In this document: piece by piece, positions 1 to 64,000 of the stretch
How positions within the stretch are numbered: the first letter of the stretch is position 1
How the letters are laid out: every line of letters begins with the position of its first letter
Assembly (NCBI RefSeq): GCF_004135285.1
Contig: NZ_CP035494.1
Location: 2,604,001-2,668,000, forward strand
Direction of reading: 5' to 3'
DNA length: 64,000 nt
Source of the DNA: Microbacterium protaetiae
Lineage (GTDB): Bacteria; Actinomycetota; Actinomycetes; Actinomycetales; Microbacteriaceae
Notes under the pieces: model-generated
Database searches by the model: none
Told to the model about the DNA's origin: nothing
Seen by the model: the letters and a program-made list of their open reading frames with translations, nothing else
Made by a program: the position numbers and the translations under genes

Positions 1-245
1 TCAACGACTTCACCGACGCCGGTCTGGTGCGTCGCATCGAACCCGCCGGGCGCCCGCAACTGTACGAGTTGCGCGTCGGCGACAACCACCACCACCTTGT
101 CTGCCTCGCCTGCGGGGCGGTCGTCGACGTCGACTGCGTGGTGGGACAGGCGCCGTGCCTGACCCCGTCGAACACCGGCGGATTCGTCGTGCACGAGGCC
201 GAAGTCACGTTCTGGGGCACCTGCGCGGACTGCGCGGCGGCGTGA
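1..245 (+). CDS. furA: Fur-family regulator, 3' part (FurA-like)
   Basis: The reading frame is open from base 3, so the window starts inside the gene and only about 80 C-terminal residues are present. They contain the Fur metal-binding signature [10 protein letters not shown] and a second CxxC pair (CADC) just before the stop. This matches the dimerisation/metal-binding half of Fur proteins. The gene ends 58 bp before katG on the same strand, the usual arrangement of the peroxide-responsive repressor FurA with the catalase-peroxidase it controls. The DNA-binding half and start lie outside the window, so assignment to the FurA subgroup rests mainly on the katG neighbour. Confidence 0.88.
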
Positions 246-303
246 GGCTGCGGCATCCACTTTTCCATCTGCACACACAAGAGAACACGAGAAGGGACAT
301 CAG

Positions 304-2580
304 ATGACCGACAACATCACCGAGGAATCTGAGGGCGTCATCCCCACGCCCACCGGCGAGGAGCAGGAAGTCGCTGCCGAGGAGGCGACCTGCCCGGTCG
401 TGCACGGTGTCAGCCGCGCCGGCGGCTCAAGCGCCCGCAACTGGTGGCCGAACCGCCTCAATCTGCGCGTGCTGGCCAAGAACCCCGCCGAGACAAACCC
501 GCTCGACGATGACTTCGACTACCGCGCCAACTTCGAGAACGTCGACCTCGACGAGCTGCGCAAAGACGTCGAAGAGGCACTGACCACGCGTCAGGACTGG
601 TGGCCCGCCGACTTTGGCAACTACGGTCCCAGCGTGATCCGCATGGCGTGGCACAGCGCCGGCACGTACCGCGTGACCGACGGCCGCGGCGGCGGCAACA
701 CCGGCCAGCAGCGCTTCGCGCCGCTGAACAGCTGGCCCGACAACGCCGGCCTCGACAAGCCGCGGCGCATCCTGTGGCCCGTCAAGAAGAAGTGGGGCAA
801 GCAGATCTCGTGGGCCGACCTGATGATCTTCGCGGGCAACGTCGCACTCGAGCAGATGGGCTTCAAGACCTTCGGCTTCGCCGGCGGCCGCGTTGACGCG
901 TGGGAGCCCGACGACGACGTGTACTGGGGCTCAGAGAACACGTGGCTCGGCGACGAGAAGCGCTACACCCCGGGTGAGAAGCGCGACCTCGAGAACCCGC
1001 TCGCCGCAGTGCAGATGGGCCTCATCTACGTCAACCCCGAGGGCGTGGGCGGAAACCCCGACCCGCTCGAGCTGGCCGGCGACATCCGTGAGACGTTCAA
1101 GCGCATGGCGATGAACGACGAAGAGACCGTCGCCCTCATCGCCGGTGGCCACACCTTCGGCAAGACGCACGGCGCCGGCCCTGCCGACCTGGTCGGCCCC
1201 GCGCCCGAAGACGCCCCGATGGAGCAGATGGGCATCGGCTGGAAGAACTCCCACGGTACGGGCAAGGGCGACGACCAGACCGCGAGCGGCCTGGAGGTCA
1301 CCTGGACCTACCACCCCACCCGGTGGGACAACGAGTTCTTCCACATCCTGTTCGCGTACGAGTGGGAGCTCATGGACAGCCCCGCCGGGGCCAAGCAGTG
1401 GCGGCCGCGCAACGGCGCCGGTGCCGACATGGTGCCGATGGCCCACGACGCCACCAAGCGCCGCGAGCCGCGCATGCTCACCAGCGACCTGTCGCTGCGG
1501 TTCGACCCGATCTACGGGCCGATCTCGGAGAAGTTCAAGGACGACCCGGCGGCCTTCGCCGACGCGTTCGCGCGCGCCTGGTTCAAGCTGACCCACCGCG
1601 ACCTGGGCCCTTCGACCCGGTACCTGGGCAAGCTCGCTCCGGCTGAGGAACTCATCTGGCAAGACCCGGTGCCCGCCGTCGACCACGTGCTGATCGATGA
1701 CGCCGACGCCGCGGCGCTCAAGGCGGAGATCCTCACTTCCGGCCTGACCGTGCCCGAGCTCGTGGCCACGACCTGGGCGGCTGCGGCATCCTTCCGCAAC
1801 AGCGACAAGCGGGGCGGCGCCAACGGCGCGCGCCTGCGCCTGGCGCCGCAGAAGGATTGGGAGGCCAACAACCCCGTGCGCACCGCGAAGGTGCTCGAGG
1901 TGCTCGAAGGCGTCAAGGCGCGCTTCGACGCCGCCCACGAGGTGGATGGTAAGAAGGTCTCGCTGGCCGATCTGATCGTGCTGGCCGGCAACGCCGGTGT
2001 CGAGAAGGCGGCCGGGGATGCCGGATACGACGTGGTCGTGCCGTTCCACGCGGGTCGCACCGACGCCACCGAAGAGCAGACCGACGCCGACTCGTTCTCG
2101 TACCTCGAGCCGGTCGCCGACGGCTTCCGCAACTATGTCGGCCCGATCGCGGCCGCGGCCGACCTGCCGGCCGAGTTCCTGCTGGTGGACAAGGCGAGTC
2201 TGCTGAACCTGACCGCACCCGAGATGACGGTGCTGGTGGGCGGCTTGCGGGCTCTCGACGCGAACTGGGACGGCTCAAAGCTCGGCGTGTTCACCGAGTG
2301 CCCGGGCGTGCTCACGAACGACTTCTTCGTCAACGTGCTCGACATGGGCACCGAGTGGAAGCCGGTCGACCCGGGTTCGCACGCGTTCGCCGGCACTGAC
2401 TTCGCCACCGGCGACCAGAAGTGGATCGGCACCCGTGCCGACCTCGTGTTCGGCTCGAACTCCGAGCTGCGCGCGGTCGCCGAGGTGTACGCCGCCGACG
2501 ACGCGGGCGAGAAGTTCGTGAACGACTTCGTCGCCGCCTGGGGCAAGGTCACCGAGCTCGACCGCTTCGACCTGGAGTGA
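304..2580 (+). CDS. katG: Catalase-peroxidase KatG
   Basis: Bifunctional haem catalase-peroxidase that removes H2O2, normally cytoplasmic. The 758-residue product is full length for the family. The N-terminal active domain has the distal [10 protein letters not shown] segment (Trp116, His117), a Tyr near 242 and Met near 268 expected to form the Met-Tyr-Trp adduct, and the proximal haem ligand in [10 protein letters not shown] (His283). The C-terminal half is the degenerate second peroxidase domain. The ATG follows a good AGAAGGGA ribosome site. It lies directly behind furA and is closed by a strong terminator. No missing residues were noticed. Isoniazid-type activation is possible for the family but not inferable here. 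Confidence 0.98.
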
Positions 2581-2594
2581 CATCCCGCTGACAA

Positions 2595-2624
2595 GGGCCC
2601 GGTTCCACAGGAACCGGGCCCTTT
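2595..2624 (+). terminator. Rho-independent terminator after katG
   Basis: A perfect 12-bp stem (2595-2606 with 2610-2621) has a 3-nt ACA loop and is followed by TTT. It lies 14 bp after the katG stop and would end the furA-katG transcript. Confidence 0.93.
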
Positions 2625-2636
2625 CGCGTACCCGCG

Positions 2637-2642
2637 TAGGCT
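2637..2642 (+). promoter_or_regulatory. -10 element TAGGCT for the oxidoreductase gene
   Basis: TAGGCT matches the T-A-n-n-n-T -10 form seen in front of many genes here. It would start a short leader of roughly 30 nt that carries the GAAGGGA ribosome site of the gene at 2680. No convincing -35 was seen. Confidence 0.45.
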
Positions 2643-2679
2643 CGCATCAGACCACTCGCATCAGACGAAGGGATCGTTC

Positions 2680-3324
2680 ATGGCACGCATTCTGATCATC
2701 GGAGCCCACGGCAAGGTCGCTCTGCAGCTCGCACCGGCTCTCGTGGCACGTGGAGACACGGTGACCGGCGTCATCCGCAATCCTGCGCACGAGGCCGATG
2801 TCGCCGCCACCGGTGCGGCGCCGCTGGTGGCCGACGTCGAGGCGCTCGACGAAGACCAGCTCACCAACATCATCGCCGGCAACGACGCGGTCGTCTGGTC
2901 GGCCGGGGCCGGCGGCGGCGACCCGGAGCGCACGTACACGGTTGATCGCGACGCGGCGATCCGGTCGATGGATGCCGCGGCCGCCGCCGATGTGCGCCGG
3001 TACGTGATGGTGTCGTACTTCGGCGCCCGTGTCGACCACGGGGTGCCCGAGGGCGACTCGTTCTTCGCCTATGCCGAGGCCAAGGCCGCCGCCGACGCGC
3101 ATCTGCGCGCCAGCGGACTGGATTGGACGATCGTCGCGCCCAGCAGCCTGACGCTCGACGAGCCGACCGGCCGCATCGATGTGGCCGCGGACACGTCGGG
3201 TTCGGTGCCGCGCGCAGATGTGGCCGCGGTGATCGCCGTGGTGCTGGCCGACCCGTCGACGGTGCACCGCACGATCCGGTTCAACAGCGGAGAGACCCCG
3301 ATCGCCGAGGCTGTCGCGGGCTGA
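2680..3324 (+). CDS. NAD(P)-binding SDR-like oxidoreductase
   Basis: The 214-residue protein belongs to the atypical short-chain dehydrogenase / NAD(P)H-binding (NmrA/YwnB-like) family. The N-terminus has the dinucleotide-binding fold with the motif IIGAHGKVALQL (residues 5-16), and the middle has the VMVSYFGA strand followed by a YAEAKAAAD helix, which carries the usual Tyr-x3-Lys pair (FAYAEAK). The C-terminal half ends in the substrate-side segment ADVAAVIAVVLADPS typical of these proteins. The substrate cannot be inferred. It is a stand-alone gene between two terminators. A good ribosome site (GAAGGGA) supports the ATG start. Confidence 0.85.
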   Translation: MARILIIGAHGKVALQLAPALVARGDTVTGVIRNPAHEADVAATGAAPLVADVEALDEDQLTNIIAGNDAVVWSAGAGGGDPERTYTVDRDAAIRSMDAAAAADVRRYVMVSYFGARVDHGVPEGDSFFAYAEAKAAADAHLRASGLDWTIVAPSSLTLDEPTGRIDVAADTSGSVPRADVAAVIAVVLADPSTVHRTIRFNSGETPIAEAVAG

Positions 3325-3395
3325 GCGCGGGGGTGTGCGCGGCCGCGGGGCCGGGTGGCCGGGCGCGGCCCGGGCTGCGGCGCGGGGGTGGCACT

Positions 3396-3570
3396 AACTC
3401 AGTCTGTGCCGTGGCGCAGCCGCGTGGTTGCCGCGGAATTCCGCACGTGTGGCCGCGCGGCGTCGCATCCGAGACTGAGTTCTTGCACGCCCGGTCCGGG
3501 CACCGGTGCAGTTCGGGCGCCCAGACTGAGTGGTTGCACGCCTAGCCTTGGCACCGGCACAGTTCGGGCG
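3396..3570. repeat. 51-bp imperfect direct repeat with an inverted 10-mer
   Basis: Two imperfect copies begin AGACTGAGT at 3472 and 3523 and both end in GTTCGGGCG-type sequence. The 10-mer AACTCAGTCT at 3396-3405 is the exact reverse complement of 3472-3481. The 313-bp spacer 3325-3637 holds these copies and the aqpZ terminator and no credible gene. Confidence 0.6.
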
Positions 3571-3616
3571 GACGAGCCCGGCGCCGCGGAATGGCGGCGA
3601 CGGGCTCGTCCGCCCG
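3565..3616 (-). terminator. Hairpin terminator downstream of aqpZ
   Basis: A perfect 16-bp inverted repeat (3565-3580 with 3601-3616) surrounds a 20-nt loop and lies 22 bp beyond the aqpZ stop. It has no clear T-tract, so it may act as a bidirectional stop between the converging oxidoreductase and aqpZ genes. Confidence 0.65.
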
Positions 3617-3637
3617 ATACGGTCCTAGCGCGTGGGG

Positions 3638-4396
3638 TCAGGCAAGCTCGGGCTCGGGGAACAGAGCGCGGTGCACGAGGCCAGCGATGAGGCCACCCAC
3701 CAGCGGGAACACGATGAACACCCACAGCTGCCCGAGCGGTCCGACCCCGCCATAGATCGCCGCGGCGATCGATCGGGCCGGGTTCACCGAGGTGTTGTCG
3801 ATCGGGATTGAGATCAGGTGGATAAGCGTCAGCGTCAGACCGATCGCGAGCCCCGCGAAGCCCACCGGCGCGCGCTTGCTCGTCGAGCCGGCCACGACCA
3901 GCACGAACACGCACGTCAGGATGATCTCGACCAGGATCGCGGCGCCGATACCCCAGCCGCCAGGGGAGTGGTCACCGAACCCGTTGCTGGCGAAGCCGCC
4001 TGACTGGGCGGTGCTCAGCCACTTGTCGGGCCCGAACAGCCCGATCAGCACGAGCAACGTGGAGCCGACGACGCCGCCGACGATCTGGGCGACGATGTAG
4101 CCGATGACGTCCTTCCAGGCGAAGCGCCCGGCTGTGGCCATCCCCAGGGTGATCGCGGGGTTGAAGTGGCCGCCCGAGATCGGGCCCCACGCATAGACGC
4201 CGACCAGTACGGTCAGGCCGAAGGCGAGGGCCACCCCGAGGTGTCCGACGCCCAGCGGCGTCCCCTCGCCGCCGACGGCGAAGTCAGCCGCGTACAGCGC
4301 GGTGCCCACGCCGCCGAACACCAGCACGAGTGTTCCGATGGCTTCGGCCACCATTCGGGTGACGAGCGGAGGCGAAGCAGGCGTCGAGTCCGACAT
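3638..4396 (-). CDS. aqpZ: Aquaporin Z
   Basis: The 252-residue channel of the MIP family has six membrane segments and both half-helix motifs, HFNPAITLG in the first half and SVNPARS in the second. The residues around the second motif (LIHLISIPIDNTSVNPARS) closely resemble the water-selective AqpZ pore with its His and Arg filter positions, not a glycerol facilitator. The open frame continues 20 codons upstream, but the ATG at 4396 is preceded by GGGAGA at the right distance and gives the family length. It is followed by a strong hairpin and sits downstream of the antiporter gene without obvious coupling. Confidence 0.93.
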   Translation of the reverse strand: MSDSTPASPPLVTRMVAEAIGTLVLVFGGVGTALYAADFAVGGEGTPLGVGHLGVALAFGLTVLVGVYAWGPISGGHFNPAITLGMATAGRFAWKDVIGYIVAQIVGGVVGSTLLVLIGLFGPDKWLSTAQSGGFASNGFGDHSPGGWGIGAAILVEIILTCVFVLVVAGSTSKRAPVGFAGLAIGLTLTLIHLISIPIDNTSVNPARSIAAAIYGGVGPLGQLWVFIVFPLVGGLIAGLVHRALFPEPELA

Positions 4397-4532
4397 GGAA
4401 GTCTCCCTTGTTCGTGTCCGGCAGTGTCCGGAACCGTCTTGCGGTCGATGCGACACACCGATGCGGCGAGGTTATCGGCATCGACACCGGTGGGGCACCG
4501 CACGACACGCCGTTGTGCCACATCGGCGCGCG

Positions 4533-6236
4533 TCAGGCGAACACGCTGAGACCGTACGCCGCGAACAGCACGAGATGCGCGACCCCGTGCGCGGCGGTGA
4601 CCCGGCGTCCCGAGAAGGTCACGATCGACAGCAGCAGGGATGCCGCCACCAGCAGCATCCCGACAGGATCCAGCGCGAGCACAGGGGGTTGTGCCGTGAC
4701 CAGACCCACCGCGAGCACCGCCGGCACGGTCAGCCCGACCGTCGACACGAGCGCGCCGTGGCACAGGTTGCTCACTCGCTGGATCTCGCCCGCGCGCGCG
4801 GCGCGCACCGACGTGATGGCTTCGGGCAGGAACACGATCGCGGCGATGAGGATGCCCGACAGCGCCGTCGGCGCCCGCAGGCGGGCCAGGCCATCGTCGA
4901 GCATCGCTGCCAGGTCGTGCGAGAGCAGAACGATCGGCAACACGGTCAGGATGAGAAGCCCCAACCGTGCAATCAGTTCGCTGCGATGTGTGCGGACCAG
5001 GGCCTGGGTGCTGGGATGCCGCAGTGCGGCGCCGGCGACCGGGTGCTGTGGCGCGGGGCCGACGGCGGGAGGCTGCGGTGCGGCGCCAACGGCGGGATGT
5101 TCCGATGCGGCGCGGGTGCTGGGAGCGGGATGCCGCGGTGTGGTGCGGGTGCCTGCCGTGGGATGGCACGGCGCGTGGTCGGCGACCGGGTGCTGCGCCG
5201 CGGCGCCGGCACCGGAACGCTGCGTTGCCCCGCGCACGCCGGACGTGACTTCGACGAAGTCGCCGGCCTGTGCACCGGTCTGCCGCCACAGGAAGAACGC
5301 ATACGACCCGACCGTGAGCACGATCACGACGACGGCTTGGATGCCGGTGAAGGATCCGCGCTGGCCGATGAGCTGCGGCATCCCGAACGCGAGTGCGAGC
5401 AGCACGACGAGCATGCCGAGATACGTCGAGGTGCCGGTGCGGTTGTGGCGCAGCCTGCCGTGACGAAGTCCGCCGACCAGCAGCGAGAGCCCGACCACGA
5501 GGTTGAGGATGATCATCGACACCGCGAGCACCGAGTCGCGCGCGATGGTGGCGTGGTCGCCGGGGCCGAGCATGACCGCCGCGATCAAAACGACCTCGAT
5601 GAGCACTATCGACAGGGTGAGCACGAGTGTGCCCAACGGGTCGCCGAGTCGTGCGGCCAGTCGCTCGGCCTGATGGACGACGCCGAAAGCGCACACGACG
5701 ACGACAGCGACCGTGCCTGCCAGGACGGCGATCAGCAGCGGCGCGGGGGCGGGCGGGGTGAGAGCGGGCGTCAGGAGCGTGAGCGCGCCGAAGGCGAGCC
5801 ATCCGACGACGACGCGGGCGAGCGCGCCCGGTGTGAAGACCGCGCGCAGCGGGGTGCGTGGGGTGGATGCCGGCGCGGGCGCTGCGGGCGTGGGTGCCGC
5901 GGTTGGTGCTGCGGGCGTGGATGCCGGGCGTACCGGCGCGGGTGCGACCGGGTTAGCTGCGGGGGTGGATGCCGGGGCGGGGCCGAAGGGCGTGGACGAG
6001 GCGGCAGGCGTGGGTACCGCGGCTGGTGTGGGTGCCGCGGCAGTCGCTGCGGGTGTGGACGCCGGGGTGCGTGGGGCGGAGGGCGCCGCAGACGTGGGTG
6101 CCGGGGCGGGCGCTGCGGGTGCGGCTGGGTCAGGAGCGGGGGTGGATGCCGGGGCGGGGGCGGGCGCTGCGGGCGTGGGTGCCGAGGCGGCGGGCGTGGG
6201 TGCCGGGGCGGGTGCTGTGCGGCGAGGGGCGGTCAT
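4533..6236 (-). CDS. ChaA-like Ca2+(Na+)/H+ antiporter with low-complexity insertions
   Basis: The 567-residue membrane protein belongs to the CaCA cation/proton exchanger superfamily (ChaA/y4hA type). The two conserved repeats are visible: DPLGTLVLTLSIVLIEV in the first half and FLPEAITSVRAARAGEIQR in the second, each with the acidic residue used in ion transport. Two oddities stand out. The first 145 or so residues are almost only Pro, Ala, Ser and Thr. The loop between the halves (about residues 355-435) is rich in His-Pro pairs. The ATG at 6236 with an AGGA site is chosen over an upstream in-frame ATG. The transported ion cannot be decided from sequence. Confidence 0.85.
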   Translation of the reverse strand: MTAPRRTAPAPAPTPAASAPTPAAPAPAPASTPAPDPAAPAAPAPAPTSAAPSAPRTPASTPAATAAAPTPAAVPTPAASSTPFGPAPASTPAANPVAPAPVRPASTPAAPTAAPTPAAPAPASTPRTPLRAVFTPGALARVVVGWLAFGALTLLTPALTPPAPAPLLIAVLAGTVAVVVVCAFGVVHQAERLAARLGDPLGTLVLTLSIVLIEVVLIAAVMLGPGDHATIARDSVLAVSMIILNLVVGLSLLVGGLRHGRLRHNRTGTSTYLGMLVVLLALAFGMPQLIGQRGSFTGIQAVVVIVLTVGSYAFFLWRQTGAQAGDFVEVTSGVRGATQRSGAGAAAQHPVADHAPCHPTAGTRTTPRHPAPSTRAASEHPAVGAAPQPPAVGPAPQHPVAGAALRHPSTQALVRTHRSELIARLGLLILTVLPIVLLSHDLAAMLDDGLARLRAPTALSGILIAAIVFLPEAITSVRAARAGEIQRVSNLCHGALVSTVGLTVPAVLAVGLVTAQPPVLALDPVGMLLVAASLLLSIVTFSGRRVTAAHGVAHLVLFAAYGLSVFA

Positions 6237-6368
6237 GGCGAATCCTGGTCTCGGGGCCGTCCCCGCCAGGATTGCGCGCCCGGGTCGTCCCGGACGTGGC
6301 GAATGCACGCCCGTTCAGGATAGCAACGCCGCCTGAGACCCGGGCAGCGGTACCTGCGGCATCCTTCG

Positions 6369-6419
6369 GTCGTCGCATATGGCCCCTCGCGCGGTAAGAA
6401 CGGGGCCATATGCGACGAC
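6369..6419. repeat. 18-bp perfect inverted repeat
   Basis: The arms 6369-6386 and 6402-6419 are perfect reverse complements with a 15-nt loop. The hairpin lies between the DUF58 stop and the antiporter start, abuts the tandem repeat at 6422, and could act as a terminator for the DUF58 operon. Confidence 0.65.
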
Positions 6420-6421
6420 TT

Positions 6422-6509
6422 AAGTGGACTCACGAATTCAAGCGGACTCACGAGTCCAAGTGGGCTCACGAATTCAAGTGGACTCACGAATTCAAGAGCA
6501 CTCACGAAG
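6422..6509. repeat. 18-bp tandem repeat, about five copies
   Basis: Units of 18 bp (consensus AAGTGGACTCACGAATTC) start at 6422, 6440, 6458, 6476 and 6494; the last is truncated. The array is AT-richer than its surroundings and lies 12 bp past the DUF58 stop codon. Because 18 is a multiple of three, one minus-strand frame reads LEFVSP repeats; that frame has no ribosome site and is not called as a gene. Confidence 0.85.
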
Positions 6510-6521
6510 AGCGGCGCGCCG

Positions 6522-7823
6522 TCAGAGCCGCCCCGCGGCCTTCAGCTGCAGGTAGCGGTCGGCGATGCGGGGTGGGAGCTCTTCGGGCCCGTCGGTCAGC
6601 GCGTCAGCGCCGGCGGCGACGACGGCCTGAGTCACGCGGTCGGCGTCGGCGAGTGTCTGCTCAGCGGCGGCCGCGCGGTAGATCTCGCCGACCGTGCTGC
6701 GGGCGCGCGCTTGCACGCTCAGTCCGGTGTCGGCGACGGTTCCCACCAGCACGTGGGCGTGCGCGGTGAAACCGGGCAGTGTGCCGAGAAAGCCGCGGGC
6801 GGCAGATGCCTCATCCTGAGCGGTCAGCAGCACCACGAGCGAGGGCCGCACGGCCAGAGAGCGCACGTGGGCGGCCACGGCGTCCCAGTCGGTGTCGATG
6901 AGCGTCGGCTCGACGGGGGCCATGGCGTCGACCAGGGCGGGCAGCAGCGCGTCGCCGTCGATGCCGGTGACCCGAGCGCGCACGGCGCGGTCGGCCATGA
7001 TCAGATGCACGTGGTCTCCGGCTTGGGCGGCGAGGGCCGCCAGCAGCAGAGTGGCCTCCATCGCGGCATCCAACCGCACGCCGTCGCCCACTCGGGCAGC
7101 CGACGTGCGTCCGGTGTCGATCACTATCACGATGTGCCGGTCACGCTCGGGGCGCCACGTGCGCAACATGGTGGTGCCGGCACGGGCCGTCGCGCGCCAG
7201 TCGATCGAGCGCACATCGTCGCCGCGCACGTACGGACGCAGGCTGTCGAACTCGCTGCCCTGGCCGCGGATCAGCACGCTCGTGGCCCCGTCGAGCTCGC
7301 GCAGCCGTGCCAACCGCGAGGGCAGGTGCCGGCGCGCGGTGAACGGCGGCAGCACGCGGATGGTGCCCCGCGCTTCGAGTCGTGATTGTCGACCGGCCAA
7401 CCCCAGCGGCCCCAGCGACCGCAGCACGACGAACTCCGAGACCAGCTCACCCCGCCGGCGCGGACGCAGCGGCGCCGCGATGCGGAGCGCCTCGCCCGGC
7501 TCCAGCCGGACGGCGCTGCGGGCCAGCGGTGCGCCGGCGGTCGGCTGCCACGCGTCGCGCAGCCATCCGTGCAGCCGGCGCTCGCCGCGCAGCGTGACGG
7601 TCGTCTCGACTCGGCTGCCCAGCAGCGCACGGCGCGGGATGTCGCGCTCGACGCGTACCCGCCGGGGATCGGCCGCCAGCGCGACATCGGCGACGATCGC
7701 CAGCGCGCACAGCACGAGCCATCCGGCCGCTGACATCCACGGGTCGATCCCCGCGATCGACAGCACGATCACGGGGATGACGCCGAGTGCGAGGGCGAGA
7801 GAGAGGCGCCCGGTCAGGTACAT
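6522..7823 (-). CDS. DUF58 domain protein
   Basis: The 433-residue protein begins with two membrane segments (about residues 8-50), followed by a cytosolic domain with the DUF58 signature LRPYVRGDDVRSIDWRATAR near residue 200 and a von Willebrand A-like strand IVIVIDTGR just after it. Proteins of this family are encoded beside MoxR ATPases, and the pair is thought to work together in protein maturation or envelope processes. It is the last gene of the overlapping minus-strand operon, 56 bp after moxR, with a GGAG ribosome site in front of its ATG. The precise role is unknown. Confidence 0.9.
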   Translation of the reverse strand: MYLTGRLSLALALGVIPVIVLSIAGIDPWMSAAGWLVLCALAIVADVALAADPRRVRVERDIPRRALLGSRVETTVTLRGERRLHGWLRDAWQPTAGAPLARSAVRLEPGEALRIAAPLRPRRRGELVSEFVVLRSLGPLGLAGRQSRLEARGTIRVLPPFTARRHLPSRLARLRELDGATSVLIRGQGSEFDSLRPYVRGDDVRSIDWRATARAGTTMLRTWRPERDRHIVIVIDTGRTSAARVGDGVRLDAAMEATLLLAALAAQAGDHVHLIMADRAVRARVTGIDGDALLPALVDAMAPVEPTLIDTDWDAVAAHVRSLAVRPSLVVLLTAQDEASAARGFLGTLPGFTAHAHVLVGTVADTGLSVQARARSTVGEIYRAAAAEQTLADADRVTQAVVAAGADALTDGPEELPPRIADRYLQLKAAGRL

Positions 7824-7879
7824 GTGCTCCGTTTCGTCGGGTCAGCTCGTGCGGTCGGCAGGCGTGGGAAGGACCCCGC

Positions 7880-8980
7880 TCACATGGGCACCCGGGTCTG
7901 CTGCAGCACCGCGGTGAGCACCGCGTCGACCGAGACGCCCTCGAGCGCGGCATCCGGTCGCAGACGAATGCGATGCCGCCAGGTGGGCACGAGCATCGTC
8001 TGGATGTGGTCGGGGGTCACCGCGGGGTAGCCGCTGAGCCACGCCCACGCTTTCGCGGCGGCCAGCAGCGCGGTGGCCGCGCGCGGGCTGACCCCCAGCT
8101 GCACCGACGGGCTCTGCCGGGTCGCGCGGGCGAGGTCGACGAGGTACCCGAGCACCTCGTCGGTGACGGCGATGGATGCCGCGGCCCGCCGTGCCGCGCG
8201 CAGCTGCGCCGCATCGACGACCGGCTCGATGCCCGCCAGCGTGTGCGGATCGAAGCCGTCGGCGTGCTGGCGCAGCACGCGCAGCTCGGCGTCGCGGTCG
8301 GGCACCGACACGATGAGCTTGAGCAGAAAGCGGTCGAGCTGCGCCTCGGGCAGCGGATACGTGCCCTCGTGCTCGATCGGGTTCTGCGTGGCGGCGACCA
8401 GGAACGGGTCGGGCAGATCCCGGGTCACGCCGTCGGCGGTGACCTGGTGCTCTTCCATGGCTTCCAGCAGCGCCGCCTGCGTCTTGGGCGGGGTGCGGTT
8501 TATCTCGTCGGCCAGCACGATGTTCGTGAAGATCGGTCCCTCACGGAACTCGAACTCGGCGGTGCGTGCGTCGTAGACGAGCGAGCCCGAGACATCGCCG
8601 GGCATGAGGTCGGGGGTGAACTGCACGCGCTTGGTGTCGAGGCTCAGTGCCCGGCTGAAAGCTCGCACCAGCAGGGTCTTGGCAACGCCGGGCACGCCCT
8701 CCAGCAGCACGTGGCCGCCGGCAAGCAGGGCGATGAGAAGACCGCTGATCGCGCCGTCTTGGCCGATCACGGCGCGCCCGACCTCGAGGCGCACCTGGTG
8801 CAGGGCGGTGCGCAGGGCGTCGTCGGGGGATGCCGCGGGGGCGGGGCGTTTCGTCGCGTCGCTGCGCCCCTCGCGGGGCGACCGGGTGGGGTCGGGGCGC
8901 TCCTCGCTCAACGACCGGGCGGGGTCGGGGTGCTCTTCGCTCGACGGGCGGGTGGGGTCGGCCGGAATCGGGTCTGTCAT
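7880..8980 (-). CDS. MoxR-family AAA+ ATPase
   Basis: The 366-residue protein has a charged, Pro/Asp/Ser-repetitive N-terminus (first 45 residues or so) followed by a complete MoxR ATPase core: Walker A GVPGVAKT near residue 95, Walker B VLADEINR, sensor-type segment ATQNPIEHEGTYPLPEAQLDRF and the C-terminal lid. MoxR proteins act as chaperone-like ATPases with DUF58/vWA partners, which fits the flanking genes. The ATG at 8980 is preceded by GGGAGGA, and the first four bases (ATGA) overlap the stop of the DUF4350 gene, indicating translational coupling. A much longer open frame upstream is an antisense-type artefact of high GC. Confidence 0.93.
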   Translation of the reverse strand: MTDPIPADPTRPSSEEHPDPARSLSEERPDPTRSPREGRSDATKRPAPAASPDDALRTALHQVRLEVGRAVIGQDGAISGLLIALLAGGHVLLEGVPGVAKTLLVRAFSRALSLDTKRVQFTPDLMPGDVSGSLVYDARTAEFEFREGPIFTNIVLADEINRTPPKTQAALLEAMEEHQVTADGVTRDLPDPFLVAATQNPIEHEGTYPLPEAQLDRFLLKLIVSVPDRDAELRVLRQHADGFDPHTLAGIEPVVDAAQLRAARRAAASIAVTDEVLGYLVDLARATRQSPSVQLGVSPRAATALLAAAKAWAWLSGYPAVTPDHIQTMLVPTWRHRIRLRPDAALEGVSVDAVLTAVLQQTRVPM

Positions 8981-10188
8981 GGGGTCCTCCCGGAGTCGGT
9001 GGGCGGGTTCGTGTCGGGGCGCACCGCCTGGTGCACCCGGCGCTCGAGATCGCGCAGCCGGTCGCTGAGTGCGAGAAGCTCGCGGTCGGTGCCGGGACGA
9101 TCGTCGATGAGGATGCCGCGCACCTGTGCCCGCGGCATCCCGAGCCTGTCGGCGACGGCGTCGGATACCTCGTTCGCCGGTGTCGTGCGGCCGAGTCCGA
9201 GGAGCCGTGCCAGGCGGCCGAGCGTGCCGATGCGCAGGCGGTCTGCCACGTGCAGACGGTCGCCGGAGCGGGCGTAGAGGCGCGCGCGTCCGTCGGTGGT
9301 CTCGGCGGCGCGCACCGTGACCGGCAGGTTCTCGGCCACGAGGGGGCCGAATCGGCGGCCCCGCCAGACGGCGGCGGCCACCCCGGCCAGCAGCAGCAGA
9401 ACGATCACCGGAGAGACCCAGTCGGGGGTCAGCTCGCCCAGCGAGGGGGCCACGTCGCCGGCATCGGCGTCGGCGGCCGAGGGCATGTACCAGATGAGCG
9501 TGGACCGCCCGCCGAGAAGATTGACGCCGAGAGCGGCATTGCCGTTCGCGGTGAGGGTGGAGTTCGTGAACAGCTCGGTCGCGTCGATAAGAGTGACGGT
9601 GCGCCCGGCGCGCGTGCGCTGCAGCAGGGCGGCATCCTGGTCGACGGTGTAGCAGGCGGTGACGTCGCCGTCGGCGGGCGGAGCGAACAGTGTGCCGGGC
9701 AAGATGGCGCCCGACCGCTGCGCGGCCGGCAGAGCGCAGGCGGGAGCCACCGGGCCGTCGGTGCCGTACCCCGACAGCTCGGCGTCGAACAGCACGCGCG
9801 CGGCGCGCGCCTGCGGCTGCGCGATGACCACATCGAGGGCGCTGTCGGCGATCTTCTCGAAGGTGGCATCGGACAGCAGCGGACTGTCGGGCAGCACCAG
9901 GGTCGCCTCGGCCGGGGTGCGGTCGGTGCCGCCGGCCGACTGCAGCGCCGCTTCGAGCGCGTGCCGGTCGCGCACGACGCGCACGTCGACGCCGCGGTCG
10001 GCGAGGATGTGCGCGAGTGCGCGGCCGCCGTCGGTGCCGGTGGATTCGGGGTCGAGCAGATCGCGGCGCGTCCACTGCCCCATGCCCGCCAGGATCGTCG
10101 CGATGATGCCGACCACCACCAGCGTGGCGCCGATGGCGACCCACCCGCCCACGCGCCGACGGCGCGCGGTGGTTGCCGGCGCGCTCAC
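8977..10188 (-). CDS. DUF4350 membrane protein
   Basis: The 403-residue protein has a membrane segment at about residues 13-35, an external or periplasmic-side DUF4350 domain with the conserved TDGGRALAHILADRGVDV start, a second membrane helix at about 258-280, and a charged C-terminal tail. The family occurs in actinobacterial MoxR-DUF58-DUF4129 operons, as here, and has no proven biochemical role. It starts with GTG, and that codon overlaps the stop of the upstream DUF4129 gene (GTGA), while its own stop overlaps the moxR start. Strong translational coupling is therefore likely. Confidence 0.88.
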   Translation of the reverse strand: MSAPATTARRRRVGGWVAIGATLVVVGIIATILAGMGQWTRRDLLDPESTGTDGGRALAHILADRGVDVRVVRDRHALEAALQSAGGTDRTPAEATLVLPDSPLLSDATFEKIADSALDVVIAQPQARAARVLFDAELSGYGTDGPVAPACALPAAQRSGAILPGTLFAPPADGDVTACYTVDQDAALLQRTRAGRTVTLIDATELFTNSTLTANGNAALGVNLLGGRSTLIWYMPSAADADAGDVAPSLGELTPDWVSPVIVLLLLAGVAAAVWRGRRFGPLVAENLPVTVRAAETTDGRARLYARSGDRLHVADRLRIGTLGRLARLLGLGRTTPANEVSDAVADRLGMPRAQVRGILIDDRPGTDRELLALSDRLRDLERRVHQAVRPDTNPPTDSGRTP

Positions 10189-10841
10189 CGGGCGGGCTCC
10201 GACGCGAGCTGGCGGTCGCGCACGGCGTCATCGGCACGCGCGACCCGCCCGTAGCCGTCGGCCGTGCCCGCGCGGCGCAGATACCGCACGTCGTCGAACA
10301 CGCCGGCTGCGGCATCCAGCACCGCCTGCTCAGAGCGGAAGACCTCGCCCGCGCGCCGCGCGAAGGCGTGCACGGTGGCGCCCGGCACGAGCTCGATGAC
10401 GCGCCGCTCGACGAGTCCGCGGGCCAGGGCGCGGAAGCGCAGGACTATCGCCTCGTCGTAGTCGCCGGCCCCGGCAGCGGATGCCGCGGCGCGGCGCAGC
10501 TGCGCGGCCGTACGGGTCTCGGCGTCGCCGAAAAGGTCGAGCGCCTCGGGCGTGGCCCGTCGGGAAAGTCGTGAGCGACCGGAGAAGATCACGGCCACCA
10601 CGATGAGCGCGAGCAACACGACGGCCACGCCCACTCCGAGCCAGAGCCCGACCGCGTCGTTGACGCCGGAGTTGAAGAGCCGGTCGAAGAACTCCTGCAC
10701 CGACCGGGCGATGCGGTCGATCGGCGTCGGATGCGCGGCCGCGTACGCCGGATCGCTGAGCTCGTGCTCGGCCCACTGGCGCGCCTGGTCGCCGTCGGGG
10801 GTCAGCGGCGGCACGTCGTCGGCGAAGGGCAGCCGGATCAT
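10185..10841 (-). CDS. DUF4129 domain protein
   Basis: The 218-residue protein has a short N-terminal region, one clear membrane helix ([21 protein letters not shown], about residues 70-90) and a C-terminal DUF4129 domain with the pattern [22 protein letters not shown]. In the family this domain is associated with transglutaminase or MoxR operons. Both ends overlap neighbours by four bases (ATGA with the upstream gene, GTGA with the downstream one). The catalytic or binding role is unknown. Confidence 0.87.
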
Positions 10842-12247
10842 TCGCCGGGGTCCGCGGTCCGACCGGGCGGCGCCCACTGGGTGGGGGCGGGATGCGGGGG
10901 CTCGGGCGCCGGCGGTGGCGCGTACTGGCCGTAGCGCGGCTGCGGCCGCTCGGGCGCGGGCGGCTGCGGCGCCGAGGGCTGCGTGCCGGGCGAGGGCTGC
11001 GTGTCGGGCGGCTGAGTGGATGAGGGCTGCCCATACGGCGGCTGGCCGTAGGGCGGCTGTCCAGAGGGCGGGTATGGCTGTCCATAGGGCGGCTGCTGCC
11101 CGTACGGCGGCTGCCCGTACGGCTGCTGGCCGTACGTCGGCTGCGCGTACGGAGGCTGCCCAGACGGCTGCGACGGGTACGACGGGTACCCGAGGGGAGA
11201 GCGCACGAGCTCGCGCCCGATGTGCTGGGTGTAGGGGTCGGGCAGCTCGCTCGCCCCGGCATCGCGCCGCTCGACGTAGGCGAGCAGGTCGAGGTCGAGG
11301 CCTTCTTTGCGCATGCGCGCGTCGATGTACAGCAGCGAAGAAGCGGTGGCCTGCACCACCGCGGCGACCGATCCGATCAGCAGCGAGACGATCTCGGGCA
11401 GCGCGAGCGAGACCACCAGGCTGACGATCATCTGCGTGTCGGGGTCTCCGGTGGGCGCGATCACCGACCCGATGAAACCGCCGAGCAGAGTGAAGGGCAG
11501 CGTGACCACCTGGGCGGCCACGCCGAAGATCACCTGGATGAGCACCACGACGCCCAGCATGGGCCAGAACCGCCGACGGCTGAGCCGCCACGAACGTGCA
11601 ATGGCCTGCCGGATGGTGGCGTGCTCGAGCACGATGGCCGGCGAGGCCACGAGAAGCTTCGTCGACAGCCAGAGCACGAGCGGAATCGCCCCGATCACCG
11701 CGAGGATCGTGAGGATGATGCCGGCGACGGGGGCCAGAGTGCTGACGCCGATGACGACACCGGCGACGATGCCCACCCCCAGCAGCATCGCGAGCGTGAT
11801 CAGCAGCGTGTAGCCGATCAGGCGCCAGGCCACCGGCTTGACCTGCCGCCACAGTTCGCCCAGCGTGGCGCGCTCGGCGACCGCGCCACGCGCGACATCG
11901 GTGACCACCACCGCCTGCACGATGGTCTGCAGCGCTGCCGCGACCAGGCCGAGCACGAACGAGACGATGATGCCGATCGCGACCGTTCCGGCCAGCAGCG
12001 TGTCGTAGTCGGGCGAAGTGGTGGGCACGTTCTGCAGGCGCGCATACGCCCAGAAGGCGGTCGCGGCCACCGCCGCGATGACCAGCAGCGTGGCCAGCGC
12101 CTGCACGACGAGGGCGAAGCCCAGCAGCACGCGCGGATTGCGCCGCAGCGCACTGAATGAGCGGCCCAGAACCGTGCCGAAGCTCAGCGGCTCCAACGGG
12201 ATGATGCCGGGCCGCGACGCGGGCGTCCAAGTCGGATACGCGGTCAC
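10838..12247 (-). CDS. YciC-like membrane protein with a PPYGQ-repeat tail
   Basis: The 469-residue protein has several long hydrophobic helices in its first 330 residues and resembles the glycerophosphodiester phosphodiesterase membrane-domain / YciC-like proteins that open MoxR-DUF58 operons in actinobacteria. The last 120 or so residues are low complexity with repeated PPYGQ-type units, probably a disordered cytoplasmic tail. The start is taken as GTG at 12247 because AGGAGG lies directly in front; an ATG 12 codons upstream lacks such a site. It is the first gene of the operon and is divergent from mtrA. The function is unproven. Confidence 0.82.
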
Positions 12248-12414
12248 CAAGCCTCCTCGCGCGCAGGTGTTCCGAAGTTCCATCGTGTCACACCGCCGCG
12301 CGGCGACGGGCGCACACGGGCTCAGGCTCGGCTACGCTGTCACAAAGGCGGACGGGGACTGCGCCGCCGGTACGCACGCCCGGCCGCGCCGGATGAAGGA
12401 CGAAACACGTTCAC

Positions 12415-13095
12415 ATGACTTCACGGATCCTGGTTGTCGACGACGACACCGCCCTGGCGGAGATGATCGGCATCGTGTTGCGCACGGAGGGGTTCGAGAC
12501 GGCCTTCTGCGCCGACGGTTCCGCTGCCGTCAGCGCCTGGCGCAGCGAGCGACCCGATCTGATCCTGCTCGATCTCATGCTGCCCGGCGTGGACGGCATC
12601 GAGATCTGCACCCGCATCCGCGCGGAGTCGGGTGTGCCGATCATCATGCTCACGGCGCGCGCCGACACCGCCGATGTCGTGCGTGGGCTCGAGTCGGGGG
12701 CCGACGACTACATCGTCAAGCCGTTCAACCCGAAAGAACTCGTGGCACGCATTCGCACCCGTCTGCGTCCCGGCGCCCCGTCGCCGGGTGAGGTGCTGCG
12801 CATCGGCGATCTGGAGGTGGATGTCGCTGCCCACGAGGTGCGTCGCGGAGAGAGCTCCATCGCCCTGACGCCGCTCGAGTTCGAGCTGCTGGTCGCGCTG
12901 GCCTCGAAGCCGCAGCAGGTCTTCTCGCGCGAGATGCTGCTGGAGCAGGTGTGGGGCTATCACTACAAGGCCGACACCCGCCTGGTGAACGTGCACGTGC
13001 AGCGCCTGCGCGCGAAGGTCGAGCTCGACCCCGACAACCCCAAGATCGTCACCACCGTGCGCGGAGTCGGCTACCGCGCCGGCGCCATCGTGTGA
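12415..13095 (+). CDS. mtrA: Response regulator MtrA
   Basis: The 226-residue OmpR-class regulator has a receiver domain with Asp53 as phosphoacceptor (LILLDLMLPG), Lys102 in the VKPFNPKEL loop, and a winged-helix DNA-binding domain ending in the recognition region NVHVQRLRAKVE. Overall sequence is that of MtrA, the essential actinobacterial regulator of cell-wall remodelling and division genes. It is followed after 7 bp by mtrB and then lpqB, the invariant actinobacterial order. The ATG start gives the standard length. Confidence 0.97.
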   Translation: MTSRILVVDDDTALAEMIGIVLRTEGFETAFCADGSAAVSAWRSERPDLILLDLMLPGVDGIEICTRIRAESGVPIIMLTARADTADVVRGLESGADDYIVKPFNPKELVARIRTRLRPGAPSPGEVLRIGDLEVDVAAHEVRRGESSIALTPLEFELLVALASKPQQVFSREMLLEQVWGYHYKADTRLVNVHVQRLRAKVELDPDNPKIVTTVRGVGYRAGAIV

Positions 13096-13102
13096 GGCCG
13101 AC

Positions 13103-14797
13103 GTGCCCACCGCAACGGTGACCACGTCTGCACCTCCCGTCACCTGGCGGGACTGGGCATGGTGGCGGGCCCGGGCCGAAGACCTGGCCACGCTGTGGCG
13201 GCGCTCGCTACGGTTCCGCACGGTCGTGATCACCCTGGTGCTGACGGCGCTGACGATCATCATCGCCTGTGTGTGGATGGCACTGGCGATTCAGAACGAC
13301 CTCTTCGAGTCGCGCAAGACGCAGGCTCTGACCGATGCCCGTCGCGCCGTCGACAGTGCGCAGTCGACGCTGGACAACGCCGTGGTGCAAGACGACCCGG
13401 TGCAGGTGCAGAACCTTCTCACCAGCATCCAGGGTCCGCTTTCGCAACAGTCGGCCACCGATATGACCCTTGCGGTGCGCATCGATGCGACGCCGTCGCA
13501 GCTGGCCCCGCCCGGCTTTCGCTCGGGCGGCCTCGAAGAGAACATGATCTCGCCCGAACTGCGCAAGCATGTGCGCGACCAGGGCGGCGATGAGAAGCAG
13601 TGGGCACAGTCGATAGCGCTGCCGGCGGGCGACGGATCGGCGCGCCCCGGAATCGTCGTCGGCCAGCAGATCGTCGTGCCCGACATCGGACCGTACGAGC
13701 TGTACCTGGCCTACGATCTCGACGACGCCGCCACCACCCTCAGCTTCGTGCAGGCCACCCTGTGGATCGTCGGGTCGGCGCTGGTGGTGCTCATCGGCGC
13801 CATCGCCTGGTTCACGCTGCGGGCGGTGACCACCCCGATCCGCGAGGCCGCCGACACGAGCGCGCAGCTGGCCGCAGGCGACCTGGGCGTGCGACTGACC
13901 GTACGAGGCGAAGACGAGCTGGCGACGCTGGGGCGGTCGTTCAACGCCATGGCCGACAGCATCGAATCGCAGATCAACCAGCTCGCCGAGCTCTCGCTCG
14001 TGCAGCAGCGCTTCGTCTCCGACGTCTCGCACGAACTGCGCACGCCGCTGACGACCATTCGGCTGGCCACCGACATGCTCAACGACCGTCGCGACGAGTT
14101 CGACCCGACCACCGCGCGCGCCGCCGAGTTGCTGCACGCGCAAGTGCAGCGGTTCGAACTGCTGCTGACCGATCTGCTCGAGATCAGCCGCTACGACGCC
14201 GGCTCGGTGCAGCTCGAACTCGAGCCCACGAGCCTGGCCCGTCTCGCCGACGACGTCATCGCTTCGATGCAGCAGCTGGCAGAACAGCACGGCAGCGACG
14301 TGCGTCTTGTCGCACCGGGTGGATACTCCCCGGTCGAGATGGATCCGCGGCGCATCCGCCGTATCGTGCGAAACCTGTTGGGAAACGCCATCGAGCACGG
14401 CGAAGGCAAGCCGATCGTCGTGACCGTCGACAGCAATCAGCAGGCGGTCGCACTGGGCGTGCGTGATTTCGGAATGGGCATGACCGAAGCCGATGCCGAG
14501 CGGGTCTTCGACCGGTTCTGGCGCGCCGATCCCTCGCGCAAACGCACGATCGGGGGCACCGGTCTGGGGCTGTCGATAGCGCTGGGCGATGCCACGCTGC
14601 ACCGCGGCACGCTCACGGTGTGGTCGCGACCGGGGCACGGGTCGAACTTCGTGCTCACACTGCCGCGAGGACCGGTGCCGGTCGAACCCGGCTCGCCGAT
14701 CCCCACCGATCCCGGCGACGACGCGTCGTCGCTGGATGATCTGGGGCTGACCCAGCCGATCGCGCTGCACGACATCTCGAACGGGGGCCGGGAATGA
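13103..14797 (+). CDS. mtrB: Sensor histidine kinase MtrB
   Basis: The 564-residue kinase has membrane helices at about residues 35-57 and 205-227 enclosing an extracytoplasmic sensor region, a HAMP linker, a dimerisation domain with phospho-acceptor His310 in FVSDVSHELRTPL, and an ATPase domain with N, G1 and G2 boxes (NLLGNAIEHG, DFGMGM, GTGLGLSIA). It is the partner of MtrA, whose gene ends 7 bp upstream. GTG start; the stop overlaps the lpqB start (ATGA). Confidence 0.97.
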   Translation: MPTATVTTSAPPVTWRDWAWWRARAEDLATLWRRSLRFRTVVITLVLTALTIIIACVWMALAIQNDLFESRKTQALTDARRAVDSAQSTLDNAVVQDDPVQVQNLLTSIQGPLSQQSATDMTLAVRIDATPSQLAPPGFRSGGLEENMISPELRKHVRDQGGDEKQWAQSIALPAGDGSARPGIVVGQQIVVPDIGPYELYLAYDLDDAATTLSFVQATLWIVGSALVVLIGAIAWFTLRAVTTPIREAADTSAQLAAGDLGVRLTVRGEDELATLGRSFNAMADSIESQINQLAELSLVQQRFVSDVSHELRTPLTTIRLATDMLNDRRDEFDPTTARAAELLHAQVQRFELLLTDLLEISRYDAGSVQLELEPTSLARLADDVIASMQQLAEQHGSDVRLVAPGGYSPVEMDPRRIRRIVRNLLGNAIEHGEGKPIVVTVDSNQQAVALGVRDFGMGMTEADAERVFDRFWRADPSRKRTIGGTGLGLSIALGDATLHRGTLTVWSRPGHGSNFVLTLPRGPVPVEPGSPIPTDPGDDASSLDDLGLTQPIALHDISNGGRE

Positions 14798-16485
14798 GAC
14801 GACGGATGCTGCGCACAGCGCTGGTGGCGGTGGTCGCGGCCTGCGCCCTCGCGCTGTCGGCGTGCGCGGGGCTGCCCACCTCGGGACCGGTGTTCGCGGG
14901 TCTGCCCCCGGGCGCTGTCTCGCCCCCCGACTTCTCGTACGTTCCGGTCAAACCGCAAGACGGCGCCTCACCCGAGCAGATCGTGCAGGGGTTCATCGAC
15001 GCCGGCATCGGCCCCGAGGGCAACTGGGCGATCGCCCAGCTGTACCTGGCACCCGACTATCGCGACCAGTGGAAGCCGCGTGAAATCACCACGATCGATG
15101 ACCGCACCGCTCGCAGCTATGTGAAATCGGGCGACGGAAAGGTCGTGCTCACCGTCACCCAGCAGGCCACGGTCGACGCCGACGGTGTGTACAAGACGTC
15201 GGAGGGCGGGCAGACACCGCTGGCGTTCCAGCTCGAGAAGGTCGACGACCAGTGGCGCATCTCCCAGGCGCCCGACGGCATCGTGCTGGGCACCGACCAA
15301 TTCACGAGCGTGTTCCATCAGTACCCCCTGATGTACTTCGACCCGAGTTGGCAGTACCTCGTGCCCGACATGCGGTGGTTCCCCGCGAGCAACGCCGCCA
15401 CGCGCATCGCGACAGCGCTCGTGAACGGAAAACCCAGCTCGTGGCTCGCCGGCAGCGTCAAGTCGGCGTTCCCCGACGACGTGTCGATCGACCCGCCGGC
15501 GGTGCCGGTCACCGGCTCGATCGCCGAGGTGAGCCTGACCCGTCCGGTGTTGTCGTTGAAATCGCAGACGCTCGACCGCATGCAGACGCAGTTGGTGCGC
15601 AGCATGGCGGCCGCGGGGCTGAGCGGGGTGACGATGGAGTACAACGGCAGCGCGCTGAGCGCGCAGGAGGTGGCCACGCGCTCGTCGCGCATCGACTCGC
15701 GGGCGCTGGTGCAGACCGACAAGGGATTCGGCTTCGTCGCCGGGGCCGATGAGGTGGAAGCGGTCGCCGGCATCACCGAGTCGATGACGAAGATCCGCCC
15801 GGCCTCGATCGAACTGGCAGCCGACTATTCGGCCGCCGCGGTGCGCACGGAATCGGGCGCTGTGGCGCGGGTCCCGGCATCCGGTGACCTGCTGTCGCTC
15901 GATGAGCGGCAGGGGCTGATCAATCCGGTGATCGACCGGGCCGGCTTCATCTGGAGCGTGCCCGAGAGCGACCCCGGCGGGCTGGTCGCGTTCGACCCCG
16001 CAGGCAAGCGCGCCGAGGTCAACGGCGCCTGGACCAACGCGTCACGGGTGGGCGCGATGGCGATCTCGCGCGACGGAACGCGTCTGGCGGCGCTGGTGAC
16101 CGTGGGCGGGCAGCCGACCATCGAGGTCTCGGGCGTCGTCCGCGACGACGACGGGGTTCCCACCTCGCTGGGCGACTCGGTGACGCTGGCGAAACTGCCC
16201 GGACGAGGCATCGCACTCACCTGGATCGATGACAGCACCCTCGGCGTGCTGGCGCAGTCGGGCAGCGGCAGGGTCGTGGTACAGCAGATCGTCGGCGGGC
16301 CGGCGAGCTCGATCTCGGCACCCGACGATGTCGTCGCCATCGCCGGGACCACCGCGACCACGGTGCGTCTGCTCGGCGCCGACGGCACCCTGTACTCAGA
16401 GCGCGGCTCGAACTGGGAGAAGGCGGGAACGGGTGTGCGGGTGCTCGCTCAGGCGCAGGGGATTCCGCCCTCGACGCAAGGCTGA
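14794..16485 (+). CDS. lpqB: Lipoprotein LpqB
   Basis: The 563-residue protein has a lipoprotein signal peptide with lipobox LSAC (Cys24) and a GerMN-type sporulation/germination domain in its N-terminal half, followed by a beta-propeller-like C-terminal region. LpqB is the conserved accessory lipoprotein of the MtrAB system and modulates MtrB. Its ATG overlaps the mtrB stop. The gene ends about 85 bp before comF. Confidence 0.96.
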   Translation: MRRRMLRTALVAVVAACALALSACAGLPTSGPVFAGLPPGAVSPPDFSYVPVKPQDGASPEQIVQGFIDAGIGPEGNWAIAQLYLAPDYRDQWKPREITTIDDRTARSYVKSGDGKVVLTVTQQATVDADGVYKTSEGGQTPLAFQLEKVDDQWRISQAPDGIVLGTDQFTSVFHQYPLMYFDPSWQYLVPDMRWFPASNAATRIATALVNGKPSSWLAGSVKSAFPDDVSIDPPAVPVTGSIAEVSLTRPVLSLKSQTLDRMQTQLVRSMAAAGLSGVTMEYNGSALSAQEVATRSSRIDSRALVQTDKGFGFVAGADEVEAVAGITESMTKIRPASIELAADYSAAAVRTESGAVARVPASGDLLSLDERQGLINPVIDRAGFIWSVPESDPGGLVAFDPAGKRAEVNGAWTNASRVGAMAISRDGTRLAALVTVGGQPTIEVSGVVRDDDGVPTSLGDSVTLAKLPGRGIALTWIDDSTLGVLAQSGSGRVVVQQIVGGPASSISAPDDVVAIAGTTATTVRLLGADGTLYSERGSNWEKAGTGVRVLAQAQGIPPSTQG

Positions 16486-16509
16486 CGGCGTTTCCTCCCC
16501 AAGGAAGGG

Positions 16510-16518
16510 TTATCCACA
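16510..16518 (+). promoter_or_regulatory. Isolated DnaA-box sequence TTATCCACA
   Basis: A perfect match to the canonical DnaA box lies in the short lpqB-comF spacer. Two further identical copies occur at 38529 and 40574, each in front of a gene. A regulatory role is only an inference. Confidence 0.4.
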
Positions 16519-16569
16519 GATGCCCGCAGCGGGCGGCGTCGCCGGGGAGAGACCGGCGACGATCGGAGC

Positions 16570-17274
16570 GTGGAAGAGATCGGGATGCTGCTGCGCACCG
16601 CCGGCGCACAGGCGCTGGCGCTCGCGTTCCCGGTCGAATGCGCGGGCTGCGGCGCCCTTGATGTCGCACTGTGCGACACGTGCCGAGGGATGCTGCAGCC
16701 GCACGTCACCGCGCGACCGCTCGCCCACGGCCTGACCGTGCACAGCGGGCTGCCGTTCGAGCAGGTGCCCGCACGGGTGCTGCGTGCGCTCAAGGAGAAC
16801 GGACGCACGCACCTGGCCCGCTCGCTCGGGCCGGTGCTGGCGGCGGCGGTGGCGGGTGCGGTCGCGGCGCGCGAGTCGGGGGAGAGCGCACCCGGGGCGC
16901 GTGGTGCGGGGGCACGCACGCCGCTTGTGGCGCCGGTGCCCAGCTCGCCTGCCGCGATGCGGCGCCGTGGCTATCGGCCTGGCGAGCTGCTGGCCCGGCG
17001 TGCCGGGCTGCGACCGGTGCGGGTGCTCAAGGTCGTGCGCGCCACCGACGACCAGCGCGGTCTCTCGCGCAGCGAGCGCGCGAGCAATGTGACCGGCAGC
17101 ATGCGCGCGACGCGCAGCCTCGACGGCGTCGGTGTGCTCCTGGTCGACGATGTCGTGACCACCGGTGCCACCTTGATCGAGGCGGCCCGTGCTGTGCGTG
17201 CGGCCGGCGGTGTGGTGCAGGGTGCCGCAACGGTCGCGGCCACGCCGCGCCGACTGCCGCTGATCTCGCGCTGA
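16570..17274 (+). CDS. ComF-family phosphoribosyltransferase-like protein
   Basis: The 234-residue protein has the N-terminal Cys pattern of ComF proteins (CAGCGALDVALCDTC, a probable zinc site) and a C-terminal type I phosphoribosyltransferase fold with the PRPP loop VLLVDDVVTTGATL. ComF is needed for DNA uptake in naturally competent bacteria, but the actinobacterial members between lpqB and hpf have unproven roles. GTG at 16570 is the start used; an ATG five codons downstream is possible because neither has a clear ribosome site at ideal distance. Confidence 0.87.
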   Translation: MEEIGMLLRTAGAQALALAFPVECAGCGALDVALCDTCRGMLQPHVTARPLAHGLTVHSGLPFEQVPARVLRALKENGRTHLARSLGPVLAAAVAGAVAARESGESAPGARGAGARTPLVAPVPSSPAAMRRRGYRPGELLARRAGLRPVRVLKVVRATDDQRGLSRSERASNVTGSMRATRSLDGVGVLLVDDVVTTGATLIEAARAVRAAGGVVQGAATVAATPRRLPLISR

Positions 17275-17408
17275 GCGGGCCCACAGCACCGACATTCGTT
17301 TCTCACGTCGATGGGGACGTGACACGCGGCACCGGGCGGACTACGGTGGGGGCAACAAGGCGACGAGGTCCGCCCTTGGCCGGGGGGACCGGAACCAGGA
17401 GGTCAGGG

Positions 17409-18074
17409 ATGGAAACCAGCATCGTCGGCGTAGGAGTGAGCGTCTCCGATCGGTTCCGCGGAGTGGTCGAGGAAAAGTCCACCCGCATTGAGAACCTCGC
17501 ACCTCGCGCCCAGCAGATGGACGTCAAGGTCACCCACCGCGCCTATCACAACGGGCGTATGGAGGATTCGACCGTCGAGCTCACGCTCAGCGGCAAGGGC
17601 TTGCCCGTGGTGCGGGCCGAGGCCGTGGACGGCGACAAGTTCACGGCGCTCGACATCGCCGTGGACAAGCTCGCCGAGCAAGTGCGTCGCGCGAAAGAGA
17701 AGCGGGTCGATGCCCGCCGACGCCCGCGCGGTGCGGTGCTCGACAAGGGCACGGGTTCGCTGAGCGGCGTTGATCTGCAACCGGCGTCGGTCGACGTGCT
17801 GCGCGCGGTCGCCACGGGGGAGATCCCGATTCTCACGGGTGCCGAAGATGAAGAGGACTACACCCCGGTGGTCATCCGCACCAAGCGGTTCGAGCCGGAG
17901 TGGATGACCGTCGAAGACGCCGTCGACCGCATGGAGCTGGTCGGGCACGACTTCTTCCTGTTCATCGATGCACGCACCGACCACCCGAGCGTGGTCTACC
18001 GGCGCAAGGGCTGGGACTACGGCGTGATCTCGCTGACGACGCAGGCGCCGCCTTCGGCAGAGCTGGCTTCGTAG
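17409..18074 (+). CDS. hpf: Ribosome hibernation promoting factor, long form
   Basis: The 221-residue protein has the N-terminal HPF/YfiA ribosome-binding domain (about residues 1-105, including KVTHRAYHNGRMEDSTVELT) and the C-terminal dimerisation domain (about 165-215) that defines the long form producing 100S ribosomes in stationary phase. The ATG has AGGAGG in front. In the actinobacteria I know, secA normally follows hpf; here a 15.8-kb accessory block intervenes. A strong hairpin closes the gene. Confidence 0.96.
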   Translation: METSIVGVGVSVSDRFRGVVEEKSTRIENLAPRAQQMDVKVTHRAYHNGRMEDSTVELTLSGKGLPVVRAEAVDGDKFTALDIAVDKLAEQVRRAKEKRVDARRRPRGAVLDKGTGSLSGVDLQPASVDVLRAVATGEIPILTGAEDEEDYTPVVIRTKRFEPEWMTVEDAVDRMELVGHDFFLFIDARTDHPSVVYRRKGWDYGVISLTTQAPPSAELAS

Positions 18075-18083
18075 ACACGCAGA

Positions 18084-18122
18084 CGCGCGGGCGGCCCGGA
18101 GGGGGGTGCGGCCGCCCGCGCG
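18084..18122. terminator. Bidirectional hairpin between hpf and the DUF2249 gene
   Basis: A perfect 13-bp GC stem (18084-18096 with 18110-18122) with a 13-nt loop sits between two converging genes. No T-tract is present on either side. Confidence 0.7.
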
Positions 18123-18132
18123 AGCCTGTGAT

Positions 18133-18447
18133 CTACGCGGCGTTGCGGATCAGGATGCGCCAGCGGTCGGGACCCTGGTCGAGGTAGCTCGTGGAGTAAC
18201 GGTCGTCGTACCGCGCCTCGAGCTGGGCCAGCAGGGGGAGCGGGTTGTGATTGGCCGAGATGATGAGGCCGGCTCCGGGAGTCAGCGCCTCGACGGCGCC
18301 GAAGATGGCCTGATGGCGAATCGCGTGCGGAATCGTCTGCACGTCGAACTCGGGCAGATCTTCGTTCACCTCACCGCACGTGCACTCCGCGGCGTGGTCG
18401 TGGGCGGCGGCCTCTTCGGGCGACCGGTGGATCTCGATGTTCGACAT
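18133..18447 (-). CDS. DUF2249 domain protein
   Basis: The 104-residue protein carries the DUF2249 pattern with IPHAIRHQAIFGAVEAL and the ANHNPLPLLAQ loop, and an N-terminal His/Cys-rich stretch (HDHAAECTCG) that could bind a metal. DUF2249 proteins are small, often occur with denitrification, NO-responsive or haemerythrin-type genes, and have no established reaction. Here it is divergent from the nitrite-reductase operon and shares a 68-bp control region containing a palindrome. GGGAG precedes the ATG. Confidence 0.88.
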   Translation of the reverse strand: MSNIEIHRSPEEAAAHDHAAECTCGEVNEDLPEFDVQTIPHAIRHQAIFGAVEALTPGAGLIISANHNPLPLLAQLEARYDDRYSTSYLDQGPDRWRILIRNAA

Positions 18448-18465
18448 GGCGACTCCCGTCTCGTG

Positions 18466-18485
18466 TTCGCGATGGCATTCGCGAA
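18466..18485. promoter_or_regulatory. Palindrome in the divergent DUF2249/regulator spacer
   Basis: TTCGCGA (18466-18472) and TCGCGAA (18479-18485) form a 7-6-7 dyad between two divergent genes, just upstream of the -10 at 18503. It is a good candidate operator for the neighbouring winged-helix regulator. Confidence 0.5.
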
Positions 18486-18502
18486 GTCCGCCGCAAGTTT
18501 AT

Positions 18503-18508
18503 TACAAT
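18503..18508 (+). promoter_or_regulatory. -10 TACAAT, leaderless promoter of the regulator
   Basis: TACAAT lies 7 nt before the GTG at 18516, which would put the transcript start at or next to the start codon. The surrounding 30 bp are unusually AT-rich for this genome. Confidence 0.6.
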
Positions 18509-18515
18509 AGATTCC

Positions 18516-19061
18516 GTGGAAATTCGTGCGCGCGCAAACGATCGGTCGCCGGCCGGAGCGACGATGCGTCCGGCACGCCCCGAGGGCCCAGGACAGCGGC
18601 GGCTTTCGGCCAACGGACGCCGGCACTCGACCACCCGCGAGATGGTCCTGCGCATGATCGAGGCGCAGAGCGCCCCGGTCTCGACAGCGGCGCTGTCGAC
18701 CGCGACCGGTCTGCACGAGAACACGGTGCGCGGGCATCTCGAACAGCTCTTCATCGACGGGTACATCGGCCGTCAGCGCGAGCCGGCATCGGGCCGCGGA
18801 CGCCCGGCGTGGCTCTGGGTCGCCGCGCGCCCCGACCCCGAGAATCCCTACGCGGCACTGGCCGGAGTTCTCGCCGACACCCTCGCGCACACGGCAGAAG
18901 ATCCCATCGCCCAGGCGCGGGAGGCCGGTCGACGCTGGGGGAGCGAGATCGCCGCCCGACGGGCGCCGCTGTCTGCGGCCGGCGCCGATGCGTCAGCCGG
19001 GGGCACCGACGCCGCCGCCGGGGGCACCGACGCCGCCGCCGGGGCACCGCTGCCGAGGTAG
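18516..19061 (+). CDS. Winged-helix regulator, N-terminal part (frameshifted)
   Basis: This frame encodes 181 residues with a winged-helix DNA-binding domain (about residues 40-105: STTREMVLRMIEAQ, then VSTAALSTATGLHENTVRGH). After about residue 155 it enters a repeated SAGGTDAAAGGTDAAAG stretch and stops at TAG 19059. The family normally continues into a Cys-containing C-terminal domain, and exactly that sequence follows in another frame. Three repeat units carry G-runs at 18999-19003, 19020-19024 and 19041-19044; the first two are G5 and the third is G4. One extra G restores a single product of about 270 residues. Start GTG is supported by the -10 spacing. The related nitrite genes follow immediately. 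Confidence 0.75.
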   Translation: MEIRARANDRSPAGATMRPARPEGPGQRRLSANGRRHSTTREMVLRMIEAQSAPVSTAALSTATGLHENTVRGHLEQLFIDGYIGRQREPASGRGRPAWLWVAARPDPENPYAALAGVLADTLAHTAEDPIAQAREAGRRWGSEIAARRAPLSAAGADASAGGTDAAAGGTDAAAGAPLPR

Positions 19062-19327
19062 CCGAGGCTGCGGCATCCACCCCTCGCGACCTGGTGATCG
19101 ACGTGATGCGCGAGCAGGGTTTCGCGCCCGATGGCGCGGGTGACGAGGTGGTGCTGCGGCGCTGTCCGCTGATCGAGGCGGCCTCGAAGCATCCCACCAT
19201 CGTCTGCGCCGTGCACCAGGGCATGATCGACGGCGTCTTGGCCGCAGCCGGCGAGCAGATGGACACGCGGCTGATCCCGTTCAGCGCACCCGGCCAGTGC
19301 ACTCTGCAGCTGCGGGCCGCGCAGTGA
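19043..19327 (+). pseudogene. Displaced C-terminal part of the winged-helix regulator
   Basis: About 95 codons in a different frame from 18516-19061 encode the continuation (STPRDLVIDVMREQGF, then CPLIEAASKHPTIVCAVH and SAPGQC). Three Cys and a His in this order resemble the Fe-S or metal-binding tail of COG2345/SufR-like regulators. Its TGA overlaps the GTG of the next gene, so this frame is the one coupled to the operon. It has no start of its own, so it needs the upstream frame shifted by one base to be translated. Confidence 0.7.
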
Positions 19328-20517
19328 CCGCGCGGCGGCGTCGCGGACCCTCCTGGCGCCTGATCTGGATTCTGCCCGCCGGGCTGTCGCTTCTGGCAGG
19401 CCTTGACGCCGCGTTGCTGCTGCTGGGCGTGCCCGCGCCGGTGAGCACCTCGCGCCTTCCCGACACGCACGGGATGCTGATGGTGCTCGGGTTCGTCGGC
19501 ACCCTGATCGCGCTCGAGCGCGCGACCGCGCTGGCACGCTGGTACGGGTTCATCGCCCCCGCGCTGCTGGGCCTGGGCGGCATCGCGCTGCTGGCCGACC
19601 CGATTCCGCTGTTCGTCGCGAAGGTACTGCTGGTTGCCGGCACCGCGGCGTTCACGCTCATCTACATTCCGCTGTGGCGGCGCCAGTTCGACGCCCCCCT
19701 GCTCGTGCAGCTGCTGGGCGCCGGCCTGGGCTGCGCGGGAGCTGTCATCTGGCTGACGCAAGACACCATGGACCACGTGCTGCCGTGGCTGATCGGCTTC
19801 GTCGTGCTCACCATCGCCGCCGAGCGGGTCGAACTCGCCCGCATCACGATGGGCCCGAACGCCGGCAACCGCCTGCTCGTGCACGCCTGGACGATCACCA
19901 TCGCCCTGGCCGTGGGCGTCGTCTTCCCCGATCTGGGGGCTATCCTGCTCGGTCTCGCGCTGCTGGCGATGGTGGCCTGGCTGATCGTGCACGACATCGC
20001 GCGACGCACCATCCGTGCGAAGGGCGCCGCGCGCTACATGGCCGCGTGCATCCTGTCGGGCTATGTGTGGCTGGCGATCGCCGGAATCGCGCTGCTGTTC
20101 GGCTACCCCGATTCGCAGCCGGCCTACGACGCCATCGTGCACGCCGTGTTCCTCGGCTACACGATCTCGATGATCATGGCGCACGCCACCACGATCCTGC
20201 CCGCCGTGCTGCACATCGACCTGCCCTACCGTGCCGCCTTCTGGGTACCCGCTGCGATCCTGCAGCTGAGTCTGATCGTGCGCCTGTGGGTCGGCGACGG
20301 CCTCGCACAGCCGGCCGGATGGCAGATCGGCGGCGTGCTGGGCGTGATCGCCCTGCTGCTTTTCGTTGTCACGGCCGTCACGAGTGCGATCATCGGCCCG
20401 CCCACGAAGAAGAAGAAGGATGCCGCGACCGCGCGGGCCGCGGCATCCCCTCGAATCTCCCCCCGCGTGCCGACGACGCCGCGCCCCGCCCCCGGAAAAC
20501 CCGAAGGACAGGCATGA
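19324..20517 (+). CDS. NnrS-like multi-pass membrane protein
   Basis: The 397-residue protein has about ten to twelve hydrophobic helices and a Lys/Pro-rich C-terminal tail. Conserved-looking His residues sit in helices (DTHGMLMVLGF, HAVFLGYTISMIMAHATTILP), as in NnrS-type haem/copper membrane proteins linked to NO stress and denitrification. The GTG overlaps the stop of the regulator's C-terminal frame (GTGA), and its own stop overlaps the start of the nitrite reductase gene (ATGA). The assignment to NnrS is by pattern and context, not by a full motif match. Confidence 0.65.
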   Translation: MTARRRRGPSWRLIWILPAGLSLLAGLDAALLLLGVPAPVSTSRLPDTHGMLMVLGFVGTLIALERATALARWYGFIAPALLGLGGIALLADPIPLFVAKVLLVAGTAAFTLIYIPLWRRQFDAPLLVQLLGAGLGCAGAVIWLTQDTMDHVLPWLIGFVVLTIAAERVELARITMGPNAGNRLLVHAWTITIALAVGVVFPDLGAILLGLALLAMVAWLIVHDIARRTIRAKGAARYMAACILSGYVWLAIAGIALLFGYPDSQPAYDAIVHAVFLGYTISMIMAHATTILPAVLHIDLPYRAAFWVPAAILQLSLIVRLWVGDGLAQPAGWQIGGVLGVIALLLFVVTAVTSAIIGPPTKKKKDAATARAAASPRISPRVPTTPRPAPGKPEGQA

Positions 20518-23207
20518 GCGCCCCGAAGCTGCCCGCCGGCCCGAAACGCCCCGACGACAAGGCACCCAACCGCGGATTCTGGGCGCTGCGCGACATCCCC
20601 ACACTTGTCTGGCTGCTGCTGGTGGTCGCCGCCGTGTTGGCGCACCAGGCGCTGCCCGAGCCGCGGTGGCTGATGATCCACCTGCTGCTGTTGGGCGCGG
20701 TGACCCACGCGATCATGGTGTGGAGCCAGTACTTCTCCTACGCGCTGTTGCGCTCCTCGCCGACCGTCGCCGGGCGCCGGCTGCAGAGCTGGCGGCTCGC
20801 GCTGTCGAACGGCGGTGCGGTGCTCGTGATCGCCGGCGTGCTCTCGAGTGTGTGGGCGCTCACGCTCGTGGGCGCGGCATCCCTCATCGCCGGGGTCATC
20901 TGGCACGGTGCGAGCCTGTACGCCCGGTCGCGAAAGAGCCTGCCGGGCCGGTTCGGGCGCACGATCCGGTACTACATCGCCGCCGCCGCGATCCTGCCGA
21001 TCGGTGCGGGGCTGGGAGCGTGGCTGGCCCATGACAACAGTTCCGCGAATCTCGTGCTCGCCCACGCGCTGCTGAACGTGCTGGGCTGGATAGGCCTCAC
21101 CGTCGCGGGCACCCTCGTGACGCTGTGGCCGACGATCCTGCGCACGCGCGCCGACGATCACGCGGCAGTGGGAGCGGCCCGCGCGCTGCCGGTGCTGGGG
21201 ATCGCGGTGCTCGTGGCTGCCGCCGGAGCCGCGGCCGCCTTTCTGCCGGCTCTGGTGATCGGGCTGATCGGCTACGTCGTGGGCTTGTCGATCATCGGCG
21301 TCTCGTTGTGGCGCGCGGCCCGGCAGGCGCCGCCGCGCAGCTTCTCGGCGCTGTCGATCGGCATGGGCGTGCTCTGGTGGATCGGATGCGTCATCTGGCT
21401 CATCGTGGCCACGATCATCGCTTTCCATTCCGGCACAGGGTTCGATGCGGTGCAGGATGCCGTGGACCAGATCGTGCCGTTCCTGGCGGCCGGATTCGCC
21501 GCCCAGGTGCTGCTGGGCGCGCTCAGCTATCTGATCCCCGTCGTGCTCGGCGGGGGCCCCAGCCCGGTGCGGGTGGGAACGACCGTGTTCGACCGCGGCG
21601 GAGCACTGCGCATCGCGGTGGCCAACGCCTCGCTCGTCGTGTGCGCACTACCGGTGTCGAGTCTCATGCGGGTCGTGGCATCCCTTCTCTACTTCATCGC
21701 GATGGCGTCGTTCCTTGTGCTGATGCTGCTGGGCATGCGCGCGCAGGGCGCGGCGAAGCGCTCGGGTGCGGCGCTGGCTGAGACGAAGGCGGGCATCGCG
21801 TCGGGCGAGCGCCCGCACGGACCGATCACGCCCGAGGGCGACAAGCCGCATCGGGCCGGGCAAGCCGTTGCGGGGCTGCTGGCGGTGGTGCTCGCGGTGG
21901 CGGTGACCGCGGCGATGGACCCGATCTCGCTCGGCTGGGGCTCGGCGGCGGCGGGCGATGCGAACGCGCCGGTGAAGGTCGTGCAGGTCGAGGCGACGAG
22001 CTACAAATACACGCCGAACGTGATCGAGGTGCCGGCCGGCACCCGGCTGAAGATCGAGCTGACCAACGTCGACACCTCGATGGTGCACGACCTGGTGTTC
22101 TCCAACGGCGTGGCCGGGCATCGGCTGTCGCCGGGGGAGAGCGAGACCATCGACGTCGGCGTGATCAGCGGCGACCTCGACGGCTGGTGCTCGATCATCG
22201 GGCACAAGCAGGCGGGCATGACCATGACGGTGAAGGTCGCCGGGGCCGCGGCATCCGGTCCTTCACCCTCGGCCTCGCCCACGCATGACATGGGCGACAT
22301 GGACATGGGCGGAGCCGCCTCGGGTGGCATCGACCTGTCGGCCTCGCCCGGCGAGGGCTTCGAGCCGTACAACGCAACGCTGCCGGCGCTGGAGAAGTCG
22401 GACGGCCCGGTCACCCGGCGTGTGACGATGACCGTCACGGACAAGAAGATCGAGGTGGCGCCGGGTGTCACCCAGACGTTGTGGGTATACAACGGCACAG
22501 CCCCCGGACCGGTGCTGCACGGGCGGGTGGGCGACACGTTCGTCGTGACTCTGGTCAACGACGGAGACATGGGGCACTCGATCGACTTCCATGCCGGATC
22601 TCTCGCGCCCGACGAGCCGATGCGCACTATCGCCCCGGGCGAGAGCCTGACCTACACGTTCACCGCGAACCGCTCGGGCATCTGGATGTATCACTGTTCG
22701 ACCATGCCGATGACTGCACATATCGCAAACGGAATGTACGGCGCAGTGGTCATCGAGCCTGCTGATCTGCCTGCCGTGGACGAGTCGTATGTGCTCGTGC
22801 AGGGCGAGTATTACCTGGGCTCGCACGACGGCGGATCGGTCGACGCCGACAAGCTCGCGGCGGATGAGCCCGATCTGGTCGTGTTCAACGGGTACGCGAA
22901 CCAGTACGACCACGCGCCGCTCACGGCTGCGGTCGGCGACCGGGTGCGCGTGTGGGTGCTGGATGCCGGACCGAATAGGGCGACGAGCTTCCACATCGTG
23001 GGCGGACAGTTCGACACCGTATGGAGCGAGGGGCGCTACCTCGTGCGCCGGTCGGCGGATACCGGCTCGCAGGCGCTGGGGCTCATGCCCGCGCAAGGCG
23101 GTTTCGTCGAGCTGACCTTCCCCGAGGCCGGGCACTACCCGTTCGTGTCGCACTTCATGATCGACGCCGAGCGCGGCGCGCACGGCATCTTAGAGGTGAC
23201 GAAGTAG
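20514..23207 (+). CDS. nirK: Membrane-anchored copper nitrite reductase (three-part NirK)
   Basis: The 897-residue fusion has about ten membrane helices (residues 30-470), then a cupredoxin domain (about 485-580) with a complete type 1 site (His near 523 in MVHDL, Cys near 558 in DGWCSIIGHKQAGM with its His and Met), a Met/His-rich linker (THDMGDMDMGG), and a C-terminal two-domain NirK (about 615-895). The NirK part has all expected residues: GHSIDFH (type 1 His, catalytic Asp, type 2 His), YHC, AHIANGM, the catalytic His in SFHIVGG and the last type 2 His in FVSHFM. It should reduce nitrite to NO on the outer face. No NO reductase gene is in the window. Such fusions are known in actinobacteria. 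Confidence 0.9.
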   Translation: MSAPKLPAGPKRPDDKAPNRGFWALRDIPTLVWLLLVVAAVLAHQALPEPRWLMIHLLLLGAVTHAIMVWSQYFSYALLRSSPTVAGRRLQSWRLALSNGGAVLVIAGVLSSVWALTLVGAASLIAGVIWHGASLYARSRKSLPGRFGRTIRYYIAAAAILPIGAGLGAWLAHDNSSANLVLAHALLNVLGWIGLTVAGTLVTLWPTILRTRADDHAAVGAARALPVLGIAVLVAAAGAAAAFLPALVIGLIGYVVGLSIIGVSLWRAARQAPPRSFSALSIGMGVLWWIGCVIWLIVATIIAFHSGTGFDAVQDAVDQIVPFLAAGFAAQVLLGALSYLIPVVLGGGPSPVRVGTTVFDRGGALRIAVANASLVVCALPVSSLMRVVASLLYFIAMASFLVLMLLGMRAQGAAKRSGAALAETKAGIASGERPHGPITPEGDKPHRAGQAVAGLLAVVLAVAVTAAMDPISLGWGSAAAGDANAPVKVVQVEATSYKYTPNVIEVPAGTRLKIELTNVDTSMVHDLVFSNGVAGHRLSPGESETIDVGVISGDLDGWCSIIGHKQAGMTMTVKVAGAAASGPSPSASPTHDMGDMDMGGAASGGIDLSASPGEGFEPYNATLPALEKSDGPVTRRVTMTVTDKKIEVAPGVTQTLWVYNGTAPGPVLHGRVGDTFVVTLVNDGDMGHSIDFHAGSLAPDEPMRTIAPGESLTYTFTANRSGIWMYHCSTMPMTAHIANGMYGAVVIEPADLPAVDESYVLVQGEYYLGSHDGGSVDADKLAADEPDLVVFNGYANQYDHAPLTAAVGDRVRVWVLDAGPNRATSFHIVGGQFDTVWSEGRYLVRRSADTGSQALGLMPAQGGFVELTFPEAGHYPFVSHFMIDAERGAHGILEVTK

Positions 23208-23225
23208 GGGCGCCATCCGTGTCTG

Positions 23226-23257
23226 CGGGATGCCGCCCCCTCGCTGCGGCATCCCGC
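23226..23257. terminator. 12-bp hairpin after nirK
   Basis: GCGGGATGCCGC (23226-23237) and GCGGCATCCCGC (23246-23257) are perfect reverse complements with an 8-nt loop, 18 bp after the nirK stop. The stem is made of the short motif that recurs throughout the window. Confidence 0.65.
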
Positions 23258-23269
23258 ACCCTCACGAGC

Positions 23270-23334
23270 GGAGGAGATCTCACGAAGGGAGGAGCCTTTC
23301 GGGCTTTTCGTACTCGTTTGGTGGGATCTCCTCC
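23270..23334. repeat. Second inverted repeat between nirK and the permease gene
   Basis: GGAGGAGATC (23270-23279) pairs with GATCTCCTCC (23325-23334), with a few further base pairs inside. It lies between converging genes and probably helps stop transcription. The rest of the 23208-23443 spacer holds nothing recognisable. Confidence 0.5.
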
Positions 23335-23443
23335 TTTGGTGAGCGGATGCCGCGCCGCGGGAGCGCTCGGAGGCGTTGGCGGACTCAGTGCCGGCTGTGC
23401 TGCCGCACTGAGCGCCGGCTGTGCCGCGGCGTAGCGGTCGCGC

Positions 23444-26278
23444 TCACGCGATGGCGGTGCGGCGCGTGAGGTCGGGTGCCCGCGGCGGGACGAGCCAGGA
23501 TGCCGCGGTCATCACCAGCGGCAGAACAACGACGAACACGACCAGGGCGGTCCACGGCGTATCGGCGAAGTGCAGGGATTGGGCGTTATACCCCTGGGTG
23601 ATGCCCCACGACGGGATGAGCCCCGCGCCCACACCCGCGAGCGTCCCCAAGCCCACGATGATGAGTGCCTGCCACGCGTTGGCACGTCGGCGTAGGCCGT
23701 TTCCCGCACCGACGGCGGTGAGGGTCGCGTCGTCGGCGCGCCGCTCGAAGCGCGCCAGCCCCAGGCACACCGCGCCCGCTCCGATCACGAGCACTATGGT
23801 CACTCCCGAGATGAGCCACAGCCACGGCGAGGCCGATGCGGGCCCACGCTCGACGGATACCGACAACGTGCCGGTCTCGCCGACCCGGACATCGGCCGCC
23901 GCCGCGCGTATGGCGTCAGCGCTCGCAGTGCTCACCGGTCCGGAGTACGTCGCTATCAACGTCGTAGGTACCGTCGACATGCCGAGCTTGCCGGCCAGCG
24001 CGGGCGAGATCGCGAGTCCCAGCCAGTCCGCGCCGTCGTCCAGCGTGATGGTGCGCGCTGGCACTTCGTGCACGGCGGTGGGCTCCGGCAGGTCCGTCGC
24101 CGCTATGGAGCCCATCTGATACTCGCTGACCGCGTCACGATAGTCGGCGAGCTGTTCCGCGGTCCACTCGACGATCTGCGCGGTGCCATCCTGCGCGAAC
24201 CTCCTCGACGTATTGACATCCAACGCGGTGCCGGCGCGGTAGGCATCGAGCACTTCTGTCGACAGCCGCATGCCCAGCACGGTCTCAAGGTCGTCGGGCG
24301 CGATGACCGAGACCCACCCGGTCGACAGGTCGCGCAGCGGTGCGCACGTGTCGCACGTGGTTCCCGCCACTGACCACACGGCCATCTCGGGGTCGAGCAG
24401 GTCGCCCGTGTCGTGATCGTAGGAGGCCGTCATCGTCCCCGACACGAGCGCCATGTGCTGCGGCGCAGTGGGAGCGACAACGCCCTCGGCAGCCGCGGTG
24501 AACGCGTCGGAGTCGAGAGTGTCCGCTGCCGTCTGAGACCTCACCGAGACGCTGCCCAGCGGCCCCGACCAGCTGTGCCAGCTCTGTTCGGCGCGGTTCG
24601 CCATCGATAGGAACGACATTGCGAACGTCGCCACGAATGCGCACGCCGCTATCGCCGCGAACGCCGGGATCACCCGCGAGGGGTTGGCCGCGGCATCCCG
24701 TCCTGCGATTCGCGCGGCGATGCCCAGGCGCGCGAGCACGCGAGAGGCCACGGTGAGCACCCAGTGCCCGGCCAGGATGATGCCCACCTGGAACAGCACG
24801 GGACCGGCGACCAGCCCGATGACAGCAACCTGCCGCACCGTCTGGTCGACGTTGGCGTTGTAGTGTCCCGTGGCCTGCGCGGCAGTCACGGCCGCGCAGC
24901 CCAGGGCCGCGGCGATCGCGGCGCCCAGCCCCACGATCATCGCTGCCAGCCCCCAGAACGGCCGGCTCGTCCGCAGACGGGCAGGCCGGCCAGCGCCCCG
25001 CAGTGCGCCGATGACGTCGCCGCGCGTCGCGGCACGAGCGGGGACGATCGCCGCGGCCGTCCCCACCACCACGGCGAAGATCAGGATGCCGGCGAGCATT
25101 CCCCACGGCAATTTCACGCCCCAGTTTCCCCAGAACGTGCCGCGGGCGCCGCCGTCGGTCATCGCGAGAGCGACGGTTGCCACACCGATTGCGGCCGCCG
25201 TGCCCACGATGCCCGCAACCGTGCCGAGCACCGTGCCCTGCAGCACCACGACACGGAAGACGTCGCCGCGTGATGCGCCGACACTGGATGCCACAGCCAG
25301 CGTGCGCTGCTGTCGTCGAGCCGCGACCGCGAAGGCGGCGCCCGCCAGCAGCACCACGAGGTATCCGCAGAAGACGGCGGCCATCGACCCGAAGAGCAGC
25401 GCCGACCACGTCTCGTCATCGCCAGAGGCCCGGGCGGCCTGCAACGCCGCAGGTGTCAGCTGGAGATCGCGCGCGTAGGCGATGAGTCCGGCGTGGTTCA
25501 GGTCGGCGAGGCCTGCTCGGTCGGGCTGCCAATCGGCGACGAACCAGCGGGTCTCGCCACCGCTGACCAGATTGCGCGCGTCGGCGGGCAGGAAGAGCAT
25601 CTCCACGCCCGGGCGCTGGTCGAGCTGGTGCATAGTCCCGGTGATAGTGAAAGTGCGCTCCGCGTCGGTGAGTGTGACGGTGTCGCCGATCTGCGCGCCC
25701 AGTCGAGCGAGAAGGCCGGGGCTGGCCATGGCTTCGCCCGCGGCATCGGGGCGGGCACCGGCGAGGATCTCGTAGCGACCCGTGAACGCGGCATCCCATG
25801 TCGCACCCGTGACGACGGGCACGCTCGCCATCCCGCCCGCGGTGTCGACGAACACCGTCGCATGCTCTGTGACAGCGCGCACCGTCGCGCTCGCCGGGAC
25901 GAGTCCGGCGGGAGAGGTCGGCTCGGGCTGCCGGGCGTTGACGGCGTCGCCGTTCTCATCGGTGTCGACGTGTGAGCTGTATGGATCTCCCGCGGCCTGC
26001 GTGCGGCTGGGGTCGGGTCCACCGATGACCTCGAGCCAGGACTGGTTCGCCCCCAGCTCAAGCGTCGCCTGCTGAACGGGCGAGGGCAGATGGCTCTGCC
26101 AGAACACCGCGGCGGCGCCGAGCACCATCACCGGCAGCGCGACAAGAAGCACCACAAGCGCGCTCGACCCGCGCGTGCGCCACACCTGTCGGCGTGCGAG
26201 CCGCAGGTCGGCGCGCCAGCGCGCCCAGGCGCTGGGTCGAGGACGCTCGGCGGAGGGATGATGCGGAAGCGCGCTCAT
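23444..26278 (-). CDS. FtsX-type ABC transporter permease (second copy)
   Basis: The 944-residue permease begins with a basic cytosolic stretch and a helix (SALVVLLVALPVMVLGAAAVF), followed by a large extracytoplasmic region, two FtsX-like bundles of membrane helices (about residues 300-560 and 825-930) and a second extracytoplasmic region. This is the long MacB/FtsX exporter-type permease that does not contain its own ATPase. The first 40 residues and last 20 are nearly identical to the permease directly upstream. The ATG at 26278 overlaps the stop of that gene (ATGA). Together with the ATPase at 29522 it likely forms an exporter or envelope-stress transporter; the cargo is unknown. Confidence 0.9.
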   Translation of the reverse strand: MSALPHHPSAERPRPSAWARWRADLRLARRQVWRTRGSSALVVLLVALPVMVLGAAAVFWQSHLPSPVQQATLELGANQSWLEVIGGPDPSRTQAAGDPYSSHVDTDENGDAVNARQPEPTSPAGLVPASATVRAVTEHATVFVDTAGGMASVPVVTGATWDAAFTGRYEILAGARPDAAGEAMASPGLLARLGAQIGDTVTLTDAERTFTITGTMHQLDQRPGVEMLFLPADARNLVSGGETRWFVADWQPDRAGLADLNHAGLIAYARDLQLTPAALQAARASGDDETWSALLFGSMAAVFCGYLVVLLAGAAFAVAARRQQRTLAVASSVGASRGDVFRVVVLQGTVLGTVAGIVGTAAAIGVATVALAMTDGGARGTFWGNWGVKLPWGMLAGILIFAVVVGTAAAIVPARAATRGDVIGALRGAGRPARLRTSRPFWGLAAMIVGLGAAIAAALGCAAVTAAQATGHYNANVDQTVRQVAVIGLVAGPVLFQVGIILAGHWVLTVASRVLARLGIAARIAGRDAAANPSRVIPAFAAIAACAFVATFAMSFLSMANRAEQSWHSWSGPLGSVSVRSQTAADTLDSDAFTAAAEGVVAPTAPQHMALVSGTMTASYDHDTGDLLDPEMAVWSVAGTTCDTCAPLRDLSTGWVSVIAPDDLETVLGMRLSTEVLDAYRAGTALDVNTSRRFAQDGTAQIVEWTAEQLADYRDAVSEYQMGSIAATDLPEPTAVHEVPARTITLDDGADWLGLAISPALAGKLGMSTVPTTLIATYSGPVSTASADAIRAAAADVRVGETGTLSVSVERGPASASPWLWLISGVTIVLVIGAGAVCLGLARFERRADDATLTAVGAGNGLRRRANAWQALIIVGLGTLAGVGAGLIPSWGITQGYNAQSLHFADTPWTALVVFVVVLPLVMTAASWLVPPRAPDLTRRTAIA

Positions 26279-29097
26279 GCGATGGCGGTCCGGCGGGTGA
26301 GGTCGGGTGTGCGCGGCGGCACGAGCCAGGATGCCGCGGCCACGACGGCCGGCAGCCCGAGCGCGACGATGCCCAGCCAGATCCACGGCGTGTCGTCGCC
26401 GAAGCGCATGTAATCGCTCGAGGTCTGGGCGATGCCCCAGGCAGGGATCAGCGAGGCGACAGTGCCGACCACCGTGCCCATCCCGACAACTATCACGGCC
26501 TGCCAGGCATTCACCGACCGGCGCAGGCCACGTCCGGCCCCGACAGCGGTGAGGGTCGCGTCGTCGGGGCGCCGCTCAAATCGGGCGAGACCCAGGCAGA
26601 TAGCTCCGGCGCCGATCACGAGCACGAGGGTGGCGCCCGTGATGAGCCAGAGCACTGGGTCGATCGGCTGCGGGCCGCGCTCGAGGTACGTGCCGAACCG
26701 TCCGTTCCGTCCCACCCGCAGATTCTCGGCATCGGCGGTCAGCGCGTCGATGACCGCGTCGCTCGGCATCTGGTCGTACGCGGCGAACATCGTCTGCGGT
26801 CGCAGCGCCATGCCGAGCTTGTCGGCCGTGCCGGTCGCGATGTACAGCGACCAGTCGGCCTGCGGGTAGGGCGTTGCGACCGATCGCACCGGAATCTCGT
26901 GCAGCGCCTTCGGCTTGGCGCCGGAATCCGCGGGGGTCTGCTCGTAGGAGTGCTCATCCGATGCGCTCCACTGCACGAGCGTCGCGTGGTCGTCGCCGTA
27001 TCCGTCCTGACCGAACCACAGGGCACCCCCGCCACGGAAGGCGGCAAGGTCGGCTGCGGGCACCGGCGCTCCGAGAATCGTCTCCAGGTCCCCGGGCGCG
27101 ACGATGTCGAGCTGCGGACCGGCGATGTATGCGGTCTCACCAGTGCACTCCGGGCAGTCGGCCGCCTCCGCGTCGGACTGCGCGACGGTCCACACGGGCG
27201 CGTCGGGGTCGGTCGGCTCGCCGGTGTCGGGGTCGACCGCTGTGCCCGCGAGCTGCCACACGACGGCGGTCGCCGACGGCTGCGATGGCGCGAGAAGCGC
27301 GCGCGCTGCGTCGGTGTACGTGTCGGGATCGCTCGCCGAATCATCCCCGTCCATCCCGACCAAGACCGACCCCAGGTGGCCGGTCCACGGGTAGGTGCGG
27401 GTGCTGCCGGCCGAGGCCATCGCCGTCATCGACAGAGCGAAGGATGCCACGAACACGCAGGCGGCGATGGCAGCGAATGCCGGCACCACGCGTGAGGGAT
27501 TGGCCGCGGCATCCCGGCTCGCTACGCGGGCGCCGAGCCCGATCCGTGAGAACGCGCGCGAGATCATCGCGAGCGTCCAGTGCCCGCCGACGATGATGCC
27601 CACCTGAAACACGAGGGGTCCGGCGACGATCGCGAACAGCAGGAGAGTGCGCCAAGGCGAGGTGTAGTCGATCTCGCGTGCGGAGTTGAGCGCGGCAAGC
27701 CCGAGCGCCCCCACGATCGTCGCCGCAACACCCAAGACCATCAGGCCCAGCCCCCACAGCGGTCGCCGCGGCTTGAGCACGGCGGGGCGCCGCGAGCCCC
27801 GCAGGGCCGCCAACGCGTCGCCGCGGGTCGCTGCACGCGCGGGCGCTATCGCCGCGAGAAGTCCTACGAGCACGGCGAACACGAGGATGGCGGCCACGAG
27901 CAGCCACGGCGCCTTCCAGCCCCAGCCGGCACGGATCGACCCGACCACACCATCGTCGAACAGCGCCCGGGCGGCCGCGCTGGCGCCGAGCGCCAGCGCC
28001 GAGCCGACCAGGCCGCCGACGAGTCCGAGCACGGCACCCTGCAACAGGACGATGCGGAACACGTGCCCCTTCGTCGCGCCGACGCTGGCGGCCACGGCGA
28101 GAGCGCGCGCCTGGCGGCGGGCCGAGACCGCGAACGCGGCGCCGGCCAGCAACACGACCAGGTAGCCGCTGAACGCCGCGGCGATGGCGGCATAGGCGAG
28201 CAGGGCCCAGATCTCCGACTGCTGGTCGCGCACCACGCGCGCGCCCGCAGGCGGGTCGAGCACGAGATCACGCGCGAACGAGACGAAACCGGCCTGGTTC
28301 ATCGTCGCCAGGGTGGCGGCATCAGGCTGCCAGTCGGGCGTGTACCAGCGGGTCAAGCCCGGATGGGAGAGCACGTCGCCCGGTTCGGGCAGGAACAGCT
28401 CGTCGCTGTCAGGGCTCTGATCGAGCTCGCGCAGCGTGCCGGTGATGGTCAGTGTCACGCCCGCCTCGGGCAGCACGACCGACCCGCCGATCTTCTGCCC
28501 CATCCGCTGCAGCAGACCCGGGGTCACCATGACCTCGGTAGAGGATGCCGGGGCCCGGCCGTCGATCACTGCATACCGGCCGGTGAACACCGGGTCCCAT
28601 ACGGCGCCCGTCGTCACCGAGACCTGCGCGGTGCCGGTCGCGGTGGTCACCGAGGTGTCGCCGCCGTAGGTGACCTCGATCGTCTTGGTGCCGGCGGGCA
28701 GCACGTCATCGGGACTGGTCGGGGCAGGCCGCTCGGGGTTCGTGAGGGCGCCGGTCTCGTCGTCGTAGTCCAGGTCGTACCACTGGGGCTCGTCGATGGA
28801 CTGCACGCGGCTCGAGTCGGGACCCCCGACGATCTCGATCCATGCCTGGGTGCGCCCGAGCGCCAGTGTCACCAGCTGCGTGGGCGAAGGCTGGTTGCTC
28901 TTCCAGAACACCACGCCGCCGGTCAGGGCGAACACCGGCAGCGCCACGAGCAGCACCACAAGCGCGCTCGACCCGCGCGTGCGCCACACCTGGCGGCGTG
29001 CGAGCCGCAGGTCGGCGCGCCAGCGCGCCCAGGCGCTCGGGCGCGGTCGCTTGTCGGTGGCGGTTGCGCCGCGCGCGTCATCCCGTCGCCGGCTCAT
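26275..29097 (-). CDS. FtsX-type ABC transporter permease (first copy)
   Basis: The 940-residue permease has the same layout as its downstream neighbour: N-terminal helix, long extracytoplasmic region, FtsX-type helices near residues 300-560 and a C-terminal bundle ending in PRTPDLTRRTAIA. The two proteins diverge in the extracytoplasmic parts but match closely at both ends, indicating tandem duplication. An ATG at 29097 with GGAGG in front is chosen instead of an ATG 34 codons upstream that lies in repeats. A 424-bp repeat-rich gap separates it from the ATPase gene, so the permeases may also have their own promoter. Confidence 0.9.
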   Translation of the reverse strand: MSRRRDDARGATATDKRPRPSAWARWRADLRLARRQVWRTRGSSALVVLLVALPVFALTGGVVFWKSNQPSPTQLVTLALGRTQAWIEIVGGPDSSRVQSIDEPQWYDLDYDDETGALTNPERPAPTSPDDVLPAGTKTIEVTYGGDTSVTTATGTAQVSVTTGAVWDPVFTGRYAVIDGRAPASSTEVMVTPGLLQRMGQKIGGSVVLPEAGVTLTITGTLRELDQSPDSDELFLPEPGDVLSHPGLTRWYTPDWQPDAATLATMNQAGFVSFARDLVLDPPAGARVVRDQQSEIWALLAYAAIAAAFSGYLVVLLAGAAFAVSARRQARALAVAASVGATKGHVFRIVLLQGAVLGLVGGLVGSALALGASAAARALFDDGVVGSIRAGWGWKAPWLLVAAILVFAVLVGLLAAIAPARAATRGDALAALRGSRRPAVLKPRRPLWGLGLMVLGVAATIVGALGLAALNSAREIDYTSPWRTLLLFAIVAGPLVFQVGIIVGGHWTLAMISRAFSRIGLGARVASRDAAANPSRVVPAFAAIAACVFVASFALSMTAMASAGSTRTYPWTGHLGSVLVGMDGDDSASDPDTYTDAARALLAPSQPSATAVVWQLAGTAVDPDTGEPTDPDAPVWTVAQSDAEAADCPECTGETAYIAGPQLDIVAPGDLETILGAPVPAADLAAFRGGGALWFGQDGYGDDHATLVQWSASDEHSYEQTPADSGAKPKALHEIPVRSVATPYPQADWSLYIATGTADKLGMALRPQTMFAAYDQMPSDAVIDALTADAENLRVGRNGRFGTYLERGPQPIDPVLWLITGATLVLVIGAGAICLGLARFERRPDDATLTAVGAGRGLRRSVNAWQAVIVVGMGTVVGTVASLIPAWGIAQTSSDYMRFGDDTPWIWLGIVALGLPAVVAAASWLVPPRTPDLTRRTAIA

Positions 29098-29153
29098 CGC
29101 GCGGCCTCCGTGGGGTGCGCTGCCGAGCGGCTGCGGCATCCCGTCGTCTCCTC

Positions 29154-29217
29154 GCCCGAGGCGAGGAGATCTGCCGAAGCGAGGGCCGATTCGGTGCATT
29201 CCGTCCTCGCCTCGGGC
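29154..29217. repeat. 14-bp inverted repeat upstream of the permeases
   Basis: GCCCGAGGCGAGGA (29154-29167) and its perfect reverse complement (29204-29217) flank 36 bp. It lies in the presumed leader of the permease genes, beside the 30-bp array. Confidence 0.6.
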
Positions 29218-29230
29218 ATTCTCCTCTGCC

Positions 29231-29380
29231 GAGGCGAGGGGAGGGCCGGCGCGGTGCGCTGAGGCGAGGGGAGGGCCGGCGCGGTGTGCTGAGGCGAGGG
29301 GAGGGCCGGCGCGGTGCGCTGAGGCGAGGAGAGGACCGGTGCGATGCGGTGAGGCGAGGAGAGGGCCGGTGTGGCGCTAT
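29231..29380. repeat. 30-bp tandem repeat, five copies
   Basis: Five exact-length units begin GAGGCGAGG at 29231, 29261, 29291, 29321 and 29351, with few differences. The rest of the gap 29098-29521 has no credible gene; its frames read short repeated peptides because the period is a multiple of three. Confidence 0.9.
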
Positions 29381-29521
29381 GCGGCGGGACCCGTGCGTGC
29401 CGATCGCCCGAATCAGGCCAGATGCGGAGGAGGCCGCCACACATCGTCCGTATCCGGCCGGGCGTCCGCGGTGCATGAGGCACGAGAGCGCAGCGGGCGG
29501 CGGATGCTGCGGCCACCCCGC

Positions 29522-30237
<716 letters not shown>

Positions 30238-30241
<4 letters not shown>

Positions 30242-30846
30242 CGCGCTGCCTCCGACTTCTGCGCAGCGACCGGCCGCCCGCGCTTGGGCCGCTCGGTCGA
30301 CAACTCCAGGCCCATCGCGTGATGCGGGCGCAGCGCGAGACGCTGTTCGGTGTGGTCGAGCCAGCGTACTTCGGCCTCGGCGGCGAAGATCATCGAATCG
30401 ACCACGAGCGACCATGCGAGCTCTTCCGACCCCTCGGGATCGCCGCCCGCGTACTTCGCGCGGTTGAGCTCCTGCAGCTGCGCGAGCGACGCTCGGCGCT
30501 GGGTCTGGATCACCTCGGCGACATCCACCCCCGGCAGCGTCGCGGCCAGCGCGAGCTTTATCGCCAGCTCGTCGCGTGTGCCCTGCCCGCGTTCGACGGG
30601 CGACCCCAGCCACGCACGTACTTCGGCGCGCCCGGCGTCGGTGATCTCGAAGAACACGTGCCCCTGCTCGTCGGTCTCGCCCTTGGCGACAAGCCCGTCG
30701 CGTTCGAGCCGCTCAAGGGTGTTGTAGATCTGACCGACGTTCAGGGGCCAGGTCGACCCGGTGCGCCGGTCGAATTCGTGGCGCAGCTGGTATCCGTAAC
30801 AGGGACCCTGATCCAGGATCGCCAGCAGGCTCTGCTTGACCGACAT
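30238..30846 (-). CDS. PadR-family transcriptional regulator
   Basis: The 202-residue protein has the PadR winged-helix domain at its N-terminus (LAILDQGPCYGYQLRHEFDRRTG, then NVGQIYNTLERLERDGLV) and an alpha-helical C-terminal effector/dimer region. PadR-type proteins commonly repress multidrug or stress exporters and are released by ligand. It sits directly before, and overlapping, the ATPase gene of an FtsX-type exporter, which fits local control. The gene starts 15 bp after the glycosyltransferase stop. A candidate operator lies upstream of that gene at 32369. Confidence 0.93.
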
Positions 30847-30861
30847 GCGGTGACCTCTTTC

Positions 30862-32334
30862 TTATCGGACGGTGGTGGGAAGGCTCGCCCGTCGCGCGAC
30901 GGGCGCACGATGCGCGACGCGATGACCGGTGGTGCGATGGCGGGATGCCGCAGCCCGCGGTCGGCTCGCCGAGAGCAGGACGGCGGCCACGGCGACAGGC
31001 GCGGCGAAGCCAGCGGCGAGGGCGGGGGAGTGCAGAGCGATCGCTGCGACCGCCGCGACAAGAGCGCACGCGAACTCGGAGCGCAGTGCGCCGAACGAGG
31101 CGCCGGGACGTGTGGCGGTCTTCGGCGTCACGGTGAACACCGCGCGCCGTCCGCACAGCACACGCGCGGTGCGCCGCAGGGTGAGCAGGGCGACCGAGCC
31201 GTAGACGAGGGATGCCGCGGCCAGGAAGACAGCGGCCGGCAGCGCGCCGTGCCGCCGCCAGGTCGCGACGCCCGTCGGAAGGAGCGGCATGAGCGCGATC
31301 ACGGCGGTCGCGGCCATGAGCCCGGCCGGCAGCGCGATGCCCGCGACGGCCAGCAGCACGCCGCTGAGCATGATGCCCAGGCCGGCCAGTGCTCCCGCGG
31401 GTAGGAGGGCGGTCTCGGTGAGCGCGTCCAGGCGCTCGCGGTGGCGCAGGGCGCGCAGTGCGCTGGAGCGCAACGCCGCTGAGCGCAGGAATTCGGCGGC
31501 GCCTTCCGCGGCCTTGCCCACCTGCGTGCGAAGGGCCGCATAGTCGATCGGGTACGTCTCTCCGAAGCGCAGATCGGGGCGGATCGCTATGCCCCATCCC
31601 GCCGCGCGCAGCCGGGTGGTCAGGGCGAGGTCTTCGGCCACCGTCTCGGGCACGCCGCCCACCGCGTGAATCGCGGCCGCCCGAATCAGCGCGCCGCGCC
31701 CGATGAACATCGGCAGACCCGCGCGGGTGCGAGGCAGGTGGTTGGCCAGGGCATGCGCGTTCACGAGCGGACCGAGCACCCGCGCGAAAAGGGTCGTGCC
31801 CGCGGCATCCGGAACCGCCTGCACGACGGCGAGGGTACCGTCATCCTGCAGCTGCGCGGATGCGGCGGCGACGAAACCGCGCGGCAACACGGTGTCGCTG
31901 TCGAGCACGACGCAGGCGTCGAAGCGGCCGCGCAACGCGCTGAGCGCGTGGTTGAGATTGCCGGCTTTGAACCCCGTGCGGTGCGGCCGCCGGATGACGG
32001 TGGCCAGGTGCTCGGCGGCGAACGCGTCGATGTGCGTCTGGTTCGCGGCATCCCGTGAGTCATCCAAGATGTAGGTGTCTACGGCGATGCTCTGCCGCAT
32101 GCTCGCGCGCAGGGCGTCGGGGCAGAAGTCGTCGGCGACGCAATACAGCAGGGCAACGCGCAGAGTGGGGGATGCCGCGGCCGTTGCCGGCAGCGCGGCA
32201 GCGCGACGCAGCATCCGTTGCGAAAGCGCCCAGAGCACGAGAGCCCGCGCGCCCGCGAACCAGATGAGGGCGGCGCACAGGGCGTATCCGATCGCGAGCG
32301 TCGCGACGGTGCCAGTGTGCAGGAGCTCGTACAT
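30862..32334 (-). CDS. Membrane glycosyltransferase, family 2
   Basis: The 490-residue protein has an N-terminal helix, a GT2 catalytic domain and about four C-terminal helices, the layout of cellulose/hyaluronan-synthase-like enzymes. Visible GT2 features are the first Asp pair in LDDSRD, the DSDTVLP metal-binding motif and EDLALTTRLRAAGW, which carries the catalytic acid. The place where processive enzymes have Q-x-x-R-W reads RTQVGKA, so it may be non-processive. Sugar donor and product cannot be told. GAGAGG precedes the ATG. It is the first gene of the PadR-ABC operon and divergent from the gene at 32453. Confidence 0.85.
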   Translation of the reverse strand: MYELLHTGTVATLAIGYALCAALIWFAGARALVLWALSQRMLRRAAALPATAAASPTLRVALLYCVADDFCPDALRASMRQSIAVDTYILDDSRDAANQTHIDAFAAEHLATVIRRPHRTGFKAGNLNHALSALRGRFDACVVLDSDTVLPRGFVAAASAQLQDDGTLAVVQAVPDAAGTTLFARVLGPLVNAHALANHLPRTRAGLPMFIGRGALIRAAAIHAVGGVPETVAEDLALTTRLRAAGWGIAIRPDLRFGETYPIDYAALRTQVGKAAEGAAEFLRSAALRSSALRALRHRERLDALTETALLPAGALAGLGIMLSGVLLAVAGIALPAGLMAATAVIALMPLLPTGVATWRRHGALPAAVFLAAASLVYGSVALLTLRRTARVLCGRRAVFTVTPKTATRPGASFGALRSEFACALVAAVAAIALHSPALAAGFAAPVAVAAVLLSASRPRAAASRHRTTGHRVAHRAPVARRASLPTTVR

Positions 32335-32368
32335 CGTCGTCCGCCTCTCGATCCGTCTGGTGTTTTCC

Positions 32369-32399
32369 CGGTATGTAGTTGCCGAGTATATACATACCG
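32369..32399. promoter_or_regulatory. Candidate PadR operator
   Basis: CGGTATGTA (32369-32377) and TACATACCG (32391-32399) are perfect reverse complements 13 bp apart, and GTATATAC lies at the inner edge of the right arm. This AT-rich dyad is in the divergent spacer upstream of the operon containing padR. Binding by PadR is inferred, not shown. Confidence 0.5.
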
Positions 32400-32439
32400 A
32401 GAAACACTGCGGAAGAAGCGCCGGCGTGTCGCGCGGCGA

Positions 32440-32445
32440 TATCGT
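32440..32445 (+). promoter_or_regulatory. -10 TATCGT, leaderless promoter
   Basis: TATCGT ends 7 nt before the ATG at 32453, the spacing expected when transcription starts at the start codon. Confidence 0.45.
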
Positions 32446-32452
32446 CGAAGAC

Positions 32453-33106
32453 ATGGATGCCTCGACGTCGTGGTTCTCTCGAGTCCGTCGTCCGTTGTGG
32501 GCGGCCGGTGGGGCGTTGCTCATCGTGGGCGCGCTGATCGACGCCGTGGCCATGTCGCCGGAGAACGGGTGGGCGCACATCGTCGGCACCATGCTGGTGT
32601 CGGCGGCATGGCTGGCCTTCGCGCTCGGCCGGGGCCGGGTGGTGGAACGGGTGACATCGGTGGTCGCGCTCGTTGTCCTGGCCGCGTGGCCCTTCGCCGG
32701 CATGATCGCCTGGTCGCTGTTGATGCCGGCGGCCGTGGTGAACGAGACGCTGCCCGACTGGTGGTTCACGGCGACCACCGTGAGCGAGCTCATCCCTGTC
32801 GCGGCGGCGCTGATTGCGGCGGTCGATGTCTTTCGCGGTGAGCGCGTGCCCCGCGGGTTCCGGGCGATGCCGTTGGTGGCCGTCGGGCTGTGCGTCGTGC
32901 CGCCCGTGATCTTCCAGGTGCTGCTGGTTCCGGGCGCGTTCTCCTCCGGCGTGGCGCTGGGGCTGCTCCCGACGCTGTCGGAGCTGGCCACCCTGTGCCG
33001 CCTCGTGGCTCTGGTCGGGCTCGGGGTGATGGCGATCGTCGTCGCGCAGCGCTCGCCGGGCGGTGTTGCCGTTCCGGTGTACTCGTCGTCCGACGAGGCG
33101 CCCTGA
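32453..33106 (+). CDS. Hypothetical six-helix membrane protein
   Basis: The 217-residue protein has about six hydrophobic helices (for example [19 protein letters not shown] and [21 protein letters not shown]) and a short polar C-terminus. No enzyme motif was recognised. The ATG at 32453 is preferred over the longer open frame because a -10 lies 7 nt upstream and the extension contains no membrane or domain sequence. It is divergent from the glycosyltransferase-PadR operon and shares its spacer, so it may be co-regulated. It is the last gene before the repeat block in front of secA. Confidence 0.72.
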
Positions 33107-33176
33107 GCGGGCCTTGTTCGCCCGCGGCGTTCGCGGGTTGGCGTTCGCGGGTGGGCGTTCGCGGGTGGGCGTTCAG

Positions 33177-33616
33177 ACAAGGGATTCCTCCCGAAACCTG
33201 GGGCGTCGCCCTGGGTTTCGACGCGAATCCCTTGTTTCGGCGAAGAAGGGGCGCGGGCGCAGGGGTGCGGGCGCGGGGGTGCGGGCGTGGGGCGCGGGGT
33301 GCGAGCCTACTGCGCGCGGAGCGCTGCTGCGCGGGGGCCGCTTGGCGCGGCCTTGTTCGCCCGTGGGCGTTGAGACAAGGGATTCCTCGCGAAACCTGGG
33401 GCGTCGCCCTGGGTTTCGACGTGAATCCCTTGTTTCGGCGAAGAGGGGGCTCGGGGGTGCGGGCGTGGGGCGCGGGGTGCGAGCCTACTGCGCGCGGAGC
33501 GCGAGGCTGCTGCGCGGGGGCCGCTTGGCGCGGCCTTGTTTGCCCGTGGGCGTTCAGACAAGGGATTCCTCCCGAAACCTGGGGCGTCGCCCTGGGTTTC
33601 GACGCGAATCCCTTGT
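33177..33616. repeat. Three copies of a long hairpin repeat
   Basis: Three 59-bp hairpins (33177-33235, 33375-33433, 33558-33616) have 11-bp outer arms (ACAAGGGATTC with its complement) and inner CGAAACC/GGTTTCG arms. They sit in larger near-identical units repeating about every 183-198 bp. The 743-bp spacer 33107-33849 contains these units, a 16-bp repeat near 33130-33175, and the secA leader, with no credible gene. Confidence 0.88.
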
Positions 33617-33667
33617 TTCGGCGAAGAAGGGGCGCGGGCGGCGGGCGACGGGCGCCCAGCGGAGCGC

Positions 33668-33705
33668 GGCGGGCGACGGGCGACGGGCGACGGGCGACGG
33701 GCGCC
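33668..33705. repeat. 7-bp tandem repeat
   Basis: About five copies of CGGGCGA-type heptamers follow the last hairpin unit. The tract is low complexity and a likely site of length change. Confidence 0.6.
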
Positions 33706-33849
33706 GGGCGCCCAGCGCGGCGCGCGGGCCGCGGCATCCCGCGCCTGAACGCCTGCCAGCACCCTCAAAGGTCACGGGCGGATAACATGGGTGGGCGTGC
33801 CTGGGCTCAGGCCGGCGCACCGAATAGACCCGATAGATGGAGATCCTCC

Positions 33850-36669
<2,820 letters not shown>

Positions 36670-36677
36670 CAGAGGGT

Positions 36678-36709
36678 GGATGCCGCAGCCCGCGCGGGCC
36701 GCGGCATCC
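36678..36709. terminator. Hairpin between secA and alaA
   Basis: GGATGCCGC at the left edge pairs with GCGGCATCC at the right edge, and inner GCCCGC pairs with GCGGGC. The hairpin starts 8 bp after secA and may end its transcript. Confidence 0.65.
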
Positions 36710-36716
36710 AGAGGGA

Positions 36717-36722
36717 TATCCT
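36717..36722 (+). promoter_or_regulatory. -10 TATCCT, leaderless promoter of alaA
   Basis: TATCCT lies exactly 6 nt before the ATG at 36729. Confidence 0.5.
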
Positions 36723-36728
36723 GAACGG

Positions 36729-37955
36729 ATGACTCCGCTGCGCCCTCTCGACCAGTCGAACAAGCTCAAGGATGTGCTCTACGAGATCCGCGGAGCAGCC
36801 CTGGCAGAGGCCGGCCGACTGGAGGCCGACGGCCACCGCATCTTGAAGCTGAACACCGGCAATCCGGCGATCTTCGGCTTCGACGCGCCCTATCAGATCG
36901 TGCGCGACATGATCGAGGCCGTCCCGTATGCGCACGGCTACAGCGACAGTCGCGGCATCATGTCGGCGCGCCGCGCGGTGGTGTCGCGCTACGAAGAGAT
37001 CCCCGACTTTCCGAAGTTCGATCCCGACGACGTGTTTCTGGGTAACGGCGTGTCCGAGCTGATCACGATGACGATGCAGGCTCTGCTCGACACCGGCGAC
37101 GAGGTGCTCATCCCGTCACCGGACTACCCGCTGTGGACGGCGATGACGAGCCTGGCCGGCGGTACCCCGGTGCATTACCGGTGTGATCCCGACGGCGATT
37201 GGCAGCCCGACCTCGAAGACATCCGCAGCAAGGTCACCGATCGCACGAAGGCGATAGTGGTGATCAACCCCAACAACCCCACCGGATCGGTGTACACGCG
37301 CCAGACGCTGCAGGGGATCGTCGACATCGCCCGCGAGCACTCACTGCTGCTGCTGGCCGACGAGATCTACGACCGCATCCTCTACGACGATGCCCAGCAC
37401 ATCAATCTGGCCACTCTCGCCCCCGACCTGCTGTGTCTGACGTTCAACGGCCTGTCCAAGACGTATCGCGTGGCCGGCTACCGCAGCGGATGGCTGGTCA
37501 TCACCGGGCCCACCCAGCACGCGAGCGGGTTCCTCGAGGGCATCACGCTGCTCGCCTCCACCCGACTGTGCCCGAACGTGCCGGCGCAGCACGCGGTGCA
37601 GGCGGCGCTGTCGGGCGTGCAGTCCATCGACGCGCTCATCGGCCCGACCGGCCGGCTGCACGAGCAGCGCGACGTGGCCTGGGAAGGCCTGGAGGCCATC
37701 CCCGGGGTCAGCTGCTATCGGCCGCAGGGGGCGCTGTATGCGTTCCCGCGCTTGGACCCCGACGTGTACGAGATTCGCGACGACGGAAAACTGATCTACG
37801 ACCTGCTGGTGGCCGAGCACGTGCTGGTGGTGCAGGGGACCGGGTTCAACTGGCCCACGCCCGACCACTTCCGCATCGTCACGCTGCCCGAGTCGCGGGT
37901 GCTCGCCGACGCGGTCGAGCGCATCGGCAACTTCCTGTCGTCGTACAAGCAGTAG
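36729..37955 (+). CDS. alaA: Glutamate-pyruvate aminotransferase AlaA
   Basis: The 408-residue PLP enzyme is of aminotransferase fold type I and strongly resembles E. coli AlaA along its length: KLNTGNPAIFGFDAP, GYSDSRG, NGVSELI, SPDYPLWTA, NPNNPTG, ADEIYDRILYDD, the PLP lysine in GLSKTYRVAGYRSGW and the C-terminal NWPTPDHFRIVTLP. It should make alanine from pyruvate and glutamate. The ATG start is supported by a -10 spaced for a leaderless transcript and by the expected length. Confidence 0.95.
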   Translation: MTPLRPLDQSNKLKDVLYEIRGAALAEAGRLEADGHRILKLNTGNPAIFGFDAPYQIVRDMIEAVPYAHGYSDSRGIMSARRAVVSRYEEIPDFPKFDPDDVFLGNGVSELITMTMQALLDTGDEVLIPSPDYPLWTAMTSLAGGTPVHYRCDPDGDWQPDLEDIRSKVTDRTKAIVVINPNNPTGSVYTRQTLQGIVDIAREHSLLLLADEIYDRILYDDAQHINLATLAPDLLCLTFNGLSKTYRVAGYRSGWLVITGPTQHASGFLEGITLLASTRLCPNVPAQHAVQAALSGVQSIDALIGPTGRLHEQRDVAWEGLEAIPGVSCYRPQGALYAFPRLDPDVYEIRDDGKLIYDLLVAEHVLVVQGTGFNWPTPDHFRIVTLPESRVLADAVERIGNFLSSYKQ

Positions 37956-37997
37956 GGCGCGTTCAACTCGCACCCGAGACGCGGCCTCGCAGTCGCG

Positions 37998-38423
37998 TCA
38001 CAGCAGTGCGAGCGACGACGCCCGCCAGCGGTGATCCAGCCCCTCGAGCCGGATCGCCATCGCGCGGGTGCGGGCCGGGCCACCGATGACGACGACCGCC
38101 TCGACGGCGTCGTCGACGGGGGCGCCCAGATGCACGGAGCGAATGGACTGCACCGGACGGCTGGCGGCGATGCCGCGCGCACTGCGGGCACGGGCGGCCA
38201 GCGCACCGCGCGTGGCGAGGGAGCGGAAGGCGTCTTCGGTCATCCAGCGGGCGAGCTGGTTCACGTCGCGCACCCCGGCGAGCACTTCGAGCACTCCCTG
38301 GGCGAGATTGCGCAGCAGCGGTTCGGGGTCGGGCAGCTCGTCGGCCGACGTGCGCTCTGCGGCACCCGGATCGGGATCTCGCGCATACCGCTGAGCGGAC
38401 GAGACTGCCGGATGCCACGCCAT
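37998..38423 (-). CDS. Rv3235-family protein
   Basis: The 141-residue protein resembles the small actinobacterial proteins found near secA (Rv3235 type), with the helical LLRNLAQGVLEVLAGVRDVNQLARWMTEDAFRSLATR core followed by a short beta segment. It has no recognised motif and no proven function. The open frame runs 23 codons further upstream, but the ATG at 38423 is preceded by GAGAGG at suitable distance. It converges with alaA. Confidence 0.8.
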   Translation of the reverse strand: MAWHPAVSSAQRYARDPDPGAAERTSADELPDPEPLLRNLAQGVLEVLAGVRDVNQLARWMTEDAFRSLATRGALAARARSARGIAASRPVQSIRSVHLGAPVDDAVEAVVVIGGPARTRAMAIRLEGLDHRWRASSLALL

Positions 38424-38528
38424 CGATGTACACCTCTCTCCGTCTCCCGCGGTGCGGGAGGATGCCAGGTCTTCCGCGCACCAGTAGAGCACACAGGCAA
38501 CTCCCAGGGTGATGAGAACCCTCTCACC

Positions 38529-38537
38529 TGTGGATAA
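38529..38537 (-). promoter_or_regulatory. Isolated DnaA-box sequence TTATCCACA
   Basis: The motif is on the minus strand within CTGTGGATAACTTTC, a 15-mer also found at 40573. It lies between the divergent Rv3235-like gene and the gene at 38577. Confidence 0.4.
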
Positions 38538-38564
38538 CTTTCCGGCGGTGTCGTCGGCATCGCA

Positions 38565-38570
38565 TACTCT
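38565..38570 (+). promoter_or_regulatory. -10 TACTCT, leaderless promoter
   Basis: TACTCT ends 6 nt before the GTG at 38577. Confidence 0.45.
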
Positions 38571-38576
38571 CTGAGC

Positions 38577-39173
38577 GTGCGCTGGGATCGCTTCTTCGAA
38601 GACCTCGAGGGTCAGCTCGACTCCGAATGGGAGGCCGAGCGGGCGGCCCTCGACTCCGAGGCAGAGAGACTGCGGATGTCGCGGCTCGGCCTACGCGACC
38701 GCCTGCAGACGCTGCGCGCCGATCCGGCGTCCCAGCTGACGGTGGAGCTGGCCGACGGCGCCGTGCTGACGGGGCGGTTGACCGCCGTCGGCGCCGACTG
38801 GATGGGCATGTCGAGCTCGGACGAACACACCGTGGTCATCGCCCTCGGTGCCGTGGCGGCCGTCGGAATGCCGGAGGCCGAGGTGCTGCGCAGCGCGCGT
38901 GCCCAGCCACCGGCGCCGCAGCGGCTCGCCGAGCGTATGACGCTGGGCTTCGTGCTGCGCGATCTCGCCCGGCGACGTGTTCCGGTGACCCTGCATCTGC
39001 GCGCGGGTCGCACCCTGAGCGGCACCATCGACCGGGCACTTTCCGACCACCTCGACCTGGCGCTGCACGACGTGGGCGAACCGCGCCGGGCCGGCAGCAT
39101 CGCGGGAGTGCGCATCGTGCCGCTGGACGCCGTGGCCTGGGTGCGCCTGGAGGCACACGCTGCCCAGCTGTGA
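38577..39173 (+). CDS. Conserved hypothetical protein with two Sm-like strands regions
   Basis: The 198-residue protein starts with an acidic helix (FFEDLEGQLDSEWEAERAALD) that probably forms a coiled coil. Two later segments look alike: TVELADGAVLTGRLTAVGADWMGM and TLHLRAGRTLSGTIDRALSDHLDLAL, both resembling the strand-turn-strand of Sm/LSm-like barrels. No domain name can be assigned with confidence. GTG start, supported by the -10 six bases upstream. A 20-bp tandem array follows the stop. Confidence 0.75.
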   Translation: MRWDRFFEDLEGQLDSEWEAERAALDSEAERLRMSRLGLRDRLQTLRADPASQLTVELADGAVLTGRLTAVGADWMGMSSSDEHTVVIALGAVAAVGMPEAEVLRSARAQPPAPQRLAERMTLGFVLRDLARRRVPVTLHLRAGRTLSGTIDRALSDHLDLALHDVGEPRRAGSIAGVRIVPLDAVAWVRLEAHAAQL

Positions 39174-39182
39174 GCCCGGCCC

Positions 39183-39302
39183 GCGGCATCCCGCAGTCGG
39201 AGGCGGCATCCCGCAGCCGGAAGTGGCCTCCCGCACCCGGAGGCGGCATTCCGGCGCCGACCCGCGGCATCCCGCGCCCGAAGCGGCCTCTCGCACCCGC
39301 GT
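39183..39302. repeat. 20-bp tandem repeat, six copies, built on GCGGCATCCCGC
   Basis: Units begin at 39183, 39203, 39223, 39243, 39264 and 39283. The first two and the fifth contain GCGGCATCCCGC; the others are variants. The array fills the whole spacer between the hypothetical gene and pip. Confidence 0.85.
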
Positions 39303-39307
39303 AGACT
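39302..39307 (+). promoter_or_regulatory. -10 TAGACT, leaderless promoter of pip
   Basis: TAGACT ends 6 nt before the GTG at 39314. Confidence 0.55.
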
Positions 39308-39313
39308 TCCCGC

Positions 39314-40240
39314 GTGCATCCTGCCCTCGAGCCGTTCGACTCCGGCATGCTGGGGCGCCCCGACGGCGCCCGGCTGTACTGGGAGACATCGGGAAACCCG
39401 ACCGGTCGCCCGGCCCTCTACCTGCACGGCGGGCCCGGCGGGGGACTGGGGCGCGGTGGATACCGGCGCAGGTTCGACCCCGACCGCCATCTGATCGTCG
39501 GGCTCGACCAGCGCGGGTGCGGGCGCAGCATCCCGTGGGCCATCGACGGCGCGCTCGACGCCAACACGACCCCTGCCCTGATCGACGACCTTGAAGCGCT
39601 GCGCGAGCATCTGGCGATCGATGCCTGGCTGATCCATGGCGTCTCGTGGGGATGCACGTTGGCGCTCGCCTATGCGCTGGCGCATCCCGGCCGCGTCACC
39701 GCGCTCGTGCTGACTGCCGTCACGACCGGCGGTCGCGACGAGATCGACTGGATCACCGAGTCGGTCGGGGCGGTGTTCCCCGAAGCGTGGCACCGGCTCG
39801 CGGCATCCGTCCCACCCGGAACCCGGGTGATCGACCACTACGCGCGGCTGCTGCGCGACCCGGATGCCGCGGTGCGGCGAGATGCCGCGGACGCCTGGGA
39901 CGACTGGGAGTCGACGCACATCAGCCTCGATCCGGCGTGGCAGCCGGGCCCGCGCCACAGCTCAGCGCGGGAGCGGGAGAATTTCGCCGCGCTGGTCACG
40001 CACTACTGGGCGCACGACTGCTTTCTCGCCGAACCTCTCATCGATCGTGCGGGCGAGCTCGCGCAGATCCCCGGCGTTCTCATCCACGGGCGCCGCGACA
40101 TCAGCGGGCCGGCGATCACGCCCTGGCGGCTGCATCGCGCGTGGCCGGGAAGCCGGCTGGAGATCATCGAGGATGAGGGCCACGGCGGCAATCGCGAGAT
40201 GGAGCTGACCACCCGGGCCATCGACGCGTTCGCGCACTGA
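39314..40240 (+). CDS. pip: Prolyl aminopeptidase (proline iminopeptidase)
   Basis: The 308-residue alpha/beta-hydrolase of peptidase family S33 cleaves N-terminal proline from peptides. The oxyanion segment LHGGPGGG, nucleophile Ser111 in GVSWG, Asp262 in HGRRDISGP and His290 in EGHGG form the full catalytic set, and DQRGCGRS is the typical second signature. The length fits the family. GTG start is supported by the leaderless-type -10. It converges with the small HTH gene, only 2 bp apart. Confidence 0.93.
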   Translation: MHPALEPFDSGMLGRPDGARLYWETSGNPTGRPALYLHGGPGGGLGRGGYRRRFDPDRHLIVGLDQRGCGRSIPWAIDGALDANTTPALIDDLEALREHLAIDAWLIHGVSWGCTLALAYALAHPGRVTALVLTAVTTGGRDEIDWITESVGAVFPEAWHRLAASVPPGTRVIDHYARLLRDPDAAVRRDAADAWDDWESTHISLDPAWQPGPRHSSARERENFAALVTHYWAHDCFLAEPLIDRAGELAQIPGVLIHGRRDISGPAITPWRLHRAWPGSRLEIIEDEGHGGNREMELTTRAIDAFAH

Positions 40241-40242
40241 CC

Positions 40243-40524
40243 TCAGTCGGGGCGGCGCACGTTCCCGGTGCCCCACAGCTCGGGGAAGCTGGCGGCGTTC
40301 GACTGGCGCCACAGGGCCATGCGACGGGTCTGCTCGGTCTGCTCGTCGAGGTAGGCCGCGACGCTGCCCTCGCTGATGCGCCACTGCGGCGGAACGCCGA
40401 CCCGTACGCCGCGCACCTGTCCCTCCATCGCAAGGGCGATCACCTCGTCGACGGACAGCCCCAGCACCTCGGCGACCTGCGCGGGGGTGACCAGGCGCTC
40501 CTCGTCAGGAGACATATCGGGCAT
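40243..40524 (-). CDS. Small helix-turn-helix protein (excisionase/BldC-like)
   Basis: The 93-residue protein has a MerR/excisionase-type helix-turn-helix near its start (LVTPAQVAEVLGLSVDEVIALAMEGQVRGVRVG, then QWRISEGSVAAYLDEQTEQTRR). Such small proteins are common in actinobacteria near secA/Rv3235 and act as DNA-binding regulators; there is no prophage context to suggest true excisionase function. ATG at 40524 is supported by a GATAAT -10 six bases upstream. Confidence 0.85.
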   Translation of the reverse strand: MPDMSPDEERLVTPAQVAEVLGLSVDEVIALAMEGQVRGVRVGVPPQWRISEGSVAAYLDEQTEQTRRMALWRQSNAASFPELWGTGNVRRPD

Positions 40525-40530
40525 GCACTC

Positions 40531-40536
40531 ATTATC
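40531..40536 (-). promoter_or_regulatory. -10 GATAAT, leaderless promoter of the HTH gene
   Basis: On the minus strand GATAAT is followed by 6 nt and the ATG at 40524. Confidence 0.55.
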
Positions 40537-40573
40537 TCCGGGATTGGCCGCTCGGCACCTGCGGTGTTCAGCC

Positions 40574-40582
40574 TGTGGATAA
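40574..40582 (-). promoter_or_regulatory. Isolated DnaA-box sequence TTATCCACA
   Basis: Third identical copy of the 9-mer, again in CTGTGGATAACTTTC, lying in the divergent spacer between the HTH gene and the SAF-domain gene. Confidence 0.4.
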
Positions 40583-40621
40583 CTTTCGACGCCCCGTGCC
40601 GGATTGCGCCACGATGAAGAC

Positions 40622-41269
40622 ATGACAGCACTCGACAGCGCCGCGTCGACGACCGTGACCATGCCGCGTCCGCGACGCCGCGGGTTCTGGACCGACGCCC
40701 GGTTCTTTCTCGGAGTCGTGCTCATCATCGCCTCGATCGCCGGCGTGTGGGCTGTCGTGTCACTGTCACGGCAGACGTCACCGGTCTACGCGGCAGCGCA
40801 CACGATAGTGCCGGGTCAGAAGGTGACGGCGGCCGACCTCACCGTCATCGACGTGGCTCTCGGCCGCTCCGCCGATGCGTATCTGGCGCCCGGGGCGACG
40901 CTGAACGATGCCGTGGCGACCCGCACCATCGACGCCGGTGAACTCGTTCCGGCGGCGGCCACGGTCTCGGCGGCCAGCTCGCAGGTGACCACTGTCGTCG
41001 TGCACAGCAGTGCCGCCGTGCCCAGCAACGTCACGAGCGGAAGCACCGTGGATCTGTGGGCGGCGGCACCCACCGACGCTGGCACGTACGACACGCCGCG
41101 CATCCTCATCGCGAACGCCACCGTGGTCTCGGTCGCGCACGACGACTCGATGATCGGCGGCGGCGCCGATGCCATCGAGCTCGTGATCCCGCGCTCTGAC
41201 GTCGCCGCGGCGCTGGCGGCGATCGCCGGCGAGTCGGCGTTGTCGGTCGTTCCGAGCGGGGGCCGATGA
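40622..41269 (+). CDS. SAF-domain membrane protein (CpaB/RcpC-like)
   Basis: The 215-residue protein has a short cytosolic N-terminus, one membrane helix (FFLGVVLIIASIAGVWAVVSL, about residues 25-45) and an outside SAF domain (VYAAAHTIVPGQKVTAADL onwards), as in the Flp pilus assembly protein CpaB/RcpC. The following gene codes for a CpaE/MinD-like protein, a typical pairing, but no pilin, secretin or TadA genes are nearby, so a pilus role is uncertain. The ATG at 40622 is chosen over one six codons upstream; a weak -10 (CACGAT) lies 6 nt before it. Confidence 0.82.
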   Translation: MTALDSAASTTVTMPRPRRRGFWTDARFFLGVVLIIASIAGVWAVVSLSRQTSPVYAAAHTIVPGQKVTAADLTVIDVALGRSADAYLAPGATLNDAVATRTIDAGELVPAAATVSAASSQVTTVVVHSSAAVPSNVTSGSTVDLWAAAPTDAGTYDTPRILIANATVVSVAHDDSMIGGGADAIELVIPRSDVAAALAAIAGESALSVVPSGGR

Positions 41270-42519
41270 TGCGCGCGGTGATCGTCGCGACCTCGCACTC
41301 GCGGGCGTTGGCCGCCGAACTCGAGCGGGCCGGGGTCGAGATCGTCGGCGCACTCGGCGCCGACCATCCTGCGGCCGGCGCCGCCGACCCGCTGCTGGAC
41401 TCGGCCGATGCCCTCGTGCTCGAAATCGGCGCGCGCACGCTGACGGTCGAGGTGGTGGCCGCGTGCGATCGCGCCGGAGTGCGCATCGTGCCGCTGTGTG
41501 CGACCGAGGCTGCTGTTCGCCTGTCTGCTGCGTTCGGCCTCGCGCCCGCGCTGCCCTTCGACAGCGACGCCTGGACCATCGCGCAGGTGCTGGCGTCGGC
41601 ACCCCCACCGGTGCTCGAAGCCGACACAGTGCGATCACAGGTGATCACCGTGTGGGGGCCGGCGGGCGCCCCCGGTCGCTCCACTCTCGCCGTCGAGCTG
41701 GCCGCCGAACTCAGCCGAGGACGACGGCGCGTGGGGCTGGTGGATGCCGATACCCACGCACCCGCCCTCGCGCTCATGCTCGGGCTCACCGATGAGGGCC
41801 CCGGCTTCGCCGCGGCCTGCCGACAGGCCGAGCGGGGCGCGCTCGATGCTGCCGAGCTCGACCGGATCAGCACCGCGGTGCCGGTCGCTGACGGTGCGGT
41901 CGCGGTTCTGTCCGGCATCAACCGGCCCTCGCGCTGGCCCGAGCTCAGCGACGGCCGGGTGACGGCGGCACTTCAGCGATGTCGCGACTGGGTCGAGTTC
42001 ACCGTGGTGGATGCGGCATCCTCGCTCGAGCGCGATGAAGAGATCGTCAGCGACCTGGCCGATGGTCCACGGCGGAACGCGGCCACCCTCGCGGCCTTGC
42101 GAGCGGCCGACCGGATCGTCGCCGTGCTGGCTGCCGACCCCGTGGGCGTGGCCCGCTTTCTGCGGGCGTACGGCGAGCTGCGCGCCGTGGTCGGCAACAC
42201 CCCGGTGGCAGTGGTCGCCAACCGGCTGCGCCCGGGGACCCTGGGCATCGATGCGCGGGGGCAGGTGCAGCGGACGCTGGAGAGGTTCGCCGGCATCAGC
42301 GACGTGTGGTTCATTCCGAACGATGCGCGTGGGGTCGACAAGGCGCTGCTGGCATCGCGCCCGGTCGTCGAGGCATCCCCACGGTCATCGGTGACACCGG
42401 CGGTGCGCCGGTTCGCCGCCGAGGCCGTGGCGCCCGCACCGACGCCGCCGCGCTCGTCGCCGCGCCGGTTGCGCCGGCGTGCGCGGGTGCGCGTCGCAGA
42501 GAGCGCCGTCGCACCGTAG
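41266..42519 (+). CDS. CpaE/MinD-like P-loop protein with altered Walker A
   Basis: The 417-residue protein has an N-terminal receiver-like region (residues 1-115) and a ParA/MinD-type domain with GPAGAPGRSTLAVELA where the deviant Walker A normally reads KGGxGKST. Both usual lysines are absent, and Arg stands at the phosphate-binding position. LVDADTHAPALALMLGL and TVVDAASSLE follow as expected. The C-terminus is Pro/Arg rich. Its ATG overlaps the SAF-domain stop (ATGA). It may bind nucleotide weakly or serve as a positioning factor; activity cannot be inferred. Confidence 0.8.
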   Translation: MMRAVIVATSHSRALAAELERAGVEIVGALGADHPAAGAADPLLDSADALVLEIGARTLTVEVVAACDRAGVRIVPLCATEAAVRLSAAFGLAPALPFDSDAWTIAQVLASAPPPVLEADTVRSQVITVWGPAGAPGRSTLAVELAAELSRGRRRVGLVDADTHAPALALMLGLTDEGPGFAAACRQAERGALDAAELDRISTAVPVADGAVAVLSGINRPSRWPELSDGRVTAALQRCRDWVEFTVVDAASSLERDEEIVSDLADGPRRNAATLAALRAADRIVAVLAADPVGVARFLRAYGELRAVVGNTPVAVVANRLRPGTLGIDARGQVQRTLERFAGISDVWFIPNDARGVDKALLASRPVVEASPRSSVTPAVRRFAAEAVAPAPTPPRSSPRRLRRRARVRVAESAVAP

Positions 42520-42522
42520 GCT
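42517..42522 (+). promoter_or_regulatory. -10 TAGGCT, leaderless promoter of pdtaS
   Basis: TAGGCT overlaps the stop codon of the CpaE-like gene and ends 6 nt before the GTG at 42529. Confidence 0.55.
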
Positions 42523-42528
42523 GATTCC

Positions 42529-44022
42529 GTGTCGACGCTCACGGATCTCGTCTACGCCCAGGGTCTCTCCAATGAGGCCGACGTCGAATGGCTGCACCGC
42601 CTGGCCGGCGACGGGCAGCTGCTCGCCGACCTCGCGTCGGCCGATGTGGTGATGTGGGTGCCCACCGCCGATGCCGAGTTCACCGCGGTCGCCCACACCC
42701 GGCCCGGGGGAGCGGCGACACTCTTCTACCGCGACATCGTCGGCGAACGGGTGCGGCCGCAGTGGCGGGCACAGGTTCGCTCGGCATACGCCAGCGGGCA
42801 GATCGTCGACTCTGCCTCGCCGGACTGGTTCGAAGAGACCCCCACGCGCGTGCGTGCAGTGCCGATCGTGCGTGAGGCGCCCCGCCCCGGCGAGCAGCCC
42901 AAGGTCATCGGCGTGCTCACACGGCACACCAACCTCAGCGAGGCGCGCACGCCCTCGCGCCAGCAGATCACCTTCAACGAGTGCGCCGACGATCTGTTCG
43001 GCATGATCTCGTTCGGGGACTTTCCCGATCTGTCGGCACCCACCGGCCCGCGCCGTGGTGCGCCGCGCGCCGCCGATGGCCTGATAAGACTCGACGTCGA
43101 CGGCATGGCCACCTTCGCCAGCCCGAACGCCCTGTCGGCGTTCAACCGTCTCGGGTTCGACGACGAGCTCGAAGGCGAATCGCTCGTCGAGGTGGTCACC
43201 GGCATCCTGCCCGAGAAACGTCAGTTCGATGAATCGCTGCCACTCGTGCTGACCGGCCGTGCTCCCTGGCGTGCCGACGTCGATGCACGGGGCGTGACGA
43301 TCTCGCTGCGCACGGTGCCGCTGCGCGACCACGGCACGCGCATCGGGGCGATAGTGCTCTGCCGCGACGTGACCGAGATGCGCCACCAGGAGCAGGAACT
43401 GATCACGAAGGATGCAACCATCCGCGAGATCCACCACCGGGTGAAGAACAATCTTCAGACCGTGGCCTCGCTGCTGCGCATCCAGGCGCGTCGCACGCAC
43501 TCCGATGAGGCACGCGATGCGCTCACCCAGGCGATGCGGCGGGTATCGGCGATCGCCGTGGTCCATGACACCCTCGCGCAGGGCCTGGCACAGAACGTGG
43601 ACTTCGACGAGGTGTTCCAACGCGTGCTCAAGCTGGTCGCCGAAGTGGCGGCCGGGGTGGGCACGCAGGCCAAGACGCACACGACGGGCACGTTCGGCAC
43701 GCTGCCCACCGAATACGCCACGCCGCTGGCGCTCGCGCTGACCGAGCTGGTGACCAATGCCGTCGAGCACGGCCTGGCCGGCAAAGAGGGCGATGTCGAG
43801 ATCAGCGCGGAGCGCTCAGACGAACGCCTCGAGGTGCGGGTTCGCGACACCGGGGTCGGCCTGCCCGAGGGGCAGGTCGGTCAGGGCCTGGGCACGCAGA
43901 TAGTGCGCACGCTCATTCAGGGCGAGCTCAGCGGTTCGATCGACTGGCACACCCTGAACGGTGAGGGCACCGAGGTGACCATCGACATTCCGCTGCGCTA
44001 TCTCGAGCGCGACGTGGTGTGA
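42529..44022 (+). CDS. pdtaS: Sensor histidine kinase PdtaS
   Basis: The 497-residue soluble kinase has an N-terminal GAF-like region, a PAS-like region (about 185-285) and a HisKA_2/HATPase module with IHHRVKNNLQTVASLLR; His302/His303 contain the phosphoacceptor. The ATPase boxes ELVTNAVEHG and DTGVGLP follow. PdtaS pairs with the ANTAR RNA-binding regulator PdtaR, which is not in this window. It converges with whiB1, the same pairing as in mycobacteria. Its last codons lie inside a 48-bp tandem duplication. Confidence 0.93.
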   Translation: MSTLTDLVYAQGLSNEADVEWLHRLAGDGQLLADLASADVVMWVPTADAEFTAVAHTRPGGAATLFYRDIVGERVRPQWRAQVRSAYASGQIVDSASPDWFEETPTRVRAVPIVREAPRPGEQPKVIGVLTRHTNLSEARTPSRQQITFNECADDLFGMISFGDFPDLSAPTGPRRGAPRAADGLIRLDVDGMATFASPNALSAFNRLGFDDELEGESLVEVVTGILPEKRQFDESLPLVLTGRAPWRADVDARGVTISLRTVPLRDHGTRIGAIVLCRDVTEMRHQEQELITKDATIREIHHRVKNNLQTVASLLRIQARRTHSDEARDALTQAMRRVSAIAVVHDTLAQGLAQNVDFDEVFQRVLKLVAEVAAGVGTQAKTHTTGTFGTLPTEYATPLALALTELVTNAVEHGLAGKEGDVEISAERSDERLEVRVRDTGVGLPEGQVGQGLGTQIVRTLIQGELSGSIDWHTLNGEGTEVTIDIPLRYLERDVV

Positions 44023-44110
44023 TCCGCGTCGGGTGCTGCGGGCGTCGTCAGGAGGCGCGACGTGGTGTGATCCGCGTCGGGTGCTGCGGGCGTCGTCAGG
44101 AGGCGCGACG
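44007..44110. repeat. 48-bp exact tandem duplication across the pdtaS/whiB1 junction
   Basis: 44007-44054 and 44055-44102 are identical, and 44103-44110 begins a third copy. The first unit includes the pdtaS stop codon; the second contains the whiB1 stop. Confidence 0.95.
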
Positions 44111-44344
44111 CGCGCGTGCGGCGCGGCGCTTGAGAGCGCGGCGCTCGTCTTCAGACAGGCCGCCCCACACGCCCGAGTCCTGACCGGTCTCGAGGGCGTA
44201 CTGCAGGCAGATCTCGGTGACCGTGCATCGCGCGCACACCGCCTTCGCCTTCTCGATCTGCTCGACGGCAGGACCGGTGTTGCCGACCGGGAAAAACAGC
44301 TCCGGGTCGACAGTGAGGCAAGCGGCTTTGTCGCGCCAATCCAT
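44096..44344 (-). CDS. whiB1: WhiB1-type iron-sulfur regulator
   Basis: The 82-residue protein has the four [4Fe-4S] cysteines (Cys9, Cys37, Cys40, Cys46), the GVWGG turn and a basic C-terminal DNA-binding tail (RRALKRRAARARR). The sequence around FFPVGNTGPA and GQDSGVWGGLSEDERRALKRR closely follows mycobacterial WhiB1, an NO-sensitive partner of the principal sigma factor. AAGGAG precedes the ATG. An NO-producing nitrite reductase elsewhere in the window makes this sensor relevant. Confidence 0.95.
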   Translation of the reverse strand: MDWRDKAACLTVDPELFFPVGNTGPAVEQIEKAKAVCARCTVTEICLQYALETGQDSGVWGGLSEDERRALKRRAARARRAS

Positions 44345-44608
44345 GGGGGTGCTCCTTGAGTGGGAAGATCACGTCGTGTGTCGGGTGTGGGTCCAGACCG
44401 GATTCGGGTTCCGGTAGCCTGGACATTGCGCGAGCAGAACGCTCGCCCCACCACGCTGTGGGAGCGCACAACGTCTTCCATGGTTTCACAGCGTTGCGCT
44501 CTAATCAAGGATTTTCTCTGGCCAAACCTCCGCAATGGGCTGTCAGTTCGCCGAAAGCCGAGCGACCCACTGGATTTGCGACACGACGCGTCGAAAGGGT
44601 TCTCAACG

Positions 44609-45013
44609 ATGCGCACACCTCCCACCGCCCGCGTGGCGGCGATCATCCTCGGCCTGCAGGCGCTGGGACTGGTCATCCTTGTCGTGTGGCAGGTCATCGC
44701 GCTCGGTGAGGGCGAGTCCGCGTCGCTGCCCAGCGGCATCGCGCTGATCGTGCTGACACTGATCGGCGTGGTGGCGGTTGCGGCCTTCGCCGTCGCTGTT
44801 GTGCGGGGCGCATCGTGGGGGCGCTCGGGCGGAATCGTCGTGCAGCTGCTCATTCTCGCCGTCGCGCTGGGGGCCGCCACCGGCGGCTACGCGCATCCGC
44901 TGATCGGTCTGGCCCTGGCCGCGGTCGGCGTCGCAGGGCTGGTGCCGCTGGTGCTCGATGTGCGGCGGCAGGCTGCCGAACGTCGCGCGGCCGACGACGA
45001 GGCCCGCCGGTAG
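44609..45013 (+). CDS. Hypothetical four-helix membrane protein
   Basis: The 134-residue protein has four hydrophobic helices and a charged C-terminal end (DVRRQAAERRAADDEARR). No family motif was recognised. A longer open frame begins at 44360, but its extra 83 codons have no membrane or domain features and the ATG at 44609 has AAAGGG at suitable distance. The 264-bp spacer 44345-44608 is AT-richer than average and probably holds the divergent promoters for this gene and whiB1; no reliable boxes were identified. Confidence 0.7.
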   Translation: MRTPPTARVAAIILGLQALGLVILVVWQVIALGEGESASLPSGIALIVLTLIGVVAVAAFAVAVVRGASWGRSGGIVVQLLILAVALGAATGGYAHPLIGLALAAVGVAGLVPLVLDVRRQAAERRAADDEARR

Positions 45014-45055
45014 CGGCCGGGACCGGTGACGGGGGACTCGCCGGTCAGGTCTGGG

Positions 45056-45526
45056 CTACTGGTCGATGCCGAGCGTCTTGCGCAGCCGGGCCACGTGCCC
45101 GGTCGCCTTCACGTTGTACAGCGCGAGGGTGAGCGCGCCGTCGTCATCGATCACGAACGTCGAACGCAGCACGCCCTCGATCTTCTTGCCGTAGTTCATC
45201 TTCTCGCCCCACGCACCGTACGCGTCGTGCACCGCGTGGTCGGGGTCGCTCAGCAGCGGGAAGGTCAGTGCGTCGCGCTCGCGGAACTCGCGGAGTTTGG
45301 CGGGGGTGTCGCGCGAGATTCCGACCACGGTGTAGCCGGCCCCGCCCAGGGAGGCGATGCTGTCGCGGAAGTCGCATGCCTCGGTCGTGCATCCCGGTGT
45401 CATGGCCGCGGGATAGAAGTAGAGCACGACCTTCTGGCCGCGCAGATCGTGCAACGAGACGCTACGGCCGTCCTGGTCGAGAAGCGTGAAGTCGGGGGCA
45501 GGGTCTCCAGGATGCAGCGTGGTCAT
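45056..45526 (-). CDS. bcp: Thioredoxin-dependent thiol peroxidase Bcp
   Basis: The 156-residue peroxiredoxin reduces peroxides with thioredoxin. Peroxidatic Cys46 lies in PAAMTPGCTTEACDFRDS and Cys51 is the likely resolving residue of the atypical 2-Cys type. The fold-typical start PGDPAPDFTLLDQDG and the C-terminal KATGHVARLRKTL segment are present, and the length is standard. The ATG is preceded by TAGGCT at 6-nt spacing, indicating a leaderless transcript. Confidence 0.96.
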   Translation of the reverse strand: MTTLHPGDPAPDFTLLDQDGRSVSLHDLRGQKVVLYFYPAAMTPGCTTEACDFRDSIASLGGAGYTVVGISRDTPAKLREFRERDALTFPLLSDPDHAVHDAYGAWGEKMNYGKKIEGVLRSTFVIDDDGALTLALYNVKATGHVARLRKTLGIDQ

Positions 45527-45532
45527 GCCTCC

Positions 45533-45538
45533 AGCCTA
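45533..45538 (-). promoter_or_regulatory. -10 TAGGCT, leaderless promoter of bcp
   Basis: On the minus strand TAGGCT is followed by GGAGGC and then the ATG at 45526. Confidence 0.55.
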
Positions 45539-45574
45539 CGGGGGTGGGATGCCGCGGCCCGCGGGATGCCGGCA

Positions 45575-46627
45575 TCAGTGCTCGTGTGCGACCTCGGCGA
45601 AGGTCACCAGCAGCCGCTGCAACGAGTCCAGCCGCCCGGCGGCGGCGGGCCCCAGCACGCCCGAGGCGACGGCTTCGTTGAGCGCACAGTCGGGGGCATC
45701 GGGCAGGTGCGTGCAGCCGCGGGGGCACTGGCTGGCGACGTCGGCCAGGTCGGTGAAGGCATCGATGATGTGGTTCGGGTCCACGTGACCGAGACCGAAC
45801 GAGCGCACACCGGGGGTGTCGATCACCCAGCCGTTGCCGTCGAGGCCGCGGTAGCGCAGCGACACCGTTGAACTCGACGTGTGCCGGCCCCGCCCGGTGA
45901 CCTCGTTGACATGTCCGGTCGCCCGTTGCGCGTCGGGCACGAGAGCGTTCACGAGTGTGGACTTGCCGACGCCGGAGTGCCCGACGAACACCGTCGAGTG
46001 CCCGACCAGGGCCGCGCCGATCTCGGCGAGCGGCATCTGGCCGCGGGAGCTGCGGAACACGCGCAGGTCGATCCCGTCGAAGTGGCGAAGGAACTCGGTC
46101 GGGTCGGCCAGATCGGTCTTGGTCACCACGAGCAGGGGCCGGATGCCGGCATCCAGTGCCGCCACGAGGTAGCGGTCGACGAGCCGCGCGCGCGGTTCGG
46201 GGTCGGCGGCGGCCACGACCACGAGCATCTGATCGGCGTTGGCGACCACGACCCGTTCCACCTGGTCGGTGTCATCGGCGCTGCGCCGCAGCAGGGTGGT
46301 GCGCTCGGCCAGGCCGATGATGCGCGCGAGGGTGCCCTCTTGGCCGCTGGTGTCACCGACGACGCGGGCGATGTCGCCGGTGACGATCGCCTGGCGCCGC
46401 AGCTCGCGGGCGCGGGTGGCGGTGACCTCGTGCTCGTCGGGGGAGTCCTCGTCCACGAGCACGGTGTAACGGCCGCGATCCACGCCGAGCACGCGGGCCA
46501 GCACGGCGTCGGAATGTGCCGGGCGGCGTTTGGTGCGAGGCCGGTTCGCCTTCGGATTCGGGCGGACGCGCACGTCGGTCTCGTCGAACTCGGGTTCGTC
46601 GTCGTCGGTGTCGTCGAGCCAGCTCAT
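45575..46627 (-). CDS. rsgA: Ribosome small subunit GTPase RsgA
   Basis: The 350-residue circularly permuted GTPase helps mature the 30S subunit. Order of motifs is G4 (TKTD), G1 (GHSGVGKSTLVNAL, near residue 214) and G3 (DTPG), preceded by an OB-fold and followed by the zinc site CPRGCTHLPDAPDC. The N-terminus is acidic and then basic, as in actinobacterial members. It lies 13 bp behind aroA in the same orientation, the conserved actinobacterial arrangement. A longer upstream frame is an aroA shadow. Confidence 0.96.
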   Translation of the reverse strand: MSWLDDTDDDEPEFDETDVRVRPNPKANRPRTKRRPAHSDAVLARVLGVDRGRYTVLVDEDSPDEHEVTATRARELRRQAIVTGDIARVVGDTSGQEGTLARIIGLAERTTLLRRSADDTDQVERVVVANADQMLVVVAAADPEPRARLVDRYLVAALDAGIRPLLVVTKTDLADPTEFLRHFDGIDLRVFRSSRGQMPLAEIGAALVGHSTVFVGHSGVGKSTLVNALVPDAQRATGHVNEVTGRGRHTSSSTVSLRYRGLDGNGWVIDTPGVRSFGLGHVDPNHIIDAFTDLADVASQCPRGCTHLPDAPDCALNEAVASGVLGPAAAGRLDSLQRLLVTFAEVAHEH

Positions 46628-46640
46628 GACACGGGCGCGG

Positions 46641-48008
46641 CTATGCCGCGGCATCCCCCGACTCGTCGCCGAGCATGCGGGCCCACAGCTGCGGGAATTC
46701 GGGCATGGTCTTCGCAGTCGTGCCGATGTCGTCGACCTCGACCCCGTCGACGGCGAGCCCCAGCAGCGCGCCGGTGGTGGCGATGCGGTGGTCGTGGTGG
46801 GCGAGCCACACCCCGCCGTGCAGCCGCCGGGGGATGATGCGGATGCCGTCGTCGAGCTCTTCGGCCTCGCCGCCGAGCGCGCGCAGGTTCTCGACGAGGG
46901 CAGCGATCCGGTCGGTCTCGTGCCGGCGGATGTGTCCGATGCCATGGATGGTCGTGGGTGCATCGGCCAGGGCGGCGAGTCCGACCAGGGTGGGTGTGAG
47001 CTCGCCCGCCGCAGACAGATCGAGATCGACGCCGGCGATGCGGTCGCCGGCGGTCACGTGCAAGGCGCCGCCGCGCCGCTGCGTGCGGGCGCCCATCACC
47101 GACAGGATGTCGGGCAGCAGCGCGCCCGGCTGGGTGGAGTGCACCGGCCACCCGCTGACCGACACGCGGCCGCCGGCCACCATCGCTGCGGCCAGGAACG
47201 GCGCGGCGTTGGAGAGGTCGGGTTCGACGTGCACGTCTTTGCCGCGGATCGGCCCGGCCGGAACGACCCACTCGGTGCCGCTGGGGCGCTCGACGTTCAC
47301 GCCGCGGTGGGCGAGGGACTCGATCGTCATATCGATGTGGGGCATGCTGGGCAGCCGGTCGCCCTCGTGGATGAGGCGCAGACCGATGTCGAACCGCGGA
47401 GCGGCCAGCAGCAGGCCGGTGACGAACTGGCTGGTCGCGCTCGCGTCGATGGTCACCTCGCCCCCGCGGATCTGCCCGTGCCCGCGCACCGTGAACGGCA
47501 GCGCCCAGCGGCCCTCGTCGTCGACATCGACCCCCAGATCGCGCAGCGCCTTGATCATGGCGCCCATCGGGCGGTGCAGGGCGGTGCTGTGTGCGGTCAG
47601 GGTGATCTCACCCTCGACTAGCCCGGTGACCGGCGCGAGAAAGCGCATGACGGTTCCGGCCTGGCCGCAGTCGATCTCACCCGATGTGGGGGATGCCGCC
47701 AGCGGCGTGATCTGCAGATCGTCGCCGAACGCGCCCTGGCCGGCGATCGGCTCGACGCCGACCCCCAGCACGCGCAGCGCATCGATCATGCGGGCCGAAT
47801 CGTCGGAATGCAGTGGCTCGTGCAGGGTGCTCGGCCCGTCGGCGAGCGCGGCGAGCACCAATTCGCGATTGGTGAGGGACTTCGAACCCGGCACGGTGAC
47901 GGTGGCTTCGAGCGGTCCGGAGGCCGCCGGGGCGCGCCAGGGGCCGGTGTCGGACGAAGCGGCGGACACACGTGTTCCGGGGGTATGGGAATACCGGTAG
48001 TCGGTCAT
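46641..48008 (-). CDS. aroA: 3-phosphoshikimate 1-carboxyvinyltransferase
   Basis: The 455-residue EPSP synthase joins PEP to shikimate-3-phosphate in the aromatic amino-acid pathway. It has the PGSKSLTNRELVLAALADG start, the CGQAGTVMRFLAP glycine-rich loop and DHRIATTGALLGL near the C-terminus. The glycine-rich segment has GQAGT where sensitive enzymes have GNAGT. Genes follow in the order aroA-rsgA. The start codon overlaps the promoter of the divergent sigR gene. Confidence 0.96.
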   Translation of the reverse strand: MTDYRYSHTPGTRVSAASSDTGPWRAPAASGPLEATVTVPGSKSLTNRELVLAALADGPSTLHEPLHSDDSARMIDALRVLGVGVEPIAGQGAFGDDLQITPLAASPTSGEIDCGQAGTVMRFLAPVTGLVEGEITLTAHSTALHRPMGAMIKALRDLGVDVDDEGRWALPFTVRGHGQIRGGEVTIDASATSQFVTGLLLAAPRFDIGLRLIHEGDRLPSMPHIDMTIESLAHRGVNVERPSGTEWVVPAGPIRGKDVHVEPDLSNAAPFLAAAMVAGGRVSVSGWPVHSTQPGALLPDILSVMGARTQRRGGALHVTAGDRIAGVDLDLSAAGELTPTLVGLAALADAPTTIHGIGHIRRHETDRIAALVENLRALGGEAEELDDGIRIIPRRLHGGVWLAHHDHRIATTGALLGLAVDGVEVDDIGTTAKTMPEFPQLWARMLGDESGDAAA

Positions 48009-48014
48009 CGGGTT
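47987..48014 (+). promoter_or_regulatory. SigR-type promoter of sigR
   Basis: GGGAAT (47987-47992) and GGTT (48011-48014) with an 18-nt gap match the GGGAAT-N18/19-GTT consensus recognised by SigR/SigH. It lies inside the first codons of aroA on the opposite strand and ends about 30 nt before sigR, implying autoregulation. Confidence 0.75.
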
Positions 48015-48044
48015 CTACCCTAACGAACCTGTGAATGGAGCCGG

Positions 48045-48695
48045 ATGATTGCCACTCTGGAACGTCTCACCGTGCCGCAGAGCACACACGTAGACTTGCG
48101 AGCGATGGATGAGTCGCAGACCGCAGTCGACGTGAGCGCCCAATTCGAAGAGCAGGCGCTTCCCTACATGGATCAGCTGTACGCGGCCGCGATGCGCATG
48201 ACGCGCAACCCGGCCGATGCTGCCGACCTCGTGCAGGAGACGTTCGTGAAGGCGTTCGGCTCGTGGAAGACGTTCACGCAGGGCACCAACCTCAAGGCGT
48301 GGCTGTACCGGATTCTCACGAACACCTACATCAACACGTATCGCAAGAAGCAGCGCGAGCCGTTCCAGAGCCCGATCGACGATCTCGAGGACTGGCAGCT
48401 CGGCGGAGCGGAATCGACGACCTCGACGACGTCGCGCTCGGCGGAAGCCGAAGCGATCGACCGGATGCCGGCATCCGTCGTCAAAGACGCGCTGCAGTCG
48501 ATCCCCGAAGACTTCCGCATGGCGGTCTACCTCGCCGATGTCGAGGGCTTCGCCTACCAGGAGATCGCCGACATCATGAAGACCCCGATCGGCACGGTCA
48601 TGAGCCGCCTGCACCGTGGCAGGCGTTTGCTGCGTGACTTGCTCGCCGACTACGCCGCTGAGCGCGGCATCACTGCACCAGGGAGTGGGAAATGA
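48045..48695 (+). CDS. sigR: ECF sigma factor SigR/SigH
   Basis: The 216-residue group-4 sigma factor of the thiol-oxidative stress response has region 2 ([27 protein letters not shown] then [24 protein letters not shown]) and region 4 ([21 protein letters not shown] then [19 protein letters not shown]). The next gene is its redox anti-sigma factor. A SigR-type promoter lies directly upstream. Two starts are possible: ATG at 48045, with GGAG close by, and ATG at 48105, which gives the more usual N-terminus. The longer form would add 20 residues. Confidence 0.96.
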
Positions 48696-48937
48696 CCGAT
48701 TGCGGTTGTGAGAAGGCCCGCAAAGACCTCGAGGAGTACCTGCGCAACGAAGTGTGCAAGACCGAGGCCGCCGACATTCGTGAGCACCTCGAGTCGTGCC
48801 CCGGATGCCGCGACGAGGCGCTCGTCTCGCGCACGCTGACCGAAGTGCTGGCGCGGTCGTGCCGGGAGGCAGCGCCCGAAGAGCTGCGGGACATGGTCCT
48901 GAGCCGCCTGCGCGCGGAGCACACCGTCGCCGGCTGA
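48692..48937 (+). CDS. rsrA: Redox-sensing anti-sigma factor RsrA
   Basis: The 81-residue zinc-binding anti-sigma factor has the ZAS motif H-x3-C-x2-C (His32, Cys36, Cys39) and further Cys at 4, 6 and 22. Disulfide stress is expected to release zinc and free SigR. The ATG overlaps the sigR stop (ATGA), so the two proteins are made together. The last codons and stop lie in a 31-bp tandem duplication. Confidence 0.95.
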
Positions 48938-48978
48938 GCCCGCGACCGAGCACACCGTCGCCGGCTGAGCCCGCGACC
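48917..48978. repeat. 31-bp exact tandem duplication at the rsrA 3' end
   Basis: 48917-48947 and 48948-48978 are identical. The first copy holds the end of rsrA including the stop, and the second ends 14 bp before the stop of the converging lipid-kinase gene. Confidence 0.93.
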
Positions 48979-48991
48979 GAGCAGCCGGGGT

Positions 48992-49915
48992 TCAGCGCGC
49001 GCGGCGCTCTGACCCCTCCGGCGAGAACACGCGCAGGGCCGCCGGTACCGCGTCCACCCGCATCGGCAGCACCCCCATCGCGTCGCCGTCGGCGTAGCCG
49101 GTCGCCCCGGGCGCGTCGATGCGCACGCTGCGCGCACGGTAGGTCGATACGATCGGCAACGCCGTGTGTGTGGCCGAGTAGATCGTCGGCAGCACGCGCA
49201 GCAGCGCCCATCGGCCCGTGGCATCCACCGTCGTCACGTCAAGCAGTCCGTCGGCGAGGTCCGCGTCGGGACACATGCGCAAGCCGCCGCCATAGCTCGG
49301 ACCGTTGCCGATCGCCGCGAGCACGAGGTCTTCTTCGAGTCGGACCGTGGTGCCGTCTTCGAGGTCCAGGTCGAGCGTGAACGGCAGTGAGTGCAGCGTC
49401 AGGAATTCGAGCAGCAGCGCGATCGTGTAGCGCGAGCCGCCGCGGGGCCAGCGCATCCGGTTCGCGCGATCGTTGACGCGGGCGTCGAAGCCGCTGGCCA
49501 GCACCGTGCCGAACAGTGCCGTGCCGCCGTCGGCGCGGGTCAGCCGCGCCAGGTCGACCTGCCGGGTGCGTCCGGCGATGACGGCGTCGGCTGCGGCATC
49601 CAACCCCATCTCATGCAGCCCGAGAGCGACAGCGAAGTCGTTGCCGGTCCCGGCCGGAACGATGCCGAACGGGATGCCGGTGCCGGCCACCTCCTGAAGG
49701 GCGATGTTGACCGTCCCGTCGCCGCCGGCCACCAGCACCGCCTCGGCCCCGGAGTCGATGGCCAGGCGCAGCAGCTGCGCCGACTCGGCCGCCGAGCCGC
49801 CCGAGACCAGCGTCGTGGACATGCCGTGCGCGCGCAGCCGCTCGGCCACGCGCTCTGCGGCGGCAAGCGACGCGCCCCCGCGCGCGGCGGGGTTCACCAG
49901 CAGCGCGACGCTCAC
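48992..49915 (-). CDS. Diacylglycerol kinase-family lipid kinase
   Basis: The 307-residue protein has the DAGK catalytic N-domain with VAGGDGTVNIALQEV (the GGDGT nucleotide loop near residue 60) and GIVPAGTGNDFA, plus a C-domain with GNGPSYGGGLRMCPDADLADGLLDV. This is the YegS/DgkB/BmrU family that phosphorylates diacylglycerol, sphingosine or related lipids. The GTG at 49915 has GAGGA at correct distance, and TAGGGT at 49942-49947 would start transcription between it and the more upstream ATG at 49939, which argues for the GTG. Confidence 0.88.
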   Translation of the reverse strand: MSVALLVNPAARGGASLAAAERVAERLRAHGMSTTLVSGGSAAESAQLLRLAIDSGAEAVLVAGGDGTVNIALQEVAGTGIPFGIVPAGTGNDFAVALGLHEMGLDAAADAVIAGRTRQVDLARLTRADGGTALFGTVLASGFDARVNDRANRMRWPRGGSRYTIALLLEFLTLHSLPFTLDLDLEDGTTVRLEEDLVLAAIGNGPSYGGGLRMCPDADLADGLLDVTTVDATGRWALLRVLPTIYSATHTALPIVSTYRARSVRIDAPGATGYADGDAMGVLPMRVDAVPAALRVFSPEGSERRAR

Positions 49916-49941
49916 GGCGCGGGTTCCTCGGGCACGCATCG

Positions 49942-49947
49942 ACCCTA
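49942..49947 (-). promoter_or_regulatory. -10 TAGGGT of the lipid kinase gene
   Basis: The minus-strand TAGGGT lies 26 nt before the GTG start, leaving a leader of about 19 nt with its GAGGA site. Confidence 0.4.
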
Positions 49948-49966
49948 TCGGTCGATGGCGCACGCT

Positions 49967-50068
49967 GCCGCACGCTGCACTGGGCAGCCGCGCGATCGCC
50001 GTGCGCTGCCGCACTCCGCCGCACGCTGGACTGGGCAGCCGCGCGATCGCCGTGCGCTGCCGTCCCGA
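49967..50068. repeat. 51-bp tandem duplication
   Basis: Two nearly identical 51-bp units start GCCGCACGCTG at 49967 and 50018. They open the 775-bp gap 49940-50714, which holds only repeats, a promoter and the kgd terminator. Confidence 0.85.
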
Positions 50069-50500
50069 GTGGTCGCTTCCGGCGTGCGATGCGGCAGATT
50101 CGGACGACGATGTCGGCGGCGATGTCGGTGGGGCGGGTGACTGCCGTCCCGATGTGTCGCGTCGGGTGGGTGATGGGACGGATTGGGACGGCGCACGGGG
50201 TGGGGCGGGCTGACGCCGTCCCGATGTGTCGCTTCGGGTGGGTGATGCGGAAGATTCGGACGGCGATGTCGGCGGCGATGTCGGTGGGGCGGGCTGATGC
50301 CGTCCCGAGTGGTCGCTTCCGGCGCGCGATGCGGCAGATTCGGACGGCGATGTCGGCGGCGATGTCGGCGGACGGGCGAACGCCGTCCCGATGTGTCGCT
50401 TCGGGTGGGTGATGGGGCGGATTGGGACGGCGAATGCGGCGGGGGCGGGTGTCTGCCGTCCCGATGTGTCGCTTCGGGTGGGTGATGCGACAAAGTGGGA
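50059..50500. repeat. Array of six 72-84 bp units
   Basis: Units beginning GCCGTCCCGA start at 50059, 50143, 50215, 50299, 50382 and 50455. Long (83-84 bp) and short (72-73 bp) versions alternate, differing by the presence of the GATGTCGGCGGCGATGTCGG stretch. Confidence 0.85.
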
Positions 50501-50636
50501 CGGCAATCGGCCGCGCCGACCAGGTGAGACGGCAATCGGCCGCGCCGACCAAGTGGGACGGCAATCGGCCGCGCCGACGAGATGGGACGGCAATCGGCTG
50601 CGCCAACCGGGCGAGACGCCAATCGGCCGCAGTGAG
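50501..50636. repeat. 29-bp tandem repeat, five copies
   Basis: Units containing CGGCAATCGGCCGCGCC begin at 50501, 50530, 50559, 50588 and 50617 with exact 29-bp spacing (the last copy is diverged). Confidence 0.9.
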
Positions 50637-50644
50637 CGAACACA

Positions 50645-50691
50645 CCGGGCAGACGCGGAAGCGGGTGAGACCCGCGTCTTCGTCTGCCCGG
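50645..50691 (-). terminator. Terminator of kgd
   Basis: CCGGGCAGACG (50645-50655) pairs with 50681-50691, and an inner GCGGGT/ACCCGC stem sits between. It lies 24 bp past the kgd stop. Confidence 0.75.
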
Positions 50692-50714
50692 CGTCGCACG
50701 CGGGCTGCAGCCCG

Positions 50715-54428
<3,714 letters not shown>

Positions 54429-54593
54429 TTTGGCTCGCCTGCTTTCCTCGCTGAGATCTGGGTCTGTGCGCGGCTCCGGAGAGCCACTGCGCACGAGCAA
54501 CAAGCCTAGCCCCCTCGCCTGTGCGATCGCTCCGGGGCACGGGGTGCTGACCCCATGTGAATCGCCAGCACTTTCCCCAGCGGAAGGAATGGC

Positions 54594-54599
54594 TAGCCT
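54594..54599 (+). promoter_or_regulatory. -10 TAGCCT, leaderless promoter of guaB1
   Basis: TAGCCT ends 7 nt before the ATG at 54607 and would lie inside the coding sequence if the ATG at 54589 were used. Confidence 0.45.
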
Positions 54600-54606
54600 T
54601 GACAAC

Positions 54607-56064
54607 ATGGAGTTCTACGGAGAGCAGCCGGCGGTCGATCTGACGTACTCCGACGTCTTTCTCGTTCCGCGTCGCTCAGACGTCACCAGCCGCCTCGACG
54701 TCGACCTGTCACCGGGCGACGGCACGGGTGCGACCATCCCGCTCGTGTCGGCGAACATGAACTCCGTCACGGGCGCGCGACTGGCCGCCACCCTGGCGCG
54801 CCGCGGGGGCCTGGGCGTGTTGCCGCAAGATATGCCGCTGCAGGAATTGGATGCCGCGATCCGGTGGGTCAAGGCACAGCCGGTGCCGTGGGACACCCCG
54901 GTCGTGTTGCCCTCCCACGCCACGGTCGCCGACGCTGCGCGCATCCTCCCGCCGATCGACGGGTATGGCATCGTCGTGGCCGACGCGCCCGTCGAGGGGA
55001 TGAGTATCGATGCGGTGCGTGGCGTCGTTCCGGCCGGACGCCTGGGCACGGCACTGCCCGATGCGCAACTGGGCGATCTCGTGCACGCCCGGCCGATGGC
55101 CATCGATGCCGAAGACGTCACCGACGCCCGGCATGCCTTCGACCTGATCGTCGACGCAGAAGCCGAGACCGTGTGCGTGCTGCGGCACGGCGCCCTGGTG
55201 GGAACGCTGTCGCGGCGCAGTGCGCTGCGCGCCACGCTCTACCGCCCCGCGGTCGATGCCGACGGCAGGCTGATCGTGGCCGCCGCGATCGGGATCAACG
55301 GCGACGTGCAGGCCAAGGCGAAGGCCCTGGTGGCCGCCGGTGTGGACGTGCTCGTGCTCGACACCGCGCACGGCCACCAGGACGGCATGCTGCGTGCCCT
55401 GCAGCAGGTGTCGGATCTCGACCTGGGCCTGCCGTTGGTGGCCGGCAACGTCGTGACCGCCGAAGGTGTGCACGACCTGGTCTCGTCGGGAGCGACGATC
55501 CTGAAGGTCGGGGTCGGCCCGGGCGCCATGTGCACGACCCGCATGATGACCGCCGTCGGGCGCCCCCAGTTCTCCGCGGTGCTCGAGACCGCGCAGGCGG
55601 CGCGCCTCATGGGCGCGCACGTCTGGGCCGATGGCGGAGTGCGCTACCCGCGCGATGTCGCCTTGGCGCTGGCCGCCGGCGCGGCATCCGTCATGATCGG
55701 ATCATGGTTCGCCGGCACCGTGGAGGCACCCGGCGAACTGCTCGCCGACGCTGACGGACGTGTCTACAAGGAATCGTGGGGGATGGCCTCGACGAAGGCC
55801 GTGCGTGAGCGGTTCGGCCGGCTGGCCGCCTACGAGCTGGCCCGCAAGGAGCTTTTCGCCGAGGGCATCTCGTCGTCGAAGATCTACCTCGACCCGCTGC
55901 GCCCGGGCCTGGAAGACCTTCTCGACATGATCACCTCGGGCGTGCGCTCGTCGTTCACCTACGCCGGCGCGCGCAGCGTCGCCGATTTCCACGAGCGTGC
56001 GCGCGTGGGTCTGCAGTCGGCGGCCGGCTACGAAGAGGGCAAGGCGCTGCCGGTCAGCTGGTAG
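54607..56064 (+). CDS. guaB1: GuaB1-family IMPDH-related protein (probable GMP reductase)
   Basis: The 485-residue TIM-barrel protein has the IMPDH/GMPR layout with a regulatory CBS-like insertion (about residues 90-200) and the catalytic loop GVGPGAMCTTRMMTAVG. It resembles mycobacterial GuaB1 (Rv1843c type) closely, including DLTYSDVFLVPRRSDV and the C-terminal LPVSW-type end. GuaB1 was reported to work as GMP reductase in mycobacteria, so purine salvage is more likely than IMP oxidation. The ATG at 54607 is favoured by the -10 spacing; ATG 54589 would add six residues. It is divergent from kgd. Confidence 0.9.
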   Translation: MEFYGEQPAVDLTYSDVFLVPRRSDVTSRLDVDLSPGDGTGATIPLVSANMNSVTGARLAATLARRGGLGVLPQDMPLQELDAAIRWVKAQPVPWDTPVVLPSHATVADAARILPPIDGYGIVVADAPVEGMSIDAVRGVVPAGRLGTALPDAQLGDLVHARPMAIDAEDVTDARHAFDLIVDAEAETVCVLRHGALVGTLSRRSALRATLYRPAVDADGRLIVAAAIGINGDVQAKAKALVAAGVDVLVLDTAHGHQDGMLRALQQVSDLDLGLPLVAGNVVTAEGVHDLVSSGATILKVGVGPGAMCTTRMMTAVGRPQFSAVLETAQAARLMGAHVWADGGVRYPRDVALALAAGAASVMIGSWFAGTVEAPGELLADADGRVYKESWGMASTKAVRERFGRLAAYELARKELFAEGISSSKIYLDPLRPGLEDLLDMITSGVRSSFTYAGARSVADFHERARVGLQSAAGYEEGKALPVSW

Positions 56065-56106
56065 CGCACCCGTGCGGATGCGGCATCCCACCCGCGACGG
56101 CGGGCA

Positions 56107-56112
56107 TAGAAT
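56107..56112 (+). promoter_or_regulatory. -10 TAGAAT upstream of the leader ORF
   Basis: TAGAAT would start transcription about 4 nt before the ATG of the 22-codon ORF at 56123. Confidence 0.45.
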
Positions 56113-56122
56113 ATTCCGCACG

Positions 56123-56191
56123 ATGGACGACCCGCCGAGTTGCAGACGCCCGCCCCACGATCCAGGCCCCGCGAAGCGGGGTGATCAGTGA
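56123..56191 (+). CDS. Proline-rich upstream ORF (22 residues)
   Basis: ATG at 56123 opens a 22-codon frame (M-D-D-P-P-S-C-R-R-P-P-H-D-P-G-P...) whose TGA shares one base with the start of the CNNM/CorC gene (TGATG). Six prolines and an acidic-Pro start resemble bacterial leader peptides that sense magnesium through ribosome instability. A hairpin (CCCCGC-GAA-GCGGGG, 56167-56181) near its end covers the G-rich site in front of the next gene. Function is inferred. Confidence 0.5.
   Translation: MDDPPSCRRPPHDPGPAKRGDQ
56167..56181 (+). promoter_or_regulatory. Hairpin covering the CNNM/CorC ribosome site
   Basis: CCCCGC (56167-56172), GAA loop, GCGGGG (56176-56181): a perfect 6-bp stem inside the leader ORF, ending 9 nt before the downstream ATG. 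Confidence 0.5.
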
Positions 56192-57513
56192 TGGACTACA
56201 TCCTGCTGGGCGTGGGGCTGCTGCTCACGATCGGCACCGGTCTGTTCGTGGCGAGCGAGTTCGCACTCGTCAACCTCGACCGCGCCGACCTCGAAGCCCG
56301 CCAGGCGCGCGGCGAGACGCGACTGGCGCTGACGATCGCGGCGCTGCGCAAGACCGCGACGCACCTCTCCAGCGCGCAGCTGGGCATCACCCTGACCACG
56401 CTGCTGACCGGTTACACGATGGAACCGGCCATCTCGAATCTGCTGCGACCGCTCCTGGACGGGTGGGGGATTCCGGATGCCGCGGTGCGGCCGATCTCGG
56501 CGGTGATCGGGGTGGCGGTCGCCACGATCCTGTCGATGATCCTCGGCGAACTCGTGCCGAAGAACTTCGCCCTGGCGCTGCCCCGACGCACCGCCAAGCT
56601 CGTGCTGCCGTTCCAGGTGGCCTTCACGACGGTGTTCAAACCCGCCGTGGCACTGCTGAACGGCTCGGCCAACGGGGTGCTGCGCGCGATGGGGATCGAG
56701 CCGAAGGAAGAGCTGTCGGGGGCGCGAACCGCCTCGGAGCTGTCGAGCCTGGTGCGGCGCTCGGCCAGCGCCGGCGTGCTGGAGGAAGACACCGCGTCGC
56801 TGCTGGATCGCAGCCTGACCTTCTCGCAGCTGACCGCCGCCGATGTGATGACGCCGCGGCCCAGCGTGCACGCGCTGGCTGCCGACGACAGCGCCGAAGA
56901 CGTCATCCAGCTGGCACGGCGCACCGGGCACAGCCGGTTTCCGGTGTTCGACGACTCGCTCGACGACATCGTGGGCATCGTGCACTTGAAATCGGCCGTG
57001 AGCGTGCCGCGTGAGCGCCGGGCCGATGTGCCGGCTGCGGCGCTGGCGCAAGAGGCGCTGCGCGTGCCCGAGTCGCTGCACCTGGACGGCCTGCTGACCG
57101 AACTGCGCTCGCGTGGTTATCAGCTGGCCGTCGTCGTCGACGAGTACGGCGGCACCGCGGGCCTGGTGACTCTGGAGGACCTCGTCGAAGAGATCGTGGG
57201 TGAGGTGCTCGACGAGCATGACCGGCGTCGCGCCGACCTGGTGCGCGGTGGCGAGACGGTGACCTTCCCGGCCGATTGGCGACCCGACGAGCTGCGCGAC
57301 CGCGCGGCGGTGCGGGTGCCCGAGAACGACGTGTACGACACCGTCGGCGGGTACATCATGAGCGTGCTCGAGCGCATTCCGACCGTCGGCGACACGGTCG
57401 AGATCGACGGGGGAACGCTGACGGTGGCACGGATGGACGGGCGACGCATCGATCGGGTGACGTTCACGCCGGTGCAAAGTCCGCTGAACGATGCGGGAGG
57501 TGAGTCGGCATGA
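56191..57513 (+). CDS. CNNM/CorC-family membrane protein, full length
   Basis: The 440-residue protein has an N-terminal CNNM (DUF21) membrane domain (four helices, about residues 1-190), a CBS pair (about 205-330, with VMTPRPSVHAL and GYQLAVVVDEYGGTAGLVTLEDLVEEIVGE) and a C-terminal CorC_HlyC domain (about 345-425). Proteins of this type are linked to magnesium/cobalt efflux or resistance; the old hemolysin name is misleading. Its ATG overlaps the leader-ORF stop, and its own stop overlaps the next gene (ATGA), so three frames are linked in series. Confidence 0.93.
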   Translation: MDYILLGVGLLLTIGTGLFVASEFALVNLDRADLEARQARGETRLALTIAALRKTATHLSSAQLGITLTTLLTGYTMEPAISNLLRPLLDGWGIPDAAVRPISAVIGVAVATILSMILGELVPKNFALALPRRTAKLVLPFQVAFTTVFKPAVALLNGSANGVLRAMGIEPKEELSGARTASELSSLVRRSASAGVLEEDTASLLDRSLTFSQLTAADVMTPRPSVHALAADDSAEDVIQLARRTGHSRFPVFDDSLDDIVGIVHLKSAVSVPRERRADVPAAALAQEALRVPESLHLDGLLTELRSRGYQLAVVVDEYGGTAGLVTLEDLVEEIVGEVLDEHDRRRADLVRGGETVTFPADWRPDELRDRAAVRVPENDVYDTVGGYIMSVLERIPTVGDTVEIDGGTLTVARMDGRRIDRVTFTPVQSPLNDAGGESA

Positions 57514-58574
57514 GCGATTGGGCGGGGATCATCTGGCTGGTCGTGCTGCTGGTGGGCAACGCCTTCTTCGTCGGCGCCGAGTTCGCGGTCGTCTCGGCGC
57601 GGCGCTCGCAGATCGAGCCGCTGGCCGAGAACGGCTCGCGCGCCGCAAAGACGGCGCTGTTCGCGATGGAGCATGCGACCCTCATGCTGGCGACCACGCA
57701 GCTGGGCATCACCATCTGCTCGCTGCTGATCTTGAACGTGTCGGAGCCGGCCATCCACCACCTGCTGTCGGTGCCGCTGGGGCTCACGGGGGCCGCCGAG
57801 GCGGTCGTCGACGTGGTCGCGTTCGTCATCACGCTCGTGCTCGTGTCGTATCTGCATGTCGTGTTCGGCGAGATGGTGCCCAAGAACCTCGCGTTCTCGG
57901 TGCCCGACCGTGCGGTGCTGCTGCTGGCGACCCCGCTGGTGTGGCTGTCGAAGGTGTTCCACCCGATCATCGTCGCGTTGAACTGGATGGCCAACGGCGT
58001 CGTCAAGCTCTTCGGCGTCGAGCCGAAGGCCGAGGCATCCTCGACCTTCACCCTCGACGAGGTGGCGACCATCGTCGATCAGTCCCGACGCGAGGGAGTG
58101 CTGCAGGATGTCTCGGGCACGGTGGCCGCCGTCGTCGAGTTCACCGACAAGAAGGCCGCCGACATCGCCGTGCCGCTGGGCGAGCTGGTCACGCTGCCGC
58201 GCACGGTGACCCCGGCCGAGATCGAGCATGCGGTGTCACAGTACGGATTCTCGCGGTACGTGGTCACCGATGACGACGGGGAGCCGATCGGCTACGTGCA
58301 TCTGAAAGACGTGCTGCGTGCCGCCGAGGGTGGGGATGCCGCCGCCGAGGTGGAGCGGCCGGTGCCGGCCAAGCGCATCCACCACATGGTGCCGGTGCTG
58401 CAGACGACCGATCTCGAGGATGCCCTCGCGCTCATGCGGCGGGCCGGTCGCCACCTCGCCCAGGTGCGCGACCTGGACGGTCGCATCACCGGTGTGCTGT
58501 TCCTCGAAGACGTTCTCGAGGAGCTCATCGGCGAGGTGCAGGATGCCACTCGCCGGGGTCGCCGCGGCCGGTGA
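57510..58574 (+). CDS. CNNM/CorC-family membrane protein, short form
   Basis: The 354-residue paralogue has the CNNM membrane domain (residues 1-190) and a CBS pair (about 210-345, ending GRHLAQVRDLDGRITGVLFLEDVLEELIGEV) but no CorC_HlyC domain. The paired full/short arrangement is common in actinobacteria and suggests a hetero-oligomer. The ATG overlaps the upstream stop. It converges with the reductase gene 29 bp away. Confidence 0.92.
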   Translation: MSDWAGIIWLVVLLVGNAFFVGAEFAVVSARRSQIEPLAENGSRAAKTALFAMEHATLMLATTQLGITICSLLILNVSEPAIHHLLSVPLGLTGAAEAVVDVVAFVITLVLVSYLHVVFGEMVPKNLAFSVPDRAVLLLATPLVWLSKVFHPIIVALNWMANGVVKLFGVEPKAEASSTFTLDEVATIVDQSRREGVLQDVSGTVAAVVEFTDKKAADIAVPLGELVTLPRTVTPAEIEHAVSQYGFSRYVVTDDDGEPIGYVHLKDVLRAAEGGDAAAEVERPVPAKRIHHMVPVLQTTDLEDALALMRRAGRHLAQVRDLDGRITGVLFLEDVLEELIGEVQDATRRGRRGR

Positions 58575-58603
58575 GGTCGCGTTTGTCTCGCCGCGGCCGC
58601 GTG

Positions 58604-59674
58604 TCAGCGGCGTGGCCGGGCCCGCAGGTACTGCGCCGGCCAGTAGTCGATGTCGTCGCCCAGCTCAGCGGCGGCACGGAGGGCGAAGTGCGGATCGCGC
58701 AGCCACTCGCGTCCGGCCATGACTGCGTCGGCTTCGCCGTCGGCGAGGATGCGCTCGGCGTGCGCGGCGTCTTCGATGAGTCCGACCGCACTGACCGGCA
58801 GCCCGGTCTCGCGGCGCACATGCGCGGCGAACGGCACCTGGTATCCCGGAGCGAGGGCGATTTGCTGGTGGGCGACCAGGCCGCCGCTGGAGATGTCGAT
58901 GAGGTCGGCTCCGTGCTCTCCCGCCCAGCGGGCGACGGTCGTGGTCTGTGCGAGATCCCAGCCGCCCTCAGCCCAGTCGGTGGCCGACAGGCGCACGAAG
59001 ATCGTGGCATCGGGCACCTCGGCGCGCACGGCGTCGACGACGCGCAGCAGCAGACGGGCGCGGTTCGCCAGACTGCCGCCGTACTCGTCATCGCGCCGGT
59101 TCGACAGCGGCGAGAGGAACTGGTGCAGCAGGTATCCGTGCGCGCCGTGCAGCTCGAGCACCTCGAAGCCGGCGTCGTGGGCGCGGCGTGCGGCCGTGGC
59201 GAAGTCGGCGACCACCGCGTCGATACCGGCAGCATCGAGTGCGACCGGTGTGTCGAACCCGTCGAAGGCGATCGCCGAGGGCGCGGCGGTGGTCCATCCG
59301 CCGGCGGAGGCAGGCACCGATCCGTTGTGCGGGGCGAACGGCGGCCACGTCGAGGCCTTGCGTCCCGCGTGCGCCAGCTGAATGCCGGCGACGGCACCGC
59401 GTCGGCGGATGGCCGCGGCGATGGGAGCCCAGGCGTCGCGCTGCGCGTCGTTCCACAGCCCGGTGTCGTCGGGTGAGATGCGACCGGCGGGGTGGACGGC
59501 GGTCGCCTCGGCAACCACCAGCCCCGCCCCGCCCGAGGCGAACTGTGCGAGGTGCACGTGATGCCACTCCTGCGGCATCCCCTCGTCGGCGCTGTACTGG
59601 CACATCGGCGAGACCCACAGGCGGTTGCGCATGGTCGTGCCGCGAAGAGTCAGAGGGCGGAAGAGGGCGCTCAT
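58604..59674 (-). CDS. namA: Old-yellow-enzyme reductase, YqjM/NamA type
   Basis: The 356-residue flavoprotein belongs to the thermophilic-like OYE group: LRGTTMRNRLWVSPMCQYSA with the FMN-tuning Cys, HHVHLAQFASGGAGLV, QLAHAGRKA, the catalytic region ELHGAHGYLLHQFLSPLSNRR and the C-terminal phosphate site. It reduces activated C=C bonds with NADPH; the physiological substrate is unknown. The ATG at 59674 gives the family length; the open frame extends 60 codons further without domain content. Confidence 0.92.
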   Translation of the reverse strand: MSALFRPLTLRGTTMRNRLWVSPMCQYSADEGMPQEWHHVHLAQFASGGAGLVVAEATAVHPAGRISPDDTGLWNDAQRDAWAPIAAAIRRRGAVAGIQLAHAGRKASTWPPFAPHNGSVPASAGGWTTAAPSAIAFDGFDTPVALDAAGIDAVVADFATAARRAHDAGFEVLELHGAHGYLLHQFLSPLSNRRDDEYGGSLANRARLLLRVVDAVRAEVPDATIFVRLSATDWAEGGWDLAQTTTVARWAGEHGADLIDISSGGLVAHQQIALAPGYQVPFAAHVRRETGLPVSAVGLIEDAAHAERILADGEADAVMAGREWLRDPHFALRAAAELGDDIDYWPAQYLRARPRR

Positions 59675-59688
59675 CGGGATGCTCCGGG

Positions 59689-59694
59689 TAGGGT
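59689..59694 (+). promoter_or_regulatory. -10 TAGGGT, leaderless promoter of nnrD
   Basis: TAGGGT ends 6 nt before the ATG at 59701, which favours this start over the GTG at 59695. Confidence 0.5.
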
Positions 59695-59700
59695 GTGGCC

Positions 59701-60552
59701 ATGGCAGAGCCGGTGACCTGGACAGCCGCCGAGGCGGCGGAGTTTCTGCACGTGCCAACCGCCGACGATGACAAGTATTCCCGGGGCGTGGTGGGGCTTC
59801 AAACCGGCTCGGATGCCTACCCGGGTGCGGCGGTGCTCGGCGTCGAGGCCGCATGGCGCACCGGTGTCGGGATGGTGCGCTACCTGGGGCCCGCGCACGG
59901 GCTCGTGATGGCCCGGCGCCCCGAGACGGTGACCGCGCAGGGCAGGGTGCAGGCCTGGGTGGTCGGATCGGGAATGGATGCCGCGGCGCGAACGGATGCC
60001 GTCACCCGCGCGCTGCACGAGGTGTTGGTGGGGGCGCTGCCGGTCGTCGTCGACGCCGGCGCGCTCGATCAGGCGGTGGGGGCTGCGGCGCCGATCGTGG
60101 TCACACCGCACGCACGCGAGCACGAGGCGCTGCGAAAGGCTCTGGGCCTGGGCGAGTCGAGTGGCGGTCGTGTCGCGGCCGCACACGAGACCGCGGCGGC
60201 ACTGGGGGGAGTCGTGCTGCTCAAAGGCGCGGAGACGATAGTGACGACGCCGTCGGGCTGGACGGCGCGGATCGCATCGGGCACACCGTGGCTGGCGACA
60301 GCAGGCACCGGCGACGTGCTCGGCGGAGTGTTGGGCGCCGTGATCGCCGGCGCGCAGGCGCGGGCCGAGGCGCGCGGGGGAGGGCTGGATGTCGAGGACC
60401 TCGGGCCCTTGGCCGCGACAGCGGCGTGGCTGCACGGGCGCGCCGGTGTGGTGGCGGCGCTGCGCGCCGGGCACGGACGTCCCGGGCCGATCGCCGCGCT
60501 GGACGTGGCCGGGGCGCTGCCCGAGGTGGTGGCCGGGGCACTGCGCGCCTGA
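59701..60552 (+). CDS. nnrD: ADP-dependent NAD(P)H-hydrate dehydratase
   Basis: The 283-residue protein is the NnrD domain alone (ribokinase-like fold), repairing damaged NAD(P)HX. It has KYSRGVVGLQTGS at the start, TPHAREHEAL and the nucleotide motif ATAGTGDVLGGVLGA near residue 200. The epimerase partner NnrE is not encoded here. It is followed by a long repeat array that may form its terminator. Confidence 0.92.
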   Translation: MAEPVTWTAAEAAEFLHVPTADDDKYSRGVVGLQTGSDAYPGAAVLGVEAAWRTGVGMVRYLGPAHGLVMARRPETVTAQGRVQAWVVGSGMDAAARTDAVTRALHEVLVGALPVVVDAGALDQAVGAAAPIVVTPHAREHEALRKALGLGESSGGRVAAAHETAAALGGVVLLKGAETIVTTPSGWTARIASGTPWLATAGTGDVLGGVLGAVIAGAQARAEARGGGLDVEDLGPLAATAAWLHGRAGVVAALRAGHGRPGPIAALDVAGALPEVVAGALRA

Positions 60553-60590
60553 CCCCGCCCCGCCCCCGCCCCGCCGCCCCGCTCTCCCCG

Positions 60591-60982
60591 AGTTGTCCCC
60601 GGGTTGCGCGAGTTGTCCCCGCGTTGCGCGAGTTGTCCTCGCGTTGCGTGACTTGTCCCCGCGTTGCGTGACTTGTCCTTGGGTTGCGCGAGTTGTCCTT
60701 GGGTTGCGTGACTTGTCCTCGGGTTGCACGAGTTGTCCTTGGGTTGCGCGAGTTGTCCTTGGGTTGCGTGACTTGTCCTCGGGTTGCACGAGTTGTCCTT
60801 GGGTTGCGTGACTTGTCCTCGGGTTGCACGAGTTGTCCTCGGAGCGGGAGGGGACAACTCGGGGCAACAACTGGGCAACTCGGGCATCAACGGGACAACT
60901 CGGGCAACAACGGGACAACTCGGGCAACGACGGGACAACTCGGGCAACAACGGGACAACTCGCGCAACGCGGGGACAACTCG
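60591..60982. repeat. Inverted pair of 20-bp repeat arrays
   Basis: From 60591 to 60840 a 20-bp unit (AGTTGTCC..G.GTTGC..G type) repeats about 12.5 times in exact register. After an 11-bp turn, 60852-60982 contains about 6.5 units in reverse-complement orientation (GGACAACTC..GCAAC). The two halves could fold into one very long hairpin. The gap 60553-61021 holds nothing else. Confidence 0.95.
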
Positions 60983-61009
60983 CGGGGCGGGGACACAGGG
61001 GTCCCCGCT

Positions 61010-61015
61010 TAGGAT
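61010..61015 (+). promoter_or_regulatory. -10 TAGGAT, leaderless promoter
   Basis: TAGGAT ends 6 nt before the GTG at 61022, just after the inverted array. Confidence 0.55.
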
Positions 61016-61021
61016 GTCGGG

Positions 61022-62266
61022 GTGGCGAGACGAACGTGGTTGTGGACGGCGTTCGTCATCGTGCACGTGGGTGTCGCCATCCTCGGCTGGGTCATGCCTA
61101 ATCAGCCGATGGGCGACGTCTACCTGGTGTACGAACCCTGGTCGACCGCGGCGCTGAACGGAGCCGGGATCGTCGGCATCACCGAGGCGTGGGTGTACCC
61201 CCAGCTCGCGCTGATTCCCATGGTGCTCGCCCACGGCGTCGCGTGGATCGCCGGGTACATCGTGGGCTGGGCGATTCTCGTCATCGTGTGCGACGCCCTC
61301 GCGTTCTGGCTGCTGGTCGGCCGGGCCACCTCGCGCGGTCGCCGCGTGGCCGCCTGGTTCTGGCTCGTCGCCCTTGCGTGCCTCGGCCCGATCGCCCTCT
61401 ACCGCATCGATGCGATCACGATTCCGCTCGCGATTGCGGGATGCCTGTGGCTGGTCGGACGTCCCTGGTTAGGGTCGATCCTCCTGGCGGTGGCGACCTG
61501 GATCAAAGTGTGGCCCGCGGCCATCATGGCCGCCGCCGTCATTGCTCTGCGCCGCCGCTTGGCCGTCATCGGTGGGGCGGTCGTCATCTCCGCACTCACC
61601 CTCGCGGCCGTCGCCGCCGCCGGCGGCGCCGCGTACGCGTTCGGGTTCATCGGCGATCAGACCGGACGCGATCTGCAGCTCGAGGCTCCGGTGAGCACCT
61701 TCTACCTGTGGCGCGCGGTCGCCCACATCGAGGGATCGTTCATCTTCTACAACCAAGACATGCTCACCTTCCAGGTCACCGGCCCCAACGTCGATGTCGT
61801 GATAGCTCTCATGACGCCACTGCTGTTCCTCGCCATCGCTGCGGTCGCGTTCCTGGGCGCCGTGAAAGCCTGGCGCGGGGCATCCTTCGCCCGCTTGTTC
61901 CCCGCACTCTCGCTCGCTCTGGTGACGGCGTTCATCGTGTTCAACAAGGTCGGCTCTCCCCAGTACTTCACGTGGATCATCGTCCCCGTGCTCCTCGGAC
62001 TGGTCATCGAACGGCGGCGCTGGTGGGGCCCGGCCGCCCTGGTGCTCGTCATCGCGGCGCTCACGCAGATCGTCTACCCGATGACCTACGACGGCCTTCT
62101 GCAGGCGCATGCGTTCCCCGCGGCGGTGCTGACCGCGCGCAACGCTCTCACGGTCGTGCTCTTCGTGTGGGGTGTTGTGCGGGTCGCGCGGATTCCACGA
62201 AGGATGCCGCGCCCCGCGCACGCCCGGATCATGTCAGGTCGCACGCAATCAGGTGCACTCGGCTGA
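61022..62266 (+). CDS. GT87-like polyprenol-phosphate mannosyltransferase
   Basis: The 414-residue protein has about ten membrane helices and an outside loop after the first helix with acidic residues (GDVYLVYEPW), the layout of GT-C enzymes. WIKVWPAAIMAAAVIALRRR and similar helix-end motifs resemble the DUF2029/GT87 mannosyltransferases that elongate lipomannan-type glycolipids in actinobacteria. The precise acceptor is unknown. GTG start, supported by the -10 six bases upstream. Confidence 0.78.
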   Translation: MARRTWLWTAFVIVHVGVAILGWVMPNQPMGDVYLVYEPWSTAALNGAGIVGITEAWVYPQLALIPMVLAHGVAWIAGYIVGWAILVIVCDALAFWLLVGRATSRGRRVAAWFWLVALACLGPIALYRIDAITIPLAIAGCLWLVGRPWLGSILLAVATWIKVWPAAIMAAAVIALRRRLAVIGGAVVISALTLAAVAAAGGAAYAFGFIGDQTGRDLQLEAPVSTFYLWRAVAHIEGSFIFYNQDMLTFQVTGPNVDVVIALMTPLLFLAIAAVAFLGAVKAWRGASFARLFPALSLALVTAFIVFNKVGSPQYFTWIIVPVLLGLVIERRRWWGPAALVLVIAALTQIVYPMTYDGLLQAHAFPAAVLTARNALTVVLFVWGVVRVARIPRRMPRPAHARIMSGRTQSGALG

Positions 62267-62330
62267 GGCACGGTCAGGGGGGAACCCCGACATGCCCGAG
62301 AATAGAACGGTCGACTGACGAGGAGACCAC

Positions 62331-63407
62331 GTGACCGCCACTGCCCCCGCGCGCCCTCGAGCCCGTTCGTCCGCCCTGGCGATCGCCGCCGTGGTGTTCC
62401 TCGCGCTGATAGCGGGGCTCATCGGCGGGGTGCTGATAGCTCTGTCGCAGGTGGACTACACCGGGTACACCGAGCGCACGACGGCGACGGTGACCGACAT
62501 CGTGACGAAAACAGGCGGCGGCACGGGGCACCACGGGGTCACGACTCACACCTATTACCTCGACTTCGAGGCCGACGGGCAGACGTTCACCCATGAACGG
62601 CTGCAGGGCGTCACCACCGGGACGGTGCAGATCGGTGACACGATCGAGCTCGCTTATCCGCCGGGGCAGCCGCACAAGGCCGTGACCGTAGACACGACGC
62701 ACGCCTCCACCAGTCTGTTCGAGCTGCTGTTCGGAATCGGGCTTCTGGTACTCGGGGCGGGTGGGCTGCTCGCAGCGCTGCTGTGGGCCGTGCGCTCACA
62801 CCGCAAGAAGAGACTCTCGGCCGAGGTGACTTCCGATGCCGCCCTGGTCGCTCCGCCGACTCCCATCGATCCCCGCCTGCTCCCGGTGCCGTGGCCCTGG
62901 GAACAGGTCGTTGCGCACCTCGCTCACGCGGCCGAGGACCAGCCGTTCTCGGTGGCGCCGCGCGCTGACGGTTCCGTCGAGGTGACCCACGCGGTCGCCG
63001 ATGCACGCTGGTTCACCCTTCTGCGTGCACACGATCTGACCTCGACGTTCGTGTGCCGGCTGCATCCGCGCAGTCCGGGCAGATACGCGCGTACCGACAC
63101 GCTGTACGACGTCGAGTGGGCTGCGGGCGTCGGTGGACTGCGCGCGACAGGACGGGTGCAAGCCGGCCGTGTGTGGTCGTTCCAGCGACGGGTCGACTAT
63201 GGGTTCGGCGCCGACGGAGCGTTCGGCCGGCAGGTCGACGTGACGTTCTCGTCGTCGGATGTGCCGCGGTGGATCGACGCGGCTCTTTCGTCGTCAGGGT
63301 GGAAATCGGCGCTGGACGCTCAATCGCGCTGGGGCCTGGTCGGCGTCGGGATCGGCGGTGTCGCGGTGGTGGTGGCCGTCATCCTGGCCATCCTCACCGC
63401 GATTTGA
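62331..63407 (+). CDS. DUF3592 membrane protein
   Basis: The 358-residue protein has a membrane helix near residues 15-38, an outside DUF3592-type beta region (TATVTDIVTKTGG, then GDTIELAYPPGQP), a second helix (about 125-150), a soluble domain (about 180-325) and a final helix. The pattern fits DUF3592, whose function is unknown. AGGAG precedes the GTG start. Confidence 0.8.
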   Translation: MTATAPARPRARSSALAIAAVVFLALIAGLIGGVLIALSQVDYTGYTERTTATVTDIVTKTGGGTGHHGVTTHTYYLDFEADGQTFTHERLQGVTTGTVQIGDTIELAYPPGQPHKAVTVDTTHASTSLFELLFGIGLLVLGAGGLLAALLWAVRSHRKKRLSAEVTSDAALVAPPTPIDPRLLPVPWPWEQVVAHLAHAAEDQPFSVAPRADGSVEVTHAVADARWFTLLRAHDLTSTFVCRLHPRSPGRYARTDTLYDVEWAAGVGGLRATGRVQAGRVWSFQRRVDYGFGADGAFGRQVDVTFSSSDVPRWIDAALSSSGWKSALDAQSRWGLVGVGIGGVAVVVAVILAILTAI

Positions 63408-63436
63408 CGCGCGGACGCATCTCGCCCCAAACGCGG

Positions 63437-63442
63437 TAGCGT
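63437..63442 (+). promoter_or_regulatory. -10 TAGCGT, leaderless promoter
   Basis: TAGCGT ends 6 nt before the ATG at 63449. Confidence 0.5.
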
Positions 63443-63448
63443 CGAAGA

Positions 63449-63760
63449 ATGCTCATTGCGTTCTCCGTCGCTCCCAGCGGCACCGGCCGATCGGACGGAT
63501 CCGTCCATGACGCCGTCGCCGCGGCCATCCGTGTCGTTCGCGAGTCGGGCCTGCCGCACCGCACCACCTCGATGTTCACCGAGATCGAGGGGCCCGACTG
63601 GGACACCGTGATGGATGTCGTCAAGCGCGCCACCGAGGCAGTTCTGCCTTTCGGTTCGCGAGTGTCGCTCGTGCTGAAAGCAGACATCCGCCCCGGTTAC
63701 ACCGGCGAGATCGACGCGAAACTCGAGCGGCTCGACAAGGCACTCGACGAGACCGAATGA
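63449..63760 (+). CDS. Thiamine-binding protein, MTH1187/YkoF type
   Basis: The 103-residue protein has the ferredoxin-like fold signature of the MTH1187 family: LIAFSVAPSGT, a helix containing VHDAVAAAIRVVRESGLPHRTTSMFTEIEG and VSLVLKADIRPG. Family members bind thiamine or related pyrimidines. The stop overlaps the start of the NUDIX gene. Confidence 0.9.
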   Translation: MLIAFSVAPSGTGRSDGSVHDAVAAAIRVVRESGLPHRTTSMFTEIEGPDWDTVMDVVKRATEAVLPFGSRVSLVLKADIRPGYTGEIDAKLERLDKALDETE

Positions 63761-64000
63761 GCGACGGCGCGCTGCCCCTGGCGGGCACCGCTGTGCTGCT
63801 GCGCGACGGTGTCGACGGGCTCGAGGTGCTCATGATCGAGCGCCCCGATCGCGGCTCGTTCGCCGGCGCGTGGGTGTTCCCCGGCGGCGGTGTGGAACCC
63901 GCCGACATCGTCGGCGACGAGGTCGAGGACGCCCGGCGCGCGGCCGCCCGCGAGACGGCCGAAGAAGTCGGCCTGCACATCGATCCCGCCGACCTCGTGG
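63757..64000 (+). CDS. NUDIX hydrolase, 5' part
   Basis: 81 codons are present before the window ends. The NUDIX box is visible (GGGVEP ... ARRAAARETAEEVGL), with an insertion of a few residues after the first glycines relative to the classical GX5EX7REUXEEXGU. The start GTAVLLRDGVDGLEVLMIERP is typical of members that hydrolyse nucleoside diphosphate derivatives or CoA. The ATG overlaps the stop of the thiamine-binding gene (ATGA). Confidence 0.85.
   Translation, partial: MSDGALPLAGTAVLLRDGVDGLEVLMIERPDRGSFAGAWVFPGGGVEPADIVGDEVEDARRAAARETAEEVGLHIDPADLV

Follow-up and report, generated by a model that had tools for sequence, protein, structure and literature searches.

The window analysed here, a 64-kb stretch of Microbacterium protaetiae DNA, contains a regulator gene whose two halves lie in different reading frames, flanked by a divergent neighbour and by two downstream genes with a putative role in nitrite reduction. 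The features of the locus are as follows:

18133–18447, minus strand: divergent neighbour encoding a DUF2249 protein (Pfam PF10006, E = 1.4e-22).
18498–18521, plus strand: conserved promoter/operator-like box, TTTATTACAATAGATTCCGTGGAA, with a −10-like hexamer, TACAAT, 7 nt upstream of the GTG start.
18516–19061, plus strand: N-terminal half of the regulator in the ORF list, 181 aa from a GTG start, with a winged helix-turn-helix (HTH; sub-cut-off matches in Pfam and NCBIfam) and 78% identity to the orthologue in genome G069; it ends within the linker.
18996–19049, plus strand: tandem repeat (units 18996–19016 and 19017–19037, partial unit from 19038; G-runs of 5, 5 and 4), a linker expansion absent from the closest orthologue.
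19041–19044, plus strand: run of four Gs in the incomplete third unit, the point where the two frames diverge.
19043–19327, plus strand: C-terminal half with the three-Cys sensor domain, in the other frame and free of internal stops (sequence and ORF list).
19324–20517, plus strand: membrane protein of 397 aa, which we take to be NnrS-like; its start overlaps the stop of the C-terminal half (GTGA).
20514–23207, plus strand: open fusion of membrane, cupredoxin and copper nitrite reductase-like parts (Pfam Cu-oxidase_3, Cupredoxin_1).

Direct reading of the sequence places exact copies of GCCGGGGGCACCGACGCCGCC at 18996 and 19017 and a partial third copy from 19038, with G-runs at 18999–19003 (5), 19020–19024 (5) and 19041–19044 (4), and Tandem Repeats Finder returns the same array (18996–19049, period 21, 2.6 copies, score 101). 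The architecture described in the first-pass annotation thus holds: a 21-bp repeat with G-runs of 5, 5 and 4, a winged-helix frame that terminates at 19061, and a three-Cys half in a separate frame that ends at 19327 with a TGA overlapping the GTG start of the following ORF. The frame of the three-Cys half is open from 18380 to 19327, that is, across the whole N-terminal half. The same annotation had proposed that slippage of the repeat number could switch the frame; this part falls away, since the 21-bp unit corresponds to seven codons and a change in repeat number keeps the reading frame. The window has many tandem arrays and G-runs of comparable size: it yields 62 Tandem Repeats Finder rows at a minimum score of 40, 11 exact tandem-pair entries with a unit of 12–60 bp (some belonging to one array), and 514 G/C runs of at least 4 and 120 of at least 5; there are no G/C runs of 7 or more in the 64 kb. 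Far larger tandem arrays are found elsewhere in the window, at 60589–60995, 33269–33710 and 50058–50630.

Of the 366 genomes of the genus that were searched with the N-terminal half, 272 gave some match; many of these matches are weak and, among the matches listed, many cover the HTH only. We examined 30 loci (L003–L032); setting aside the window itself (L003) and L032, which at 38% identity was treated as a paralogue, leaves 28 non-self loci, 25 of which encode both halves in a single ORF. Two are frame-broken, one in the linker (Microbacterium elymi, L005) and one near the 3' end (L011), and the remaining one (L028) terminates at a contig edge. Two naturally separate genes can accordingly be ruled out, and the case named beforehand as refuting a broken gene, namely two separate genes in every close relative, does not hold. 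The first-pass annotation had expected an unbroken homologue of about 270 residues: unbroken homologues exist, but the 25 aligned intact proteins are shorter, at 209–252 aa from the chosen start, mostly a conserved GTG. The closest orthologue (L004, in genome G069) is intact and lacks any such repeat. Linker length, counted from the conserved WG up to and including the GF of MREQGF, could be measured at 27 of the 28 loci and ranges there from 27 to 48 residues; the linker thus tolerates changes of length. Among 22 named loci, several of them from genomes already counted above, 17 (L064 included) carry both the HTH and the three-Cys pattern in a single frame; the HTH pattern is missing in L054 (M. 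elymi), L070 and L072, and the Cys pattern in L071 and L074. In Microbacterium sp. CH12i (L011/L064) the frame change at the 3' end fuses the regulator with the NnrS-like ORF into one 621-aa frame.

The neighbourhood is conserved as well. The divergent DUF2249 gene is present at all 28 non-self loci and the NnrS-like gene lies downstream at 24 of them; at L018 and L031 the NirK-like fusion comes next instead, at L008 neither gene lies within the 1.5-kb flank, and at L028 the contig ends. No family model in Pfam or NCBIfam matched the 397-aa NnrS-like protein. The fusion scores 171.7 bits against the copper nitrite reductase model TIGR02376 of NCBIfam, under the cut-off of 296.3, and it is because of this sub-cut-off match that we call it NirK-like. 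The order DUF2249, regulator, NnrS-like and NirK-like is a conserved cluster, which agrees with the earlier description of the gene as the broken regulator of a nitrite-reduction cluster. Directly before the start, TTTATTACA is found at 22 of 26 aligned upstream loci, own locus included, and is absent from L019, L023, L029 and L031; a search of the own genome with the longer box, allowing up to 3 mismatches, matched this site only. As judged by its sequence, the box at 18498–18521 probably acts as a −10 element, with a leaderless transcript, and probably doubles as an operator. A literature search on this cluster, narrow and not a survey, returned nothing.

The intact protein is probably ArnR-like, combining a winged helix, a three-Cys motif, an invariant His and a TRAPP-like sensor fold. 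The winged helix-turn-helix, with its HTH matches below cut-off, is N-terminal as in ArnR. The motif C-x13-C-x30-C is present in 23 of 25 intact orthologues, the other two being an x31 and an x12 variant, and in the window all three Cys residues sit in the separate frame. All 25 aligned intact orthologues share H216, and the sensor half of the intact protein is predicted to adopt a TRAPP-like fold. A sequence search of solved structures gave 2d1h as the best match (E = 3.3e-4), in the HTH region, and nothing significant over the sensor half. SufR, which likewise combines a winged helix with C-terminal cysteines, was rejected: against the SufR model (NCBIfam TIGR02702, cut-off 178.8) L004 and L009 score only 16.2 and 20.7 bits, over the HTH alone, and the neighbours seen at the regulator loci are not suf genes. 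The own genome has three more matches to the C-terminal half, each within an open frame; the frames are 268, 238 and 275 aa long (G000:C1:9512, 246920 and 2469646). One unbroken three-Cys paralogue of 255 aa (L075, 1997–2764, minus strand) lies at about 9.5–10.3 kb of G000:C1, near an ORF that we take to be hemerythrin-like.

In Corynebacterium glutamicum, ArnR is described as a [4Fe-4S] repressor of narKGHJI and hmp, and modelling weakly links its C-terminal sensor to the TRAPPC3 fold (PMC12343034). The two share an N-terminal winged helix, a C-terminal sensor with a TRAPP link, a conserved His, an actinobacterial host and an association with nitrogen-oxide genes; the Cys spacing differs by one residue, x13 and x29 for ArnR, as taken from the published residue numbers, versus x13 and x30 here. 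Unlike arnR, the gene described here neighbours DUF2249, NnrS-like and copper nitrite reductase-like genes and not nitrate reductase, and in the window it is frame-broken; the comparison is one of published ArnR features.

How is the break to be read? We favour an isolated, recent and real loss-of-function frameshift, at roughly even odds (a probability of about 0.5). Close behind ranks an error of sequencing or assembly, in which the run length of the third unit is miscalled and the ArnR-like gene of the strain is intact, a reading we regard as quite possible albeit less probable. The G-run sits among G-rich repeat copies that are nearly identical, a setting in which a consensus may go wrong, and the gene of M. 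elymi, whose break also lies in the linker, comes from a poor assembly. That assembly (strain KUDC0405; L078/L054) is a closed 'complete genome' with a completeness of 68, in which the regulator is frame-broken, the NnrS-like gene is spread over three frames and the NirK-like gene is split into three pieces; it looks indel-rich and the regulator break there looks like an artefact, which means that artefacts do occur at this gene. The own genome, on the other hand, is assembled as one contig of 3.79 Mb with a completeness of 100, and the adjoining cluster genes are open.

Selection does not discriminate between the two. Between the own gene and L004, dN/dS is 0.32 for the C-terminal half, on only 77 codons, and 0.14 for the N-terminal half, as compared to 0.38, 0.44 and 0.60 (C-terminal) and 0.30–0.36 (N-terminal) in intact controls. 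These values suggest no clear decay of the C-terminal half, as expected of a working gene and hence of a miscalled run, while the C-terminal half being looser than the N-terminal half, beyond the controls, is a possible hint of relaxation. Because dN/dS does not register a break that is very young, it cannot separate a new mutation from an error.

A scan for frame changes was run against G069, which is about 81% identical to the own genome over a collinear stretch. Of 143 own ORFs that pass a codon-position test (51,420 aa), two have a frame change, namely the regulator and an ORF pair at G000:C1:2582343–2584885, and the reverse scan of 146 ORFs found none; this speaks against a miscalled run, and the own genome as an indel-rich assembly is not supported. 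The scan covered 600 kb of the 3.79 Mb, and the genome-wide rate is thus only sampled; with an extra 400 kb per genome the number of ORFs rose only from 108 to 143, presumably since gene order is not maintained there. The regulator served as the positive control on which the filter was tuned, and other breaks may have escaped it; the 143 ORFs may include non-genes; among the variants of the scan, shadow ORFs gave noise and too tight an overlap tolerance missed the regulator. The second case, on the minus strand and outside the window, consists of two overlapping ORFs, which we take to be transferase-like, that correspond to one 823-aa ORF in G069; it adjoins a plausible gene junction and is either a natural junction or a second frame break.

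Phase variation, in which slippage of the run would reversibly turn the repressor off and on within the population, was the suggestion of the first-pass annotation; we consider it unsupported and very unlikely. The regulator gene is without clear decay, and reversible frameshifting is documented in mycobacteria (PMC9346131, PMC8339072): glpK of Mycobacterium tuberculosis undergoes a reversible frameshift at a run of 7C and indels are not corrected by mycobacterial NucS (PMC9346131), while 74 frameshift scars are reported in 48 genes of that species (PMC8339072). The own genome likewise encodes NucS, and a search of it for MutS_V found no match, which we also count in favour of a real recent mutation. 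The parallel is to an actinobacterium without MutS that loses frame at a homopolymer; the run here, however, is of only 4 G. It is one of the 514 G/C runs of at least 4 in the window, which has none of at least 7, and the 21-bp unit, a multiple of three, preserves the frame. Published slippage at runs of 4–5 is 5–74 per 1e8 cells (PMC9346131); in Mycobacterium smegmatis reporters it is base-dependent, with −1 shifts at runs of 4 occurring in 5–18 per 1e8 cells and +1 shifts at runs of 5 in 10–74 per 1e8 (PMC9346131), figures that we read as a mutation rate and not as a phase-variation rate. Moreover, the closest orthologue has no repeat, and among the 28 non-self loci a break in the linker is confined to M. 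elymi with its poor assembly. The accessible text of PMC1891110 gives no usable run-length threshold, and our search for literature on phase variation of regulators in Microbacterium found none on the subject, judging by titles. A related and very unlikely idea is that the linker repeat is a lineage-specific contingency locus of an ArnR-like nitric oxide (NO) sensor, with a minority of cells keeping the other run length.

Highly improbable is a harmless break, bridged by programmed ribosomal frameshifting or yielding two separate functional proteins: while both halves appear constrained and the C-terminal frame is open over the entire N-terminal half, relatives carry one ORF, the sole canonical slippery heptamer (X_XXY_YYZ) within 18516–19055 in the N-half frame is at 18584, far upstream of the junction, and the C-half starts after the stop (19094, 19103, 19106) have no ribosome-binding site by eye.

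If the break is, as we favour, a recent frameshift, its consequences may be sketched by analogy with ArnR. The winged helix of the ArnR-like repressor would bind the shared promoter region, and the C-terminal TRAPP-like domain, with its three Cys and invariant His, would probably hold a [4Fe-4S] cluster, the destruction of which by nitric oxide would release the cluster genes. One recent frameshift in the linker, which tolerates changes of length, would terminate the protein ahead of the sensor, and the truncated product, retaining the winged helix without the sensor half, should be inactive and fail to bind the promoter, since ArnR Cys variants lose both the cluster and DNA binding. The DUF2249 gene and the nitrite cluster would then be expressed constitutively, with no need for NO, although the lost GTGA coupling may reduce translation of the next gene. 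Loss of such a regulator seems tolerable, as deletion of arnR in C. glutamicum derepressed hmp with no significant growth defect (PMC10436651).

Were the contingency-locus reading true, nitrite reduction would be constitutively on in some cells. The break itself is ordinary, and it is the broken gene that is the more useful: it belongs to a set of probable NO-sensing ArnR-like repressors which, in Microbacterium and some of its relatives, share a conserved cluster with a fusion resembling copper nitrite reductase.
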